Of a stretch of 64,000 bases of DNA, positions 1-64,000 are shown one piece after another. Under the pieces are notes generated by a model. The model was not told the DNA's origin, did no database searches, and saw nothing but the letters and a program-made list of their open reading frames with translations. A program made the position numbers and the translations under genes. Numbering within the stretch: the first letter of the stretch is position 1; each line of letters opens with the position of its first letter. Origin of the DNA: Bifidobacterium pullorum subsp. gallinarum (GTDB lineage Bacteria > Actinomycetota > Actinomycetes > Actinomycetales > Bifidobacteriaceae); NCBI RefSeq assembly GCF_000741215.1, contig NZ_JGYX01000003.1, positions 124,345-188,344 of the forward strand, given 5' to 3'.

Positions 1-55
1 CCTCGGAGGCGTAGAACGACTTGAGGTCGATCGCGATGCATGTGCGTTCCGCCAT
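1..55 (-). CDS. Y-family DNA polymerase (UmuC/DinB-like), 5' end only
   Basis: Only the first 18 codons lie in the window, and the gene runs leftward past base 1. They read MAERTCIAIDLKSFYASE. The IAIDLKSFYAS stretch is the hallmark N-terminus of UmuC/ImpB/MucB/DinB polymerases: it carries the first catalytic Asp and the residues that contact the incoming nucleotide. These enzymes perform error-prone translesion synthesis and are usually SOS-induced. A LexA-type palindrome lies about 80 bp upstream, which supports damage control. The subgroup (UmuC or DinB) cannot be told from this fragment. Confidence 0.72.
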   Translation of the reverse strand, partial: MAERTCIAIDLKSFYASE

Positions 56-136
56 CACGCCTCCTTCCGCCGTACCGATGCGTGTCCCGCGGCGGCGCCC
101 TACCGCCCGCCGTACCGTCCAGCATAGCAGATAATT

Positions 137-150
137 CGAACATTTGTACG
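137..150. promoter_or_regulatory. LexA-type SOS box
   Basis: CGAACATTTGTACG matches the Gram-positive/actinobacterial LexA palindrome (CGAAC, four bases, GTTCG) with one mismatch, GTACG in place of GTTCG. It lies between the minus-strand polymerase start (base 55) and plus-strand purF. The polymerase is the likely target because SOS control of Y-family polymerases is standard. Control of purF would be unexpected. Confidence 0.55.
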
Positions 151-305
151 AACGTCTGCCGACGCATCCCGACCCCATGCGAACGCGGCGTGTACGCCGG
201 GTGAACTTCCGGAACCGCGCGGGGCCCCGCAACACCCCGGTATGTAGCCCTGCGTTGGTATCGTTGTGATGTAATGCTCCACGCCTTGACAAGGAGGCAT
301 CAGGC

Positions 306-1838
306 TTGTCCGCCGAACTTGAAGACATCCACGAGGAATGCGGCATCTTCGGCGTCTGGGGGCACCCGGACGCAGCCCGACTGACGTACTTCGGCCTGCA
401 CGCGCTGCAGCACCGCGGACAGGAGGGCGCCGGCATCGTCTCGAACGACCATGGCCATCTCATCGGGCACCGCGGGCTCGGCCTGCTCACGCAGGTGTTC
501 TCCGACGAACGCGAGATCCAGCGGCTCAGGGGCGACCGCGCGATCGGCCACGTGCGCTACGCCACCGCCGGCTCCGGTTCCACCGACAACATCCAGCCGT
601 TCATCTTCCGCTTCTCGGATGGCGACATGGCGCTGGCCCACAACGGCAACCTGACCAACTGCCCCACGCTGCGGCGCGAACTCGAATCCCAGGGCGCGAT
701 CTTCCGCTCGAACTCGGATACCGAGGTGCTCATGCACCTGATCCGCCGCTCCGAGCAGCCCACGTTCGTGGACAAGCTCAAGGAGGCGCTCAACACCGTC
801 CACGGCGGGTTCGCCTACCTGCTGATGACCGAGAACGCCATGATCGGCGCCCTCGACCCGAACGGGTTCCGACCGCTCTCCCTGGGCCGGATGACCAACG
901 GCGCCTATGTGCTCGCCTCCGAGACCTGCGCGCTGGACATCGTCGGCGCCGAGCTCGTGCGTGACATCCGTCCCGGCGAGATCGTGGTGGTGGACGACGA
1001 CGGCTACCGCATCGACACCTACACCGACCAGACCCAGCTGGCGATCTGCTCGATGGAGTTCATCTACTTCGCACGCCCCGATTCCAACATCTACGGCGTG
1101 AACGTGCATTCGGCCCGCAAGCGCATGGGCGCCCGGCTGGCGCAGGAGTCGCCGGTGGACGCCGACATGGTCATCGCCGTGCCGAACTCCTCCCTGTCCG
1201 CCGCCTCCGGCTATTCCGAGGCCGCCCATCTGCCGAACGAGATGGGCCTGATCAAGAACCAGTACGTGGCACGCACCTTCATCCAGCCCACGCAGGAGCT
1301 GCGCGAGCAGGGCGTGCGCATGAAGCTCGCCGCCGTGCGCGGCGTGGTCAGCGGCAAGCGCGTGGTCGTCGTCGACGATTCGATTGTGCGCGGCACCACC
1401 TCCAAGCGTCTGGTCCAGCTGCTGCGCGAGGCCGGCGCCTCCGAGGTGCATATGCGCATCTCCTCGCCGCCGCTGAAGTACCCCTGCTTCTACGGCATCG
1501 ACATCTCCACCACCAAGGAGCTGATCGCCGCCAAGAAGTCGGTGGAGGAGATCCGTGAGTTCATCGGCGCCGATACGTTGGCGTTCCTCAGCCTCGACGG
1601 CCTGATCGAGTCGATCGGACTGAACGCCGACGCCCCGTACGGCGGCCTGTGCGTGGCCTATTTCAACGGCGACTACCCGACCGCGCTGGATGACTACGAG
1701 CAGGAGTTCCTGGCGTCCCTGACCCCGGAGGACCGTGTGCGCCTCCCGAAGTTCGCACTGGACAAGAGCGACTACCAGGGCAACGAGTTCTCCTGCCAGA
1801 AGGGGCTCAAGCCCGGCGAGTGGCCGCCCAAGCAGTAA
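306..1838 (+). CDS. purF: Amidophosphoribosyltransferase
   Basis: PurF catalyses the first committed step of purine synthesis, PRPP plus glutamine to phosphoribosylamine. The 510-aa protein starts at a TTG eight bases after AAGGAGG. Residues 1-11 form a short propeptide before Cys12 of CGIFGVWG, the N-terminal nucleophile of the glutaminase domain; self-cleavage to expose Cys12 is inferred from the Bacillus-type enzyme. The phosphoribosyltransferase half holds the PRPP loop [13 protein letters not shown] near residue 355. Cysteines occur in [18 protein letters not shown] and [12 protein letters not shown]. The last motif has Tyr where the Bacillus enzyme has a second Cys, so an intact 4Fe-4S cluster is doubtful. 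purM and purD follow on the same strand. Confidence 0.96.
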
Positions 1839-1927
1839 TCCGCGGCACACCCCGTCATCATCATCCCATCGTCTATCCGCAACCCAACCAACCATCGCAG
1901 CGGCAGCTGCACCAAGAAAGGGAGATC

Positions 1928-2962
1928 ATGCCCAAAGCGTATGAGAACGCTGGAGTCAGCGTCGAAGCCGGCTATGAGGTCGTCAAGCGCATCAAATCCC
2001 ATGTGGCACGTACCGAACGCCCCGGCGTGGTCGGCGGCATCGGCGGCTTCGGCGGCCTGTTCGACCTCGCCTCGCTCGGATACCGCGAACCGGTGCTGAT
2101 CTCCGGCACCGACGGCGTGGGCACCAAGCTCGTCGTGGCCAAGATGGCCGGCAGGCATGACACCATCGGCATCGACTGTGTGGCCATGTGCGTCAACGAC
2201 ATCGCCGCCCAGGGTGCCGAACCGCTGTTCTTTCTGGACTACATCGCCTGCGGCAAGAACGACCCGGCCCTGCTGGAGCAGGTCGTCTCCGGCGTGGCCG
2301 ACGGCTGTGTGCAGGCCGGTGCCGGTCTGATCGGCGGCGAGACCGCCGAGATGCCGGGCATGTATGCCGAGGACGAGTACGATCTGGCCGGCTTCGCCGT
2401 CGGTGTGGCCGAACGTTCCGCCATCGTGGACGGCTCCGGCATCGCCGAGGGCGACGTGCTGATCGGCCTGCCCTCCTCCGGCGTGCATTCCAACGGCTTC
2501 TCGCTGGTGCGCAAGGCCCTGTTCGAGCAGGCCGGCTACACGGTGGACACCACGCTGGACGAGCTGGACGGCAGGACGCTCGGCGAGGTGCTGCTGGAAC
2601 CCACCCGCATCTACGTCAAGGCGTTGAAGCCGCTGTTCCAGGCCGGTGTGGTCAAGGGCGTGGCGCATATCACCGGCGGCGGGTTCATTGAGAACATCCC
2701 GCGCATGATCCCCGACGGTCTGGCCACCCGCATCGAGCTGGGCTCCTGGCCCGTGCCACCGATCTTCGATGTGATCGAGCGTGCGGGGAACGTGGAGCAC
2801 ACGGAGATGTTCAATATCTTCAACATGGGCGCGGGCATGGTGCTGGCCGTGGCGGCCGATCGCGCCGACGAGGCGATGGCGCTGCTCTCCGGCAACGATG
2901 AGCCCGCCTACCGCATCGGCGCCGTGGTGCGCAAAACCGTGGACGACGTGGAACTGGCCTAG
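1928..2962 (+). CDS. purM: Phosphoribosylformylglycinamidine cyclo-ligase (AIR synthetase)
   Basis: PurM closes the imidazole ring of FGAM to give AIR, using ATP. The protein is 344 aa, normal for the family. The reading frame is open further upstream, but the ATG at 1928 is preceded by GAAAGGGAG, and the protein then begins [17 protein letters not shown] like other PurM proteins. Typical motifs are [13 protein letters not shown] near residue 58, [18 protein letters not shown] near 85 and [11 protein letters not shown] near 135. It lies 89 bp after purF and 21 bp before purD, which suggests one purine operon, although purM comes before purD. Confidence 0.96.
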
Positions 2963-2983
2963 GTTTTTTGAGGAGGTATGACT

Positions 2984-4249
2984 ATGAAGGTTCTGGTTAT
3001 CGGTTCGGGCGCCCGTGAACATGCCATCGCCCACGCGCTGCTGCGTGGCGGCAGCGTCGACGAGGTGACCGTGGCCCCCGGCAATCCGGGCATGGAGCTC
3101 GACGGCATCCGCACCCAGCGGATCAACCCGTCGAACCACGCGGCGATGATCGACTTCGTCAAGGACAACGAATACGACTGGGTGTTCGTCGGTCCCGAGG
3201 TGCCGCTGATCGAGGGCATCGTCGACGATTTCGAGCAGGCCGGCATCAAGGCGTTCGGCCCGACCAAGGCCGCCGCGCAGATCGAGGGCTCCAAGGACTT
3301 CGCCAAGCGTCTGATGGCCCGGCACAACATCCCCACCGCCCAGTACCGCACCTTCGACGAGCTCGAGCCGGCCGAGGACTATGTGCGCGAGCACGGCGCC
3401 CCTATCGTGATCAAGGCGGACGGCCTGGCCGCCGGCAAGGGCGTGACCGTGGCGATGGACGAGGATACCGCGCTGCACGCGCTGGAGGACATCTTCGTCG
3501 ACCACCGTTTCGGTTCGGCCGGCGCCAAGGTGGTGATCGAGGACTTCCTGGAGGGTCAGGAATTCTCGCTGATGAGCTTCGTGCACGGCACCGATTTCTG
3601 GCCGATGCCGATCTCGCAGGACCACAAGCGCGCCTATGACAATGACGAGGGTCCGAACACCGGTGGCATGGGTGCCTACAGCCCTGTGCCGCAGATCGGG
3701 CAGGACGTGGTCGATGCCGCCATCGAGACGATCGTGCGCCCGACCGTGGAGGCCATGGCCGCCGAAGGCACGCCGTTCACCGGCATCCTGTACGCCGGCC
3801 TGATCGCCACCGCCGATGGCCCGAAGGTCATCGAGTTCAACGCCCGTTTCGGCGACCCGGAGACCGAGGTCGTGCTGCCGAAGCTGACCAGCGACCTGGG
3901 CGCCGGCATCGACGCGATCCTCAACGGCGGCGTTCCGGAGTTCGCCTGGGATGAGGAGCACGCCACCCTGGGCGTCGTGCTCGCCGCCGACGGCTACCCG
4001 AACAACGTGATCAAGGGTGCGGCGATTCCTGAGATTCCGGTGGACGAGTCCAGCCACGTGTACTACGCCGGAGTGGCCTCCGCCGAGCATGGCGGGCTGA
4101 TGGCCTCCTCCGGCCGCGTGCTGCTCGTCGAGACCACCGCCGACGACATCAAGGCCGCGCAGGACAAGGTGTATGCCATCATCGACAAGCTCGACACCTC
4201 GGGCATGTTCTACCGTCACGACATCGGCGCCAAGGCGCTGAACGCCTGA
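2984..4249 (+). CDS. purD: Phosphoribosylamine-glycine ligase (GARS)
   Basis: PurD ligates glycine to phosphoribosylamine, the step after PurF. The 421-aa ATP-grasp protein begins MKVLVIGSGAREHAI. An in-frame ATG six bases upstream sits almost on top of the AGGAGG at 2971, so the second ATG, seven bases after it, is chosen. ATP-grasp features include IVIKADGLAAGKGV near residue 138, NTGGMGAYSP near 225 and IEFNARFGDPE near 283. A strong hairpin follows the stop codon, closing the purF-purM-purD unit. Confidence 0.96.
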   Translation: MKVLVIGSGAREHAIAHALLRGGSVDEVTVAPGNPGMELDGIRTQRINPSNHAAMIDFVKDNEYDWVFVGPEVPLIEGIVDDFEQAGIKAFGPTKAAAQIEGSKDFAKRLMARHNIPTAQYRTFDELEPAEDYVREHGAPIVIKADGLAAGKGVTVAMDEDTALHALEDIFVDHRFGSAGAKVVIEDFLEGQEFSLMSFVHGTDFWPMPISQDHKRAYDNDEGPNTGGMGAYSPVPQIGQDVVDAAIETIVRPTVEAMAAEGTPFTGILYAGLIATADGPKVIEFNARFGDPETEVVLPKLTSDLGAGIDAILNGGVPEFAWDEEHATLGVVLAADGYPNNVIKGAAIPEIPVDESSHVYYAGVASAEHGGLMASSGRVLLVETTADDIKAAQDKVYAIIDKLDTSGMFYRHDIGAKALNA

Positions 4250-4272
4250 GCCGCGGTACCGTCCTAACGCCA

Positions 4273-4320
4273 CGGACCCCTGGCGGGCATCCCGAGACCG
4301 GGTTGCCCGCCAGGGGTCCG
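4273..4320. terminator. Bidirectional hairpin terminator between purD and ALDH
   Basis: CGGACCCCTGGCGGGCA at 4273-4289 pairs perfectly with the segment ending at 4320, giving a 17-bp GC-rich stem; a short inner CCCG/CGGG stem fills the loop. It lies between two convergent genes and probably ends both transcripts. No T-tract is obvious, as is common in high-GC actinobacteria. Confidence 0.75.
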
Positions 4321-4346
4321 ACCGTATGGCGGCTGCCGTAGCCTCG

Positions 4347-5747
4347 CTACACCAGTTTGCCGATGATCGCGATCAGCTTCTGACGCAGATCGTTGAACGG
4401 CGGGTAGATGAACTGGAGCGTATCCGGGAACAGCGGCTTGGAGATCACGGTCTTCTTGTGGCTGAAGACGCGGAAACCCTCCTTGCCGTGGTAGGCGCCC
4501 ATGCCCGATTCGCCGGTGCCGCCGAACGGCAGTCGGCTGGAAATCAGATGCCCCAGCGGCAGCGAGTAGCCGATCGCGCCGGCGTTCACGTCACGCTCGA
4601 ACACGCCGCGCGTCTTCGGATTGCGCGAGAACACGTAGGCGGCCAACGGACGGCTGCGCGCGTTGATGAACTCGATCGCCTCGCGGGCGTCCTGCACTAC
4701 GATGACCGGCAGGATGGGGCCGAAGATCTCCTCCCCCATCACCGGGGCGTCCGGCGAGGTGCCGAACAGCACGGTCGGCGCGATGTACCGGTCGACACGG
4801 TCGGTCTGCCCGCCGCAGACAATCTGGCCGGCGGGGTCGTCCGCGTCGCCCTCCTGCGGCAGCAGCCGGGACAGCCGGTCGAAATGACGCTCGTTGATGA
4901 TGCGGGCGAAGCTGTGCGAGGCCTGCGGATCCTCGCCGTAGAACTCGGTGACGGCCAACGCGATGCGTTCGGCCAGCACCTGGGCCACGTCCGGCGTGGC
5001 CAGCACATAGTCCGGTGCCACACAGGTCTGGCCGGCGTTGGTGAATTTACCCCACGCGATGCGCCGGGCCGTGGCGGCCAGCGGCACGGTGCCGTCGACG
5101 AAGCAGGGCGATTTGCCGCCCAGTTCCAACGTGACCGGGGTCAGATTCTCGGAGGCGGCCTTCATGACGATGCGGCCGACGCGCCCGCCGCCGGTGTAGA
5201 AGATATGGTCGAACGGCTCGGCCAGCAGATCCGTGGTCTCCTCCGGGCCGCCCTCCACGACGGCGATGGCGCTGGTGTCCATGTACCGTTCGATGAGTTC
5301 GGCGGTCAGATGGGAGATATGCGGCGAGAGCTCCGACGGTTTCAGGCAGACCGCGTTGCCGGCGGCGATGGCGTCGACCATCGGTTCCAACGACAGCAGC
5401 ACCGGATAGTTCCACGGCGAGATGATCAGGACCACGCCCTTGGGCTCGTTGATGGTCCAGCCGACGGCGGGCTGCAGCAGCCAATGCATCGGCTTGGGGT
5501 GGCGCGCCGACCACCAGCGCATGCGACGACGGACGAAGTTCGCCTCGCTCAGCACCAGGTCGATCTCCATCAACAGCGTCTCCGAGGCCGGCTTGCCCAG
5601 GTCCGCGGCGACCGCGTCGATGATGGCCTGCTTGTTCTCGGTGATCATGCGGCACAGCGCGTTGAGCTGACCGCGGCGCCACGCCAGCGGCTTGGTGACG
5701 CCGGTGGTGTAGGCGTCGCGCAGCCGGTTGAATACTTCATGGGTCAT
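4347..5747 (-). CDS. NAD(P)-dependent aldehyde dehydrogenase, ALDH3-like
   Basis: The 466-aa protein is predicted to oxidise an aldehyde to its carboxylate. It has VTLELGGKSPCF with the general-base Glu and NAGQTCVAPDYVL with the catalytic Cys near residue 242. The short N-terminus, the overall length and the C-terminal SRLPFGGTGESGMGAYHGKEGF block fit class 3 (fatty or coniferyl aldehyde) dehydrogenases better than class 1/2. The C-terminus is hydrophobic (LIAIIGKLV). The start follows an AAGGAGT site. The SDR gene lies just upstream on the same strand with a 16-bp gap, so the pair may convert an alcohol to an aldehyde and then to an acid. The substrate is unknown. Confidence 0.88.
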   Translation of the reverse strand: MTHEVFNRLRDAYTTGVTKPLAWRRGQLNALCRMITENKQAIIDAVAADLGKPASETLLMEIDLVLSEANFVRRRMRWWSARHPKPMHWLLQPAVGWTINEPKGVVLIISPWNYPVLLSLEPMVDAIAAGNAVCLKPSELSPHISHLTAELIERYMDTSAIAVVEGGPEETTDLLAEPFDHIFYTGGGRVGRIVMKAASENLTPVTLELGGKSPCFVDGTVPLAATARRIAWGKFTNAGQTCVAPDYVLATPDVAQVLAERIALAVTEFYGEDPQASHSFARIINERHFDRLSRLLPQEGDADDPAGQIVCGGQTDRVDRYIAPTVLFGTSPDAPVMGEEIFGPILPVIVVQDAREAIEFINARSRPLAAYVFSRNPKTRGVFERDVNAGAIGYSLPLGHLISSRLPFGGTGESGMGAYHGKEGFRVFSHKKTVISKPLFPDTLQFIYPPFNDLRQKLIAIIGKLV

Positions 5748-5763
5748 GTCGAACGACTCCTTG

Positions 5764-6600
5764 TCACTTGCGGCCGGTGAAATGGTCCATGCCCTCGTTC
5801 AGACCGAAGATGCCGTAGATCGGGTCGGCGATCTTGGGCGGCAGCGCGGCCACGAATCCGGCCACGGCGGCGAACGGCGGCATGATCAGGCGTTCACGCC
5901 CTTTGGCCACGGCCTCCACGATCCTGTCCGCCACGGCCTGCTCCTTGAGGATCGGCAACAGCAGCGGGAACTTAGTGGTCACGCCCTCGAACATGCCGGT
6001 GTCGATGTAGTACGGGCAGACGGTGAGCGTACGGATGTGCGAGCCGGCCTTCTTCAGCTCGCTGCGCAGCGAGCTGGTGAAGCCGACGGCCGCGAACTTG
6101 CTGGCCGCGTAATCGGTCTGACGGGCCACGGCCACGATGCCGGCCGCCGAGGCCACGGTGACGATCGCCGCGCGCTGCTGTTTCTTGAGCGCCGGCATGA
6201 ACGCCTTGGTGGTCCAGAACAGGCTCAGCACGTTCACGGCGAAGGTGCGGCGGATCTGCTGCTCGGTCAGGTCCTCGAACGGCGCACCGGAGACCACGCC
6301 GGCGTTGTTGATCAGTACGTTGACGCGGCCCAGCGCATCGATCGTGTCGGCGGCGGCCTGCTGCACGGCCGCGTTGTCGGTCACGTCCACGGTGAAGGCG
6401 ATGGCCTTCGGGTCGGCCGGATCGGCACCCACCTGCGCGTTGGCCATGTCGGCCGTGGTCCGGGCGGCCTCGCCGTTGATGTCCCAGATCGCCACGCGCC
6501 CGCCTTCCTCGACGATACGTAGCGCCATCAGCCGTCCGATGCCCGAGCCCGCGCCGGTGATCACCACGCAGGCGCCCGCATAATACTGGTTCGCTTTCAT
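5764..6600 (-). CDS. Short-chain dehydrogenase/reductase (classical SDR)
   Basis: The 278-aa protein has the glycine-rich cofactor motif VVITGAGSGIGR at residues 11-22. An Asp (WDIN) at the end of the second strand favours NAD(H). NNAGV and the active site Y-AASK (near residue 157), with the preceding Ser, are intact. The C-terminal third, rich in Pro and hydrophobic residues, resembles SDR16C/17-beta-HSD11-like enzymes that act on lipophilic alcohols. It precedes the ALDH gene on the same strand by 16 bp, so both are probably transcribed together. Substrate assignment is inference only. Confidence 0.87.
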   Translation of the reverse strand: MKANQYYAGACVVITGAGSGIGRLMALRIVEEGGRVAIWDINGEAARTTADMANAQVGADPADPKAIAFTVDVTDNAAVQQAAADTIDALGRVNVLINNAGVVSGAPFEDLTEQQIRRTFAVNVLSLFWTTKAFMPALKKQQRAAIVTVASAAGIVAVARQTDYAASKFAAVGFTSSLRSELKKAGSHIRTLTVCPYYIDTGMFEGVTTKFPLLLPILKEQAVADRIVEAVAKGRERLIMPPFAAVAGFVAALPPKIADPIYGIFGLNEGMDHFTGRK

Positions 6601-6636
6601 GACCGCTCCTCCTTTGCAACAGTGCCGAAACTATGC

Positions 6637-6669
6637 ATGATGCCGACCGGAACGGCCGGTCGGCATCAT
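6637..6669. terminator. Hairpin terminator after the LtaS-like gene
   Basis: A 14-bp perfect inverted repeat (ATGATGCCGACCGG, five-base loop, and its complement) lies between the end of the minus-strand LtaS-like gene and the start of the minus-strand SDR gene. It should end the upstream transcript and separate the two units. Confidence 0.65.
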
Positions 6670-6710
6670 CCTTACTATGTATCGTAACGCGTCACGTCAC
6701 GAGGCAACGC

Positions 6711-8789
6711 CTAACGCTCGGGCGCGTCCATGAATCCGAGGTCCTTCAGGTAGCCGTCACCGGCGGTGACGTCGTACTGGATGAGCTTGTAGTCCTCAAG
6801 CAGCTGCCGGGTGGCGGCGTCCATCTCCGATTCGACCATCGGGTTGCCGTCGGCGTCCAGGTAGATCGGCTGGCCCTCCGGGATGCGGGACCAGCCCTGG
6901 ATGTTGTTCACCACCGGCGGCTCCATGGCGCTGACATGCTCGTGCATCTGCGTCAGGAACGCCAGGAACGGCGAGACCTTGGCGTTCATGTGCTCGGCGG
7001 CCTGCGCGATGAAGTAGTTCGGCGAGGTGTAGTCGCTGTTCTCGTTCTTCGTGCCCTGGCTGCTTGATGCCTTGTTGGACCAGATGAAGTAGTCGGTCAG
7101 GTGCAGGGCCAACGAGTTGTTCTGGTCCTCGCCGGCGGTCGAATAGATGCCGGGCAGGTGGTCGCCGTAGAACACCACGGTGATCGGCTTGTCGATGGCA
7201 TCGAGTTCGTCGAGGAATTCCGCCGTGGCCTTGTCGGAGAGCGAGACGCCCTTGGCGTAGGTCTCGATCTCCCGGGTCTCGTCCTCGCCCAGCGGTTCGG
7301 CGCCGTCCGTGTTGGTCACCGTGAACTCGTTGTCGGAGTACCAGTCGTTGTACGGCATGTGGTTCTGCATCGTGATGACGGAGATGAACTGGTTCGCGTC
7401 GGTCGATCCGACCTCGTCCAGCACGCTCCGGTAGGTCGCCGCGTCGGACACGTACGGCGACTTGTCGATCGTATCCCGGTGCGCGATGACGTCGTCGCCC
7501 TCCAGCGTGTAGAAATGCGAGAACCCGAACTTGCGGTAGTTGGTGGCACGGGAGTACATCGACGGCTCGTACGGGTGGAATCCCAGTGAGTTCTCGGCGT
7601 CGCCCCACATCTGGTTGACGCTGGGGGTCCACCGCTGGCTGGGCACCAGCTGCTGGTACGGGCTGGTCAGCGACGAGTTGAAGTTCGCCATGCTCATGCC
7701 GGTCAGGCTCATGTACTCCAGGTTGGCGGTACCTCCTCCGTAACCGGAGGAGAGCATCAAGCCGCCGGTGGTCTGCTCGCGGATCGCGTCGACCTCGGGG
7801 GTCGCCTCCTGGTTCAGCTCGATGCCGGGCACGCGGGAGGGGTCGGAGAACGATTCGTTGAGCACGAAGATCACGGTGCTCTCGTCCAGGTATTCGGAAC
7901 GGGTCTCGTTCATCGCGTCCGCCGCATCGGCATACCGGGCGGCAACCTCGCGCATCGTCTCCTCGCTGTAGCCCTCCGGCTCATCCATGACCTTCGGGTT
8001 GAGCTGGCGGACGAATGCGACGACCGGACCGTTGCGCTGCGCGTCATAGACGGAATCCCACATCGAGGGGATGTCGCCCAGCGCCGAGGAGAATACGTTC
8101 GCCCAGGAGCCGACGGTGCCCACATGCATGGTGTACACGCCGAGGAACAGGGCCGGGCACAGGATCAGCAGCAGCCGGACCGCCGCAGCCATGCCCGGGT
8201 TGGCGGTGCGGATCATGCGCCCATGCCTGGCGTCGATGCGGTTGAGGCCCACGCACAGCGCCACGATCGCCGCGAACACCGCCACGGCGCCGAGCACCAC
8301 CCATTGCCATCCGGCCGGCACGAAACTCATCAGGTTACCGGTGTTCGACCCCAGGAAGCCCAGGTCCGACGGCAGGATCGCCTCATACCGGATGCCGATC
8401 TTGAAATGCTCGATGACCGCGATGACGATCGCCACCGCCAACAGCACCGGCGTGGCGATCCAGAAGCGGTTGATCAGCATCAGCAGCACCATGTAGATGA
8501 CGCCGACCAGGATCATGTTGAGCACCAGTACGAAGTTGGCCTTGGTGAACATCTTCACGATCAGGTCGCCCAGCCCCACCAGCGGGCTGGAAAGCTCCAC
8601 GCGCGTGCTGGACATCGTCACGCCCCACTGCAGGATGGCGACCGCCGCGAAGTCGAACACCAGGAACAGCACCGCGTACAGCCACCCGGGGAATGGCTTG
8701 TGCCGACGTTTCGTCCGCGGCTGCGCGCGTTTGATATCCAGTTCCTCGATGTCGGCCATGCCTGTAGATTCGCTCATATCCTGCACCAT
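6711..8789 (-). CDS. LTA synthase family membrane sulfatase/phosphoglycerol transferase
   Basis: About 692 aa. An N-terminal cytoplasmic tail rich in Arg and Lys is followed by roughly five membrane segments (for example LYAVLFLVFDFAAVAIL), then an extracytoplasmic sulfatase-fold domain. STVIFVLNESFSDP carries the metal-binding Glu, SSGYGGGTANLEYMSLTG the expected Thr nucleophile, and VVFYGDHLPG the C-terminal metal site. Such enzymes transfer phosphoglycerol to polymers or glycolipids outside the membrane; a bifidobacterial role in lipoteichoic acid or polysaccharide decoration is plausible. The frame is open to a TTG at 8891 without a ribosome site. ATG 8789 follows AAGGAGC at a long spacing of 14; ATG 8777 is an alternative. 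Confidence 0.85.
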   Translation of the reverse strand: MVQDMSESTGMADIEELDIKRAQPRTKRRHKPFPGWLYAVLFLVFDFAAVAILQWGVTMSSTRVELSSPLVGLGDLIVKMFTKANFVLVLNMILVGVIYMVLLMLINRFWIATPVLLAVAIVIAVIEHFKIGIRYEAILPSDLGFLGSNTGNLMSFVPAGWQWVVLGAVAVFAAIVALCVGLNRIDARHGRMIRTANPGMAAAVRLLLILCPALFLGVYTMHVGTVGSWANVFSSALGDIPSMWDSVYDAQRNGPVVAFVRQLNPKVMDEPEGYSEETMREVAARYADAADAMNETRSEYLDESTVIFVLNESFSDPSRVPGIELNQEATPEVDAIREQTTGGLMLSSGYGGGTANLEYMSLTGMSMANFNSSLTSPYQQLVPSQRWTPSVNQMWGDAENSLGFHPYEPSMYSRATNYRKFGFSHFYTLEGDDVIAHRDTIDKSPYVSDAATYRSVLDEVGSTDANQFISVITMQNHMPYNDWYSDNEFTVTNTDGAEPLGEDETREIETYAKGVSLSDKATAEFLDELDAIDKPITVVFYGDHLPGIYSTAGEDQNNSLALHLTDYFIWSNKASSSQGTKNENSDYTSPNYFIAQAAEHMNAKVSPFLAFLTQMHEHVSAMEPPVVNNIQGWSRIPEGQPIYLDADGNPMVESEMDAATRQLLEDYKLIQYDVTAGDGYLKDLGFMDAPER

Positions 8790-8957
8790 GGGGTCCGTGC
8801 CCGCTCCTTCCTTGACGCATACAGCCACCATTGTGGGCACGGCACGCGTGTCCTCCAAGTGAACGGACGGTTTCTTTACGATTGTTTCCAAACCATACGA
8901 TAGTAGACGCCGCCACGGTCATCGCACCGGGTTCACCCTGAAGATTCCCTGATTCTT

Positions 8958-8973
8958 CCCCGACCGTTCGGGG
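8958..8973. terminator. Small hairpin after zinc-binding lipoprotein gene
   Basis: CCCCGA, loop CCGT, TCGGGG forms a 6-bp GC stem about 40 bp after the stop of the minus-strand zinc-binding protein. There is no T-run, so termination is only suggested. Confidence 0.35.
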
Positions 8974-9012
8974 GGCTTGGCCTGCAACCGCCCCGCTCCG
9001 GGTTCCGCCGTG

Positions 9013-9930
9013 TCAGTCCAGCAGATCACGGATCCGATCGACCAGCGTCCCCATCCACGCCACCACATCGTCGCATCCGTCGGGCAGCTGCTCCCCCACC
9101 TCCAGCACGGGCACATCCGCGGCCCGGGCCGCGTCGGACAGCTGACCGCCAGCGGCGTCGCCATGCTGGCTGTTGACCACCAGCAACCGGGCGGCGCCTT
9201 CCGCCAGCAGGTCGGAGAACGCCTTGAGGTCGGCGGGCCCGGGCTCGCTCTCGTTCGACACCGCCTGCAGGTACCCCTGCGGCGTGACGTCCTCCATCCC
9301 CAGATCCTCGAACAGGTATGCGGCGACCGACTCGGTGGCCGCATACGGCGAGGACGCCGAAGACTCGCGGATGGCGGCGATGTCGTCGTCCAGCTGCCGC
9401 TCACGCTCCTGCCACTGGGCATTCAGCCGCCGGTAGTCGTCCACGTGTTCGGGGTCGGCGGCGACGTAGGCGTCGGTGATCGCATCGGCGGCGGCCGTTC
9501 TGGCTTGCGCGGAGAACCACAGGTGCGGGTTGCCGCCTTCCTCGACCCCCGCCAGCGCGCCGACGTCGATCGTGTCGATGCCGGCGGTCCCGGCCGCCGT
9601 GGACGCCCAGGTGTCGTATCCCGCGCCGTTGACGACGGCGATGTCCGCCGACGAGATGCCCGCGATGTCGGCGGTCGTCGGTTCGTAGTCGTGGGGATCG
9701 GCCGCGGCGTTGGCGATCGCCGACGTCACCACGACATGTTCGCCGCCGAGCGCCTGGGCCATCGTGCCCCATTGGCTGACCGACGCGGCGACGTCCAGCG
9801 TGCCGCCATCGGCGGATCGGGACGCCGGGGTGCAGGCGGTGAACGCGACGGCCGACAGTGCGGCGGCCAGCACCGCGCCGATGCGGCGGGCATGGCGGCG
9901 GAGGGTGCGGGAGTGGCGGAACGATGACAT
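9013..9930 (-). CDS. Zinc/manganese ABC transporter substrate-binding lipoprotein (ZnuA-like)
   Basis: The 305-aa protein begins with an Arg-rich n-region, a hydrophobic core (IGAVLAAALSAVAF) and a lipobox ending TAC near residue 33, so it is probably a lipoprotein. The mature part follows the cluster 9 metal-binding fold: VAASVSQWGTMAQALGG, then DPHDYEPTTADI with a metal-ligand His, then NPHLWFS with a second His. There is no long His-rich loop. ATG 9930 is preceded by AAAGGA at good spacing, while the longer frame to 9972 has none. A Zur-like box lies about 57 bp upstream and a Zur-type regulator gene is next on the same strand. No permease or ATPase is nearby, so the partner is presumably encoded elsewhere. 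Confidence 0.87.
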   Translation of the reverse strand: MSSFRHSRTLRRHARRIGAVLAAALSAVAFTACTPASRSADGGTLDVAASVSQWGTMAQALGGEHVVVTSAIANAAADPHDYEPTTADIAGISSADIAVVNGAGYDTWASTAAGTAGIDTIDVGALAGVEEGGNPHLWFSAQARTAAADAITDAYVAADPEHVDDYRRLNAQWQERERQLDDDIAAIRESSASSPYAATESVAAYLFEDLGMEDVTPQGYLQAVSNESEPGPADLKAFSDLLAEGAARLLVVNSQHGDAAGGQLSDAARAADVPVLEVGEQLPDGCDDVVAWMGTLVDRIRDLLD

Positions 9931-9986
9931 GCTGTGGTCCTTTCTGCGGTTCCTGTCTGGATTCATGCCCATACCCTATCACATAT

Positions 9987-10001
9987 TGATAATCATTTTC
10001 A
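9987..10001. promoter_or_regulatory. Zur-like operator
   Basis: TGATAATCATTTTCA is a 7-1-7 palindrome with one mismatch, and close to the Fur/Zur family consensus TGAAAATCATTTTCA. It sits 57 bp upstream of the zinc-binding lipoprotein start, where it could block RNA polymerase. A Fur-family gene lies about 260 bp away. Zinc repression of the uptake protein is the simplest reading. Confidence 0.7.
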
Positions 10002-10258
10002 ATAAGAGTGTCGCAAGACACCCCGCAGCCATCGCTTCGACCCGCACTTCATCGGAACTTCGCCGATTCGCGGCATTCCCCGCAGCCATCGGCCCATCGT
10101 CGAGCATGCGAGCCGTCATCGGCGCGGCCGCTCTCCCATGGCCGCATCAGGCCCCATCTCGACATATGCGAAACCGGCGGAACGGACGCGCAACGTCCAT
10201 CCCGCCGGCGGAGACGATCAGTTATACAGACCGGCCACATTCGGCCAGCTATACACGG

Positions 10259-10636
10259 TCAGCGGCAATCGGGGCACAGGCCGAACACCTCAAGCGTGTG
10301 CGATTCGACCGTGAACCCGTGGGCGTCGGCGATGCCGCGCAGCCACGATTCGCTGGGCGGCTCGATCTCCACGGTTCTGCCGCATCTGACGCACACCAGA
10401 TGGTGATGATGCCCGTCGTCTCCGCACAGCCGGAACAGCTGCTGGCCGTCCAGCCGGATCGTATCGGCCAGGCCAGCGTCGGCGAGCGCGTTGAGCTGCC
10501 GGTACACCGTGGCCAGCCCGATATGCGTGCCGTGCTCCTCCAGCCAGCGGTGCAGGTCCTGCGCGGAGATGAATTCGTCGTTCTCGCGCAGGGCCTCGCG
10601 GATGGCGTCCTTCTGCCGGGTCTGCCGCTGCACCAT
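10259..10636 (-). CDS. Fur family transcriptional regulator (probable Zur)
   Basis: The 125-aa protein has an N-terminal winged helix (TRQKDAIREALRENDEFISAQ through TVYRQLNALADAGL). The C-terminal dimer domain holds the regulatory site HHHHLVCVRCG and the structural zinc pairs CVRC and CPDC. Family members sense Zn, Fe or Mn. The Zur assignment rests on the neighbouring zinc-binding lipoprotein gene and its Zur-like operator. The gene starts six bases after the purK stop and has its own GAGGT site, so it may be read from the purE-purK transcript as well. Confidence 0.9.
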   Translation of the reverse strand: MVQRQTRQKDAIREALRENDEFISAQDLHRWLEEHGTHIGLATVYRQLNALADAGLADTIRLDGQQLFRLCGDDGHHHHLVCVRCGRTVEIEPPSESWLRGIADAHGFTVESHTLEVFGLCPDCR

Positions 10637-10642
10637 GACCGA

Positions 10643-11812
10643 TTACCTCAGATCATCCCAGCAGCCGGTGGATTCCAGAGCGTCCACACAGGCGGCCGTG
10701 TCATCGGTCAGCACGGTGATGTGACCCATCTTGCGGTCTTGCTTGACCTGGGCCTTGCCGTAGTCGTGCACGTTCCATTCGGGATGCCCGCCGATCAGCG
10801 CGCGGGTCGGTGCCACATGCTGGCCGAGTACGTTGACCATCACCGCCGGGCTGAGCAGCTTGGGCTGCGGCAGCGGCCAGCCGGCGATGCCGCGGATGTG
10901 CGCGTCGAACTGGTCGATCGAGCAGGCCTCGATGGTGTAATGCCCGGAGTTGTGCGGGCGCGGGGCCAGCTCGTTGACCAGCACGCGGCCGTCCCGGGTC
11001 ACGAACAGTTCGATGGCCAGCGTGCCGGCGAGCTTGAAGCCGTCGGCCAGCGTGCGGGCGAGTTCATGCGCCCTGGCGGCCACCTCGTCGGGCACCTCGG
11101 CCGGCGCGATGGTCATGTGCAGGATGTTGTTCCGGTGCACGTTGCGTACGATCGGGAAGGTGACATACCGCTCGCCGTCGCCGGAGACGAGGATCGAGGC
11201 CTCGAACGCGAAGTCCACGAAGCCTTCCAGGATCGCCGGCGGGAAGCCGTCGTCAGCCCAGACGCGTTCCAGGTCGGCGGCGGAGCGCAGCACGATCTGG
11301 CCGTGGCCGTCATAGCCACCCTCGCAGGTCTTGAGGACCGCCGGGTATCCGATCTCGTCCAATGCCGCCTGCAGGTCGGCGCGGGAGTTCACAGCCCGCC
11401 ACGGCGCGGTGGCGATGCCGTGATCGTTGATGAAGCTCTTCTCGGCGATGCGGTTCTGCGTCACGCGCAGCAGGTCCGTGCCCTGCGGCACCGCGCACTG
11501 CCCCTCGCCGGAGCCGCGCACCTCGTCGAGCGCATCGGCGTCCACGTTCTCGAACTCGTAGGTGAGCACGTCGCTCTTGGCGGCGAGTTCGCGGATGGCG
11601 GTCTTGTCGTCATACGCGGCGACGATCTGGAAATCGCCGACCTGCGCGGTCGGACAGTCCGGGGTCGGGTCGAGTACGCCGACGCGGAAGCCCATGTACT
11701 TGGCGGACAGGGCCATCATGCGGCCCAGCTGGCCGCCGCCGACGATGCCGATGGTGGCGCCGGGCATCAGACGCGTGACCGCGCCGCGGGTTTCCTCAGA
11801 CAAGCTGGGCAT
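10643..11812 (-). CDS. purK: 5-(carboxyamino)imidazole ribonucleotide synthase
   Basis: PurK makes N5-CAIR from AIR, ATP and bicarbonate. It is an ATP-grasp protein with [17 protein letters not shown] near the N-terminus, [16 protein letters not shown] for ATP binding, and [19 protein letters not shown] near the metal site. The chosen ATG at 11812 (389 aa) overlaps the end of purE by 17 bases. The open frame extends upstream into purE, but the protein family begins near the GGGQLG motif. Tight overlap indicates translational coupling with purE. Confidence 0.94.
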
Positions 11813-12293
11813 TGGATTCGGCCACCTTCTCCTTGAGTCCGTCACGGTACGACTGCAGCTTGCCGGCCAACTCCTCGTCGGTGGTCGACAGGATGCTCAC
11901 GGCCAGCAGACCGGCGTTGGTGGCGCCGGACTTGCCGATGGCGGTGGTGGCCACCGGGATGCCGCCGGGCATCTGCACGATCGACAGCAGGGAATCCCAG
12001 CCGGACAGGGCGTGGGACTGCACCGGCACGCCGATGACCGGCAGCGTGGTCTGCGCGGCGACCATGCCGGGCAGATGGGCGGCACCGCCGGCACCGGCGA
12101 TGATGACCTTCAGACCGTTGGCGCGGGCGTTATGCGCGAACTCGGCCATGAGCTCGGGCGTGCGATGCGCGGAGATCACCTGCTTCATGTACGGCACGCC
12201 GAACTGGTCGAGCATCGCGCACGCATGCTTCATGGTCTCCCAGTCGCTTGACGATCCCATAATGACCGCAACCTGCGGTGTCACATCTGCCAT
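11796..12293 (-). CDS. purE: N5-carboxyaminoimidazole ribonucleotide mutase
   Basis: PurE rearranges N5-CAIR to CAIR. The 165-aa protein shows the class I motifs [25 protein letters not shown] with the catalytic His, and [16 protein letters not shown]. The start follows GGAGG at normal spacing. It is the first gene of a purE-purK-fur unit on the minus strand and complements purF, purM and purD at the left of the window. Confidence 0.95.
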
Positions 12294-12393
12294 ATCAGCC
12301 TCCCGAAATCAGTGGCAAAGAATACGACCCACTCTAGCGGCGGGCGGGGTCAAGTCCGTCTTCCGACCGCCATACCCCAACATGCCCGGCTTC

Positions 12394-12495
12394 TGCGGAC
12401 TCTGATCTATCGTGACCGTGACACAAGTTCCAGAAATGGCGGAATTATGACGTTTTTGAAATTCCTCACACGGCCACAAAGTGTCAGAGTCCGTA
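12394..12495. repeat. Imperfect inverted-repeat element, copy 1
   Basis: About 100 bp bounded by CGGACTCTGA (12396-12405) and its exact complement (12484-12493). Inner segments also pair partly, including GGAATT and AATTCC. The left arm, reading GGACTCTGATCTATCGTGAC, matches arms near 31715 and 32883. It lies between the start of purE and the end of the MDR gene. Its structure suggests a non-coding miniature repeat. Confidence 0.5.
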
Positions 12496-12519
12496 GAAAC
12501 CGGGTGTGTTGATGAACGG

Positions 12520-13509
12520 TCAAACACGCAGTACCAGTTTGCCGAAGACGTCGCCGGCGGCCATGCGGGCGAAGGCAGCGGGCGCCTCGGCCATCGGGTA
12601 GGCCGCGTCGATCACCGGATGCAGGTCCGCATGCTCGACGAAGCGCAGCAGTCGGGCGAAATCCTCACGGCTGCCCATCGTGTTGCCCTGCACACGGATG
12701 TCCTGGAAGAACACGCGGGTCAGTTCGGCCCGGGCTGGTCGCCGGTGGTCGCCCCGCAGATCGCGATCGTGCCGCCGGGCCGCACCGATCTGACCGAATG
12801 GCCCCAGGTGGCCGCCCCCCACCGACTCGATGACGGCGTCGACCTTGCGCGGCAGGCGGGCCCCGGACTCGAACGCGGCGTCGGCGCCGAGCTCCATCGC
12901 CTTGGCGCGCCTGGCCTCGGAACGCGAAGTGACGAACACCTCCAGGCCGGCCGCGTGGGCCAGCTGGATCGCCGCGGTGGACACGCCGCCGCCCGCGCCT
13001 TGGACGAGGATCGTGTCGCCGGGCTTGACGTTCGCGGCCGTGAACACCAGCGAGTAGGCGGTCAGCCAGCTCGTGCCGAGCGCAGCCGCCTCATCCATCG
13101 TCAGGTTCGCGGGCTTGGCGAACACGTTCGCGCTGGGCACCGCGGTCTTCTCGGCCATCGTGCCCGGATAGTACTCGGACAGGATCGTACGGCGCTCCCC
13201 CGGCATGACGCCGTGGCCGTCATTGCCCACAACCGTGTACAGCACCACCTCGCTGCCGGCCTTGAGCCCGTGCCGGCCGGGGATGTCCTCGTCGAGGATG
13301 CCGGCGGCGTCGGTGCCGAGGATCATCGGCGTCTGGGATTCCGCCAGTCCCACGCCCTGCAGACTCCACAGGTCGTGATGGTTGACGGTCGCCGCCTTCA
13401 CGGACACCGTGGACCAGTACAGGCGCGGCTCCGGCTCCGGCATGTCGCGGACGTCCAGCACGGACAGCGGATTGTCATGGTTGATTCCTGCGGCGATTAC
13501 GGCCTTCAT
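12520..13509 (-). pseudogene. Zinc-less MDR (quinone oxidoreductase-like) dehydrogenase with two compensating frameshifts
   Basis: The open frame gives 329 aa related to medium-chain NADP-dependent reductases: an N-terminal GroES-like fold (NHHDLWSLQGV, ILGTDAAG), then the cofactor motif ILVQGAGGGVSTAAIQLA. Between about 12728 and 12818 the frame reads non-homologous residues (GGHLGPFGQIGAARRHDRDL). Shifting by one base there restores a family-like sequence (GAATWGHSVRSVRPGGTIAI). So one extra base lies in the six-C run at 12815-12820 and one base is missing near 12730. The frame stays open, but about 30 residues of the Rossmann fold are scrambled. Sequencing error is possible. GTG 13515 is too close to the ribosome site, so ATG 13509 is used. 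Confidence 0.7.
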
Positions 13510-13805
13510 CGGCACTCCTTACAACGGCGGACGGTTCCACCTGCCATTGTGCGCGAACGACGAGACCGCCAGGCCGCGGCGAACAACCGACGGACACGGC
13601 CGCAGCCCGCAGCCTGGATGGACGGCGGCAGATGTGAATCACGGCCGGGCGTCGGACCATGCGGGCACGGGGCACGCCCATGCGGCACGACACGCCAGAC
13701 ACCCCCTGATACGGAGAACTCGGGGACATTTCCGGACGCGACGCGTGTGTTCCCGCATCGTCGTCTACAATTTCGCCGGTACTCATCGGAAGAAGGAGTG
13801 TGTGC

Positions 13806-15743
13806 ATGAACGGCGAACTGTTGGGACGAATCGGATCCCCGGCCGATGTGAAAGCCCTGGATCCCGCCGAACTCCCGCAGTTGTGCGCCGACATCCGCTC
13901 CACGCTCGTCACCTACGGCAAGGCCCATGGGGGGCATATCGGGTCCAACCTGGGGGTGGTCGAGCTCACCGTGGCGCTCCACCGCGTCTTCGACTCGCCC
14001 CGCGACCGCATCGTCTTCGACGTCTCGCACCAGAGCTACGTGCACAAGATGCTCACCGGCCGCGCGCAAGCCTATCTAGATCCCGACCGGTATGACGAGG
14101 TAACCGGATTCACGAACCCCGAGGAAAGCGAACACGACCAGTTCGTGCTCGGGCACACCGGCACCTCGATCTCGCTGGCCTGCGGTCTGGCCAAGACCCG
14201 CGACATGATGGGCGACCTCAACGGCGGCAGCGGCATCGGCAATGTGATCGCCGTCATCGGCGACGGCTCGCTCAGCTCGGCCATCGCCTTCGAGGGGCTG
14301 AACAACGCCGCCGAACAGGGCGGCAACCTGATCATCATCGTCAACGACAACGAGATGTCGATCGCCGAGGACTTCGGCGGCATGTACGGACCGCTGGCCC
14401 GACTGCGCGAATCGGGCGGCACCGCCGAACCCAATCTGTTCCACGCCTTCGGGCTGGATTACCGCTATGTCGAGGACGGCAACAACGTGGCCGCGCTCGT
14501 GGAGGTGCTCGAACAGGTCAAGGACATCGACCATCCGATCGTCCTGCATGTGCACACGCTCAAGGGGCTGGGTCTGGACGCCGAGGACGCGGCGGCCGGG
14601 CTCGTCGAGGGCCGTTGCGAGGCGAACCACTGGCAGGATCCGCTGTCCGCCGCCGACCGCCTGCCCGGGGCGCGTAAATATTACGGCGAGATGGCGATGC
14701 GGGCGTTGGAGGAGCGGTTCGCCACGGAGCCGGGCCTGGTCGTCATCTCCCCCGCCACCCCCGGGTCGAACGGCATCACCCGGGCGTTCCGCGAGCGTGC
14801 CGGCGCGCACTACGTGGACACCGGCATCGCGGAGGAGCATGCGGTCGCCTTCGCCTCCGGCATCGCCAAGGCCGGCGGGCGTCCGGCGCTGGCCACGTCG
14901 GCCACGTTCTTCCAGCGCACCTACGACCAGCTGCAGCAGGAGCTGGCCCTGAACCGCACGCCGGCCACGCTGCTTGTGTTCGGCGCCGGCATCTCCGACG
15001 CCGATAACACGCATTCGGGCGCGTTCGACATCGCGATGATGTCCAACATCCCGAATCTGGTATGTCTGGCACCCACCAGCGGCGAGGAGTTCCTGCGGAT
15101 GCTCGCCTGGTCGACCAGCGCGGAGAACCACGATCCGGTCGTCATCCGCGTGCCGGGCGACATGATCCTGGACGGGGAGCGCGAAGGCCATTACCCGGCG
15201 TTCCGGGCCGACGAATGCCCCGAATCGTTCACCTTCATCGGGCAACGCAGCGACCTGCCCACGCCCCCGGCGCCGGATTGCCCGTGGAACCGGTACCGGA
15301 TCAGCCATCTGGGATCAGAGGTCGCCCTGATCGGCCTCGGCGATGCCTATCGGATCGCCGAACAGGTCGCGGCCGAGCTGACCTGGGACCCGAAGAATCC
15401 GATCGACGCCACACTCATCGACCCGCGGCGGTATGACGCGTTGGACTACCGGACGTTGGACGCGATCGCCGCCGGGCACCGCATCGTCGTCACAATCGAG
15501 GACGGTCAGCTGGACGGCGGTTGGGGCGAGAAGATCACCGCATACTACGCCTCGCTGCCGTCGCTGTCCCGGGACCGGCAGACCCACTACCGTGCGACCA
15601 TTACGCCGCAGCATGTGCTCAACTTCGGCGCGGACAAGGAGTTCACCGACCGGGTCCCCATGGAACGGCTGCACGACCGGTACGATCTGGCCCCCGGACG
15701 CATCGTGGACCGCATCCGCACCGCGCTGGCGTCAGGCCGGTGA
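13806..15743 (+). CDS. DXS-like thiamine-diphosphate enzyme
   Basis: The 645-aa protein has the transketolase/DXS layout: a TPP domain (HGGHIGSNLG near residue 40, VIGDGSLSSAIAFEGLNN near 155), a pyrimidine domain (DTGIAEEHAVAFASG near 340) and a C-terminal domain. It resembles 1-deoxyxylulose-5-phosphate synthase throughout, and conserves the active-site Glu of AEEHAV and the Arg of FFQRTYDQ. It departs at usual DXS signatures: SHQSYVHK instead of GHQAYVHK, and LVFGAGISDADNTHSG instead of the DRAGxxGxDGxTH motif. It may be a true DXS or a relative with another acyl donor or acceptor. ATG 13806 follows AAGGAG by seven bases. It ends exactly where the convergent permease gene ends. Confidence 0.72.
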   Translation: MNGELLGRIGSPADVKALDPAELPQLCADIRSTLVTYGKAHGGHIGSNLGVVELTVALHRVFDSPRDRIVFDVSHQSYVHKMLTGRAQAYLDPDRYDEVTGFTNPEESEHDQFVLGHTGTSISLACGLAKTRDMMGDLNGGSGIGNVIAVIGDGSLSSAIAFEGLNNAAEQGGNLIIIVNDNEMSIAEDFGGMYGPLARLRESGGTAEPNLFHAFGLDYRYVEDGNNVAALVEVLEQVKDIDHPIVLHVHTLKGLGLDAEDAAAGLVEGRCEANHWQDPLSAADRLPGARKYYGEMAMRALEERFATEPGLVVISPATPGSNGITRAFRERAGAHYVDTGIAEEHAVAFASGIAKAGGRPALATSATFFQRTYDQLQQELALNRTPATLLVFGAGISDADNTHSGAFDIAMMSNIPNLVCLAPTSGEEFLRMLAWSTSAENHDPVVIRVPGDMILDGEREGHYPAFRADECPESFTFIGQRSDLPTPPAPDCPWNRYRISHLGSEVALIGLGDAYRIAEQVAAELTWDPKNPIDATLIDPRRYDALDYRTLDAIAAGHRIVVTIEDGQLDGGWGEKITAYYASLPSLSRDRQTHYRATITPQHVLNFGADKEFTDRVPMERLHDRYDLAPGRIVDRIRTALASGR

Positions 15744-17183
15744 TCACGTCGCGTTCCTGATCGCGTCCAACGCGGGGATCCGCACAGCGCGGTTCGCGGG
15801 CTGGAAGCCCGACAGCAGGCCGATTGCGGTGGAGAACGCGATTGCGAACAGGTACAGCCACCACGGGATCACCGACACCCGCGTGGCCTCCCCGCCTCCG
15901 ATCACAGCCGTGACGACGCCCCGCACGTCCGCGCTCGCGAACGACACCAAGTTGATGGCCACGGACGCGATCGCGCTGATGACGCATCCGATGACGCCGC
16001 CGAGGAATCCTATGGCGCCTGCCTCACCCAGGAACATGATGCGGATGTCGCGCACGGTGCAGCCCAACGACTTCATAATGCCGATCTCGCGGGTGCGTTC
16101 GGTGACGGACATGATCATGGTGTTGGCGATGCCGATGGCCGCGACGAGCAGCGACACCGCGCCGAGTCCGCCGAGGATCAGCTGGATGGAGCGCGACTGC
16201 TCCTCCAGACTCTCGCGCATCTGGCGCACCGACGAGGTGCCGAATCCCAAAGCGCGGATCTGATCCTCCACCTCGCCCACCTGCGCCATGTCCGTGACCT
16301 TGACCAGCGCCTGGTCGTAGGCGGAGGCGCGCGCGGACGAGGGGTCGGCGTCGCGGACGAGCTGCTTCAGGTCGTCGAGCGGCAGGATCAGGCCGCTGGA
16401 CGTGGCGCCGCCCTTGTTGTAGTCCTCCTTGAGGATACCCACCGGCGTCAGCGCGGTCTCCAGCGGGGTGCCCGCCGCCCCCGCGTCTCCCGCCATCACG
16501 CCCTCGGACGACAGCAGGCCGTTGAACGAGGGACCGGCGACCAGGGTGAGCGGCGTGGTCAGCGGATCGAAGAACGGATCGGGGTCGTCGGCGGCCTCGC
16601 GGCACGTCCCGGTGGATTCGTCGAACACGCACATGCCGCCGGAGCCGCGCGAATGATGGCGCATGCTGTCCTCGCCGGCGCGGAACCGGTCCATGAAGTC
16701 GTAGGCGGTGTATTCGCCGAGCAGCACCTCGCCTGAGCGCAGCGGGGCGCGCCCTTCCAGGAGCACATATCCCATGGCGTCGAGCTGGGTGGTGTCGATG
16801 CCCATGACCTGCACGTAGTCGACCACGTAGCGGTCGCCGCCTCCCGTCTTCAACGAGGCCGTGTACGGCATCGAGGCCATCGGCGTGACGCCCGCCACCT
16901 GCGGGATCGAACGGAATTCCTCGACGGCCTTGTCGTCAAGCGCGGTCTGTTTGCCGTCGATTCCGCCGCCGGCTCCCGAACCGCCCGCATACACGGTGAT
17001 GATGCTCAGATCACCCATCGACTCCAGCATGCGCTCGTTCTGCTCGTTGATTCCGGCGCCCAGGGACACCATCAGCACGATGGAGCAGCAACCCACCACG
17101 ACGCCGAGCACAGTCAGCACGGTGCGCGACTTGCGGCGCAGAAGATTCTGCCGGCACAGCCGCAGGATGTCGGCGAACCTCAT
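15744..17183 (-). CDS. MacB/FtsX-type ABC transporter permease
   Basis: The 479-aa protein has one membrane segment near residues 20-45 (SRTVLTVLGVVVGCCSIVLMVS), a long extracytoplasmic domain (residues 50-330), and three C-terminal segments typical of FtsX-like permeases. The loop after the first of these, NTMIMSVTERTREIGIMKSLG, is the characteristic coupling motif. Such type VII systems do not move substrates through the membrane lumen but drive mechanical work or extrusion outside. Its start overlaps the stop of the upstream surface protein (ATGA). The ATPase is the first gene of the set. Confidence 0.88.
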   Translation of the reverse strand: MRFADILRLCRQNLLRRKSRTVLTVLGVVVGCCSIVLMVSLGAGINEQNERMLESMGDLSIITVYAGGSGAGGGIDGKQTALDDKAVEEFRSIPQVAGVTPMASMPYTASLKTGGGDRYVVDYVQVMGIDTTQLDAMGYVLLEGRAPLRSGEVLLGEYTAYDFMDRFRAGEDSMRHHSRGSGGMCVFDESTGTCREAADDPDPFFDPLTTPLTLVAGPSFNGLLSSEGVMAGDAGAAGTPLETALTPVGILKEDYNKGGATSSGLILPLDDLKQLVRDADPSSARASAYDQALVKVTDMAQVGEVEDQIRALGFGTSSVRQMRESLEEQSRSIQLILGGLGAVSLLVAAIGIANTMIMSVTERTREIGIMKSLGCTVRDIRIMFLGEAGAIGFLGGVIGCVISAIASVAINLVSFASADVRGVVTAVIGGGEATRVSVIPWWLYLFAIAFSTAIGLLSGFQPANRAVRIPALDAIRNAT

Positions 17184-18382
17184 CGCCGCATCCCATCGTC
17201 CCCGTCGGCGATGACCTGCGTCCGCTCGCCGTCGGCGGACGATCCGTCGCCGGGGCGGGTCCCGTCTCCGGACCGCGCCGGAAAGCCGGATGCTCCCGCG
17301 TCATCGGCTGCGACGCCATCCAGGGTGCCGGCCTCGGGATCCCCGCCATCCCAGTCGTCCCAGTCCCCGTCGTCCGTCTGGCGGGCCGCATGCCGCGCGC
17401 GACGGCGACGCGCCAGCACCACCGCCAGCGCCACGGCCGGCACGGCCAACGCCGCTCCCCCGGCGATCCACGCCCACAGCGGCACCGTCGGCTCGGGCTC
17501 AGGCTCCAGGTCCATGCCCTCGTCGGTGTCGGGGATGCTCTCGCTGACGTTGAGCGTGATCGGGAAGTCTCGGGTCTTCGCCTCGCCGTTGGGGTCCTCA
17601 TAGCTGATGCGCAGCGTCGCGTTCACCTCGCCGGCGGCCAGCGGGGTGAACGCGAAGCCGACGGCCCCGGTGCCGCCCGAGGCCACGTTGCCCAGGTACT
17701 GACTGGGCACGGCGCTTTCGATGCCCTCGCCCTCGATGCTGGCCTCGACGTTGGCGATGTCGGCCTTGCCCTTATTCACGTAGGCCATCGTCACGGTGGC
17801 TTCCTCGCCGGCGTACGTCGATTCGGGCAGCACGGGGTCGTTGATCTGGAAACGGTCGGGCTGGACCACCGGCACCGCGATCCTGATGTCGCTCGAGCCG
17901 CTGCTGCGCACGCCGGCATCCACGTATTCGTACCGGAATCCGACCGTCACGGCGTGCGCGCCGCTGGCGGCGCTGCCCAGCGCCTGCATCGGCACGCTCT
18001 GGGTGAGCGAGTACCCGGCATCGAGCCAGTCGACGTAGAACGTGTTGGTGCCGCCGGCAATCGAGAAACTGTCGCCGCCGTCGACCGTGACCACCATGTT
18101 CTGCACCGCGACGCGACCCATGTTCTGGAACGTGTAGCCCAGCGTGAAGTCGCCGCCGACCGCGGCAGGGGCGTCGCCGTAGGTGAAGTTGGTGATGATG
18201 ACGTTCGGGACGGGCCCGGCCGCCGGCGCGGCGGGGGCGGTCGTGGCGGCGTCCGCCGCCGGATCGTCGTCCGCGTGGGCAAGCGGCGCCGGCAGCAGCG
18301 CCACGGCCAGCGCGAGCGCCGCCGCGACCAGCGCGATCCATGCGACGGGCGTGGCCACGCGGCGGGATGCGGGTTGCTCCAT
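17180..18382 (-). CDS. Secreted, membrane-anchored protein with CARDB-like beta-sandwich domains
   Basis: The 400-aa protein begins with a signal peptide (VAWIALVAAALALAVALLP, then AHA). Residues about 55-290 hold two beta-rich repeats with alternating hydrophobic strands and motifs such as FTLGYTFQNMGRVAVQNMVV and VTMAYVNKGKADIANVEA, resembling CARDB/NEW3-type adhesion domains. A single C-terminal membrane helix near 305-328 is followed by an Arg-rich stop and an acidic, Gly/Asp-rich cytoplasmic tail of about 65 residues. It sits between the ATPase and permease genes of a MacB-like system and overlaps the permease start, so it may play the part of a MacA-like accessory. Its function is not recognised beyond this. 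Confidence 0.75.
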   Translation of the reverse strand: MEQPASRRVATPVAWIALVAAALALAVALLPAPLAHADDDPAADAATTAPAAPAAGPVPNVIITNFTYGDAPAAVGGDFTLGYTFQNMGRVAVQNMVVTVDGGDSFSIAGGTNTFYVDWLDAGYSLTQSVPMQALGSAASGAHAVTVGFRYEYVDAGVRSSGSSDIRIAVPVVQPDRFQINDPVLPESTYAGEEATVTMAYVNKGKADIANVEASIEGEGIESAVPSQYLGNVASGGTGAVGFAFTPLAAGEVNATLRISYEDPNGEAKTRDFPITLNVSESIPDTDEGMDLEPEPEPTVPLWAWIAGGAALAVPAVALAVVLARRRRARHAARQTDDGDWDDWDGGDPEAGTLDGVAADDAGASGFPARSGDGTRPGDGSSADGERTQVIADGDDGMRR

Positions 18383-18408
18383 GATAGTGGTCCTTCCTCG
18401 GGTCCTGT

Positions 18409-19194
18409 TCAGTGGGTGTTCAGGGTGTCGTCGACGATGCGGCCGTCGAACAGCGTCACGATGCGGTCCGCATAACGCGCCATGTGGTCGTCGTGCGTGA
18501 CCAGCACGATGGTCTGGCGTCGCGCGTGCGCGAAGTCGCAGATCATCTCCATCACCTCGACCTTGGTCCTCGAGTCGAGGTTGCCGGTCGGCTCGTCGGC
18601 GAACACGACCTGCGGACCGGCGATGAAGGCGCGCGCGATGCCCACGCGCTGCTGCTGCCCGCCCGACATCTGCGCGGGGTAATGGCCCATGCGCCCCTTG
18701 AGGCCCACGCGTTCCAGCATGGCACGCGCGGCCCGCTCCCGTCTCTGCCTGGACACGCCGCGGAACATCAACGGCATCGCCACATTCTCAACGGCGTTCA
18801 GCGTGGGCAGCAGGTTGTACGACTGGAACACGAAGCCCAGATGCCGCTGCCGGAACACCGCCAGCTCACGTTCGTTCAACGACGAGACGGGGACCCCGCC
18901 GATGCGCACCGAGCCGCGCGTCGGCTTCTCCAGCCCGGCCAGCTGGTTCAGCAGCGTCGACTTGCCCGATCCGGACTCGCCGAAGATGCAGCAGATCTGG
19001 CCGCGGGGCACGGCCAGGTCGATGCGTTCGAGCGCGACCACCGACTCGTCGCCCACCGGGTATTCCTTGCGCAGGGCGCGCACGTCGATCATGGGCCGTC
19101 GGCGCGCACCGGGCCGCCCCAACCGGTCCGCGCCGGAATCCGGAGAGGTACGTACACGTTCCGCGGACCGATCCGCACCTGGTGGCAACGCCAT
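18409..19194 (-). CDS. MacB/LolD-type ABC transporter ATP-binding protein
   Basis: The 261-aa ATPase has Walker [16 protein letters not shown]-loop VFQSYNLLP, signature [14 protein letters not shown] and Walker [14 protein letters not shown], the last typical of the MacB/LolD/FtsE group. ATG 19194 follows AAGGGG; the frame is open further upstream without a better site. About 30 residues of Arg- and Ser-rich sequence precede the domain proper ([12 protein letters not shown]). It heads the operon ATPase, CARDB-like surface protein, permease. Confidence 0.9.
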
Positions 19195-19404
19195 CTGTTC
19201 CCCTTGTCTAGACCGCCGTCGGTGCGGCGTATATGCGTGGACGGCCCGACGGGGCCGTGTCGCCAACACGACGATGTTCCCCGAAGTATACCGGTATCGT
19301 CACGGCCGCGCCACCCCTAGGGGGGGGTGACGCGGCATGCGCGCGGGGCACGGTCGGACGGTCCGATGGAAGGGCCCGCGTGCTATAGTGGTGTGTTGGT
19401 CTCC

Positions 19405-19477
19405 GCCTCCGTAGCTCAGTGGATAGAGCGACATCCTTCTAAGTTGGCGGTCGCCGGTTCGAATCCGGCCGGAGGCA
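19405..19477 (+). tRNA. tRNA-Arg (anticodon TCT)
   Basis: A full cloverleaf can be drawn: acceptor GCCTCCG with CGGAGGC, D-arm GCTC/GAGC, anticodon loop CTTCTAA, T-arm GCCGG/CCGGC with TTCGAAT, discriminator A. CCA is not encoded (the sequence continues CCG). The anticodon stem, ACATC against GTTGG, has an A-G and a T-T mismatch, which is unusual. All other stems pair perfectly. Confidence 0.85.
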
Positions 19478-19482
19478 CCGAA

Positions 19483-19513
19483 TGCCGTTGCGATGTGTCG
19501 CATCGCAACGGTA
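19483..19513 (+). terminator. Hairpin terminator after tRNA-Arg
   Basis: CCGTTGCGATG (19485-19495), a five-base loop and CATCGCAACGG (19501-19511) form a perfect 11-bp stem, extended by G-T and T-A pairs. It starts six bases after the tRNA and ends 10 bases before the next start codon, so it is the likely tRNA terminator. Confidence 0.7.
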
Positions 19514-19523
19514 GACTGCAGTC

Positions 19524-20603
19524 ATGGGGACCACACAGGAATCCTGGCCACAGGGGGCCGAAGACGCCGATCAGGTACAGCGCGATCCGAATCATGCCGA
19601 CAACGCTTCCGATACGCAATCCGGCACCGAGCCGGCACTGTCATTCAACGAGATCCAATCCGCATGCGAGCAATCAGGTCTCACCCTGGATGACGTCCTG
19701 ACGGAACGCCTCAGCCGGCACACCTCCGAGGCAGACCCCGCGGACGCCGCATTGCTGCTGTCCGACCAATGCCCGTTCTCCACGACCTGCGTCAGGTTCG
19801 CCGACGACTCCAAGGACACGATCATCGGCAGATCGAGTTTCGGCGGCTCTCTGCTCCGCCAGATCAGCGAGGCCGAAGCGTTCCTGGATGCCGACGGCAC
19901 CGATGCCGCCTGGCCGCCGAACGCCGTGCGCGAGGCGCTGACCAATGCGATGATTCACCGGGACTACCGGTATTCCGGACCAACGATCGTCAACCTGTTC
20001 CGCACACGCATCGAGATCATCTCCCTGGGCGGTCTGGTTCCCGGATTGAGCAGCGACGATTTGCTCAACGGAATCTGTCAGCCGCGCAACCCGGAACTTG
20101 CAAACGCATTCGCGCTGCTGGGCTGGAGCCAGAACTGCGGCGTGGGCATCCAACGCATCATGGACGCCTATGCGGACGCGTCGGACTACCCTCAGCTGCG
20201 CGTCGGCCCGGGATCGGTCGCCGTCGTCCTGCCGATACTCTCGCGCCTGCATCTGTCCACCGACGACGACGCCCAGAGCGCACCGCCGGCACCGGCTCCC
20301 ACCGCCAAACGCTACGCCTTCCCCGCCATGTCCGGCGAGATGGCGGGCCCCACGAACACCGCCGGGCCGAACATCGTCTGGTTGGCGGCGCCGCCCCCTG
20401 CGTCCGCAAGCCCGGCGGCCTCATTGGAGGCGATGACGTTGCGACTGCTGGCCACGGCGGGACTGCCGCTCTCCCGCACCGAGATCGAGACCACGCTACA
20501 GCTGGACAAGAACCGCAGCACCCGCGTCCTGCGCAATCTGGAACGACAGGGCAAGGTCGTCCGGCAGGGGCGCTCCCGTGCCACGCGGTATCGCCTCGCC
20601 TGA
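19524..20603 (+). CDS. AlbA/schlafen-type ATP-binding transcriptional regulator
   Basis: The 359-aa protein carries a HATPase_c_4-like region (PPNAVREALTNAMIHRDYRYSGPTIVNLF, then ISLGGLVPGLSSDDLL and RNPELANAFALLGWSQNCGVGIQRI, residues about 130-220) found in RecG-like or schlafen-like regulators. A Pro/Ala linker leads to a C-terminal winged helix (residues about 300-359, PLSRTEIETTLQLDKNRSTRVLRNLERQGKVV). The usual N-terminal AlbA_2 domain looks shortened or replaced by an acidic, low-complexity stretch. No clear ribosome site precedes ATG 19524, and a downstream start or a leaderless transcript is possible. Its position directly after a tRNA hints at mobile origin, but no integrase or att repeat is visible. 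Confidence 0.7.
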   Translation: MGTTQESWPQGAEDADQVQRDPNHADNASDTQSGTEPALSFNEIQSACEQSGLTLDDVLTERLSRHTSEADPADAALLLSDQCPFSTTCVRFADDSKDTIIGRSSFGGSLLRQISEAEAFLDADGTDAAWPPNAVREALTNAMIHRDYRYSGPTIVNLFRTRIEIISLGGLVPGLSSDDLLNGICQPRNPELANAFALLGWSQNCGVGIQRIMDAYADASDYPQLRVGPGSVAVVLPILSRLHLSTDDDAQSAPPAPAPTAKRYAFPAMSGEMAGPTNTAGPNIVWLAAPPPASASPAASLEAMTLRLLATAGLPLSRTEIETTLQLDKNRSTRVLRNLERQGKVVRQGRSRATRYRLA

Positions 20604-20684
20604 CGAGGCACGGCCGCGCCGCCCCGCTCCCGAGGCCGGCATCGCCCGCCCGAGGCCGGCCTCGCCCGCCCGACGTCGGGCCGG

Positions 20685-22964
20685 TCACTCCACCGTGACC
20701 AGCGTGACGCTGTATGGCTTGACGGCTATGGCCACATGCACCTGGGCCGATGACAACCGGTATTCGTTCACCTCATGCCGGATATCGCCCCGGGCGGGTC
20801 CCATGTACTCCAGTGACCGCTTGTCCTGCGGCCGGCCGTGCAGGGTCTCGACGCGCATCGTCGGCATCCTCCGCCGCGAACCGCCCAGCGCCCGCAGCCC
20901 CGATGACACATCGAGCGTGACCTGCACCGACTCACCGCCGACATTCACCAGCTTGATATAGCGGCGCGACCCCTGATCGCCCGTGGCCGACACGAACAGC
21001 CGTTTGGGTGCTTCCGGGCTGACCGAGCACGCGTAGGCCAACGACCCCACGTTGGCGGAGAACAGCCGCTGCACCTCATAGTTCACGGTCGGGTTGACGT
21101 GCGCGGGGTTGAATTCGATGAGGTTCTGTTCCCATCCCTTGCCGGGGATATGCGCCAGCAGCGGGGCGTATGAGGTCATGTGCACCACGTCGCTGTTGCG
21201 CTCGCAGCCGGTGAGGAACGCGGCCTCGGCGAGCGCCGACCGCCATTGGCAGGCTGTGGCGTAGCGTTGCGGCTGTCCGGCGAAGTAGCCGTTGGCCGAG
21301 TACTCACCGAAATAGACGCCCGCCCCGCAGCGCGGGTAGTCGTCGAAGCGATGGGCCTGCGCGATGAACCAGTCGGGTGAATGGTAGGAGTGTTCGTCCA
21401 CGATGATGGCGTCGCCGGTGGCCGATCCGACGGCCGCGACGATGGTCTCCGGCTTGTTCTCGACGCCCGTGTCCCCATCCGTTCGCCCGGATGCGGTGTC
21501 CCCGGCACCGGCGGCACCGCCGATGGCGGCGGCCACGCGGGCGACGCTGCGCGCGTGCTCCCAGCTGCGGCGCATCGGCAACGCGAACGGGAACAGCCCC
21601 GCGCTCATCACGCACAGCATGGAGGGGTCCTTGGCGTGGATGGCGCGTGCGATGGCGTCGTATTTGGCCACATAGTCGGCGCCGTAGTTCTCGTTGCCGA
21701 TGCCGATCATATCCAATCCGAACGGCTCGGGATGCCCCATATCCGCCCGGATGCGGGCCCACCTGCTCGTCTCGGGGTCGCCGTTGGCGAAATCGATGAG
21801 ATCCAGGTAATCCTGCACGACCACATCGCGGAAATATTGCGAATCGATATCGATATGCCGCGGATCGCGGTACGGCGACTGGCAGGTGATGCCGGCGAAC
21901 AGCGTCGGCAACGGCTTGGCGTTGAGATCCTCGCACAGGCAGAAGTACTCGTAGAATCCGATCTGGTAGCTCTGCGCGTAGCTGGACCCGTCCGGCGTGC
22001 GGAACCCCCACATGCTGTACTGCTGGCGGCGGGCCGGCAACGCGCCCACCGTGTCCTTCCACCGGTATTCGTTGCCCGGGGTCACCCCCTCCACGATGCA
22101 GCCGCCGGGGAACCGGATGAAAGAGGGCCTCAACGCGGCGATCGCCTCCACTAGGTCGCGCCGCAGCCTGCCGAACCGCCACTTGGGATCGCCCCTGCCC
22201 CAGTACTCGGCATCCATCAGCGTCACGCAGTCCAAATCGCAGACCACGGGCTCGCCGTCGCGGCGGATCAGGTCGATGCGCAGCTTGCCGTACTCGGTTC
22301 CCCGCCCCTGCAGGGAAGCGGCCAGCAAATGCCAGTCGTCCGCTTCCCGACGGACCGAGGCCTGCGGATCACGCGCCGACACCGTGGCGGCCGATGCCGA
22401 CGCATCACACCGGAACGTCGCGGCATCCGTGAGCGGCAGCCCGTACCGATCCACCACCGACACGCGGATATCGCAGTCGCCGGCGACGGGGCGCAGGACC
22501 ATCGAGAACTCATACCCATGCCCCTTTACGATCGACATCGCGCAGGCATGGGCGTTCGCGCCGCCGCCGTTGTACCCCAGGTTCTCCACCCGGGCGGGCG
22601 CCGGTTCGATGCCATGCCCGCCGTGCACGGACAGGCGCGCATACCGGCTGTGCGGATGCACCGGGGGCGCCGGACAATCAGTGGATACGGGGCGTCCGTG
22701 CTCGTCGGGCCGTTGCGTGCCGCAACTGACGGCCGACAGCCCCTCGAACTGCCAGAACCGCAGCGGATCGGATTGGGCGCGCCACCGCTGCGACCCCTGC
22801 ACGCGCAGGCTGTGATGGTCGAGGTACACGCCGTCGAAACTGTAGTTGTTCACCATATTGGCGTTCAGGCCGCCGTCGGCCCCCAGATTGATGTCCTCGA
22901 AGAACACCCCATACAGCCGATCGCTTACCGCATGCGTCGGCTCGCCCACCGTCACCGTCACCAT
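20685..22964 (-). CDS. GH51 alpha-L-arabinofuranosidase, long form
   Basis: The 759-aa protein has an N-terminal segment typical of GH51 (YGVFFEDINLGADGGLNANMVNN), then an inserted carbohydrate-binding-like beta domain (residues about 50-220). The catalytic TIM barrel follows: the acid/base Glu in MIGIGNENYGADY, the nucleophile Glu in YFGEYSANG, and RFPGGCIVEG earlier in the barrel. The C-terminal beta domain ends at VHVAIAVKPYSVTLVTVE. No signal peptide is seen, so it probably acts on imported arabino-oligosaccharides. ATG 22964 follows GGAGG at long spacing; the frame is open another 41 codons without support. It differs from the shorter GH51 at the right end of the window. Confidence 0.9.
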   Translation of the reverse strand: MVTVTVGEPTHAVSDRLYGVFFEDINLGADGGLNANMVNNYSFDGVYLDHHSLRVQGSQRWRAQSDPLRFWQFEGLSAVSCGTQRPDEHGRPVSTDCPAPPVHPHSRYARLSVHGGHGIEPAPARVENLGYNGGGANAHACAMSIVKGHGYEFSMVLRPVAGDCDIRVSVVDRYGLPLTDAATFRCDASASAATVSARDPQASVRREADDWHLLAASLQGRGTEYGKLRIDLIRRDGEPVVCDLDCVTLMDAEYWGRGDPKWRFGRLRRDLVEAIAALRPSFIRFPGGCIVEGVTPGNEYRWKDTVGALPARRQQYSMWGFRTPDGSSYAQSYQIGFYEYFCLCEDLNAKPLPTLFAGITCQSPYRDPRHIDIDSQYFRDVVVQDYLDLIDFANGDPETSRWARIRADMGHPEPFGLDMIGIGNENYGADYVAKYDAIARAIHAKDPSMLCVMSAGLFPFALPMRRSWEHARSVARVAAAIGGAAGAGDTASGRTDGDTGVENKPETIVAAVGSATGDAIIVDEHSYHSPDWFIAQAHRFDDYPRCGAGVYFGEYSANGYFAGQPQRYATACQWRSALAEAAFLTGCERNSDVVHMTSYAPLLAHIPGKGWEQNLIEFNPAHVNPTVNYEVQRLFSANVGSLAYACSVSPEAPKRLFVSATGDQGSRRYIKLVNVGGESVQVTLDVSSGLRALGGSRRRMPTMRVETLHGRPQDKRSLEYMGPARGDIRHEVNEYRLSSAQVHVAIAVKPYSVTLVTVE

Positions 22965-23018
22965 ATTCCTATTATCCCTCCGGACACCCCCGGCCCCCGC
23001 GGCACACCGCATCCGACA

Positions 23019-23033
23019 CGATACGTCGTATCG
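23019..23033. promoter_or_regulatory. Perfect palindrome, possible operator
   Basis: CGATACGTCGTATCG is a perfect 7-1-7 palindrome in the divergent region between the GH51 gene (start 22964) and the RpiR gene (start 23203). Its size and place fit an operator for one or both genes. The regulator is not known. Confidence 0.4.
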
Positions 23034-23202
23034 GGGCCCATGCCCCTGCGGGGTACGTAGGCCCGGACGGCGGACACCGCCGAACACCGCGAATTCACCC
23101 GATGTTCATCCGGGCTTCAGTTCACCGCCCCCGCAGGCTCACCCGGGGGCGATACGCTGGCCCCGTCCGCCGAACCGCAGCGGCTTGACCTAGGAGAACG
23201 AC

Positions 23203-24072
23203 GTGCAGACTTCCACGGGAATCAGGGAACGCATCGACCATGTGTACCCCTCGTTGCGTCCGGCGGAACGTGCCGTCGCGCAGTATGTACGCGATCATCT
23301 CGCCGAGGCGTCGGAGCTGACCGTGGGCCAGTTGGCCGAGGTCGCCCGCGTCAGCGAGCCGACGGTGATCAGGTTCTCCCGCAAGCTCGGGTTCGGCGGC
23401 TACCGTGAACTGCGGTACGTGTTGCGTCACCCGCAGGCGGAACGGCAGGCCACGTTCGACCCGCTGGAGGGATTCGACCTCAATCCGTGGGACAAGCTCG
23501 ACGACGTGCCCGAGAAAACCGTGAACGCCGCCAAAACCCTGCTGGATGACCTGCTCGCCTCGCTGGACCGCAAGGAGCTGCACAAGGCCGTCTCGCTGAT
23601 CACCCGGGCCAGGCTCATCGACATCATCGGCGTGGAGAACTCGATGGTGCCCGCCACCGACCTGTTCACCAAGCTCAGCTATCTCGGGCTGACCTGCCGG
23701 CTCAACGCCGACGCCTACATGCAGCAGATCGGCGCCGGGCATCTCGAACCGGACGACGTGGTGGTGGCCTTCTCCCATTCGGGCCGATCAGCCGACACCA
23801 TCAAGGCGCTGCGTCTGGCCAAGTCCCGCGACGCGCACACCATCGTCATCACCAACACCCCGGACGCGCCCATCGGCAACTGGGCCGATGTACGGCTGCT
23901 GGCCGGCCGGGAGGACCGGAAGATCTACGGCAGCGCCATCTTCTCCCGCACCGCGCACATCGCCATGGTCGACATCCTCTACATGGCCGTAATCCTGAGC
24001 GACTACGGCCGTTTCTCCACCGAGCTCGACCGTTCGGGGCGCTACATCCAGGACCGCGGATTCGGGGCCTGA
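23203..24072 (+). CDS. RpiR/MurR family transcriptional regulator
   Basis: The 289-aa protein has an N-terminal HTH_6 domain (residues 1-77, with LTVGQLAEVARVSEPTVIRFSRKLGFGGYRELR). A SIS sugar-phosphate-binding domain follows (residues about 120-260, with VVVAFSHSGRSADTIKALRLAKSRDAHTIVITN given here in part). GTG 23203 follows TAGGAG by seven bases. It lies upstream of the phosphonate locus on the same strand and divergent to the GH51 gene. RpiR proteins usually sense phosphosugars, so control of a phosphonate locus would be atypical. Control of the GH51 gene is equally possible. Confidence 0.9.
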   Translation: MQTSTGIRERIDHVYPSLRPAERAVAQYVRDHLAEASELTVGQLAEVARVSEPTVIRFSRKLGFGGYRELRYVLRHPQAERQATFDPLEGFDLNPWDKLDDVPEKTVNAAKTLLDDLLASLDRKELHKAVSLITRARLIDIIGVENSMVPATDLFTKLSYLGLTCRLNADAYMQQIGAGHLEPDDVVVAFSHSGRSADTIKALRLAKSRDAHTIVITNTPDAPIGNWADVRLLAGREDRKIYGSAIFSRTAHIAMVDILYMAVILSDYGRFSTELDRSGRYIQDRGFGA

Positions 24073-24080
24073 ACCTACAG

Positions 24081-24103
24081 AACTACGCGCGATTCGTGTA
24101 GTT
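24081..24103. promoter_or_regulatory. Hairpin/palindrome after rpiR
   Basis: AACTACGCG, five bases, CGTGTAGTT: a 9-bp stem with one mismatch, starting eight bases after the regulator's stop codon. It could be a terminator or an operator for the downstream phosphonate genes. The rest of the 230-bp gap holds short GC palindromes (for example CGGACGG-ATG-CCGTCCG near 24191) and no gene. Confidence 0.4.
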
Positions 24104-24304
24104 TCACCCGGAGTTCACGTTCCTTTCCCCCACCTTTCTTCCGCGATGGCCGATCGGCCGCGGCACCGGGGCGACGATGGAATTACGGACGGATGCCGTC
24201 CGGCCCCATAGCCGAACATCGAACCCAGCCGGCGAACGGGCCGGCACCCATATGACGGACGGACAGACGCCCTTCGCCCCGTCCGCGGAAGGTAGTAGCG
24301 AACC

Positions 24305-24799
24305 ATGCTCGAACTGAAGAACATCACCAAGTCGTTCGGCGACACCCCCGTGCTGAACGGCATCAGCCTGACCCTGGACAAGGCCGGATCATGTCGATCC
24401 TCGGACCCTCCGGCGGCGGCAAGACCACGCTGCTGAACATCATCCTCGGCATCACCGACGCCACCGGCGGTCAGATCCTCTTCGACGGCGAGGACCTGAC
24501 CCGGGTGCCGATGGAGAAGCGCGGCTTCAACATCGTCTTCCAGGACTACGCGCTGTTCCCGAACCTGAACGCCTATGAGAACATCACCTACGGCCTGCGC
24601 AACAATCCCGGCGTCTCCAGCGAGCAGGAGATCAAGGAACGACACCCCGGAGAACATCATCGAGCATCCGGTCAGCGACTTCGTGCGCGACTTCATCCTG
24701 CACCAGCTCGAGGTCAAGCGCAACAACATCTACTCGCTGTTCTCCGAGGACCACGCCGCCGACCCCGCCCGCCGCGAACCGGCGCTCGTCCGCGCCTGA
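24305..24799 (+). pseudogene. Broken ABC transporter ATPase of the aminoethylphosphonate importer (PhnT-like)
   Basis: The reading frame begins MLELKNITKSFGDTPVLNG, then loses one base near 24382 (AAGGCC where AAGGGCC would keep frame). In the next frame it continues through an intact Walker A (LGPSGGGKTT) and Q-loop (FQDYALFPNLNAYENI). At about 24638 the sequence jumps to the C-terminal end, TPENIIEHPVSDFVRDFILH, in the original frame. The signature motif, Walker B, D-loop and H-loop are absent, a loss of roughly 100 codons. The remnant cannot be a working ATPase. It precedes the permease gene by 15 bases, where the PhnT-type ATPase would be expected. Confidence 0.85.
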
Positions 24800-24814
24800 G
24801 AGGAGTGATCCACC

Positions 24815-27679
24815 ATGTCGGTCGAATCCATCCAGGCGGGCAAGCAGCTGCCCAACATCGCCCCCGAGATCGTCAACCATGAGCGCCGCCCCTCCAAGCC
24901 GAAGCAGACCGAGCTGTGGGTACTGCTGGCGGTTGTGGCGGTCGCGTTCTGCGCGTTCCTGATCGTGCCGATGGCGCTGGTCGTCATCAAGTCGTTCCAG
25001 ACCGGCGACGGCGCGGCCACGCTGAGCAACTACGGCGCAATCATCGCCCAGCCCGAGTTCCTGACCTCGGTGCTCAACTCGCTCAAGGTGGCGAGCGCGT
25101 CCGCACTGGTCTCGGTGCTGCTCGCGTTCCTGCTGGCCTACACGGTCAACTGCACGAACGTGCCGTCCGGTCTGAAGAAGGCCGTCTGCCTGCTCACCCA
25201 GGTGCCGATGCTGCTGCCGACCATCACCTACGGCTTCGCGATCATCTACAGCTTCGGCAATCAGGGTCTGATCACCCGTCTGTTCGGCACCCAGCTGTTC
25301 GACATCTACGGCTTCACCGGACTGATGATCGGCTACGTGATCTACACGCTGCCGACCTGCTTCCTGCTGATCAACAACAGCTTCCAGTTCGTGGACAAGA
25401 AGTTCATCATCGTCTCCCACATCATGGGCGACAAGCCGTGGACCACGTTCCTGAACACCATCCTGCGCCCCCTGGTCGGCACGCTGGCCGTGGCGTTCAT
25501 CCAGGCGTTCTTCCTGGCGTTCACCGACTACGGCATCCCGACCTCGGTCGGCGGCACCTATGACGTGCTGGCCATGACGCTGTACAACCAGATGCTCGGC
25601 TCGATCCCGAACTTCAACCGCGGCGCCGTGATCGCCGTGTTCATGCTGATCCCCTCGATCCTGTCGATCATCCTGATGACGGTCCTCGAACGCTACTCGA
25701 TCCGCTATTCCAAGGTCTCGCAGGTCGAGCTGCCCAAGGGCCCGGTGCGCGACTGGCTGTGCGGCATCGGCTCGGTGCTCACGCTGGCGTGCGTGCTCTC
25801 GCTGTTCGCGGTGATTCTCGTCATCCCGTTCGTGAACGAATGGCCGTTCGACACCTCGTTCACCCTCTCGCACATCACCGCCCTGTTCACCGAATCCGAG
25901 CTGAGCTCGGTGTACACGAACTCGCTGTACGTGGCCGTGATGACCGCCATCATCGGCTGCCTGTTCGCCTACGCCGCTGGCCTGGTAACCTCCCGTTCCA
26001 AGCTGCCCAACTGGGCCAAACGCGCGGTGGACTCCATGAGCTCGGTCATCAACACCGTGCCCGGCATGGTGCTCGGCATCGCGTTCCTGTTCGCGTTCTC
26101 CGGCAGCTCGCTGCAGAACACGTTCTGGATCCTCATCATCGCGAACATCGTGCACTACTTCGCCACGCCGTACCAGATGATCAAGGACTCCCTGACCAAG
26201 ATGAACGGCTCGTGGGAGACCACGGCCAAGCTTATGGGCGACAACTGGTTCAAGACGATCGTGCGCGTGGTCACCCCGAACGCGTGGCCGACGATCCTGC
26301 AGGTGTTCGGCTACTACTTCGTCAACGCGATGGTCACGATCTCCGCGGTCGTGTTCCTGACCGGAGCCCGCACCCAGGTCATCACCACCGAGATCTCCGC
26401 GCTGCAGCATCTGGCCGAGTTCGATCAGATCTTCGCGCTGTCGATCCTGATCCTGGCCACCAACCTGATCGTCAAGGGCGTGGTGGCGGCGGCCACCCGC
26501 GAGCGCGGCACGGTCACCATCCGCCAGCGCGTGGTGCAGGTCGCCACCGCCGCGATGACGGTCCGCCGCGATTCCCGGCTCGTGGCCGCCGAACAGGCCT
26601 CCCGCTCCGGCTCCCCCGACTTCCCGCTGCCGACCACCGACAACCGTCGCGGGCGCACCATCTTCACCGGCACCCTCTCCGGCATCCTGGCGGTGCTGCT
26701 TGTCGCCTTCGGATTCGGCGCGTTCTCCGGCACCGCCGCGGCCGACGGCCAGGTCGTCATCTACACCAACGCCGACGACGAGGCCGTCACCGCGTTCCAG
26801 AACGCGCTGAACGCCAACAGGTTCGAGAACAAGTACGTCATCCAGAGCTTCGGCACCTCCGAGCTCGGCGGCAAGCTGCTCGCCGAGGGCAAGGCGCTGG
26901 AGGCCGACCTGATCACGATGAGCTCGTACTACGTGGATTCGGCGCAGGAACGCAACCATATGTTCGCCGACCTGACCGACGTCAAGTCGCAGCTGCTCCA
27001 GGACAGCAGCAACTCCACGGCCCCGGCGTACCGCCGGCCGACCACCGTGCAGGAGGGTGCGATCTTCTACAACACCACCGTACTGCGCGACGAGGGGCTG
27101 CCCGTGCCGCAGTCGCTGGCCGATCTGGCCGATCCGATCTACGCCGGGCAGATCTCGGTGACCGACATGGAGGGCTCCTCCACCGGCTGGCTGATGGTCC
27201 AGGCCATCGCCGACGCCTATGGCACCGGCGAGGAAGGACGCGAGATCCTGACCGGCATCTACCGCAACGCCGGCCCGCACCTGCAGATGTCCGGCTCCGG
27301 ACCGCTCAACTCGGTGCGCTCCGGCGAGGTGGCGATCGGCTTCGGCCTGCGCCACCAGGCGATCGCCGACAAGAACGAGGGCCTGCCGATCGACTACGTG
27401 GATCCCGAGGAGGGCAACTACTCGCTGACCGAGTCGGTGGCCGTGCTCGACAAGGGCGACCGGACGAACCCGCTGGCGCAGCGGATGGCCGCCGCCATCA
27501 TCGACGCGGGCCGCCCCGAACTGCTCCGGACCTATCCGAACCCGCTGTACGTGGGCGAACAGGCGCCGGACAACGGTTCCGCGAACCCGCAGGTCTTCCC
27601 CGAGCCGCTGACCGTGGACCTGCTGCAGGCGCACCAGGACTTCTCCGAGGCCTGCAAGCGCGAGGCGCAGGGCAAGTAG
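24815..27679 (+). CDS. Fused ABC permease-permease-substrate-binding protein (2-aminoethylphosphonate type)
   Basis: One 954-aa protein. Residues about 30-300 and 310-590 are two MetI-like permease domains, as in the fused PhnU/PhnV and FbpB permeases, with EAA-loop-like stretches near DKPWTTFLNTILRP and GDNWFKTIVRVVTP. An extra membrane helix lies near residues 613-635 (TLSGILAVLLVAFGFGAF). It leads to an extracytoplasmic solute-binding domain (residues about 640-954) that starts GQVVIYTNADDEAVTAF and includes EGAIFYNTTVLRDEGLPVP, like PhnS/iron-type binding proteins. An even number of permease helices plus one puts the binding domain outside. ATG 24815 follows AGGAG. Adjacent phnW and phnX indicate aminoethylphosphonate as substrate. 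The ATPase partner upstream is broken. Confidence 0.88.
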   Translation: MSVESIQAGKQLPNIAPEIVNHERRPSKPKQTELWVLLAVVAVAFCAFLIVPMALVVIKSFQTGDGAATLSNYGAIIAQPEFLTSVLNSLKVASASALVSVLLAFLLAYTVNCTNVPSGLKKAVCLLTQVPMLLPTITYGFAIIYSFGNQGLITRLFGTQLFDIYGFTGLMIGYVIYTLPTCFLLINNSFQFVDKKFIIVSHIMGDKPWTTFLNTILRPLVGTLAVAFIQAFFLAFTDYGIPTSVGGTYDVLAMTLYNQMLGSIPNFNRGAVIAVFMLIPSILSIILMTVLERYSIRYSKVSQVELPKGPVRDWLCGIGSVLTLACVLSLFAVILVIPFVNEWPFDTSFTLSHITALFTESELSSVYTNSLYVAVMTAIIGCLFAYAAGLVTSRSKLPNWAKRAVDSMSSVINTVPGMVLGIAFLFAFSGSSLQNTFWILIIANIVHYFATPYQMIKDSLTKMNGSWETTAKLMGDNWFKTIVRVVTPNAWPTILQVFGYYFVNAMVTISAVVFLTGARTQVITTEISALQHLAEFDQIFALSILILATNLIVKGVVAAATRERGTVTIRQRVVQVATAAMTVRRDSRLVAAEQASRSGSPDFPLPTTDNRRGRTIFTGTLSGILAVLLVAFGFGAFSGTAAADGQVVIYTNADDEAVTAFQNALNANRFENKYVIQSFGTSELGGKLLAEGKALEADLITMSSYYVDSAQERNHMFADLTDVKSQLLQDSSNSTAPAYRRPTTVQEGAIFYNTTVLRDEGLPVPQSLADLADPIYAGQISVTDMEGSSTGWLMVQAIADAYGTGEEGREILTGIYRNAGPHLQMSGSGPLNSVRSGEVAIGFGLRHQAIADKNEGLPIDYVDPEEGNYSLTESVAVLDKGDRTNPLAQRMAAAIIDAGRPELLRTYPNPLYVGEQAPDNGSANPQVFPEPLTVDLLQAHQDFSEACKREAQGK

Positions 27680-27706
27680 TCCCGCCCGGACGCGTCCCTC
27701 CCCTTT

Positions 27707-27781
27707 TGCACGAATCGGCCGATTCTTACGTTGGCATCGCAACCATATGGCCGTTTCCGCAAGAATCCCCCGATTCGTGCA
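27707..27781. repeat. Long inverted repeat between transporter and phnW
   Basis: Arms 27707-27730 and 27758-27781 (24 nt each, TGCACGAATCGG at each outer end) pair with about three mismatches around a 27-nt loop. The left arm contains the perfect palindrome GAATCGGCCGATTC. The structure fits a partial terminator or attenuator that lowers phnWX expression relative to the transporter, or a DNA operator. Confidence 0.55.
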
Positions 27782-27835
27782 TTCCGCCCCCCACATCTGT
27801 ACACCGCAACCATCAAGAAAGGCACACCCATCACC

Positions 27836-29008
27836 ATGAACCGCGACTACAAGCTGCTGACCCCCGGTCCGCTGACCACCACCCGCACGGTCAAGGAGGA
27901 GATGCTCTTCGACCACTGCACCTGGGACGACGACTACAAGGCCATCACCCAGAAGATCCGCGCCGACCTGCTTGAACTCGCCCACTGCAACCCGTCCGAG
28001 TACACCACCGTGCTGATGCAGGGCTCCGGCACCTTCGGCGTGGAGAGCGTGCTGACCAGCGTCATCGGCGCCGACGAGAAGGTGCTGCTGTGCACCAACG
28101 GCGCGTACGGCGACCGTCAGGTCAAGATCTGCGAGCACGCCGGCATCGACTACGTGCAGTACGCCGAACCGTACGACCGGATCCCGGATACCGCGCATGT
28201 GGCCGAGATCCTCGACAACGACCCGTCAATCACCCACGTCTCGATGATCCACTCGGAGACCACCTCCGGTCTGCTCAACGACATCGAGTCGGTGGCCCGC
28301 GTGGCCAAGGCGCACGGCTGCACGTTCATCGTGGACGCGATGAGCTCGTTCGGCGGCGTGGACATTCCGGTGGCCGACTGGGGCATCGACTTCCTGGTCA
28401 GCTCCGCCAACAAGTGCATCCAGGGCGTGCCCGGCTTCAGCTTCATCATCTGCAACACGGCCAAGCTGGAGGCGTCGCGCGGCAAGGCGCGCAGCCTGTC
28501 GCTGGATCTGTGGGACCAGTGGAACACGTTGGAGAAGGACGGCGGCAAGTGGCGTTACACCTCCCCCACCCATGTGGTGCTCGCGTTCAACAGGGCGCTG
28601 GACGAGATGAAGGCCGAAGGCGGCATCCCCGCGCGTTCGGCCCGCTACGCCACCAACAACCGCATGCTGATCGCCCGCATGAAGGCGCTCGGCTTCGGCA
28701 CGTTCCTCAAGGAGCATCAGGGTCCGATCATCACCACCTTCACCTACCCGGAGGGCGTGAGCTTCGACTTCGCCGACATGTACGCGTTCATCAAGGAGCG
28801 CGGCTACGCCATCTACCCGGGCAAGCTGACCGACGAGGAGACGTTCCGCCTGGGCAACATCGGCGAGATCTACCCCGACGACATCCGCCGCGTGACCGAG
28901 CTGTTCGCCATGTACATGGCCGAGCGCGGACTGCTCGAACCCTGCGCCGGCACCACCGACATCGCCACCGCCATCGAGGCGATGGACGAGGCGTCGGCCG
29001 CCCTGTGA
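27836..29008 (+). CDS. phnW: 2-aminoethylphosphonate:pyruvate aminotransferase
   Basis: PhnW transfers the amino group of 2-aminoethylphosphonate to pyruvate, giving phosphonoacetaldehyde and alanine. The 390-aa PLP enzyme begins MNRDYKLLTPGPLTTTRTVK, the usual PhnW N-terminus. It has FIVDAMSSFGGVDIP with the cofactor Asp and DFLVSSANKCIQGVPG with the Schiff-base Lys near residue 194. ATG 27836 is 13 bases after AAAGG; the frame is open upstream but without homology. phnX follows with a 34-bp gap, completing the two-step route. Confidence 0.95.
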   Translation: MNRDYKLLTPGPLTTTRTVKEEMLFDHCTWDDDYKAITQKIRADLLELAHCNPSEYTTVLMQGSGTFGVESVLTSVIGADEKVLLCTNGAYGDRQVKICEHAGIDYVQYAEPYDRIPDTAHVAEILDNDPSITHVSMIHSETTSGLLNDIESVARVAKAHGCTFIVDAMSSFGGVDIPVADWGIDFLVSSANKCIQGVPGFSFIICNTAKLEASRGKARSLSLDLWDQWNTLEKDGGKWRYTSPTHVVLAFNRALDEMKAEGGIPARSARYATNNRMLIARMKALGFGTFLKEHQGPIITTFTYPEGVSFDFADMYAFIKERGYAIYPGKLTDEETFRLGNIGEIYPDDIRRVTELFAMYMAERGLLEPCAGTTDIATAIEAMDEASAAL

Positions 29009-29042
29009 CAACCCGATAACCGCATAGCAAAGGATGTATCTG

Positions 29043-29819
29043 ATGACCAACCGTTTCGACGCCGTGATCTTCGACTGGGCCGGCACCACCGTGGACTATG
29101 GCTGCTTCGCCCCCGTGCAGGCGTTCGTGGAAGCGTTCCGCGAGTTCGGCGTGGAGCCGACGATGGATGAGACCCGCCGGCCGATGGGCATGCTCAAGCA
29201 TGACCACATCAGGACGATGATGGGCATGGACCGCATCGCCCGCGCATGGGAGGACGCGCATGGCGCCGCCCCCACCGATGCGGACGTGGACGCCGTCTAC
29301 AGCCACTTCGAGCCCAAGCTGCTGAGCATCCTCGACCGGTTCGCCGACCCGAAGCCGGGGGTGATCGACGCCGTGGCCGCGCTGCGCGAGGCCGGATTGA
29401 AGATCGGCTCGACCACCGGCTACACCGACGCGATGATGGAGATCGTCGTGCCGAAGGCCGCCGAGCTCGGCTACGCCCCCGACCATTGGGTCAGCGCCGA
29501 CGGCACGCAAGGCTTCGGCCGCCCGTACCCGTACATGATCTTCCACAACATGCAGGTGCTGCGGCTGATGGATGTGCGCCGCGTGGCCAAGGTCGGCGAC
29601 ACGATCTCCGATATCAAGGAGGGCAAGAACGCCGGGGTGTTCACCGTCGGCGTGACCGAAGGCAGCTCGCAGATGGGCCTGTCCCTGGCCGAGTTCGAGG
29701 CGCTCTCCCCCGCCGAACAGGACCGTGAGCGGCTGATGGCGCGTGAGGCGTTCCTGGAGGCCGGCGCCGACGCGGTGATCGACACGATGGCCGAGCTGCC
29801 CGCCCTGCTGCTGGGCTGA
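29043..29819 (+). CDS. phnX: Phosphonoacetaldehyde hydrolase (phosphonatase)
   Basis: PhnX cleaves the C-P bond of phosphonoacetaldehyde to acetaldehyde and phosphate. The 258-aa HAD-fold protein starts with the nucleophile motif VIFDWAGTTVDYG. The cap Lys needed for the Schiff base is in RPMGMLKHDHIR near residue 50. GSTTGYTDAMMEIVVPKA and KVGDTISDIKEGKNAGV supply the later HAD motifs. ATG 29034 lies directly on the AAAGGA, so ATG 29043 is chosen. It is the last gene of the locus; the acetaldehyde could be reduced or oxidised by general enzymes. Confidence 0.95.
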   Translation: MTNRFDAVIFDWAGTTVDYGCFAPVQAFVEAFREFGVEPTMDETRRPMGMLKHDHIRTMMGMDRIARAWEDAHGAAPTDADVDAVYSHFEPKLLSILDRFADPKPGVIDAVAALREAGLKIGSTTGYTDAMMEIVVPKAAELGYAPDHWVSADGTQGFGRPYPYMIFHNMQVLRLMDVRRVAKVGDTISDIKEGKNAGVFTVGVTEGSSQMGLSLAEFEALSPAEQDRERLMAREAFLEAGADAVIDTMAELPALLLG

Positions 29820-29853
29820 ACGCGCTCATCGCCCCGGCATATGCCGCAGAGGC

Positions 29854-29924
29854 ACGGTTCTCAAGGCGCACGATCTCAGCTCAGCCTCAGCCTGCGGCTC
29901 CAAGCCACAGCTCGTGAGAACCGT
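29854..29924. repeat. Inverted repeat after phnX
   Basis: ACGGTTCTCA (29854-29863) and TGAGAACCGT (29915-29924) form a perfect 10-bp stem over a 51-nt spacer. The right arm abuts the next hairpin. This is the first of three inverted repeats packed between the convergent phnX and hydrolase genes. Confidence 0.5.
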
Positions 29925-29970
29925 CTTCGGGTGCGTGTTGTCGTCTCCGCGCGACAACACGCACCCGAAG
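29925..29970. terminator. Perfect 19-bp hairpin, first of a tandem pair
   Basis: CTTCGGGTGCGTGTTGTCG (29925-29943) pairs perfectly with 29952-29970 around an 8-nt loop. It is a strong bidirectional terminator candidate between convergent genes. Confidence 0.7.
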
Positions 29971-29981
29971 TGATGTCTAGG

Positions 29982-30017
29982 ATGCCGTGTTGTCGCATCC
30001 GTGCGACAACACGGCAT
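29982..30017. terminator. Perfect 15-bp hairpin, second of a tandem pair
   Basis: ATGCCGTGTTGTCGC (29982-29996), loop ATCCGT, and its complement to 30017. It shares the GTGTTGTCG core with the preceding hairpin but has different flanks. It ends 19 bp before the stop of the minus-strand hydrolase. Confidence 0.7.
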
Positions 30018-30036
30018 TTGCGTATCCTCCGCCGGT

Positions 30037-31038
30037 TCAGCGCAGGTGTTCGTTGAAGAACGTCTCCAGCTTGTCGAACGGGATCGCGTCCTTGCCACCG
30101 CCGTCATACAGGTCGGTGTGCACGGCGTCGGGGATGATCAGCAGCTCCTTGTTGTCCGTGTACGGGTTGTCCTTGACCATGGCGGCGTAGGCGTCGCGGC
30201 TGAAGTAGCAGGAGTGGGCCTTCTCGCCGTGCATCACCAGCACCGCGCTGCGGATCTCGTTGACGTACCGCAGAATCGGCTGGTTCAGGAACGACATGCA
30301 TCCGATCACGTTCCATCCGCCATTGGAGTTCAGGGAGCGGGGATGGTAGCCACGCGGGGTCTTGTAGTAGTCGTGGTAGTCCTTGACGAAGAACGGGGCG
30401 TCGTCCGGCAGCGGGTCGACCACGCCGCCGGCCAGCGCGTACTCGCCGTTGCGGCAGTCCGCGGTCCGCTGCGCGTTCAGCGCCCGCTTCTTCTCGTAGC
30501 GGGCGTCGGCGGAATCCTCCGCATCGAAGTAGCCGTTGGCGTTGACGCGGGTCATGTCGTACATGGTGGACGCCACGGTGGCCTTGATGCGGGTGTCCAG
30601 CGCGGCCGCGTTCAGGGCCATGCCGCCCCAACCGCAGATGCCGATGACGCCGATGCGTTCAGGATCCACGTTCTCCTGCACGGACAGGAAGTCGACGGCC
30701 GCCTGGAAGTCCTCGGTGTTGATGTCCGGTGAGGCCATGTAACGCGGTTCGCCGCCGCTCTCGCCGGTGAAGGACGGGTCGAAGGCGAGGGTCAGGAATC
30801 CGCATTCCGCCATCGTCTGCGCATACAGGCCCGAGGCCTGCTCCTTGACCGCGCCAAAGGGGCCGCACACCGCGATCGCGGCCAGGCGCCCGGCGGCGTT
30901 CTTCGGCTCGTACAGGTCGGCCGCCAACGTGATGCCGTACCGGTTATGGAAGGTGACCTTGCGATGGTTCACCAGCTCGCTTTGGGGGAACGTCTTGTCC
31001 CATTCCTCGGTAAGGTTCAGGGGCTTGGTATCCGCCAT
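30037..31038 (-). CDS. Alpha/beta hydrolase with Cys nucleophile elbow
   Basis: The 333-aa protein shows an alpha/beta hydrolase core: LAAIAVCGPFGAVKEQ for the oxyanion region, and IGVIGICGWGGMALNAA for the nucleophile elbow with Cys near residue 137 where most have Ser. VLVMHGEKAHSCYFS and the His of DAVHTDLYDGG complete the triad. A Cys elbow is typical of dienelactone hydrolases; the overall sequence resembles DUF1100/YcjY-like hydrolases. It has no signal peptide. AAAGGA precedes the start. A divergent MerR gene and a MerR-type promoter with a 19-bp spacer lie upstream, so it is probably an inducible detoxification or ester-cleaving enzyme. The substrate is unknown. Confidence 0.82.
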   Translation of the reverse strand: MADTKPLNLTEEWDKTFPQSELVNHRKVTFHNRYGITLAADLYEPKNAAGRLAAIAVCGPFGAVKEQASGLYAQTMAECGFLTLAFDPSFTGESGGEPRYMASPDINTEDFQAAVDFLSVQENVDPERIGVIGICGWGGMALNAAALDTRIKATVASTMYDMTRVNANGYFDAEDSADARYEKKRALNAQRTADCRNGEYALAGGVVDPLPDDAPFFVKDYHDYYKTPRGYHPRSLNSNGGWNVIGCMSFLNQPILRYVNEIRSAVLVMHGEKAHSCYFSRDAYAAMVKDNPYTDNKELLIIPDAVHTDLYDGGGKDAIPFDKLETFFNEHLR

Positions 31039-31140
31039 GGTTCATCGTCCTTTCCTTGCGATGTCCGCTGCAACCGAATCCGTCGGGTCTGCCCGGGCTT
31101 CGGAGAGCCGTGATTCCGTTCTTCCGCAACTTGCAGTATG

Positions 31141-31171
31141 ATCATAGAAGTTAAAGTCAACTTGAGGTCAA
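31141..31171 (-). promoter_or_regulatory. MerR-type promoter with 19-bp spacer
   Basis: Read on the minus strand: -35 TTGACC (31171-31166), 19-bp spacer, -10 TATGAT (31146-31141), with the dyad AAGTT, six bases, AACTT inside the spacer. An overlong spacer with an operator between the boxes is the mark of promoters activated by MerR proteins. It would drive the hydrolase with a leader of about 95 nt. The merR start lies 34 bp to the other side, so the regulator can also control itself. Confidence 0.72.
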
Positions 31172-31204
31172 GCATCATGGTGTGTCGCCGCGAAGGAGAA
31201 TCCC

Positions 31205-31636
31205 ATGCACTATTCGATCGGCGAGGTATCGGACATCACCGGCATCGCGGCGTCCACGCTCCGCTATTACGACCGTGAGGGCATGTTCCCCGCAATGGAA
31301 CGCTCCTCCGGCGGCATCCGCGTGTTCTCCGAGACGGAACTGGCCACGCTCAAGGTGATCGCATGCCTGAAATCCTCGGGCATGCCCATCAAAGACATCA
31401 AGGAGTTCCTGGACTGGTGCCAGGAGGGCGACCCGTCGATCGGCAAGCGTCGCGAGATGTTCCACCGCAGGCTCACCGAGGTCGAGTCACAGATCGCCGA
31501 ACTCGAACGCACCCGCAACATGCTGCGCTACAAGTGCTGGTATTACGACACCGCCTCCGAAGCCGGCACCGAGGACGCCGTACGGGACCTCCCCGACGAT
31601 GCCATTCCGGAGGACCTGCGCGATTACCGCATCTGA
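31205..31636 (+). CDS. MerR family transcriptional regulator
   Basis: The 143-aa protein has a winged-helix N-terminus (YSIGEVSDITGIAASTLRYY, with the usual RYYDREGMF continuation). A long dimerisation helix follows (residues about 80-115, RREMFHRRLTEVESQIAELE). The C-terminal tail is short and holds a single Cys (YKCWYYD), so metal sensing like MerR itself is unlikely. It belongs to the stress/aldehyde or small-molecule branch. It is divergent from the hydrolase gene and shares its promoter region. Confidence 0.9.
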   Translation: MHYSIGEVSDITGIAASTLRYYDREGMFPAMERSSGGIRVFSETELATLKVIACLKSSGMPIKDIKEFLDWCQEGDPSIGKRREMFHRRLTEVESQIAELERTRNMLRYKCWYYDTASEAGTEDAVRDLPDDAIPEDLRDYRI

Positions 31637-31714
31637 ACAGGGCCGCGCCAGTGGATCCGGCGACACCCTTCGGCCATCCACGAGGCCCATCTCACCCGAC
31701 ACTCCCGGCCTACT

Positions 31715-31830
31715 CCGGACTCTGCGATATCGCGACTGTGATACATGACGCAAAAACATTGGAATTCCAACGTTTTATAGACTTACAGCACAGTCACGAT
31801 GTCGCAGAGTCACGATGCATCACAGTCCGG
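31715..31830. repeat. Inverted-repeat element, copy 2
   Basis: Arms 31718-31740 and 31789-31811 (23 nt) pair with only two differences, both G-T compatible. The centre holds the near-perfect 24-nt palindrome at 31753-31776 around TTGGAATTCCAA. The outermost bases CCGGACT (31715) and AGTCCGG (31830) also match. The arms share sequence with the elements at 12394 and 32883. The element lies in the gap between merR and the small HTH gene. Confidence 0.6.
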
Positions 31831-31832
31831 AT

Positions 31833-32054
31833 TCATCCGGGAGTGTCGTCCTCCACGTAGTCGAGGATGTCGCCGGGCCGGCAGTCCAGGGCCTCGCAGA
31901 TCGCGGCGAGCGTGGAGAAGCGGATCGCGGTGACGTGGTTGTTCTTGATCTTCGACAGGTTCACGTTGGTGATGCCGACGCGGTCGGCCAGCCAGTTCAG
32001 ACTCCGACCGCGCTCGACCATCATCCGGTCCAATCGCAGGACGATCCGGCCCAC
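31833..32054 (-). CDS. Small Cro/CI-type HTH regulator (YozG-like)
   Basis: The 73-aa protein is almost entirely one HTH_XRE domain: LDRMMVERGRSLNWLADRVG, then ITNVNLSKIKNNHVTAIRFS and LAAICEALDCRPGDILDY. Such small regulators are commonly encoded beside DUF2975 membrane proteins (the YoaS/YozG arrangement), as here, with the membrane gene 38 bp upstream on the same strand. It probably represses its own operon through the palindrome near 32787. Confidence 0.87.
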   Translation of the reverse strand: MGRIVLRLDRMMVERGRSLNWLADRVGITNVNLSKIKNNHVTAIRFSTLAAICEALDCRPGDILDYVEDDTPG

Positions 32055-32092
32055 GCCGCATCACCTCCACTTATCGCTGCCATTCAAGACCG

Positions 32093-32707
32093 CTACACCA
32101 GTCCATCCATCTCATGCTGCATGGCCGCACCGCTCTCGAAGACGTGCGCCAACGACCAGCAGAGCAACCCGAGCATGACGAACACCACCGAACCCAGCCC
32201 CACGGAGACCGAAGCCCCCAGCAGGCCGCATACCGCCGCCATCACCCAGGAGACGACCGGCAGCGCGATCAGACAGGATCCCACGAAACGGAACGACCGC
32301 ACCATACGTTCGCCGAACGGCCCTTCCAATCCGCCACGGGAATGCTCCCACTCCTTCAGCCGCAGACATACATCGGCGATTTCGTGAAAGACCAACGCCA
32401 TGCATACCAGTATGGCGAGTTGGGCCACCAGCACCAACGCCACCAGCGGATAATACACCTCGTCACGCATGCGCCCACGCCCCAGATACACGTCCACGTC
32501 CAGGAACGAGCCGGACACCGAGATCGAGTCCGCATACACGCGATTTGCATCGGCATCCACCACGATTGCCGAACGGTTCATATACAACAGCACGGCTCCC
32601 ACGACCAGCCACGCCACACCAAGCCAGAGCACGATCTCTATGATTCTGGCGATCACCGATGCGATGCCGTTGCCCCTGGCCCACTTCACACCAATTACCT
32701 GTTTCAT
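32093..32707 (-). CDS. DUF2975-like four-helix membrane protein
   Basis: The 204-aa protein has four predicted membrane helices: near residues 15-38 (IIEIVLWLGVAWLVVGAVLL), 80-102 (PLVALVLVAQLAILVCMALV), 137-160 and 164-184. The segment between the first two is extracytoplasmic. ATG 32707 follows AAGGAGG by seven bases. The pairing with a YozG-like HTH gene supports DUF2975. The role of the family is unknown. A good promoter and an AT-rich palindrome lie upstream. Confidence 0.72.
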   Translation of the reverse strand: MKQVIGVKWARGNGIASVIARIIEIVLWLGVAWLVVGAVLLYMNRSAIVVDADANRVYADSISVSGSFLDVDVYLGRGRMRDEVYYPLVALVLVAQLAILVCMALVFHEIADVCLRLKEWEHSRGGLEGPFGERMVRSFRFVGSCLIALPVVSWVMAAVCGLLGASVSVGLGSVVFVMLGLLCWSLAHVFESGAAMQHEMDGLV

Positions 32708-32751
32708 GATGCAACCTCCTTGCTGCATCCATAACCATGTCCTATATCTCC

Positions 32752-32780
32752 ATAATATCCCTAAAATTAATGTTTGTCGA
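32752..32780 (-). promoter_or_regulatory. Sigma-70-type promoter of the DUF2975/HTH operon
   Basis: On the minus strand TCGACA (32780-32775), a 17-bp spacer and TATTAT (32757-32752) form a good housekeeping promoter. It lies about 45 bp before the start codon, in an AT-rich patch that stands out from the surrounding GC-rich DNA. Confidence 0.6.
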
Positions 32781-32786
32781 TAAATG

Positions 32787-32805
32787 TATATCGTTTTGCG
32801 ATATA
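32787..32805. promoter_or_regulatory. AT-rich palindrome, possible HTH operator
   Basis: TATATCG, five bases (TTTTG), CGATATA is a perfect 7-5-7 palindrome seven bases upstream of the -35 box of the DUF2975/HTH promoter. It is a good candidate site for the small XRE regulator. Confidence 0.45.
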
Positions 32806-32882
32806 TACACTGTCTCTCCCTTGGGATGACTCATTACCGTCTCCACCCATCCCCCACCCCTCAGCATCCAAGTTTCTGTTTT

Positions 32883-32908
32883 CCGGACCTGATACATCGC
32901 GACCGTGA
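32883..32908. repeat. Half copy of the dispersed repeat arm
   Basis: CCGGACCTGATACATCGCGA and the six following bases match the left arms of the elements at 12394 and 31715. No matching right arm is seen, and the dnaG stop codon follows 26 bp later. Confidence 0.4.
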
Positions 32909-32934
32909 AGCGGGAGCCCGTCAACGGCGAGCGG

Positions 32935-35043
32935 TCAGCCGACATTGTTGCCGTAGACCTGGGCCTGCAGGTCCTTGCGGGCGGTCTCCATCTGCGTAAT
33001 CTGGCCCAGGAGAGCGATCTTCTCCTCGCCATCCGGCAGCATGGCCATCTTGCGCTTGGCCGCGCCGATACGCCGCATGAACCCCATATCCAGCAGACGC
33101 GCCAGCAGTTCAGAAGCGTACTGCCGCTCCGCCGGGGTCGCCGGACGCAACTGCACCGCGGCCGCCCCGCCACCACCGATGCCGCCGGCCGGCGCGGGCA
33201 CTTCCGCCCCGTCATCGCCATGTTCCGGAGCGGGCAACGGCAACGGCATCACCGCCAGTTCGTTGATTACCGGTTCCAGCAGCGGGCCGCCGGCCTTGGT
33301 CAGGTTGTGCATCCACAGCCCCTGCGGCGTGTCGTCGCTCGGCAGCCCGCCGGCGGCGGCGATGGCCTGGAACAGGGAGCGGAACACCGGCGTCATGAAG
33401 TTCGACAGCGTCAGCTGCCCGAACCAGCCGCGGTCGATCGCCCGCGGCACCTGGATCAGCGTGGCCATGAACTGCTGTTCGCAGATGAACACGGCGTCGT
33501 CGATCCGGTAATATGTCTGTTCGTTCGCGTCGCGACGTTCGAGCGCCTTGCGTGCCGCCGGATTCGCGTACGGATTGCGCCCCGACTCCCCCCGCGGCTC
33601 GCGGGAGGCGGCACCGGCCGCACCGCACCTCCGTTTGGACGCGTAGGCGTCCTCGTCGCGCACGTTGAGGCGTCGGCGTTCGTTGGCGACCTCGCGCTGC
33701 AGGACGTCCAAGTCCACGCCGACGCGCCGTGCGGCCTTGCGGGTGTACAGGTCGTGCAGCGACCGGTCGCGGATCTGGGCGATCAGTGGGGCCACGGCCT
33801 TGACCGCGCCCATCTGCCCGGTGGTGAAGGTGGTGTCGAACCGCCCGATCGCCGCGTCGATGACGAAGTCGTACAGCGGTTTGGCCCGCTCAATCAGCGA
33901 GCGCACCGCCTCGTTGCCGCGTTCGATGCGCAGGTCGCAGGGGTCGAGGTTGTCGTCGGCCACGGCCACGAAGGTCTGGCTCAGGAACGCTGAGTCCAGG
34001 CCGAAGGCGTGCAGCGCGGCCTTCTGTCCGGCCGCGTCACCGTCGAAGGTGAAGACGATGCGCGAGCTCAGCGCCTGCCCCTCGACCTTCAGCGGCCCGA
34101 TGAGCTGGATGGCGCCGAGGGAGTCGTCGGCGATGAGACGGCGGACGATCTTGGCGTGCTCCGCGCCGAACGCCGTGCCGCAGGTGGCGATGGCCGTGTC
34201 CACGCCGGCCAGGTGGCAGGCCATCACGTCGGTGTACCCCTCCACGATGACCACCTGACGCTTCTTGACGATGGCGGCCTTGGCCAGGTCGATGCCGTAC
34301 AGCACCTGGGTTTTGCGGTACAGCTGCGTATCCGGGGTGTTGATGTATTTGGCCGCGATCGCATCATCCTCGTACAGTTTGCGCGCGCCGAACCCGAGCG
34401 TGCGTCCGGTCGAATCGCGGATCGGCCAGGTCACGCGGCCGCGGAAGTAGTCATAGACGCCGCGTTGGCCGCGCCGCGCCAGCCCGGCGTCGAGCATCTC
34501 CTGCTGGGTGAATCCCTTGCTCGCCAGGTGGCGGACCAGGTTATCCCACCCTTGCGGCGCATAGCCACAGCCGAAGCGTTCGCAGTCGGCCTGACTGAAG
34601 TTGCGCCCGCCCAGCAGCTTGCGCGCGGCCAGCGCCTCCTTGCTCATGATCTGGGAGACGAAGAAGCGTTGCGCCTCCTCGTTCGCCTCCAGCAGGCGCG
34701 CCCGCTTCGAGCCGGTATGCTCGTTGCGTCCGGAACCGGATTCGTAGTGCAGTTCGATGTGGTAGCGGTCAGCCAGCACCTCGACCGCCTCGCGGAAGTC
34801 GATGTTCTCCTGCTGTTCGACGTATCCGAACACGTCGCCGCCCAGACCGCAGCCGAAGCAGTGCCAGACGCCGAGCGAGGGGCGGACCGAGAAGCTCGGG
34901 GTCTTCTCGTCGTGGAACGGGCAGAGGCCGACGTAGGTGCCGGTGCCGGAAGGCTTCAGGGTTACGGATGCGGATACGATGTCGTACAGGTCCGCGGCAG
35001 CGCGCACCTTCTCCACGTCTTCCTTCTTGATCATTCCGGCCAT
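32935..35043 (-). CDS. dnaG: DNA primase
   Basis: DnaG lays RNA primers at the replication fork. The 702-aa protein has the CHC2 zinc-binding domain (GLCPFHDEKTPSF, then WHCFGCGLGGD, residues about 40-65). The RNAP core includes GFGARKLYEDDAIAAKYINTP in part, and the TOPRIM domain has VIVEGYTDVMACH and FTFDGDAAGQKAA. The C-terminal region ends in a helicase-interaction-like domain. The start is taken at the first Met (MAGMIKKEDVEK); the Met three codons later is an alternative. dgt and alr lie upstream on the same strand. Confidence 0.95.
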   Translation of the reverse strand: MAGMIKKEDVEKVRAAADLYDIVSASVTLKPSGTGTYVGLCPFHDEKTPSFSVRPSLGVWHCFGCGLGGDVFGYVEQQENIDFREAVEVLADRYHIELHYESGSGRNEHTGSKRARLLEANEEAQRFFVSQIMSKEALAARKLLGGRNFSQADCERFGCGYAPQGWDNLVRHLASKGFTQQEMLDAGLARRGQRGVYDYFRGRVTWPIRDSTGRTLGFGARKLYEDDAIAAKYINTPDTQLYRKTQVLYGIDLAKAAIVKKRQVVIVEGYTDVMACHLAGVDTAIATCGTAFGAEHAKIVRRLIADDSLGAIQLIGPLKVEGQALSSRIVFTFDGDAAGQKAALHAFGLDSAFLSQTFVAVADDNLDPCDLRIERGNEAVRSLIERAKPLYDFVIDAAIGRFDTTFTTGQMGAVKAVAPLIAQIRDRSLHDLYTRKAARRVGVDLDVLQREVANERRRLNVRDEDAYASKRRCGAAGAASREPRGESGRNPYANPAARKALERRDANEQTYYRIDDAVFICEQQFMATLIQVPRAIDRGWFGQLTLSNFMTPVFRSLFQAIAAAGGLPSDDTPQGLWMHNLTKAGGPLLEPVINELAVMPLPLPAPEHGDDGAEVPAPAGGIGGGGAAAVQLRPATPAERQYASELLARLLDMGFMRRIGAAKRKMAMLPDGEEKIALLGQITQMETARKDLQAQVYGNNVG

Positions 35044-35091
35044 GGTTTCCAGAGTACCGCGTGGGAGCGGATTACGCCGCGCCCGACGCCG

Positions 35092-36381
35092 TCAGCACAG
35101 GATGGAATGCAGGGCGAGCGCGGAGTTGTCGGTCAGGCTGGCCACCTGGTCGATGACCACGCGCAGCCGTTCGTCGTCGTTGGTGGCCTCGTTCCAGTCC
35201 TGCAGGAACACCGATTCGAGCGCGTCGCTCGGACGCGGCGAGTCGGCCATGAGCACGTCCACCAGATCCTCCACGATGCCGAGCTCCTCCTGATGGAACG
35301 GTTCGCGTTCGCGCGGCGCCATGACGAAGTACACGGCGATGCCCTTGAGCGCCAGGATCTCGTAGCTGGTCTGTTCGGGGATCGCCAGGTTGGCCGAGTA
35401 TCTGGTCAGCGGGCCGCCGCCGTAGGTGGCGCGGGTCTCGCGCTCCACCGACCAGGCGAATCGGCCGATCAGCGTGCTGGTGATGTTCTTCAGCTGCGCC
35501 AGCGCCTGCCTGGAGCCGTTGAAATGCGCCGGGAACATATGCTCGCGCCGCAGCCGCTCCAGAGCGGCGACCAGCAGGTCGGGGTCCCAGCGCTCGCCGT
35601 ACCACTCGCGCGTGATCTCCACGATGCGGTCCACGATGCGGGAGTCGGCCAGGACGATCGGATTGAACGCCCCGGTGGCGATGGCGTCCTCCACGTCATG
35701 CACGGAGTAGGCGATGTCGTCGGACAGGTCCATCACCTGGCACTCCATCGGCTTGGCGCCGGCCGGCGCGCCCTGCTTGAGCCAGCGGAACACGTCCACG
35801 TCGTCCGGGTAGACGCAGAATTTCACGCTGCGGCCGTTGCCGCCACGTGCCACGGCCTCGGCGTAGGTCCACGGGTACTTGACCGCCGCGTCGAGCGAGG
35901 CACGGGTCAGGTTCACGCCGGCCGAGCGGCCATCGTCATGGAATATCTTGGGTTCCAGCCGGGTCAGCAGGCGCAGCGTCTGCGCGTTGCCCTCGAACCC
36001 GCCGATGCCGGCGGCGATGGTCGCCAACGCCTTCTCGCCGTTGTGTCCGAACGGCGGATGGCCCAGGTCGTGCGCCAGGCAGGCGCAGTCGACCACGTCG
36101 GGATCGCAGCCGAGCATCGCGGCGATCTGCCGTCCGATCTGGGCGACCTCCAACGTGTGCGTCAGCCGCGTGCGCGCGAAATCGTCGGTGCCGGCGACCA
36201 GCACCTGGCTTTTCGCACCGAGCCGACGCAGCGCGGAGGAATGGATGAGCCGGGCGCGGTCGCGTTCGAAGGCGGTGCGGTTGCGTGATTTCGGAGGCTC
36301 CGCCGCCCAACGCTCCTCGTCGAACGCGGTGTAGCCCTCGCTGTCGGGCAACCGCTCCCCCGAACCGACCATCGGCTCCAT
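35092..36381 (-). CDS. dgt: Deoxyguanosinetriphosphate triphosphohydrolase-like HD protein
   Basis: The protein hydrolyses dNTPs to deoxynucleosides and triphosphate. The HD metal site is clear: RLTHTLEVAQIGRQIA (His) and CLAHDLGHPPFGHNGEKAL (His-Asp). MDLSDDIAYSVHDVEDA gives the later Asp. GAGGAG lies close upstream of two adjacent ATGs, and the second (429 aa) has the better spacing. The stop is 48 bp before dnaG; alr is 19 bp upstream. The alr-dgt-dnaG order suggests one transcript. Confidence 0.92.
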   Translation of the reverse strand: MEPMVGSGERLPDSEGYTAFDEERWAAEPPKSRNRTAFERDRARLIHSSALRRLGAKSQVLVAGTDDFARTRLTHTLEVAQIGRQIAAMLGCDPDVVDCACLAHDLGHPPFGHNGEKALATIAAGIGGFEGNAQTLRLLTRLEPKIFHDDGRSAGVNLTRASLDAAVKYPWTYAEAVARGGNGRSVKFCVYPDDVDVFRWLKQGAPAGAKPMECQVMDLSDDIAYSVHDVEDAIATGAFNPIVLADSRIVDRIVEITREWYGERWDPDLLVAALERLRREHMFPAHFNGSRQALAQLKNITSTLIGRFAWSVERETRATYGGGPLTRYSANLAIPEQTSYEILALKGIAVYFVMAPREREPFHQEELGIVEDLVDVLMADSPRPSDALESVFLQDWNEATNDDERLRVVIDQVASLTDNSALALHSILC

Positions 36382-36400
36382 CATCGTCTCCTCGCCGGTC

Positions 36401-37768
36401 CTACAGGATGCTGGCGGGGTCGAGCAGCCTGAGGTCGTCCTCGGACAGCACCTCGCGCGCGTTCAGGTACAGGCGCGGGATGCGCCCGCGCAGGCAGGTG
36501 AACACCTCATAGCTGATCGTGCCGGCGGCCCGCGCCCAATCGTCCGCGGTCGGCTCGCCGTAGGCCTCGCCGCGGCCCGGGCCGAACAGCATCACCGTAT
36601 CCCCCTCGTGCACGCCGAGCTCGGCGGCGGAACCGCACAGGTCGAGCACGAACTGGTCCATGCACACGCGGCCGGAGACATGCAGCACGCGTGGGCCGTC
36701 CACGGTCATCACGCGCACCGGGCCGCCGGGCTTGTCCACGTGCTGCGCGCCCTCCACGTCGAAGCCGGAGGCGGAACGGTGGATGCCGTCCGCGTAGCCG
36801 ATCGGCACGATCGCGGTGCTGGTGCGTTCGCCGGTCAGGTAGGTGCGTCCGTAGGAGATGCCATGCCCGGCCTGGACATCCTTGACCGTGCCGAGCTGCG
36901 CCTGCAGGGTCATGGCCGGCCTGAGCCGGTACTTGGACGGCGTGCCCATGGCCGGATCGGGCTCGTAGCCGTACAGGCCGATGCCGGGACGGGTCAGCTC
37001 GAAGCGGATCTCCGGGCGGTCGAGCGTGGCGGCGGTGTTGGCCAGATGCCGGATCTGCGGCGCGATGCCGGCCTGTTTCATCAGCTCGGTGAACGCGTTG
37101 AAGTTCTCGATCTGCTGGTCGGTGGCGGCCACGAACTCCGGCACATCGGGGGCATCGGCCACGGCCAGGTGGCTCCACTGGCCCACCACGCGTACCAGTC
37201 CCTCCTTGGCCAACGGCGCGAGCCGCGCCACCGCGTCGGGGAAGTTCATCTCGGTGAAGCCGTTGCGGCCGAATCCGGAATCGACCTTGACATGGATGAA
37301 CGCGGTGCGACCGGTGGCGCGCGCCGCGGCGGCGACCAGCTCGATGCCGTCGAGGGAGCCAACCGACACGTCGATGTCGTTGGCGATCAGCTCGTCGAGC
37401 GGCGCGGTGGGCCCGCTGTACATCCAGGTCAGGATCCGGCAGCGGTCCAGCCCGATGCCGGCTTTGCGCAGCAGCAGCGCCTCGCGGGCCTGCGCGGTGC
37501 CCAGCCAGGTGGCGCCGCCGGCGAGTGCGGCAAGCGCGGACGGGATCAGGCCGTGGCCGTAGGCGTCGGCCTTGACCACGCCCATGACGGCGGTGCCGGA
37601 TCCCGGCCCGCCGCATACCTCGACCAGATGCCGCATGTTGTCGCGCAATGCGGCGAGGTCCACAATCGCCTGCGCCGGGTATTCCCGGAGCGCACGCTCG
37701 TAGTTCGCCTTGCCCTGTTCGCCGGAAAACCGCCATTGCGGTGCTGCGTTCAACGTCATGGTCTCCAT
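36401..37768 (-). CDS. alr: Alanine racemase
   Basis: Alr converts L- to D-alanine for peptidoglycan with PLP. The 455-aa protein is longer than the usual 370, with about 30 extra N-terminal residues and internal insertions. The PLP Lys is in MGVVKADAYGHGLIPSA, the second catalytic Tyr in VPIGYADGIHRSASG, and the C-terminal metal/dimer motif in VSGRVCMDQFVLDL. ATG 37768 follows AAGGGG by seven bases. The coding frame continues upstream without homology. Confidence 0.94.
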   Translation of the reverse strand: METMTLNAAPQWRFSGEQGKANYERALREYPAQAIVDLAALRDNMRHLVEVCGGPGSGTAVMGVVKADAYGHGLIPSALAALAGGATWLGTAQAREALLLRKAGIGLDRCRILTWMYSGPTAPLDELIANDIDVSVGSLDGIELVAAAARATGRTAFIHVKVDSGFGRNGFTEMNFPDAVARLAPLAKEGLVRVVGQWSHLAVADAPDVPEFVAATDQQIENFNAFTELMKQAGIAPQIRHLANTAATLDRPEIRFELTRPGIGLYGYEPDPAMGTPSKYRLRPAMTLQAQLGTVKDVQAGHGISYGRTYLTGERTSTAIVPIGYADGIHRSASGFDVEGAQHVDKPGGPVRVMTVDGPRVLHVSGRVCMDQFVLDLCGSAAELGVHEGDTVMLFGPGRGEAYGEPTADDWARAAGTISYEVFTCLRGRIPRLYLNAREVLSEDDLRLLDPASIL

Positions 37769-37915
37769 TGTGTCCCCTTGCGGTGACGAATACGGTGGCG
37801 TTCCGTCACATATTCCGGGTTTTGTCACTTTTCGGCGTATGCCGTGCCGCCCGCCCCCGAGGTGCACCCGTCGGCATGGCCGGCGCCGGCACGAAACACG
37901 CCACGCGGATGCCGG

Positions 37916-38443
37916 TCACCATTCGTGGCGCTGGTAGGCGATGCGGGTGGTGTCGGTGGGCCGGTCGAGCAGCTGGATCAGGCCGCAGCGGGCGAATCCG
38001 CAGGTCTCCAGCACATGCTGCATGGCCTTGTTGTTCGGATGGGTGTCGGCGCGCACGTTGCCGTAATGCTTGAGCGCCCAGACGATGCAGTCGCGCGCGG
38101 CGTGCCTGACCAGTCCCGCCGAGGCGATGCGGTGGATGGTCACGTAGGCGTCGTTGTCGAGCCAGGCGCCGTCGATATGTCTGTAGGTCGGATCCTCCCC
38201 GGGGCAGAGCGCGAACTGGGCCAGGATGCGTTCCCTGCCGTCCACGCGGTCCACGAGCAGCATCGTGCGATGGTTGGCGATGTCGTCGAGGACGACCTCC
38301 TCCTTGGGGAATGTGGTGCCCCATTGCGTGGGGTTGCCGCTGCGCGCCATGAGTTCGCGGGCGTGCGCGTAGATTTTCTGCATCTGCGGGAAATCCCGCA
38401 TTGTGGCGTGACGGAACCGCCGCGCAGGCATCGTGTCGGTCAA
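37916..38443 (-). CDS. GNAT family N-acetyltransferase
   Basis: The 175-aa protein has the GNAT fold: RFRHATMRDFPQMQKIYAHA at the N-terminus, TIHRIASAGLVRHAARDCI with a degenerate acetyl-CoA loop, and the NNKAMQHVLETCGFARCG motif near the C-terminus. TTG 38443 has a weak GAGGA site; ATG 38431 is an alternative. It lies between luxS and alr on the same strand without obvious link. The substrate is unknown. Confidence 0.85.
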   Translation of the reverse strand: MTDTMPARRFRHATMRDFPQMQKIYAHARELMARSGNPTQWGTTFPKEEVVLDDIANHRTMLLVDRVDGRERILAQFALCPGEDPTYRHIDGAWLDNDAYVTIHRIASAGLVRHAARDCIVWALKHYGNVRADTHPNNKAMQHVLETCGFARCGLIQLLDRPTDTTRIAYQRHEW

Positions 38444-38650
38444 TTGGTCCTCATCTTCCTCGTCGTCAACTGACCGATAAAGCTAGCACGGCGTATCGTC
38501 TTACGCGCACGCCCGTCCACGTGGTGACGTCCCGCATCATCATGACCATGGCCGGACGATGTCGTCGAGCCATCCTCATGACGATTTCCCGCTTGCGATG
38601 CGGGACGTTCCACGCGCGCGGGGTTCGCGCTGCCCTTGTGCGGCGGCCGC

Positions 38651-39139
38651 TCAGACCACCTTGCGTTCGAATGGGTCGGAGCTGATGCCCTGGGCCAGGA
38701 TGTCGCGGCACCACTGCCTGGCCGTGAACAGGCTGTGGTCACGGTAGTTGCCGCAACTCTCCGCGGTGGTGGCGGGCACGTCCTCCCAGGTGGCCTCGTT
38801 CGCGATGAATTCCAGGGATTCCTTGAGCGCGCGGGCCACGTCCTCGGTGGAGTGCTCGCCCCAGGTCAGCAGGTGGAATCCGGTGCGGCATCCGAACGGC
38901 GAGCAGTCGATGTATCCGGGGATGCGTTTACGCAGCAGGACCGCGATCGTGTGTTCGATGGTGTGCAGGCCGCCGGTCGGGATGGCGTTCTCGTTGGGCT
39001 GGACCAGGCGCAGGTCGTAGTTGGAGATCACGTCGCCGTTCGGCCCGGTCTGTGTGTCGATGTAGCGCACGTACGGCGCCTTGACCTTGGTGTGGTCCAG
39101 CTGGAAACTCTCCACCACCGGCTTGTTGTTCTCGCTCAT
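38651..39139 (-). CDS. luxS: S-ribosylhomocysteine lyase
   Basis: LuxS splits S-ribosylhomocysteine into homocysteine and DPD, the precursor of autoinducer-2. The 162-aa protein carries the metal site [12 protein letters not shown] and [10 protein letters not shown], and the catalytic Cys in [18 protein letters not shown] lies three bases before one ATG and six before the next, so the second is used. recQ and a cysK-type gene lie directly upstream on the same strand; the latter may use homocysteine or sulfide. Confidence 0.96.
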
Positions 39140-39197
39140 CATGGTCTCCTTTGCTATTGGCTATTGGTCGAATACCGTCCATTATCCGCCTGCGGCT

Positions 39198-41228
39198 CTA
39201 GACAGACTCCGCGATGGCCGCGAGGAACCGTTCACCGTAGAGGTTCAGCTTGTTCTCGCCCACGCCGTTGACCTCCAGGAACTCCTCGGGGCTGGCCGGC
39301 CGTTTGGCGCACATATCACGCAGGGTCTTGTCGGAGAACACGATGTACGGCGGTTTGCCGATCTCCTGCGCGATGGTGCGGCGCAACGCCCGCAGCCGTT
39401 CGAACAGCGCCTCGTCGCCCTCGGTGAGCTCCGCGGCCTCCTGTGCGGCCACGGCATCCGGCCCGCCGACGCCACGCCGTGATGTGCCCCCGTGTCCCGC
39501 AGCGTTGCCGTGCCGCCGTTCCACACGCTTGATCTCATAATGGAATCCCTCGTCTCGGGTCTCCCCGGCCCGAGCACCGAAGTGCACGGTCGGCAGCCGC
39601 CCCTCCGAGATGAACAGGAACCCGTCGGTGGCCATCTGGCTCAGCACATCCCGCACCCGCGCTTCGGGCACGTCCCGCAGCATGCCGTAGGTCGGGCATC
39701 GGTCCAGTCCCCGGGAGACCACGTCCTGCGCCCGCGAGCCGCGCAGCACGGCCACGATCTTGCCGGAGCCGAACCCTTGGTTCACATCGTGCACGCACAT
39801 GCTGATCGCCCGCGCGATGTCGGTCACGTCGATGGTTTCGAAGGTGCTCTGGCAGTTCGAGCAGTTGCCGCAGCGCGCATCACGCCCGTCATCCGGCTCG
39901 CCGAAGTACCGGGTCATGTACCGGTGCAGGCAGTCGGTGGTCCGGCAGTAGCCGATCATGCCGTCCAGCAGCCGGCGTCGGCTCATCCGCACGACCTCGC
40001 GCTCCTCGGGGTTCAACCGTTCGTTCCCGTTGTCGGTGTCGAGCAGACGCCGGCGGGTCACGATATCGCCCTCGTTCCACAGCAGCGTGCACCGGCTGGG
40101 TTCGCCGTCACGCCCGGCGCGCCCCGCCTCCTGATAGTAGGCCTCGATGCTTTCCGGCATGTTGTGGTGGATGACGAAGCGCACATTCGATTTGTCGATG
40201 CCCATGCCGAAGGCGTTGGTGGCCACGACCACCGGCACCCGGTCGGTGACGAAGTCGCGCTGCGCCCGCCCGCGCTGGTCGGCCAGCATGCCGCCGTGGT
40301 AGGCGACCGCGATTGGTTCGGACTGTGCCGCATCTTCCCCGGCCGCGGCACGCAGCTGCAGCACCGTACTGTTGAGTGATTCGGCGAGCGCTTCGGTCTC
40401 CTTGCGCGTGGAACAGTACACAATGCCGGAATCCTGTGGATGCACGGCGATATACTGCGCCACCCACGCAGCCTTGTGCTTGTTTTCCATACGGATGACG
40501 TCGAAATACAGGTTCGGCCGGTCGAATCCGGTGACGGTCACCACCGGATCGCGCAACCCCAGCAGCGTGACGATATCGCGCCGCACACGTTCGGTGGCAG
40601 TAGCGGTGAACGCGGCCACAGTAGGCCGCTGCGGCAACGAGGCGATGAACTCGCCGATACCGAGATAGGCGGAGCGGAAATCCTGTCCCCACTGGGAGAC
40701 GCAGTGCGCCTCGTCCACGGCGATGAGCGCGATCGGCACATGCGCAGCGAACTGCCGGAATCGTTCGGTTTCCAGCCGTTCGGGGGCCACATACAACAGC
40801 TTGACTTGTCCAGCGGCGGCCTGGGCCAGCACCATGCCTTGTTCGTCCGGATCCTGCGTGGTATTGATGTACGCGGCGTTCAGACCGGCGTCGTTCAACC
40901 CGTCCACCTGATCGCGCATCAGTGAGATCAACGGCGAGATGACGATGGTGATGCCCGGCAGCAATGCAGCAGGAATCTGATAGCACACGGATTTGCCGGC
41001 ACCGGTCGGCATGACGCCGAGCACGTCACGCCCGGACATGATCGTTCCGACCAGCCCCTCCTGCCCGGGGCGGAACGAATCGTAGCCGAAGTACCGTTTG
41101 AGCGCGGCCAACGCCCGCGCCGCGGCACCGCCCGCGCCGTTCATGACATACGTATTACCCGAGATGTCCGCATTATCTGCGGTCTCCACGGTGCCCGTGG
41201 TGCCCGCCATATCCGCATCGCCAGTCAT
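39198..41228 (-). CDS. recQ: ATP-dependent DNA helicase RecQ
   Basis: RecQ unwinds DNA 3' to 5' in recombinational repair. The protein (about 676 aa) has helicase domain 1 with VMPTGAGKSVCYQIPA and AVDEAHCVSQWGQDF, and domain 2 with VAFGMGID-like VVATNAFGMGIDKSNVRFVI. The RQC zinc site includes CGNCSNC, and a C-terminal HRDC domain spans the last 80 residues. Start choice is uncertain: no clear ribosome site precedes TTG 41237 or ATG 41228. It lies 58 bp upstream of luxS, an arrangement I recall from other bifidobacteria. Confidence 0.93.
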   Translation of the reverse strand: MTGDADMAGTTGTVETADNADISGNTYVMNGAGGAAARALAALKRYFGYDSFRPGQEGLVGTIMSGRDVLGVMPTGAGKSVCYQIPAALLPGITIVISPLISLMRDQVDGLNDAGLNAAYINTTQDPDEQGMVLAQAAAGQVKLLYVAPERLETERFRQFAAHVPIALIAVDEAHCVSQWGQDFRSAYLGIGEFIASLPQRPTVAAFTATATERVRRDIVTLLGLRDPVVTVTGFDRPNLYFDVIRMENKHKAAWVAQYIAVHPQDSGIVYCSTRKETEALAESLNSTVLQLRAAAGEDAAQSEPIAVAYHGGMLADQRGRAQRDFVTDRVPVVVATNAFGMGIDKSNVRFVIHHNMPESIEAYYQEAGRAGRDGEPSRCTLLWNEGDIVTRRRLLDTDNGNERLNPEEREVVRMSRRRLLDGMIGYCRTTDCLHRYMTRYFGEPDDGRDARCGNCSNCQSTFETIDVTDIARAISMCVHDVNQGFGSGKIVAVLRGSRAQDVVSRGLDRCPTYGMLRDVPEARVRDVLSQMATDGFLFISEGRLPTVHFGARAGETRDEGFHYEIKRVERRHGNAAGHGGTSRRGVGGPDAVAAQEAAELTEGDEALFERLRALRRTIAQEIGKPPYIVFSDKTLRDMCAKRPASPEEFLEVNGVGENKLNLYGERFLAAIAESV

Positions 41229-41270
41229 ACCGCCCAAGTCTAGCCGTGCGCCGCTGACGACGGTAGATAT

Positions 41271-42284
41271 CTACCGATATTGCGCGGCCAACGCCGGCGC
41301 GGACGTGCGCTCGACCACATCGCCGAATCCGTGGGCGCGCATCCAGTCGTCGTTGAAGATCTTCGACATGTAGCCGCGGCCGGAATCGGGCAGCAGCACC
41401 ACCATCAGCTGGTCCTCGTCCAGATCACGCTCGCGCGCGTACCGGATCGCCGCCGCGACGGCCATGCCGGAGGACCCGCCGACCAGCAGCCCCTCCTCGC
41501 GGGCGAGCCGCCGCGTCATCTCGAACGATGCGTCGTCCGGCACCGCCACGATCCGGTCCACCACGGACGGGTCGTAGACCTCGGGCACCTCCTCCTTGCC
41601 GGCGCCCTCCACCAGGAACGGATGGATGTGCCCCTGTCCGGACGAGAACACCGACCCCTCCGGATCGGCGCCGATGACGGTGACCGCGCCGCCGGAGACC
41701 TCCTTCAGGTATCGCCCGGTGCCGGTGATCGTGCCGCCGGTGCCGATACCGGCGACGAAATGGGTGACGCGCCCCTCGGCATCCCGCCAGATCTCGGGGC
41801 CGGTGGTCCGGTAGTGGCTCTCCGGGCCGTTCGGGTTCGCGTACTGGTTCGGCATGTAGCCGCCGGGGATCGCGTCGGCGAGCCGGCGGGCGACCGAATA
41901 ATACGATTCCGGATCCTCGGGATCCAGACCGCTGGGTGTGACGACGACCTCGGCGCCGTATGCGCTGAGCACGTCGCGTTTATCCTGCGAGATCTTGTCC
42001 TGCATGACGGCGATCATCCGGTAGCCGCGCTGCTGGGCGATCAGGGCCAGACCGACGCCGGTGTTGCCGCTGGTCGGCTCCACGATGACGCCGCCGGGTT
42101 TGAGCTCGCCGGAACGTTCCGCGGCGTCGATGATGCGTTCGGCGATGCGGTCCTTGGACGAACCGCCGGGATTCAGGTATTCGACTTTGACCGCGATGGT
42201 GGCGCGCACGCCGGCGGTGACGCTGTTGAGACGGATGAGCGGGGTGTTGCCGATCAAATCGGTGATACGGGTGTGGATGGTCAT
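41271..42284 (-). CDS. cysK: Cysteine synthase family PLP enzyme (OASS or cystathionine beta-synthase)
   Basis: The 337-aa protein joins a beta-substituted alanine to sulfide or homocysteine. The PLP Lys is in EYLNPGGSSKDRIAERII, the substrate loop in EPTSGNTGVGLALIAQQ, and the phosphate loop in GIGTGGTITGTGRYLK. The length and C-terminus also suit cystathionine beta-synthase, and LuxS downstream produces homocysteine, so either activity is possible. ATG 42284 fits the family N-terminus (TRITDLIGNTPLIRL); its ribosome site is weak. The long upstream extension of the frame has no homology. Confidence 0.88.
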   Translation of the reverse strand: MTIHTRITDLIGNTPLIRLNSVTAGVRATIAVKVEYLNPGGSSKDRIAERIIDAAERSGELKPGGVIVEPTSGNTGVGLALIAQQRGYRMIAVMQDKISQDKRDVLSAYGAEVVVTPSGLDPEDPESYYSVARRLADAIPGGYMPNQYANPNGPESHYRTTGPEIWRDAEGRVTHFVAGIGTGGTITGTGRYLKEVSGGAVTVIGADPEGSVFSSGQGHIHPFLVEGAGKEEVPEVYDPSVVDRIVAVPDDASFEMTRRLAREEGLLVGGSSGMAVAAAIRYARERDLDEDQLMVVLLPDSGRGYMSKIFNDDWMRAHGFGDVVERTSAPALAAQYR

Positions 42285-42412
42285 GATGCTGCTTTCTGCG
42301 AGTTGTTGACGGTTGCGGAATCGAAATCGGAGAACAGACGATGCGACCGCGGGTGCGGCCCGATTCAGCGACAACAACAGCAGCGAATAATCATGCTGCG
42401 AGCATAGCAAAG

Positions 42413-42442
42413 CCGGACACGGAACCATCATCCCGCGTCCGG
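42413..42442. terminator. Hairpin after the ABC exporter operon
   Basis: CCGGACACGG (42413-42422) and CCGCGTCCGG (42433-42442) form a 10-bp stem with one mismatch. It lies just after the stop of the minus-strand permease and before the cysK leader. Confidence 0.55.
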
Positions 42443-42467
42443 TATGCAGACACCTCGGTCGTGATGG

Positions 42468-43352
42468 TCACGCCATCGCCTCGATGCCGGGACGAACCTC
42501 TCGTCGGCGAATGAGCAGCCATGATGCCGTGCCACACAACAACGAGACCACCACCATGCTGCCCAGCAGCGGCCACAGGCTATAGGCGGACTCCCGCCCC
42601 ATGCCCACGCCGCGCTGGTACACGCCCATCATGAACGCCAGCAATCGGTCGACTGTATCCCGGATTCCCGACGGCACCAACCGCCCGTACAGCAGTGCGA
42701 CGACGAACGCCACCGCCAACGCCGCAAGCACGCCGCGCACTTGCAGACGCGCCGCCAATTCGCCGAGCGTCTGACCGATCATCGCGGCCATCATCAGGAA
42801 CGCGAACACCGCCAGAGTCAACACCAGCCAATTGATGCGCGGCATCGGCACGGCGGTTCTGCCAAATTCATCAGACAGATAGCGCGGATTCCATGACAGC
42901 GTATACGGATACCGGGCGATCATCTCCGCCCGCCCGACGAATATCTGCCAGGCCGGCACGCGAATCACTACAATGTCCACCACCGCCACAACGGTCAGCA
43001 CCGCACCCACCGCAGCGGCGATGCAGGCGTTGCCCGCGAACTGCGTGGTAACAATGGTCCGTCGCGACACGCCTTGGCAGATCAGGAACCGGAACATCGA
43101 CCAGGAGGCTACGGCTGAGGTCGCCAGGGTGAACGAGCACAACCAATAGAGCATGTCATGATCCGGGGCCACGATACCTCCAAGCAGGTGTCCGACGCCG
43201 GCCAGCAGCATGTCCAACACCAGCGCAACCACCGCGACGACCACACCCATTGCGATCCACCGGCGCTCCCGCATCCAGGCAATGCGTCGGGTCCGCCGCG
43301 CAGGCCCGTCCCCACGGATACCAACCCCTCTCAACAATCCACGATCACCCAT
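42468..43352 (-). CDS. ABC-type exporter membrane subunit
   Basis: The 294-aa protein has six predicted helices, for example WIAMGVVVAVVALVLDMLLAG near residue 35, ACIAAAVGAVLTVVAVVDIVV near 110, and VVVSLLCGTASWLLI near the end. It starts at an ATG seven bases after AAAGGAGG, immediately after the ATPase stop. No family was recognised beyond an ABC-2-like layout. With the ATPase and the YtrA-type regulator it forms a three-gene operon for efflux, probably of peptides or envelope-active compounds. Confidence 0.75.
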   Translation of the reverse strand: MGDRGLLRGVGIRGDGPARRTRRIAWMRERRWIAMGVVVAVVALVLDMLLAGVGHLLGGIVAPDHDMLYWLCSFTLATSAVASWSMFRFLICQGVSRRTIVTTQFAGNACIAAAVGAVLTVVAVVDIVVIRVPAWQIFVGRAEMIARYPYTLSWNPRYLSDEFGRTAVPMPRINWLVLTLAVFAFLMMAAMIGQTLGELAARLQVRGVLAALAVAFVVALLYGRLVPSGIRDTVDRLLAFMMGVYQRGVGMGRESAYSLWPLLGSMVVVSLLCGTASWLLIRRREVRPGIEAMA

Positions 43353-43353
43353 G

Positions 43354-44268
43354 TCAATGCCTCCTTTGCACCAATCGGGTCATATACGTCTGCAGATCAG
43401 GGGTTCGCGCACGCACGCCATCCGGCAGTCCGCCTGTGATGAAACCGGATGAAGCGGCCACGGACGCGGATGCACCACCCTCCGGCTCAGATGCCGAGAC
43501 CATGCCGACCAGTGCGCTGACCGAATCGCCCCGATGCTCCACGTCCAGCACTCGCAATCCGCGACCAGCCGCATACGCGCGGACGACGTCGGACGGGCCG
43601 ACCAGCAACGCCGCATGACTGCAAAGGTCCTGCACCTCGAACGAGTCGATACGTCGACCTTGATCGATGATAACGGCCCGTTCCAGGATGTCGGCGAATT
43701 CCGCGATCTCGTGAGTGGCGATCACAATCGTGCGCGACCGACGACGGTACGCCTCCAACACCGCCTCCACCATCAGCCGCCGGTTCACTGGGTCAAGCCC
43801 GGTCGTTGGCTCGTCCAGAAACAGATAATCGACCGGCATGCATAATCCGATGAGCATGCGCGCCATCGTGCGCTGTCCAAGCGAAAGGCGGCCATAGACC
43901 GCATCCGGAGACAAGCCGAATCTTGCCACCAGCTCCCGCGCCAGCCCGAGGTCAAACCGTCCGTCCATATGCGCACAATCCGCAAGCATGGCGGACAAGG
44001 TGACGCCGTCCCACCAAGGCAACCGCTCATTGGCCAAGTAGACGCGCGCCATCAGCCGCTCGCACTCCGCCAACGGTTCCCCATCCAACACGATCCGGCC
44101 GGTATCGGGAATCAGCCGATTGCCGATGCATCCTAGCAACGTCGATTTGCCGGCACCGTTGCGTCCGAACAGACCATAGATAACGTTCGGTTCAAAGGTG
44201 ACGCTCAACCGATTCAACGCGGTCGAGCCGCCATACTGTTTCGTCAATGCCGTCACTGACAAACTCAT
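43354..44268 (-). CDS. ABC transporter ATP-binding protein (YtrB-like)
   Basis: The 304-aa ATPase has Walker A LFGRNGAGKSTLLGC, signature LSLGQRTMARM and Walker [15 protein letters not shown]. The signature has LSLGQ rather than LSGGQ, as in many YtrB/drug exporters. The last 80 residues lie beyond the nucleotide domain. ATG 44268 overlaps the stop of the GntR gene by four bases, so translation is coupled. The membrane subunit follows directly. Confidence 0.88.
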   Translation of the reverse strand: MSLSVTALTKQYGGSTALNRLSVTFEPNVIYGLFGRNGAGKSTLLGCIGNRLIPDTGRIVLDGEPLAECERLMARVYLANERLPWWDGVTLSAMLADCAHMDGRFDLGLARELVARFGLSPDAVYGRLSLGQRTMARMLIGLCMPVDYLFLDEPTTGLDPVNRRLMVEAVLEAYRRRSRTIVIATHEIAEFADILERAVIIDQGRRIDSFEVQDLCSHAALLVGPSDVVRAYAAGRGLRVLDVEHRGDSVSALVGMVSASEPEGGASASVAASSGFITGGLPDGVRARTPDLQTYMTRLVQRRH

Positions 44269-44633
44269 TGTCGGTATCCCTTCTCGATCAGCCCGATAAG
44301 CTCCTGGCAACCGATTCCCAGTCGCCGCGCCTCCGCCACCAGGTCGGTGACGCAATCGCGCTCAAATCGCTCCCGTTCCTCGCGGCGCAGCCGCTCCATG
44401 GCCCCGGGAACCACGAACATGCCAAGTCCCCTGCGTTTCTCCAGCAGCCCCTCATCCACCAACATCGTCATGCCTTTGAGCACGGTGGCCGGATTGATGG
44501 TGTACGTACGGGAGATTTCCGTGGTGCTGGGCACCTGTTCGCCTTCGGGGAGAGCACCCGAAGCGATGCCCGCACGCAACTGGTCGGCCACCTGCACGAA
44601 CAGCGGCTGCGGACCGGAGAAATCAAAGTCCAC
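44265..44633 (-). CDS. GntR family regulator, YtrA subfamily
   Basis: The 122-aa protein holds a winged helix (PLFVQVADQLRAGIASGALPEGE in part, then INPATVLKGMTMLVDEGLLE and RRGLGMFV). The short effector-less tail of about 45 residues defines the YtrA group. GTG 44633 is chosen because GGAGG lies eight bases before it; the open frame to 44669 has no site. YtrA-type regulators usually repress the ABC operon they head, as here. Confidence 0.88.
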   Translation of the reverse strand: MDFDFSGPQPLFVQVADQLRAGIASGALPEGEQVPSTTEISRTYTINPATVLKGMTMLVDEGLLEKRRGLGMFVVPGAMERLRREERERFERDCVTDLVAEARRLGIGCQELIGLIEKGYRQ

Positions 44634-44676
44634 GCCTTCACCTCCAACGATCGCGATTCCAGCGCCCAACTTAACT

Positions 44677-44700
44677 GGTTAGTTACTTAACCAACTAACC
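44677..44700. promoter_or_regulatory. YtrA-type operator
   Basis: GGTTAGTT, eight bases, AACTAACC is a perfect 8-8-8 palindrome 44 bp upstream of the GntR start. Further partial units (TTAACT, GTTACTTAAC, ATATAACC) extend it. Place and form fit autoregulation of the ABC operon. The rest of the gap to 44951 holds no gene or clear signal that I can see. Confidence 0.7.
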
Positions 44701-44951
44701 ATATAACCATGATAACGCCGCGTCATCGTTCCTGTCAACGTCATGCAATCAACAAATGCCGGCAATATGCTCCGATTCACCGCCGCATCCCCGCCCGCTC
44801 ACTTCACAGGAACCACCGACATAATGGACGCCGGCGTGCAGCGCCAACGGCCGACGATGGTCGCAGCCCGCAGTCAACGTGCCGCCAAACCGTCACCGTG
44901 TAACATCTCACCATCCGGCAACACCCCCCGGCACGGCCCGCCGGCGCTCCC

Positions 44952-47759
44952 CTACAGCACGGACTTCAAGTACCGCCCGGTGAGCGAATCGGGGTTGTCC
45001 GCTATGTCCTCGGGCGTGCCGACCGCCACGATGCGGCCGCCGTCCTCGCCGCCGCCGGTGCCCATGTCGATGACGAAGTCGGCGTTGGCGATCATATCCA
45101 GGTCATGCTCGATCACGACGATCGTCGCACCCCCGTCGAGCAGTCGCTGCAGCACGCCGATCAGCGTGCGCACATCCAACGGGTGCAGGCCGGTGGTCGG
45201 CTCGTCCAGCACGAACATCGACGTGTGCTGCCTCCTGCCCAACTCGTTCGACAGTTTCAGCCGCTGCGCCTCGCCGCCGGACAGCGACGGCGTATCCTCG
45301 CCGAGCGTCAGGTACCCCAGACCCAACGACGACAGGGTCTCCAACGCCGCATGGATGCGCCGGCACAGCGTCGGCGCGATGAGATCGCCGCGACCGGCCG
45401 GCACGGCGTCGGCGTCCCGCACGCTCGACCCGGCCCGCACAACGTCGTCCCGCGAAGTCGGGTCATCCGACGTGGATGACCCGACTTCCCGCTCCGCATC
45501 CTTCTTCGAGTCGAACACCGCCAACGCCTCGTCCACGCTCAACGCCAGCATCTGCGGCATCGTCAACCCCCGCGGGCGGCCCGGCGTCGCCAGGCGCACC
45601 GCATCGGCCTCCGGACGGTAGCGCCGCCCCTCGCAGCTCGGACAGGGGATCGTCACATCGGGCAGGAACTGGATGTCCAGGTCCACCCGCCCGGTGCCGT
45701 CGCACTGCGGGCAACGCAGCGAACCGGTGTTGTAGGAGAAATCGGCGACCTTGTAGCCCTTCCCCCTGGCCGCGTCCGTGCCGGCGAAGGCGCGCCGCAG
45801 CATGTCCATCACGCCCGAATAGGTGGCGAGCGTGGAGCGCACGTTGATGCCGATCGGCGTCGAGTCGACGATGCGGACGCGGTCGATACCCGCCGGATCG
45901 ATCGACGTAACGTGCGCCGGCAGCGGACAATCCTCCGTACACGCTTCGATCGCCGGCACCAGCGATTCCAGAATCATCGTGGTCTTGCCGGAACCGGAAA
46001 CGCCGGTGACGGCGGTGAGCCGCCCGCGCGGGATCGCGACGTCCAGGGCGCGCACGGTGTGAATCGGCGCGGTGGCCATGCGCAGCCATCTGCGGTTAGT
46101 TGCGGATTCGCAACTAACCGCAGACTGCTCCGCATCCACGTCAGACTCCGCCACCGCCACGTCTTCCTCCTCGATATCCGGGAACGACGCAACTCCCGCC
46201 GCGGACGCGCCGGAGATAGCGGGCGACTGCCCTGCCCAATCAGTCGGCAACGGGCCCGTCCAATCCGCCGGCAACGACGGAATTGCCGCTCGCTCACGAA
46301 TGACCGACGGCTCCCGACCGGTCAGGAATCCGGCGATGCGGGATTCGGGGTTCACGGCAATCTGTTCAGGCGTGCCCTGCGCGAGAATCCGCCCGCCTTC
46401 CCGTCCGGCGCCGGGCCCCATCTCGATGAAATGGTCGGCGGCGCGCAGCACACGCACGTCATGGTCGACGAACACCACCGAATTGCCGGCGTCGAGCAGG
46501 TCATGCATCACGCCGATCAGCCCCTCGATATTCGCCGGGTGCAGGCCGGTGCTCGGCTCATCCAGCACGTACAGCACGCCCGTGGTCTCGTTGCGCACCG
46601 CGCGCGACAGTTGCGCACGCTGGCGTTCACCGGTCGACAGCGATGCCGACGAGCGGTCCAAGGCCAGATACCCCAAACCCAGCTGCATCAGACGGCCGCC
46701 CATCTCCTGCAGCGTGGCGACCAGCGTCGCCGCCATGTCCCGCATCTCGGCGGGCAGCGCATCCGGCACGCCCTTCGCCCATGCCAGCACGTCACGCAGC
46801 GGCATCGCCGTCACCTCGGCCAATCCATATCCGCCGATGCGCGGGGCGCGCGCCGCCTCACTCAGGCGCGTGCCGCCGCAATCCGGGCAGGTACGCTCCA
46901 CCAGGAACTTCGCCACCTTGGCGAACCGCTTCTCGTCGACAGCGCGGTCGAGCTCCTTGAGCACGGTCAGACGCGCGTTGCGGAACGTGAAATCCAGATC
47001 ATGCACCCCCTTCATCGAGGTGACGACGATATGCTTCTTCTCCTCCGGCCCGTTGAACACGATCTCGCGTTCGGCCTCGGTCAGCTCACGGAACGGCACG
47101 TTCGTGCGCACGCCGAACTCCCGGACGATGTCGGGCTGCACATTGAACCCGAACGTGCGCCATGGCACCACCGCGCCCTCGTCGATGCTCAGCGACTCGT
47201 CGGGGACCAGGGTGGCGTCGTCCACGTCGCGCACGATGCCGGTGCCCTGGCAGCGCGGGCAGGCGCCGGTCGAGTTGAACGCCAAGTCCTCGGCGCCCGG
47301 CGGCATAATCCGCTCCCCGCATTCCTCGCAGAACATCGGCGACTCCGCGGCCACCGCGATCGTCGGCGCGTGGTAATGGCCGTTCGGACAGCGGTGGCTG
47401 GCCAGGCGGGAGAACATCAGCCGCAGCACGTTCAACAGTTCGGTCATCGTGCCGAAGGTCGAGCGCATGCCGCCCGCACCCGGACGCTGGTGCAGCGCCA
47501 ACGCCGGCGGCAGGTAGCTGATCGAGTCGACCTGCGGACGACGCGCCTGGGTCATGCGGCGGCGCGTGTAGGTGGACAGCGCATCCAGATACCGGCGCGA
47601 CCCTTCCGCATACAGCACGTCCAACGCCAGCGAGGACTTGCCCGAACCGGACACACCGGCGATGCCGACCAGGGAGTCCAGAGGGATGTCCACGTCCACA
47701 TTCCTCAGATTGTTCACGCGAGCGCCGCGCACCTTCACCGCGTCCGGACGTCCACCCAT
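44952..47759 (-). CDS. UvrA-like ATPase (excinuclease A paralogue)
   Basis: The 935-aa protein has two ABC ATPase modules: Walker [21 protein letters not shown] with signature [14 protein letters not shown], and Walker [16 protein letters not shown] with signature [16 protein letters not shown]. Zinc-finger-like pairs are seen in [16 protein letters not shown] and CPDCGGTR. UvrA-like paralogues of this kind are linked to DNA repair or drug resistance. It starts seven bases after AAGGAGC. Two perfect hairpins (45454-45488 and 46089-46124) lie inside the frame in linker regions near residues 757-768 and 545-557. No uvrB is nearby. Confidence 0.9.
45454..45488. repeat. Perfect 15-bp hairpin inside the UvrA-like gene (2)
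   Basis: GAAGTCGGGTCATCC (45454-45468), loop GACGT, and its exact complement (45474-45488). It encodes a low-complexity linker ([15 protein letters not shown]) between ATPase elements. Such a perfect stem within a coding region is unusual and suggests inserted palindromic DNA. Confidence 0.75.
46089..46124. repeat. Perfect 16-bp hairpin inside the UvrA-like gene (1)
   Basis: TCTGCGGTTAGTTGCG (46089-46104), loop GATT, and its exact complement (46109-46124). It encodes [14 protein letters not shown] in the linker between the two ATPase halves. Its sequence is unrelated to the second hairpin, but size and placement are alike. Confidence 0.75.
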
Positions 47760-48008
47760 CGCATGCTCCTTTCGCCGTTCCCCACTCCCATCGTAACGGT
47801 GCCCGATGCGCACGGGCTCAGACGCACCAGCTCCCGAAGCTGGCCGCGACCCGCCATATGTCGCGCAATTTGGCAACATGCGCGGGCAGGCCTGCCTTAC
47901 GTCGGCGTGTCGGCGCCACCCGTAGGAGGGTGGCCCGCACCGCCCGCGGCTAGGATGGAGGCATACGACCCAGCGCCGAGTCACATACCCGGCCATGAAG
48001 GAGATCCC

Positions 48009-49262
48009 ATGTCATCCACTGCATCCATACCATCCGTCAATCCGCCCGCCGCGAATCCGCCCGCGAGTGCGCCCGGCCGGATCCCGCTGCTGATGAGGAT
48101 CTACGGCGTCATCTGCTTGGTCAGCGGCGCGACCGTGCTCGCGTGCGGCGCACTGATCATCTGGGCGCTGGCCACCGGCGGCACCGATGCGGTCAGCCAC
48201 TCGCACCATGTCACGCTCACGGTGACGCTCACCGTCATCCAGCTCGTGCTGGTCTTCCTGCACAGCGTGGCCGACGTGGTCTTCGGCGTCTCGCTGCTGC
48301 GTAACCGGAGACGGCACGCGGCGCTTTACGCCTATCTACTGGTGCTGCTGAACATCGTGATCGGCATCATCACCATCATGCTGTTGGGCTTCAAGGGGCA
48401 TGTGGCCGATCCGCTGATCCGCATCGCCATCCTGCTGGTCATCGCCTCCACGGTGGATCCCTCGCTGCGCCGCGAGCGCGAGCTGGCCAGGCAGCGGCGC
48501 AACAAGGAGCTGGAGCGCGAGGCGGCCGCCGGCACGCTCGGACGGGCCAAGGACGGCCGCGGATTCATTGCGCTGAACTTCTTCAACCTGTTCTGGGTGT
48601 TCACGGTCTGCTGCGTGATCGGCCTGATCATCGAGACGGTGTACCACATGGTGATTGTGGATCCGGGGCACTACCAGGATCGCGCGGGCATGCTGTTCGG
48701 CCCGTTCTCGCCGATCTACGGCTTCGGTGCCACGCTGATGACCATTGCGCTCAACCGGTTCTACAAGGCCAATCCGGCCATCATCTTCCTGGTGTCGGCG
48801 GTGATCGGCGGCGCGTTCGAGGCGGCTACCAGCTGGTTCATGGAGACCTCGTTCGGCGCGGTGGCGTGGAATTACTCCGGGTTCACGATTCTCGGCCTGT
48901 TCCCCGATCCGATCGCCACGCTGACCGGCGGGCGCACCAGCACGCTGTTCATGTGCATGTGGGGCGCGCTGGGATTCGTGTGGATCAGGTTCTGCCTGCC
49001 GTGGCTGCTGCGGCTGATCAACCATATCCCCTGGCGCTGGCGGTATGCGGTCACCACGGTGTGCGCCCTGCTGATGCTGGTCGACGGCGTGATGACGCTG
49101 CAATCATTGGAGTGCTGGTACGACCGGGAGTCCGGGCTGCAGCCGAACTCGCCGGTCGAGGTGTTCTACGCCAAGCATTTCGATAACGACTACATGCAGC
49201 ACCGCTTCCAGAGCATGACGATCACGCCGGAGAAGACGGCCCGCGTAGAGACCGCGGATTGA
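48009..49262 (+). CDS. CmpB-type (ABC_trans_CmpB) multi-pass membrane protein
   Basis: The 417-aa protein starts with a Pro/Ala-rich tail, then two to four helices (residues about 30-155, such as IYGVICLVSGATVLACGALI). A charged coiled segment follows (RRERELARQRRNKELEREAA). The C-terminal block holds the CmpB signature (MLFGPFSPIYGFGATLMTIAL, given without its last residue) and several more helices. Such proteins are annotated as putative ABC permeases without known substrate. The start follows AAGGAG. The region 47760-48008 before it holds only a small CCAGCT/AGCTGG hairpin near 47830. Confidence 0.78.
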   Translation: MSSTASIPSVNPPAANPPASAPGRIPLLMRIYGVICLVSGATVLACGALIIWALATGGTDAVSHSHHVTLTVTLTVIQLVLVFLHSVADVVFGVSLLRNRRRHAALYAYLLVLLNIVIGIITIMLLGFKGHVADPLIRIAILLVIASTVDPSLRRERELARQRRNKELEREAAAGTLGRAKDGRGFIALNFFNLFWVFTVCCVIGLIIETVYHMVIVDPGHYQDRAGMLFGPFSPIYGFGATLMTIALNRFYKANPAIIFLVSAVIGGAFEAATSWFMETSFGAVAWNYSGFTILGLFPDPIATLTGGRTSTLFMCMWGALGFVWIRFCLPWLLRLINHIPWRWRYAVTTVCALLMLVDGVMTLQSLECWYDRESGLQPNSPVEVFYAKHFDNDYMQHRFQSMTITPEKTARVETAD

Positions 49263-49263
49263 G

Positions 49264-49342
49264 GTTCGCACTACCTCGGGCATTATTTTCCGACCCCGCG
49301 AAATAGGCGGGGTCAATCGTGAAACCCCGAGGTAGTGCGAAC
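49264..49342. repeat. Inverted repeat B, copy 1 (terminator-like)
   Basis: GTTCGCACTACCTCGGG (49264-49280) and its exact complement (49326-49342) form a 17-bp stem. A second stem GACCCCGC/GCGGGGTC is nested inside. It separates the convergent CmpB-like and GH120-like genes. The same outer arms recur at 54314-54392. Confidence 0.75.
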
Positions 49343-49350
49343 GACTGTGG

Positions 49351-51339
49351 TCAACACAACGGTTGTCCGACCTCCCCAACACCCGCCAGCGGACCGGGGA
49401 CCACGGCCACGCCGCGGTGCGCACCGAAGTAATCACGGTCGAAGACGATGCGTGTGCCATCGGGGTTCTCGAAGCGCTGCTCCGGTTCGAACGCCCGGCC
49501 CAACACGTCGCTGTCGACCATGCCGGCACGGAAATCGTCCAGCACGTCATACAGGTTCGTCTCCAGACGCGGCCGGCCGTCCTCGCCGACCGTCACCTCC
49601 ACGCTCACCGGATGCTCGGCGTCCACTAGGCAGTCGGTCTCATGCTCCCATGCCTTCGCGCCGTTGAAGTACACGTTGCCGCGGCACCAGACCGGCAGCG
49701 CATGGTTGTGCGCCGGATCGAGCTTGACCATGTCGGGGGTGTCAGTGTCCATGTCGAACATGGCGATCCACTCCTCGTAGGTCGGGTATCCGTTCCACAC
49801 ATGGGTGCCGACCTCGCGGTTCTCCTCGTCCTTGCCGTCATCGCTGTCATGCAGCGTGACGAACGGCTCCGCCGGCCACTTCTGCACGAAGATGTTGTTG
49901 TAGAAGCGGTCGTCGCCGTGCAGGATGGTCATGAACCCCATGACCTCGGTGCGGTGCGGGATATGGTACGGGGTGTAGCGCGGGCCGGTGCCGCCGCCCA
50001 CGCAGGTGAACGCGCCGCAGATCAGGTTGTGGACCATGGCCACGCCCTGGGTGGCGAATCGCAGCGTGGCGTCGGACAGCAGGATGTTGTTGTCGATCAG
50101 GGTGGGTCCGTGTCCCACTTCCACGAACAGGTCCTGGCTCATCATGCCGCCCTTGAGCTGCTTGGCGAATGTCGGACGCTGGTTGTCATGCAGCAGGTTC
50201 TGGCTGATGCGTGTGCCCTGCGCCTCCCAGTCGCACCAGATGCCCATCGTGCAGTGGTGGATCCAGTTGCGCCGGATCGTCACGTCGATGGCGGCGTGCA
50301 TCTTGATGCCGGCGATCTCTGCGCCGCCCAGCTCCATCATGTTGTTGATGTGGTGGATGTGGTTGTCTTCGATCAGCGAGAACACGCCGCCCATGCGTCC
50401 GATGACGCCGCCCTGCTGGCAGTCGTGGATGTTGCAGCGGCGGATGATGTGCCCGCCGACCTTCTCCTTGAGCCAGCCGTGGTACTGGCCGCGGCAGACG
50501 GCGTCGCGCTCCATCTGGGTCGGGCTCTTGACATGCCGGGTGGTGAAGTAGTGGTCGTTGTCCGGATCGTAGTACTTGCCCAGCGAGATGCCCGCGCACT
50601 TGCTGTTGCTGATCTCGCAGTCCTCGATGATCCAGCCCTTGGACCAGTGCGGGCCGATCATGCCGTCCTGGTAGGCGGCGGGCGGCGCCCATGTGGTCGC
50701 GGCCTTGGTGATGGTGAAGCCGCTGACCGTGATGTAGCCGATCCCGGTTTCGGATGGCATGAAGCATTCGCGGCGCACGTTGATCTCCACGTTCTCCTCG
50801 TTGGGGTTCCGCCCCTGGAAGTTCGCGTAGATCACGGTCTGGCCGCCGTCCTGTTCCGCATACCACTGGTAGACCGAGGCTTCCGGCTCCCATGAGGTTT
50901 CGGAGGGTTCGGCCTTGATGCAGGCCTCGATGCTCGCCGCCTCGTACATCGCCTTGTCGTTGAGGTAGACGACGCCGGTGTGCTTGCTGCGGCCGGCGAA
51001 GTACCAGTCGCCGTACACGTAGGTGGCGTACGGGTTGTAGTCGCCGAATACCGTGTTGTCGACGCGGGCGACCCATACGTCGCCCTGATATGGCTCCCAG
51101 TTGCGCACTTCCTCGGCGCCGGTGATCACCGCGCCGAGCGGTTCGACGCTGCGGTAGGTGATGCGCGCGTCCTCGGTGCCCGCGTGGCGGGGGTCGACGT
51201 ATTCGCGGTAGATGCCCGGGGCGACCAGCACCTCGTCGCCGGGCATGGCGATGCGCGCCGCATCGTCGATATGCCGGAACGGCCGGGCTGAGGTACCGTC
51301 GCCGTCACGTTCGGCGTTGATGTCCACATAGATCCGCAT
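49351..51339 (-). CDS. GH120-type beta-xylosidase, right-handed beta-helix
   Basis: The 662-aa protein begins MRIYVDINAERDGDGTSARP and continues as many short beta-helix coils (IIRRCNIHDCQQGGVIGR, VTIRRNWIHHCTMGIWCDWE). It resembles GH120 beta-xylosidases known from Thermoanaerobacterium and B. adolescentis. In those the nucleophile is an Asp and the acid/base a Glu 23 residues on; here GIWCDWEAQGTRIS and DLFVEVGHGPTLIDNN supply them, 37 apart, with an insertion around QLKGGMMS. No signal peptide is present, so it should act on imported xylo-oligosaccharides. GAAGGGA precedes the start by seven bases. A generic DUF1565 beta-helix enzyme is the alternative. Confidence 0.78.
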   Translation of the reverse strand: MRIYVDINAERDGDGTSARPFRHIDDAARIAMPGDEVLVAPGIYREYVDPRHAGTEDARITYRSVEPLGAVITGAEEVRNWEPYQGDVWVARVDNTVFGDYNPYATYVYGDWYFAGRSKHTGVVYLNDKAMYEAASIEACIKAEPSETSWEPEASVYQWYAEQDGGQTVIYANFQGRNPNEENVEINVRRECFMPSETGIGYITVSGFTITKAATTWAPPAAYQDGMIGPHWSKGWIIEDCEISNSKCAGISLGKYYDPDNDHYFTTRHVKSPTQMERDAVCRGQYHGWLKEKVGGHIIRRCNIHDCQQGGVIGRMGGVFSLIEDNHIHHINNMMELGGAEIAGIKMHAAIDVTIRRNWIHHCTMGIWCDWEAQGTRISQNLLHDNQRPTFAKQLKGGMMSQDLFVEVGHGPTLIDNNILLSDATLRFATQGVAMVHNLICGAFTCVGGGTGPRYTPYHIPHRTEVMGFMTILHGDDRFYNNIFVQKWPAEPFVTLHDSDDGKDEENREVGTHVWNGYPTYEEWIAMFDMDTDTPDMVKLDPAHNHALPVWCRGNVYFNGAKAWEHETDCLVDAEHPVSVEVTVGEDGRPRLETNLYDVLDDFRAGMVDSDVLGRAFEPEQRFENPDGTRIVFDRDYFGAHRGVAVVPGPLAGVGEVGQPLC

Positions 51340-51543
51340 CTTGGTTCCCTTCGCGTCAGTGCAGGATCCGGAGCGGCGTCGGCACCGCCCCGTTTAGTTT
51401 GCTCGTTTTACATATTAGCGGCGCCCGACGAAACAATCTATAGGACACGCGCATCCCGCCGAAATCAACCGATGCAACGATTACGTCCGCGCCGGGGATC
51501 CAGGGACACCGCGATGCCCCACAGGCATAGGCCGCCGTGCTCG

Positions 51544-51555
51544 CGAACCGGTTCG
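51544..51555. promoter_or_regulatory. Palindrome in the GH120/ECF divergent region
   Basis: CGAACCGGTTCG is a perfect 12-bp palindrome of the type bound by LacI-family repressors. The surrounding 51340-51765 gap (426 bp) holds a TTGACA at 51684 that could be a -35 box, a GC hairpin near 51723-51746 just before the next gene, and no gene that I can support. Confidence 0.35.
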
Positions 51556-51765
51556 TAAGACTCAGGAACGCCGCAGCGAGGCGCAGAAGGGTTCGATACC
51601 AGACATCTGCCGCAAATTCGCCGCATTATCGCATACTCCCGCCCAAAAGAACAGTCTTGTTTTTCCTGTGTTCGTTCGTTACCTTGACAACCAGATGACC
51701 ATCCGTCACCAATCCGGCACACCCGCCCCTCCCCGGGGTGCGGGGAAGCCCACGAAGGAGACACC

Positions 51766-52716
51766 ATGACCGACGCACAGCGCACCGCCTCTGACACCGC
51801 CAGCAAGGCCCGTGGGTTCGCCGCTCTTTCCATTCCCGATCTGATTACGATCGGCGTGTTCACCGCCATCTACTTCGCGCTTGTGGCCGTCTGCACGTTC
51901 GCTTCGGCCATCATCTTCGCCGGATTCGGCTCGATTCTGCTGCCGGCGCTGTGCGCGCTGGTCGCCGGCTGCGGACCATACCGCGGTCGGCGTCGCCGCG
52001 CGTTCCGGTTTGACGGCAGGCATCGGCTCCGATTGGATCCGCGCGCCAAACTGTTCCTGCTGCTGGAGGCGAACCTGCTGCTGTTCTGCCATGTGAACAC
52101 TCGCACCGAAGCGCTGCTCACCGCACTGTTCCTGCTGCCGTTGTTCCTGTCCGGCAGAATCCGCTCGGGCGTGCGATTCACACTGATCTACGGCGCGCTG
52201 CTGGCACTGAGCCTGATCGAACCGCCCACTGAGGGCCGGGGCGCATGGCTGGCCATTTTCCCGATGATCGCCGTCGGCATCCGCATGCTGCTGCCCTGCC
52301 TGATCACCGGCGCATTCGCGTTCACCACCACCAGTCCCGGAGAGTTCACGGCGGCGCTGCGCCGCATGCACGTTCCGGAAGCCGTCATTATCCCCTGCAT
52401 CGTGGTCATCCGGTTCTTCCCCACTCTGCGCGAGGACTACCGGCATATCCGCAACGCTATGGCGCTGCGCGGCATACCCTCCGGAGGCGGTTCGCCGCTG
52501 CGGCACCCGGCGCAGTCATTGGAGTACATCATCGTGCCGTTGCTGATGAACGCCACCGTGGTGGCGCAGGATCTGTCCGTGGCAGCCATGACCAAGGGGC
52601 TGGGCAATCCGGGCCGCCACACCAGCATGACCGATATCCGCATCGGCATACCGGATTGGGCGATCATGATCCTCTGCGCGTTGCCGCTCATCCTCTTCCT
52701 GACAGGAGTGCTATGA
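51766..52716 (+). CDS. Chimeric ECF transporter protein: truncated S component fused to T component
   Basis: The 316-aa protein begins with SIPDLITIGVFTAIYFALVA and FGSILLPALCALVAG, the first two helices of an MptA/Trep_Strep-type S component that normally has about 190 residues. Near residue 70 it switches, through an Arg-rich join, into an EcfT-like protein (RFDGRHRLRLDPRAKLFLLL onward) that is nearly full length and includes the coupling segment IRNAMALRGIP and QDLSVAAMTKGLG. The middle and end of the S protein are missing, so substrate specificity is unclear. The ATPase gene overlaps its stop codon (ATGA). It starts after AAGGAGA. Confidence 0.75.
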   Translation: MTDAQRTASDTASKARGFAALSIPDLITIGVFTAIYFALVAVCTFASAIIFAGFGSILLPALCALVAGCGPYRGRRRRAFRFDGRHRLRLDPRAKLFLLLEANLLLFCHVNTRTEALLTALFLLPLFLSGRIRSGVRFTLIYGALLALSLIEPPTEGRGAWLAIFPMIAVGIRMLLPCLITGAFAFTTTSPGEFTAALRRMHVPEAVIIPCIVVIRFFPTLREDYRHIRNAMALRGIPSGGGSPLRHPAQSLEYIIVPLLMNATVVAQDLSVAAMTKGLGNPGRHTSMTDIRIGIPDWAIMILCALPLILFLTGVL

Positions 52717-54314
52717 GCAACAGTCCCACCCCACCCATCGACATGAACCACATCGTCATCGACTCGAATCGCATCGCATTCCGCTACCAAACCGCAGCCA
52801 CCGCCCAATCCGCGGATACGCCACCCGTCATCCCAGCGGCGCTGGACGACGTTACGCTCACGATTCCCCATGGCGAATTCGTGGTGCTCTGCGGCCAGAG
52901 CGGCTGCGGCAAGACCACGTTCACCCGGCTGCTCAACGGACTGATCCCCACGTTCCACACCGGCGATTTGACCGGCACATGTTCGGTGTATGGATTGCGC
53001 TCTGGCCATTCCTCAATCGAGGAGTACGCGGCTGTGGTGGGCAGCGTCTTCCAGAATCCCAAAACCCAGTATTTCAACGCGTTCGTAGCCGATGAGCTTG
53101 CCTTCCCCTGCGAAAACGCCGGATGGGAGCCGTCCGCGATCCGCGAGCGCATGCAGGAGGTCGCCTCATCGTTCGGCATCACGCATCTGCTGGATCGGAG
53201 CATCTTCCGTCTTTCCGGCGGGCAGAAGCAGCGGATCGCCGTGGCGGCCGCCTGCATGCTGCGGCCGCGGCTGCTGGTGCTCGACGAGCCGACCAGCAAT
53301 CTTGACGCCCAGGCCATGGCCGATCTGAACGCCATGCTGGCGCAGATCAAGGCCTCCGGCGTCACGATTGTGGTGGCCGAGCACCGTTTGGCGTGGTGCG
53401 TCGACCTGGCCGACCGTTACGTGCTCTTCGATTCCGGCCGAATCGCACTCGACTGTTCGGCCGAACGGTTCCGGGATTTGCCCGAACGGCGGCGCGAACG
53501 CTGGGGGCTGCGCGCGTTGGATATGACACCGTTCCATGCCGCGGTGCGGCAGAGCGTTGCGAATGCCGGCCAATCGCGAACCGATGCTGCCCCCTTGCCG
53601 GCGAACGGTACTATTCAGGATCAGTCAGCCTCGGGCACTGCGGTGATCGCAACCCGCGGGCTGACTGTTGGATACCGTGAAACCCGCGTGTTCGGGCGGT
53701 TCCGCAGACGCCGCCCCGATGCCGCCGCGTTCAGCCGAACAATCCCCGACCTGACATTGCACGCCGGTAGAATCGTGGGGCTGATGGGGCATAACGGCGC
53801 CGGCAAGACCACGCTGGTACGCACCTTGGTCGGGCTGGCCAAGCCGTTGGACGGCGGCATACTCCGGTACGGCGAGACGGCCTCACCTTCCGAGCTGACG
53901 CGTCACGGGTTCCTGGTCATGCAGGACGTGAACTATCAGCTGTTCGCCGACTCGGTACGCGGCGAGCTGCTGCTGTCCACACCGTATCGTGACGAATTCG
54001 ACGCACCCGAGGATGTTCTGCAGGCCGCCGACCGTATTCTGGCCGATCTGGATCTGATGGAGCTGTCCGACCGGCATCCGATGAGTCTGTCCGGCGGGCA
54101 GAAGCAGCGCACGGCCATCGCATCGGCGTTGATGTGCAATAAGGAGCTCATCGTATTGGATGAGCCGACCAGCGGCCTGGACCTCAAGCATATGCGTCAG
54201 GTCGGGGCGCTGCTGCGCACGCTGGCCGACCGCGGCAAAGCCGTGCTCGTGGTGACCCACGATGAGGAGCTGGCCGCGCAGTGGTGCGACGAGGTGGTGA
54301 TGATCCGACCATAG
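52713..54314 (+). CDS. ECF transporter double ATPase (fused EcfA-A')
   Basis: The 533-aa protein has two complete ABC ATPase domains. The first has Walker A LCGQSGCGKTTFTRLLNG, signature LSGGQKQRIAVAAA and Walker B LLVLDEPTSNLD (residues about 12-260). The second has GLMGHNGAGKTTLVRTL, LSGGQKQRTAIAS and LIVLDEPTSGLD (residues about 315-533). The domains are joined by an 80-residue linker. It overlaps the upstream gene by four bases and follows AGGAG. This is the energy-coupling module of the ECF system; no separate S component is seen in the window. Confidence 0.9.
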   Translation: MSNSPTPPIDMNHIVIDSNRIAFRYQTAATAQSADTPPVIPAALDDVTLTIPHGEFVVLCGQSGCGKTTFTRLLNGLIPTFHTGDLTGTCSVYGLRSGHSSIEEYAAVVGSVFQNPKTQYFNAFVADELAFPCENAGWEPSAIRERMQEVASSFGITHLLDRSIFRLSGGQKQRIAVAAACMLRPRLLVLDEPTSNLDAQAMADLNAMLAQIKASGVTIVVAEHRLAWCVDLADRYVLFDSGRIALDCSAERFRDLPERRRERWGLRALDMTPFHAAVRQSVANAGQSRTDAAPLPANGTIQDQSASGTAVIATRGLTVGYRETRVFGRFRRRRPDAAAFSRTIPDLTLHAGRIVGLMGHNGAGKTTLVRTLVGLAKPLDGGILRYGETASPSELTRHGFLVMQDVNYQLFADSVRGELLLSTPYRDEFDAPEDVLQAADRILADLDLMELSDRHPMSLSGGQKQRTAIASALMCNKELIVLDEPTSGLDLKHMRQVGALLRTLADRGKAVLVVTHDEELAAQWCDEVVMIRP

Positions 54315-54392
54315 TTCGCACTACTTCGAGGTTTTCTGATTCAACCGCCGTTTTCCAAGGGGCGTCTCCGCGAAACCCGAGGTAGTGCGAAC
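54314..54392. repeat. Inverted repeat B, copy 2 (terminator-like)
   Basis: GTTCGCACTAC at 54314 and GTAGTGCGAAC ending at 54392 match the outer arms of the repeat at 49264-49342. Here the left arm has two substitutions and the loop differs. It again lies between convergent genes (ECF ATPase and the peptide ABC operon). Confidence 0.65.
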
Positions 54393-54394
54393 CG

Positions 54395-55177
54395 CTATGA
54401 TGCAGCCTCGATCAGCGTGCGGGTGTACGCGTTCCTCGGCTCCCGCAGAATCCGGGCCGTCGGGCCCTCCTCCTCAACGCGGCCATCGTGCAGGACCACG
54501 ATGCGGTCGGCCAGATGCTGCACGACGCCCAGATCATGGGAAACCACGATCAGCGCCATATCCGGCGTCCGCCTGCGGATGGCGGCGAACGCCTCAAGGA
54601 TCTGGACGCGTGCCGCCACATCGATGGCGCTCATCGGCTCATCGGCCAGCAGCACCTTGGGATTGTTGACGATGGCGCGCGCAATGGCCACACGTTGCGC
54701 CTGTCCGCCCGACAGATCCACCGGATACCGGTTTAGGAACGTCGAGGGCTCCAGACCGACCGTATCCAACGCTTCGGCGCAACGGCGGGCGACGTCATCG
54801 GAGCCCATGCCGCGGTGGCGCAGATGCAACGGCTCGCCCACCGAACGCGCCACCGTCCACCGCGGATTCAGCGAGGCGAACGGATCCTGATACACCAGTC
54901 CCGAATCCCGGCGCAACGCCTGATAACCGGCGGCACGGGAGCCGCACGTCACATCCGCGCCTTGGTATGTCACCGTTCCGGCGTCAGCGGTCTCCAATCC
55001 CAGCAGGATGCGGGTCAGCGTGGATTTGCCCGATCCGGAACCGCCGATCACGGCCAGGCACTCCCCCGCATGCACCGCAACCGACACGTCGAACAGCACC
55101 TGCCGACGCTCGGACCGCCGTCCGAACCATTTGCCGATATGGCTCCCCTGCAGCACCACGTCATTCGCCATGCTCAT
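54395..55177 (-). CDS. Peptide ABC transporter ATPase (OppF/DppF-like)
   Basis: The 260-aa ATPase has Walker [19 protein letters not shown]-loop VYQDPFASLNPRW, signature LSGGQAQRVAIARA and Walker B VLLADEPMSAID. The Asp-Pro-Phe-Ala-Ser-Leu-Asn stretch after the Q-loop is typical of Opp/Dpp ATPases. ATG 55177 overlaps the stop of the sister ATPase by four bases. It is the last gene of a five-gene importer operon. Confidence 0.9.
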   Translation of the reverse strand: MSMANDVVLQGSHIGKWFGRRSERRQVLFDVSVAVHAGECLAVIGGSGSGKSTLTRILLGLETADAGTVTYQGADVTCGSRAAGYQALRRDSGLVYQDPFASLNPRWTVARSVGEPLHLRHRGMGSDDVARRCAEALDTVGLEPSTFLNRYPVDLSGGQAQRVAIARAIVNNPKVLLADEPMSAIDVAARVQILEAFAAIRRRTPDMALIVVSHDLGVVQHLADRIVVLHDGRVEEEGPTARILREPRNAYTRTLIEAAS

Positions 55178-56028
55178 GCCTCGCCTTCGTGTTCGTCCGC
55201 TGTTGCATCGTCTGAGGGCGCTGCGCCGCGGTCCGTCTCCCGATCGGCACCTTCCCGCGACACGCGCAGGGTCAGGGTTCGGGCCGCCCGCACCAGCCGC
55301 GCGGTCCGTTCGTCCTGCGGCGCGGCGAGCATCGTGGCCGTCTCGCCGGTTTCCACCACCGAACCCTCGTCCAGCACCACGCAACGGGTGGTGGCACGCG
55401 TCAGCACCGAGAAGTCATGGGTGATGAACAGCATCGAGGCGCCCGCCTCATCGACCAGGGACACCAATAGATCCACGATCTGCCGCTGGGTAATCGAGTC
55501 GAGCGCTGTGGTCGGTTCGTCGGCCACGATCAGCCGCGGCGAGGTGATCAGCGCGGTGGCGATGCCGACGCGCTGCCGCTGTCCGCCGGAGAGTTCGTGC
55601 GGGAATTTGGCCGCGACGTCGGCCGGTAGACCGACCTTGGCCAGCATGGCGTTCACGCGCTCGACGCGTTCGGAACGGGTCAGATCGTAGTGCAGCCGTA
55701 ACGGCAGCTCGACCTGCCTGCCCACGGGCAGCACCGGATTCAATGAGGCGCCCGGATTCTGGAAGACCATGCCCGTATACCGGCCGCGCAGATCGGCCAG
55801 CGTGCGGTCGGCGGCACCGATGACCTCCGCGCCACTGAGCATGACTGAACCGGTCACCATCACATCCGGCGGCAACAGCCCCAACATCGCGCGGGCGATC
55901 ATCGACTTGCCCGAACCGGATGCCCCGATCAGACCCACGCGCTCCCCATCGCCGATCGACAGGTCGACGCCGTGAACGATCTCCTTGCCGCCGATGGCGA
56001 TGCGCAGATCGCGAATATCAACGCCCAT
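55174..56028 (-). CDS. Peptide ABC transporter ATPase (OppD/DppD-like)
   Basis: The 284-aa ATPase has Walker A IGASGSGKSMIARAMLG, FQNPGASLNPVLPVG after the Q-loop, signature LSGGQRQRVGIATA and Walker B LIVADEPTTALD. The C-terminal tail is acidic and Arg/Asp-rich. It lacks the usual C-terminal iron-sulfur-like Cys cluster of some OppD proteins. It overlaps the OppC-like gene by 11 bases and the OppF-like gene by four. Confidence 0.9.
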   Translation of the reverse strand: MGVDIRDLRIAIGGKEIVHGVDLSIGDGERVGLIGASGSGKSMIARAMLGLLPPDVMVTGSVMLSGAEVIGAADRTLADLRGRYTGMVFQNPGASLNPVLPVGRQVELPLRLHYDLTRSERVERVNAMLAKVGLPADVAAKFPHELSGGQRQRVGIATALITSPRLIVADEPTTALDSITQRQIVDLLVSLVDEAGASMLFITHDFSVLTRATTRCVVLDEGSVVETGETATMLAAPQDERTARLVRAARTLTLRVSREGADRETDRGAAPSDDATADEHEGEA

Positions 56029-56923
56029 GGCCGTCCTCCTCCATGCGGGTCGCGCCCGCAGCCCGCCGCAGTTCCGGATTCGTCACCGGGTCGATCGCAT
56101 CGCGCAAGGCGTCGCCGAACAGGTTCAACGCCACAACCGCCACGGTCACCACCAGTCCCGGCCACAGCACGGTCAACGGATACACGGTGATGAACCGCAC
56201 GGTGGTGGCCAGCGAATGCCCCCAACTGGGGGTGCCCGACGGCACGCCCACACCCAGATAGGTCAGCCCCGATTCGGCGAGCACCGCGGTTCCCGCGGAC
56301 AGCGACAGCTGCACCAGCATAACCGGCAGGATATTCGGCACGATATGACGGAAGAACACATACGCGCCCGACGCCCCGTTGGACACCGCGGATTCCACGT
56401 AGTCCGACTGCGCGGCCAGCAGGGCCTGCGGACGCGCCACGCGGGCCAAGTTCAGCCCGTATCCGAAGCCACAGGCGATGACGATCACCGCAATCGAAGC
56501 GCCCATCGGCACCGCCAGCACCAGGGCGATCAGCACGGTGGGGATCGAGATCAGCGCGTCGACCACCACCACCGAGGCGCCAGCCAACGCCGTATGCCGC
56601 GACACCATGGCGGCCACGAACAACAGCCCGAGCGCGGCGGCGACCAGCACCGTAAGGATCACGATGAGCAGATCCGTGCGGGAGCCGGCCATCAGCCAGC
56701 TGAACACGTCGGCGCCGGTACCGTCCGTACCCAGCCAATGCTCGGCGGAGGGCGACTGCCAGGTGTGGTAGCCGTCGGTCCGCATCAGCGGCTGCGGCGT
56801 CCAGAACAGCGACACCACCGATATCGCCGCCCACAGGCCGAGCACCACCAGCGGGAACCGGCCGCCGGCGTGCCGCCACATCGACCGCAACACCGTGGCG
56901 GCGTAACCGATTGCAGCCTTCAT
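56018..56923 (-). CDS. Peptide ABC transporter permease (OppC/DppC-like)
   Basis: The 301-aa protein has an N-terminal helix near residues 20-45, an external loop containing WLGTDGTGADVFSWLMAG (the OppC_N hallmark is LGTDxxGRD), and five more helices. The EAA loop near residue 185 reads ESAVSNGASGAYVFFRHIVP. Its start overlaps the OppB-like stop (ATGA). Confidence 0.9.
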   Translation of the reverse strand: MKAAIGYAATVLRSMWRHAGGRFPLVVLGLWAAISVVSLFWTPQPLMRTDGYHTWQSPSAEHWLGTDGTGADVFSWLMAGSRTDLLIVILTVLVAAALGLLFVAAMVSRHTALAGASVVVVDALISIPTVLIALVLAVPMGASIAVIVIACGFGYGLNLARVARPQALLAAQSDYVESAVSNGASGAYVFFRHIVPNILPVMLVQLSLSAGTAVLAESGLTYLGVGVPSGTPSWGHSLATTVRFITVYPLTVLWPGLVVTVAVVALNLFGDALRDAIDPVTNPELRRAAGATRMEEDGHGR

Positions 56924-57897
56924 GCTGACACCTCATTTCCACCGATGGACGCCTTGAGCCTGGGGTCCAGGGCCCGATGAGCCAGGTCGACCAGCAGGCC
57001 GATGAGCAGGAAGAACGCGGCGAGCATGAACAGCTCGCCCTGTACGGCGATCAGGTCGCGGTTGCCCACGTCGGTCACCAGGCCGGTGCCCAGACCGGGC
57101 AGGGCGAACAGGTTCTCGATGACCATGACGCCGGTGATCATCTCGGCGAAGGTCAGTCCCACCACGGACACCATCTGCGGCATGGCCAGCCGCAGGCCCA
57201 CCTGCCGCACCGCCTGCGTGCGGGTCATGCCGCAGGACATCGCCATCTCGATGTATCCGGAGGCGGCGAGCTCGCCCAGCGCCGACCGCGTGTACCGCAT
57301 CAGGCCGGCGCCCACGATGATGCCCACGCTCAAGGCGGGCAGCACCAGCGAGGTCAGCGCCTGGACGGGGGCGCCCCAGCCCGCGGCCGGAAAACCCTGT
57401 GAGGGCAGGACTCCGATCAGGCCCACGCCGCGGCCGAACAGCAGGATCAGCAGCATGCCGCTCCACAGCGCGGGAATGGCTCCGCCGACGATGGAGACCA
57501 GCCGGTAGGCGGCGCGGGCGCGATGCCCGCGGGCCAAGGTGGCCGCGCACCCCAGCGGGATGCCGATCACCAGGGCGACGAGCAGGCCGAGCGTGATCAG
57601 CGGGAAGGTGATGGAGGCCCGCACCCCCACCTGCTCGCTGACCGAACGGCCGGTGAGCATGGAGGCGCCGAGGTCGCCGTGCAGCAGGTTCGCGCACCAG
57701 TCCAGGTACTGCACGGCCAGCGGACGGTCAAGCCCCAGCTCGGCGCGCAGTTGGGCCACGCGTTCCGGCGGCGAGTTCACGCCGGCCATCACCGCGGCCA
57801 CATCGCCGGGCAGCACGCGCAGCATGGCGAACACCGCCACCGAGATGGCCAGCAACGCCACCACGAACAGCAGCAGTCGCCGCAGTACAAACCTCAT
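56920..57897 (-). CDS. Peptide ABC transporter permease (OppB/DppB-like)
   Basis: The 325-aa protein begins MRFVLRRLLLFVVALLAISV, typical of OppB. A large external loop near residues 35-95 holds RVAQLRAELGLDRPLAVQYL. Five further helices and the EAA loop (EMAMSCGMTRTQAVRQVGLR) follow. It lies three bases after the binding-protein stop and overlaps the next permease. Confidence 0.9.
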   Translation of the reverse strand: MRFVLRRLLLFVVALLAISVAVFAMLRVLPGDVAAVMAGVNSPPERVAQLRAELGLDRPLAVQYLDWCANLLHGDLGASMLTGRSVSEQVGVRASITFPLITLGLLVALVIGIPLGCAATLARGHRARAAYRLVSIVGGAIPALWSGMLLILLFGRGVGLIGVLPSQGFPAAGWGAPVQALTSLVLPALSVGIIVGAGLMRYTRSALGELAASGYIEMAMSCGMTRTQAVRQVGLRLAMPQMVSVVGLTFAEMITGVMVIENLFALPGLGTGLVTDVGNRDLIAVQGELFMLAAFFLLIGLLVDLAHRALDPRLKASIGGNEVSA

Positions 57898-57900
57898 CGG

Positions 57901-59538
57901 TCACTCGCTTTCGTACGCCAGATTCCACAAAGGCAATTGGGTCTGGTTGAGGTTCACCGGGAAGCCCTCTACGCCGTTGACCCATGCGGTGGTGATGCGG
58001 TAGTTGAACAGCCAGTCGGCGGGCGCGTCCTCGGACACCATCCGAGCCGCCTGCCGCAGCAGGTCGTCGCGAGCCGCGTCATCGGTGGCTGCGAGCGCCT
58101 GCGCGTACAGGCTCTGCACCTCGGGGTTGTCGTAGTTGTAGTAGTACTCCGGATCGGCCCACTGGTAGAAGTCGTGGCTTTCGTTATGGTCCACGAGCGA
58201 GAGGTCGTAGTCCTTGTTCGTGTACACGTCCTGCAGCCAGGTGGAGAATTCCACCACCTCCACCTGCAGGTCGATGCCGATCTGTGCCAGTTGCGAGCGC
58301 AGCTGGTCGCCCAGGTCGGTGCCGTAGGTGTTCGAGTATTCCAGGCGCAGCGTCAGCGGGTTGTCCGGCCCGTACCCGGCCTCTGCCATCAGCTCCAGCG
58401 CCTTGTCCACATCGTGCGGATACAGGTCGGTCAGGTCCTCATATCCGGGATCCAGCGAGGGGATCGGCCCGCCGAGCGGCGCGTCGGCTCCGCCGCGCGA
58501 GGCGATGAGCTCCTCATGGTCGATGGCGTACCGGATGGCCTGCCGGATGCGCGGATCGGATGTGTGTTCGCCGGCGCCGTTGAAGGCCAGCACGTATTTG
58601 TCGGTGCCGTCCCCGGCCTGTACCGTGTAGTGGTCGGGGTCGTCGGCGAATTGGCCGGCCAGGTTCTCGCTGATCGGCGCCAGCACCTGCACGTCGCCGG
58701 AGGCTAGGGCGTTGACGGCCGCGTTGTCGTCGGTGAAATACCGGACGACCACGGTTTCAGTCGCCGCCCGATGCTCACCCCAGTAGTTCGGATTGGCCTT
58801 CAGCGTGATCGAGTCGTTGGCGCGGAACTCGCTGACCAGATATGGGCCGGATCCGATGGCCTCGGTTTTCATGTCGTATTCGGCGTCCTGGTCGAAGACC
58901 AGGCCGCAGCGTCCGGCGAGCGTCCACAGCAGGTTGGAGTTCGGCGCGCTCAGGCGCAGCTCCACGGTGTTCGGGTCGACGGCCGTGATCGAGCCGAAGT
59001 TGGTCAGCGAGCTGGCGTCATGGTACTGCTTGCCCACCAGTTCTTGGATGGACCAGACCACGTCATCGGCGTTGAGTTCGTCCCCGTTGGAGAAGCTCAT
59101 GCCCTCGTTGAGGTGGAACGTGTAGGTCAGTCCGTCCGCGCTCTCCTCCCAGCTGGCGGCGAGCGCGGGCACGACCTGGTTGTTCTCGTCCCGGGCCACG
59201 AGGCCTTCGTACACGTTGCCGATGAGGATCTGGTCGAGCGCCGACCCCGACTGGTTGCGGATGTCCAGGTTGGTGGGAGCGAGTTTCAGCCCGATGGTGA
59301 CGGTGTCGCGTCGCCCGGCCTGCTGTGTTGCGGGACGGTTGACGATTGCGATGATGCCAATGACGACGGCCACCACGGCCACGGCCGCGACGGCGATCCA
59401 CGCCCACGGACGGCGATGCGGCGTTTTGACGCGGGCGTTGAGCGAGGCGTCCGTGCTGGCTTCGTTGGTCGGTGATGCGGGTGCTGTTGGTGATGAGGTT
59501 GCGCCGGTCCGGCCGTGCGCACCTGGTTGTTCAGCCAT
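57901..59538 (-). CDS. Peptide/oligosaccharide ABC transporter substrate-binding protein (family 5)
   Basis: The 545-aa protein belongs to the SBP_bac_5 family: GLKLAPTNLDIRNQSGSALD near the mature start, NVYEGLVARDENNQVVPALA, then LNEGMSFSNGDELNADDVVW and AVNALASGDVQVLAPIS. It lacks a lipobox. A 40-residue Ser/Thr/Ala-rich cytoplasmic tail precedes one helix (WAWIAVAAVAVVAVVIGIIA), so it looks like a signal-anchored binding protein. ATG 59538 follows AAGGA by about eight bases. It heads the SBP-B-C-D-F operon. The substrate is presumably a peptide. Confidence 0.88.
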   Translation of the reverse strand: MAEQPGAHGRTGATSSPTAPASPTNEASTDASLNARVKTPHRRPWAWIAVAAVAVVAVVIGIIAIVNRPATQQAGRRDTVTIGLKLAPTNLDIRNQSGSALDQILIGNVYEGLVARDENNQVVPALAASWEESADGLTYTFHLNEGMSFSNGDELNADDVVWSIQELVGKQYHDASSLTNFGSITAVDPNTVELRLSAPNSNLLWTLAGRCGLVFDQDAEYDMKTEAIGSGPYLVSEFRANDSITLKANPNYWGEHRAATETVVVRYFTDDNAAVNALASGDVQVLAPISENLAGQFADDPDHYTVQAGDGTDKYVLAFNGAGEHTSDPRIRQAIRYAIDHEELIASRGGADAPLGGPIPSLDPGYEDLTDLYPHDVDKALELMAEAGYGPDNPLTLRLEYSNTYGTDLGDQLRSQLAQIGIDLQVEVVEFSTWLQDVYTNKDYDLSLVDHNESHDFYQWADPEYYYNYDNPEVQSLYAQALAATDDAARDDLLRQAARMVSEDAPADWLFNYRITTAWVNGVEGFPVNLNQTQLPLWNLAYESE

Positions 59539-59662
59539 GACAATCCTTATGCGTTGCGTATGGTGATGCTGCGATTCGTTTGTTGCGGTTGGCCGCCCGT
59601 CCGGGTCGTCCACCGCGCTCCATTGTAGACCCGCCCCATGTCCGGGCCGGTATGATGGAGGC

Positions 59663-60427
59663 ATGTTACTTGCAGTGGATATCGGCAATACGAATATCGT
59701 GCTCGGTTTCCTTGAGGGGGAGCGGATCGTGGGCACGTACCGGATCACCACGAAGGCGGATCACACCTCGGACGAGTATGGTCTGATGATCACCGAGTTC
59801 CTGCGGATGAGCGGGTACTCGCCGCAGGATGTGGATGACGTGATCGTGGCCTCCGTGGTGCCGAAGGTGATGCATTCCTTCCGTGCCAGCATCGTCAAGT
59901 TCCTGGATATCGACCCCATGGTGGTCGGCCCCGGGGTCAAGTCAGGGATGAACATCCGCATCGACGACCCGAAGTCGCTGGGGGCCGACTGTCTGGCCGA
60001 CTGCGCCGGCGCCTACTACGCGTACGGAGGGCCTGCACTGGTGGCCGATTTCGGCACGGCGACCACGTTCAACTATGTCGATGCGCGCGGCACGATCACC
60101 TGCGGACTAATCTCCCCGGGTCTGCGCACGGCCGCCGCCGCGCTGTGGACCGGCACCGCGCAGCTGCCCGAGGTGGAGATCACCCGCCCGGATTCGATTC
60201 TGGCCACCGGCACGAAGACGGCGATGCAGGCGGGCCTGTATTACAACTTCCTCGGCGGCATAGAGCGCACCATCATGCAGTTCCGCGAGGAGATCCGGGA
60301 GGATTTCCAGGTCATCGCCACCGGCGGACTGGGCCGTGTGTTCATGGACGACACCGATCTGATTGATGTCTACGACCCGGATCTGATCTTCAAGGGCATG
60401 GCCAAGATCCACGCCCGCAACGTCTGA
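59663..60427 (+). CDS. coaX: Type III pantothenate kinase
   Basis: CoaX phosphorylates pantothenate in coenzyme A synthesis. The 254-aa ASKHA-fold protein has MLLAVDIGNTNIVLGFLEG at the start, the phosphate loop GADCLADCAGAYYAYGG, VVADFGTATTFNYVDARG and the C-terminal VIATGGLGRVF. GGAGG lies very close to the ATG, but homology fixes the start. A TATGAT lies just upstream, so the leader may be very short. It stands alone between the peptide importer and the sugar-binding proteins. Confidence 0.94.
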   Translation: MLLAVDIGNTNIVLGFLEGERIVGTYRITTKADHTSDEYGLMITEFLRMSGYSPQDVDDVIVASVVPKVMHSFRASIVKFLDIDPMVVGPGVKSGMNIRIDDPKSLGADCLADCAGAYYAYGGPALVADFGTATTFNYVDARGTITCGLISPGLRTAAAALWTGTAQLPEVEITRPDSILATGTKTAMQAGLYYNFLGGIERTIMQFREEIREDFQVIATGGLGRVFMDDTDLIDVYDPDLIFKGMAKIHARNV

Positions 60428-60496
60428 CAACGTCCGACGCGGCCCGGCACCGGCACCCCGACCGGTGGCGGTCCGGCTTCCGAGCGGTCCGAGCCG

Positions 60497-61930
60497 TCAG
60501 GAGGCGCTGCTCATCGTGAATCCCTGATTGGTGCCGTATTCCAGCAGGTCACGCTGCCAGAGGGCCACGCCGTCCATCATGCTCACGCGTTGCCCGGGGT
60601 CCTCGGGCAGCGTGATCTCCTCGCCGTCCGCGGTCCGCTCCCCCGCCTCGATGCGGGCTTTGGCGGTGTTGTACCGCAGCGCCTTGGCCGACCATCGATA
60701 GGCGGTGCCGACGGTGTCACTGAAATCGCTGCGCGCATACACCTCGAACGGCAGGTACTGGTACCCCACCGACACCTCGCGCGCGGCCTGGGCGAGCACT
60801 TCGTTGAACCGTTGCCCCCCGAAGTACGGGATGTCGATGCCCCGCGAGTCAGTGATGGTGGTCCGGCTCAAAAACTCCTCGTCGTTCAGCGTGGCGTTGT
60901 CCGCGGGGAAGGCGCCGCCGGCCACGCGGGTGGCGATGCCCTGCGCATCATGGCAGACATAGTCGATGAACCGGAAGGCCGCTTCGGGCTTGCGAGTGGA
61001 GCGCAACACGCCCATCGCCGATCCACCGTTCTCCGCGTTGGTCCGCACGCCGTTCTCGGTGGGCATGGTGGTCACCCGCCACAATCCCGATCCTCCGGGC
61101 ACATCCGCCAACAGCAGGGACGGCATCCACGCCCCGGAGAACAATGACGCCACCTGCCCCGCGCCGAGCGCCGCCTTCCACTCGTCCGACCATGTGGTCA
61201 GGTTGGTGGCGACCAGCCCCTCGTCGATCATCCGTTGCCAGAATGCGGTGAACCGGGCCACGCCGGCGTCGGTGTCCAGACAGACCGTCACCTCCTTGCC
61301 GTCGGCGGAGGTGAGAAACGGCCGGCCGCCGGCCAGCCAGACCATGGCGTTGAAGAAGCTGGCGTCGCCGGCGTCGGCCGTGATGTACACGCCGATCTCC
61401 TTGAGCTTCCTGGCGGCCTCGTAGTAATCGTCCCAGGTGCGGATGGACGCGGCGTCGACCCCCGCCTGGCGGAACACATCCTCGTTGTAGAAGAACGCCA
61501 TGGGGCCGGAATCCATCGGCAGCCCGTATACGGTGCCGTTCAGCTGCACCGAGGACCAGGTGCCCGGCGTATACTGCCCGGCGTAATCCGCCACACGATC
61601 GGTGATGTCGAGCAGCTGTCCGCTGACCGCGTATTGCCCGAGGGCATAGTACTCCAGCTGCACCACGTCGGGCAGGTTGTATCCGTCCTGAATGAAGCGG
61701 TTGAGGTTGGTGTACCCGCTGGTGGCGTCCAGTTCCACGCGGATATCCGGGTTGGCCCGCTCGAAATCCTCGATGACGGCGCGCATGCTGGGTTCCCAGG
61801 ACCACACGGTGATCACGGTGCGCGTATCGGCGGCGGCCGCGCAGCCGGAGGCCAGCGTCAGCAATGCGGCGCCGAGTCCCGCCGCCGCGATGCGGCGTAT
61901 CCGCCGCCAGGCTCCCCCGTCACGCGTCAT
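60497..61930 (-). CDS. Sugar ABC transporter substrate-binding lipoprotein (family 1), paralogue A
   Basis: The 477-aa protein has an Arg-rich signal peptide with lipobox LASGC near residue 30. The mature part is a family 1 solute-binding protein (TVITVWSWEPSMRAVIEDFE, PDVVQLEYYALGQYAVSG, YGLPMDSGPMAFFYNEDVF). It is clearly a paralogue of the protein encoded next to it (62174-63523), sharing LPMDSGPMA, TWDDYYEAA, FGGQRFNEVLAQAAREVS and QYLPFEVYARS blocks. It starts after GAAGGAG. No permeases or ATPase are nearby, so membrane partners must be elsewhere. Confidence 0.9.
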   Translation of the reverse strand: MTRDGGAWRRIRRIAAAGLGAALLTLASGCAAAADTRTVITVWSWEPSMRAVIEDFERANPDIRVELDATSGYTNLNRFIQDGYNLPDVVQLEYYALGQYAVSGQLLDITDRVADYAGQYTPGTWSSVQLNGTVYGLPMDSGPMAFFYNEDVFRQAGVDAASIRTWDDYYEAARKLKEIGVYITADAGDASFFNAMVWLAGGRPFLTSADGKEVTVCLDTDAGVARFTAFWQRMIDEGLVATNLTTWSDEWKAALGAGQVASLFSGAWMPSLLLADVPGGSGLWRVTTMPTENGVRTNAENGGSAMGVLRSTRKPEAAFRFIDYVCHDAQGIATRVAGGAFPADNATLNDEEFLSRTTITDSRGIDIPYFGGQRFNEVLAQAAREVSVGYQYLPFEVYARSDFSDTVGTAYRWSAKALRYNTAKARIEAGERTADGEEITLPEDPGQRVSMMDGVALWQRDLLEYGTNQGFTMSSAS

Positions 61931-62104
61931 ACCCGCTCCTTCAACGTATTACGGCCCTGCTGCACCATTCGGGCCCGTGTGCACCATGTAGTGTACGGCA
62001 TCCGGCTGGATGCGGAACCACCACCCGCGGTATGCACACCGAATTCCCGCCGTCCGCCGACGCCTCCCATATCCCGCGGCCCTGTCCCGCAGCGCACCAC
62101 AAAC

Positions 62105-62141
62105 GAGGCGGCCCGCACCGGTATCAGGTGCGGGCCGCCTC
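62105..62141. terminator. Hairpin terminator after SBP paralogue B
   Basis: GAGGCGGCCCGCACC (62105-62119), a 7-nt loop, and its exact complement (62127-62141) form a 15-bp GC stem 33 bp after the stop of the minus-strand binding protein. The remaining gap to 61931 carries a direct repeat of TGCACCAT near 61963 and 61982, and no gene. Confidence 0.75.
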
Positions 62142-62173
62142 ATCGGTATTCAGTTATTGCTGCGAGGATTCGT

Positions 62174-63523
62174 TCACTCGACGGTGTAGCCCTGCTGCTC
62201 GGCGTACTCCTTGAGCGCGGTCTCCCAGGAGGCGATGCCCTCCTCGAGCGTGATGGACTTGTCGGTGAAGGCGCCGCCGGCATGGTCGGCGTAGACGTTG
62301 CGGGCGTTCACCTCGAACGGCAGGAACTTGTAGCCAGTGGAGACGTTGGCCGCCGCCTTGGCCAGGACCTCGTTGAACTTCTGGCCGCCGAAGTACTCGT
62401 GGGCGTTGCCCTCGGAATCGGTCAGCGAGGTCATGTTCAGGAAGTCCTCGGAGGCGAGGGTCTCGTTGTCGGCAGGGAAGGCGCCGCCTTCCACACGCAC
62501 GCCGACGCCGTCGGCGTTGTGGCAGGCGTACTCGGCGAACTTGTACGCGGCCTCGGCCTTGGCCTCGTCATCGGTCTTGATGACGGCGAGCGAGGAGCCG
62601 CCGTTCTCGGAGTTGGTCTCGGAGCCGTCGAGGGTCGGCATCTGGGCGATGCGCCACTTGCCGTCGCCGTCCGGGGCACCGGAGAGCAGGTTGTACGGCA
62701 TCCAGGCGCCGGTGAGCAGGGAGGCGATGGAGCCGTCGTTCAGGCCACGGTTCCACTCGTCGGTCCAGCCGGCGGTCTTGGTGTCGATGAGGTCCTCATC
62801 GATGAGCTTCTGCCAGAAGTCGATGAAGGACTGGACCTTGTCGTCGCCGGTCAGGTTGATCTTGACGGAGGTGCCGTCCTCGCCGGTCTCGAACGGGGTG
62901 GCGCCGGCCAGCCAGGTCATCGAGTCGAAGAAGCCGGCGTCGCCGGAGTCGGAGGTGATGTAGGAGCCGGTGGCGCGGACCTTCTTGGCGGCCTCGTAGA
63001 AGTCGTCCCAGGTGCGGACCTCGTCCGGGTTCACGCCGGCCTTGTCCATGACTTCCTTGTTGTAGAACCAGGCCATCGGGCCGGAGTCCATCGGCAGGGC
63101 GTAGACGCCGTCCTGGATGGCCACCGAGGCCCAGGTGCCCGGGGTGAAGAAGTCGGAGAAATCGTCGGCGCCGTAGCCGGACAGATCCTGCACGTAGCCG
63201 CGGATCACGTACTCGGGCAGCGCATAGTACTCGATCTGCGCCAGATCCGGAGCGCCGGAGCCGGCCTCCATCGCGTTGTTCAGCGCCTGGTACTCGTCCT
63301 TGTTGGTGCCGGCATTGGTGATGGTGACCTTGATGTTCGGGTTCTCCTTCTCGAAGCCCTCGACGGTACGGGGCAGCGTGGAGTCCCAGGACCAGACGGT
63401 CAGCTCGATCTGCTCGTCGCCGGAGGCGTCGCCGGCAGCGTCGTTACCGCCGCCGCAAGCCGCGAGCGGCAGGACCATGGCCGCCGCGCCGAGCAGAGCA
63501 ATGATGCGCTTATTGAACTTCAT
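62174..63523 (-). CDS. Sugar ABC transporter substrate-binding lipoprotein (family 1), paralogue B
   Basis: The 449-aa protein starts MKFNKRIIALLGAAAMVLPL with lipobox LAAC at residue 23 and a Gly/Asp-rich linker. The binding domain reads IELTVWSWDSTLPRTVEGFE, then PDLAQIEYYALPEYVIRG and YALPMDSGPMAWFYNKEVM. ATG 63523 follows AAGGAAG; the longer frame has no support. It has smoother codon use and a better signal peptide than paralogue A, so it is probably the main expressed copy. The divergent GH51 gene and LacI-type operators upstream suggest arabino-oligosaccharide uptake. Confidence 0.92.
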   Translation of the reverse strand: MKFNKRIIALLGAAAMVLPLAACGGGNDAAGDASGDEQIELTVWSWDSTLPRTVEGFEKENPNIKVTITNAGTNKDEYQALNNAMEAGSGAPDLAQIEYYALPEYVIRGYVQDLSGYGADDFSDFFTPGTWASVAIQDGVYALPMDSGPMAWFYNKEVMDKAGVNPDEVRTWDDFYEAAKKVRATGSYITSDSGDAGFFDSMTWLAGATPFETGEDGTSVKINLTGDDKVQSFIDFWQKLIDEDLIDTKTAGWTDEWNRGLNDGSIASLLTGAWMPYNLLSGAPDGDGKWRIAQMPTLDGSETNSENGGSSLAVIKTDDEAKAEAAYKFAEYACHNADGVGVRVEGGAFPADNETLASEDFLNMTSLTDSEGNAHEYFGGQKFNEVLAKAAANVSTGYKFLPFEVNARNVYADHAGGAFTDKSITLEEGIASWETALKEYAEQQGYTVE

Positions 63524-63608
63524 CGTTCTTCCTTCCTTATGAGGTAGCAATCTTGAATCCGTTGGTTGCGAATCCTTGATGTCATGGACGACATTATCAC
63601 AGACTGAA

Positions 63609-63622
63609 TGTTTACGCAAACA
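63609..63622. promoter_or_regulatory. LacI-family operator 1
   Basis: TGTTTACGCAAACA is a palindrome with one mismatch that matches the LacI-family consensus TGTTTACGTAAACA. It lies 86 bp upstream of the binding-protein start, in the divergent region shared with the GH51 gene. Confidence 0.7.
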
Positions 63623-63685
63623 CGAAACGCGACACACCTTCGAAACCGCATGATTTCAAGGAAATTGCAGTCCGCGTGTTTCGTC

Positions 63686-63691
63686 TATAAT
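63686..63691 (+). promoter_or_regulatory. -10 box of the GH51 gene
   Basis: TATAAT, perfect -10 consensus, 45 bp before the start of the GH51 gene. Possible -35 boxes are TTGCAG at 63665 (15-bp spacer) or AATTGC at 63663 (17-bp spacer). GTTTC and GAAAC flank the -10 as a further dyad. Confidence 0.55.
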
Positions 63692-63693
63692 GA

Positions 63694-64000
<307 letters not shown>

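Follow-up and report, generated by a model that had tools for sequence, protein, structure and literature searches.

A 2-aminoethylphosphonate (AEP) catabolic locus in a Bifidobacterium genome raises two questions: what it serves, and whether it can still serve it in this strain. In the stretch of Bifidobacterium pullorum subsp. gallinarum DNA analysed here (64,000 nucleotides, referred to as the window) rpiR, an AEP-type ABC transporter, phnW and phnX occupy positions 23203-29819 in a single orientation, in agreement with the preliminary description. Judging by what is read from the sequence, namely the gene identities, a gene fusion, conservation, upstream repeats and a broken ATPase gene, we consider it quite likely that the locus is an AEP phosphonatase operon under Pho control, that its importer is a fused AepW-AepX-like protein and that uptake has been lost in this strain.

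phnW, coding for AEP:pyruvate transaminase, is located at 27836..29008 (+ strand); the ATG at 27836 is a better start than that of the 27731-29008 reading frame. Its product scores 504.7 bits against TIGR02326, above the curated equivalog cut-off of 400.8, and its best PDB sequence match is 1m32, a Salmonella protein deposited as AEP-pyruvate aminotransferase (E 2e-119). phnX (29034..29819, + strand), coding for phosphonoacetaldehyde hydrolase, scores 364.6 bits against TIGR01422 (curated cut-off 220). Aligned with 2iof and 1fez, PhnX keeps the nucleophile motif DWAGTT as well as the conserved D and K, which we take to be the nucleophile Asp and the Schiff-base Lys; this lysine is aligned with R in the 2ioh mutant chain. 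With both scores over the cut-offs and the catalytic residues aligned, the earlier assignment of phnW and phnX to a phosphonatase route beside a phosphonate-type importer in Bifidobacterium is supported. PhnW would transfer the amino group of AEP to pyruvate, yielding alanine and phosphonoacetaldehyde, and PhnX would then cut the C-P bond to give phosphate and acetaldehyde.

The importer gene (24815..27679, + strand) is a single reading frame of 954 codons which matches TIGR03262 (PhnU2 permease) at residues 36-563 and TIGR03261 (PhnS2 binding protein) at residues 638-898. The predicted chain consists of a two-domain permease (about 36-563), a cytoplasmic linker, a membrane helix (611-633) and an extracellular substrate-binding domain (SBP, 638-954); the helix comes from an AF2 model of the whole chain with a mean pLDDT of 63.5, too low for details. 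The linker and the helix occupy the place of the lipoprotein signal found in unfused relatives. In such an importer the permease-tethered domain would capture AEP outside the cell, and the permease together with an ATPase would bring it in. The curated AEP transporter models PhnU2, PhnS2 and PhnT2 (TIGR03265) are the best ones for the three parts, and all scores are under the cut-offs: 357.6 versus 593.25 bits for the permease (still the best model of the library), 93.5 versus 392.75 for the SBP and 286.1 versus 457.7 for the intact ATPase of B. pullorum. The label “PhnS/PhnU/PhnV type” used in the preliminary description is therefore approximate.

Of 112 Bifidobacterium genomes, 39 have phnW and these same 39 have the permease gene; permease and SBP form one reading frame in 37 of them. 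A scan of named records with exact short peptides, which may have left out the record of the window itself, has located the locus in 41 Bifidobacterium records (permease and SBP joined in 39). Both phnW and phnX follow downstream in 38 of them, the other three stopping at contig ends. One reading frame for permease and SBP, conserved across species, identifies the system as a fused-SBP importer. Since the order ATPase, permease-SBP, phnW, phnX is repeated in many species, the arrangement goes beyond chance. The locus is common in Bifidobacterium, neither universal nor peculiar to one genome. No description of the operon in bifidobacteria turned up in the open-access literature searched.

These distributions bear on the imported substrate. 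The fold of the SBP domain is nearest to the organophosphate-binding proteins AfuA and P5PA and also resembles VcA0625, which are binders of hexose phosphates and PLP, and RpiR proteins are often sugar-phosphate sensors. Together with the AEP cut-offs missed by SBP and permease, this would suit an importer of another phosphorylated compound, e.g., a sugar phosphate or a different phosphonate, with phnWX merely lying beside it. We regard this as very unlikely, as phnW and the importer share the same 39 genomes, their adjacency is kept also in Clostridia and in one Slackia MAG, and PhnU2 is the best permease model. AEP is the substrate that we infer, and a fold near that of organophosphate-binding proteins counts in favour of our main reading as well.

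Among the closest characterised systems is AepXVW, which in Pseudomonas putida BIRD-1 is described as phosphate-sensitive and as indispensable for growth when AEP is the only phosphorus source (PMC8316502, in the part cited here). As in P. putida BIRD-1 and Stappia, an SBP, one permease protein and an ATPase lie, typically, beside phnWX (same part of PMC8316502). In contrast to AepXVW, most Bifidobacterium have permease and SBP in one polypeptide, the ATPase of the relatives is short (265 aa, covering only 231 of 353 PhnT2 positions), the upstream repeats are of the actinobacterial PhoP type, and the ATPase is broken in the genome studied. Another phosphonate-type ABC transporter cluster with RpiR, and with a HAD hydrolase, has been reported in a bifidobacterium, PhnDCE of B. 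longum subsp. infantis, but it belongs to a different transporter family (3.A.1.9), and the cited portion of that report names no PhnW (PMC8477406).

In a tree of 45 sequences (SBP, PhnW and PhnX; root support 82) the locus of An836 (L116), whose SBP is a protein of its own and bears a lipobox, is placed within Bifidobacterium with support 100. This placement speaks against a simple story in which the fusion arose in one ancestral step. In transporters of the OpuA and GlnPQ kind the permease is a homodimer, and every copy bears a binding domain. The Bifidobacterium importer shares with them a substrate-binding domain covalently joined to the permease (PMC11065425; PMC8025302, as far as the cited parts describe it) but has both permease domains already united in a single polypeptide, which leads us to expect one binding domain per transporter. 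It may offer a natural tethered transporter with a single binding domain, open to study.

PhoP sites are defined as 11-nt direct repeats with a GTTCACC core (PMC6283541, cited part). Two overlapping arrays of such repeats with the 11-nt period, scoring 17 and 16 of 21, are located upstream of rpiR (23082..23125, + strand), the latter coding for a regulator with Pfam HTH_6 and SIS domains, both over their cut-offs (23203..24072, + strand). Another array (24102..24134, + strand; 17 of 21, units 6, 6 and 5) lies in front of the transporter operon. Arrays scoring at least 16 occur in only four places of the window. Across loci, mean scores were 14.78 before the operon (40 loci; 11.33, sd 0.16, in shuffles), 14.80 before rpiR (35 loci; 11.22) and 14.67 before pstS (15 genomes; 11.12), although the shuffles overstate significance, the loci being related to each other. 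A period of 11 was the best among 7-17 for all three sets. No convincing array was found before the operon in three of the 40 loci (L096, L099, L103) or before pstS of one genome (G104), and between SBP and phnW one of 39 loci reached a score of 14. By sequence, GTTCACC-core 11-nt repeats before the operon, rpiR and pstS make the locus a candidate member of the Pho regulon. They point to phosphate-starvation control of the operon and rpiR, presumably through PhoP binding. Of the phosphorus, nitrogen and glycan-decoration roles left open earlier, phosphorus scavenging is favoured, since the repeats precede the operon and rpiR just as they precede pstS.

The same pathway might instead serve mainly nitrogen or carbon use, through alanine and acetaldehyde, under RpiR control. 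The known reaction of PhnW does give alanine, RpiR was present within the fetched flank, in either orientation, at 34 of the 41 named loci, and AEP systems insensitive to phosphate are described from elsewhere (PMC8316502, in its cited part). A second conserved motif, ACTAC/GTAGT, is also enriched before the operon (2.20 versus 0.25) and before phnW (1.77 versus 0.30). It shows no enrichment before rpiR (0.20 versus 0.19), which leaves RpiR as the ACTAC binder without support. RpiR was rejected as the operon's own regulator, given this lack of enrichment, its varying orientation and distance, and its absence from seven of the 41 flanks. As the PhoP-type arrays before the operon keep the same register as those before pstS, we consider a nitrogen or carbon role quite unlikely and prefer Pho-controlled phosphorus supply.

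The ATPase gene between rpiR and the permease gene (24305..24799, + strand) is an aepV/phnT2-like pseudogene. Compared with B. pullorum, the closest relative compared, in which the gene is intact, it shows two lesions: the reading frame shifts near 24380, and sequence is missing at about 24640. Nothing in it corresponds to residues 113-205 of the intact 265-aa protein, about 93 codons whose loss removes the signature motif, Walker B and the H-loop. The preliminary description was right that a transporter is present but missed this break. No intact second copy was found in the genome, the best other ABC ATPase being 40% identical over residues 15-230; it might substitute for the broken one. A PhnD-type transporter was rejected as a replacement (30.6 bits versus a cut-off of 112.05, exceeded in four of the 112 genomes). 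Because the ATPase gene is broken, high-affinity AEP import by this system has probably been lost here, with the enzymes and the permease still intact. Low dN/dS values relative to B. pullorum (0.10 for the fused gene, 0.16 for phnW and 0.16 for phnX) count in favour of the proposed operon, though they mostly reflect the period before the break.

Assembly errors may account for some of these lesions. That they are wholly an artefact, the operon being intact in the living strain, seems unlikely: there are two separate lesions in a single gene, one a loss of about 0.3 kb, the genes on both sides are open throughout and genome completeness is 99.81%. What speaks for it is that the genome is a draft in 10 contigs, that one assembly of the strain was examined and that amino-acid changes are not in excess in what survives of the ATPase. 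The broken ATPase warns against naming this strain a phosphonate user by gene names alone.

Beyond this strain, it is possible, though we say so tentatively, that bifidobacteria in the guts of birds, bats, pigs and non-human primates (presumed from species names to be the hosts) draw phosphorus under Pho control from AEP, which might stem from the glycans of arthropods or the capsules of Bacteroides. Uptake would go through a one-chain importer of both permease domains and SBP, the fusion would have replaced a lipid-anchored SBP, and some poultry-associated lineages would now be losing uptake again. AEP has been reported on locust N-glycans (PMC6994554) and on a Bacteroides capsule (PMC12413058), in the cited parts of these papers. 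If the operon functions in the way proposed, a large part of the genus would have a phosphorus source undiscussed for these gut-dwelling sugar fermenters, and AEP would be a testable nutrient in animal guts.

A search of 22950-31250 for sigma-70 promoter-like sites found none (1.0 expected), and one terminator-like site was found there (3.6 expected). Between the importer gene and phnW lies a 24-nt inverted repeat (27707..27781, no strand assigned; arms 27707-27730 and 27758-27781, 88% complementary), a possible operator or hairpin, and a similar sequence is present in B. pullorum.

The rpiR (23203-24072), permease-substrate-binding protein (SBP; 24815-27679), phnW (27836-29008) and phnX (29034-29819) genes named in the preliminary description were all found, and all are located on the plus strand. 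PhnW scores 504.7 bits against the NCBI equivalog cut-off of 400.8 and PhnX 364.6 bits against 220. PhnW aligns over nearly its full length with the solved 2-aminoethylphosphonate (AEP) transaminase chain 1m32, as does PhnX with the phosphonatase chains 2iof and 1fez. The alignment to solved chains shows the DWAGTT motif of PhnX to be conserved, together with the lysine that is replaced by arginine in 2ioh. For phnW, position 27836 is the preferred start, because the alignment with B. pullorum begins there.

Judged by their sequences, the parts of the locus fit an AEP phosphonatase operon combined with an AepXVW-like importer. The corresponding P. putida transporter is described as phosphate-sensitive and important when AEP is the sole phosphorus source (PMC8316502); the importer described here would probably work in a similar way. 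By curated scores its parts are not members of the PhnS2, PhnT2 and PhnU2 families. Modelled alone, the SBP domain (pLDDT 84.0, pTM 0.83) is nearest to AfuA, VcA0625 and P5PA (Z 27.6-29.1, rmsd 2.7-2.8 over 297-299 residues), all of them binders of phosphorylated compounds. The AF2 model of the whole fused chain is weak (mean pLDDT 63.5) and places a helix (611-633) inside a disordered stretch (564-644).

A survey of the genus, suggested in the preliminary description, detected PhnW above the cut-off in 38 of 112 Bifidobacterium genomes, plus one (G047) with phnW split over two frames, and the permease-SBP protein in 39; compared genome by genome, the two lists are identical. Permease and SBP form a single ORF in 37 of these 39 genomes and in 39 of 41 named Bifidobacterium records. 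This pattern is broken in B. miconis (L111), whose permease and phnW carry frameshifts, and in An836 (L116), where the SBP is separate and the ATPase frameshifted. Separate SBPs (L116, L119, L120, L121, L123) can be read as beginning with a lipoprotein signal, by a pattern which we take to be characteristic of such signals. Four clostridial in-frame ORFs (L109, L113, L117, L118) retain a lipoprotein-type signal inside the fused frame. No such signal is seen in the fusions of Bifidobacterium and a Slackia MAG, in which the linker is longer and a hydrophobic helix is present. Some Bifidobacterium fusions carry a cysteine inside the helix, which in L053 and L067 is part of the stretch VAFGC and might conceivably serve as an anchor.

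A scan of named genomes, relying on exact peptides, found 51 loci, of which 41 belong to Bifidobacterium records (bearing 40 species names, none of them, to our knowledge, typical of human infants) and 10 to others, including Drancourtella, Sellimonas, Slackia, Clostridia MAGs and one distant Saccharopolyspora. Both phnW and phnX lie downstream in 38 of the 41 records, the remaining three (L081, L082, L097) ending at contig ends. A phylum sample of 396 genomes gave four matches at 1e-60, one being the window's own and two showing only 32% identity. The nearest relative is B. pullorum DSM 20433 (fused protein 97%); B. phasiani and B. apri come next in a 45-sequence tree. A PhnD-type binding protein exceeds the cut-off in four of the 112 genomes (G075, G102, G095, G078; L158-L161), only G075 also having PhnW above its cut-off. 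Infantis-type PhnDCE phosphonate transporters are already in print (PMC8477406, PMC4506816), and the B. infantis PhnDCE cluster (PMC8477406) includes an RpiR, as does the locus described here. Searches of an open-access library turned up no account of bifidobacteria using AEP. A gut source of AEP is plausible, since the compound is described on locust N-glycans (PMC6994554) and a Bacteroides capsule (PMC12413058).

An ABC ATPase is recognisable between rpiR and the permease (24305-24799), with a start codon at 24305, a frame change near 24380 and a jump at about 24640. Residues 26-112 and 206-265 of the 265-aa B. pullorum ATPase are matched, in two frames; residues 113-205 lack a counterpart, and LSGGQ, LLLDEP and VTHD, as read from the sequence, all fall in the lost part. 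No near second copy is present in the genome, the next best ABC ATPase being 40% identical over residues 15-230. The adjoining genes are open and similar to those of B. pullorum (dN/dS 0.10, 0.16 and 0.16). Amino-acid changes in what is left of the ATPase are few, with few sites available to count. We read the damage as a recent loss; an assembly error is a less likely alternative. Lesions in the phn operon recur across unrelated gut genomes, where real loss and assembly effects are both possible: in Sellimonas caecigallum (L117) the ATPase is joined to the permease and the SBP to PhnW, a Slackia MAG (L122) has an internal loss in the permease, and in the actinobacterial genome G339 (L138) the ATPase is shortened and the permease joined to PhnX. 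The frameshifts noted above for An836 (ATPase) and B. miconis (permease and PhnW) belong to this series as well.

PHO boxes of Actinobacteria are described as direct repeat units of 11 nt whose core is GTTCACC (PMC6283541). Tandem GTTCAT-GTT(C/T)AC at 11-nt spacing precedes pstS in 14 of 15 chosen genomes and is absent from G104. For the region ahead of the ATPase gene, scores were obtained in 40 of 42 loci (L082 and L110 were left out, as the start pattern failed); their mean best three-unit score (maximum 21) is 14.78, compared with 11.33 in 60 shuffled sets (sd 0.16) and with 11.47 on the opposite strand, and upstream of rpiR (35 loci) it is 14.80 vs 11.22 shuffled, these tests not being independent because the loci are related. 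In 37 of the 40 loci at most 10% of the other windows in the same locus reach the array score, the exceptions being L096, L099 and L103. Among periods from 7 to 17, 11 comes out best in all three sets (ATPase gene, rpiR, pstS). Arrays scoring at least 16 occur in the 64-kb window only at 24102, 23082, 23093 and 206 (minus strand). PhoP-type repeats lie about 95-225 bp upstream of rpiR in most of the 35 scored loci (the window, at 23082-23125, and 34 named loci), so that an RpiR regulator may be a Pho regulon member in its own right. Judged from sequence only, an ORF adjoining pstS in this genome resembles a response regulator.

Another motif, ACTAC/GTAGT, is enriched ahead of the ATPase gene (2.20 copies per sequence vs 0.25) and phnW (1.77 vs 0.30), somewhat enriched upstream of pstS (1.13 vs 0.32) and not enriched upstream of rpiR (0.20 vs 0.19). 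The gap between the SBP and phnW has a length of 82-739 across 39 loci and contains long hairpin-forming sequences in several species (L078, L083, L086, L092, L103). An arabinofuranosidase-like gene (ASD1_dom, Alpha-L-AF_C; 20685-23087, minus strand) is divergent to rpiR in the window, and this arrangement is kept in several species, also where the two genes together lie the other way round with respect to the phn operon.
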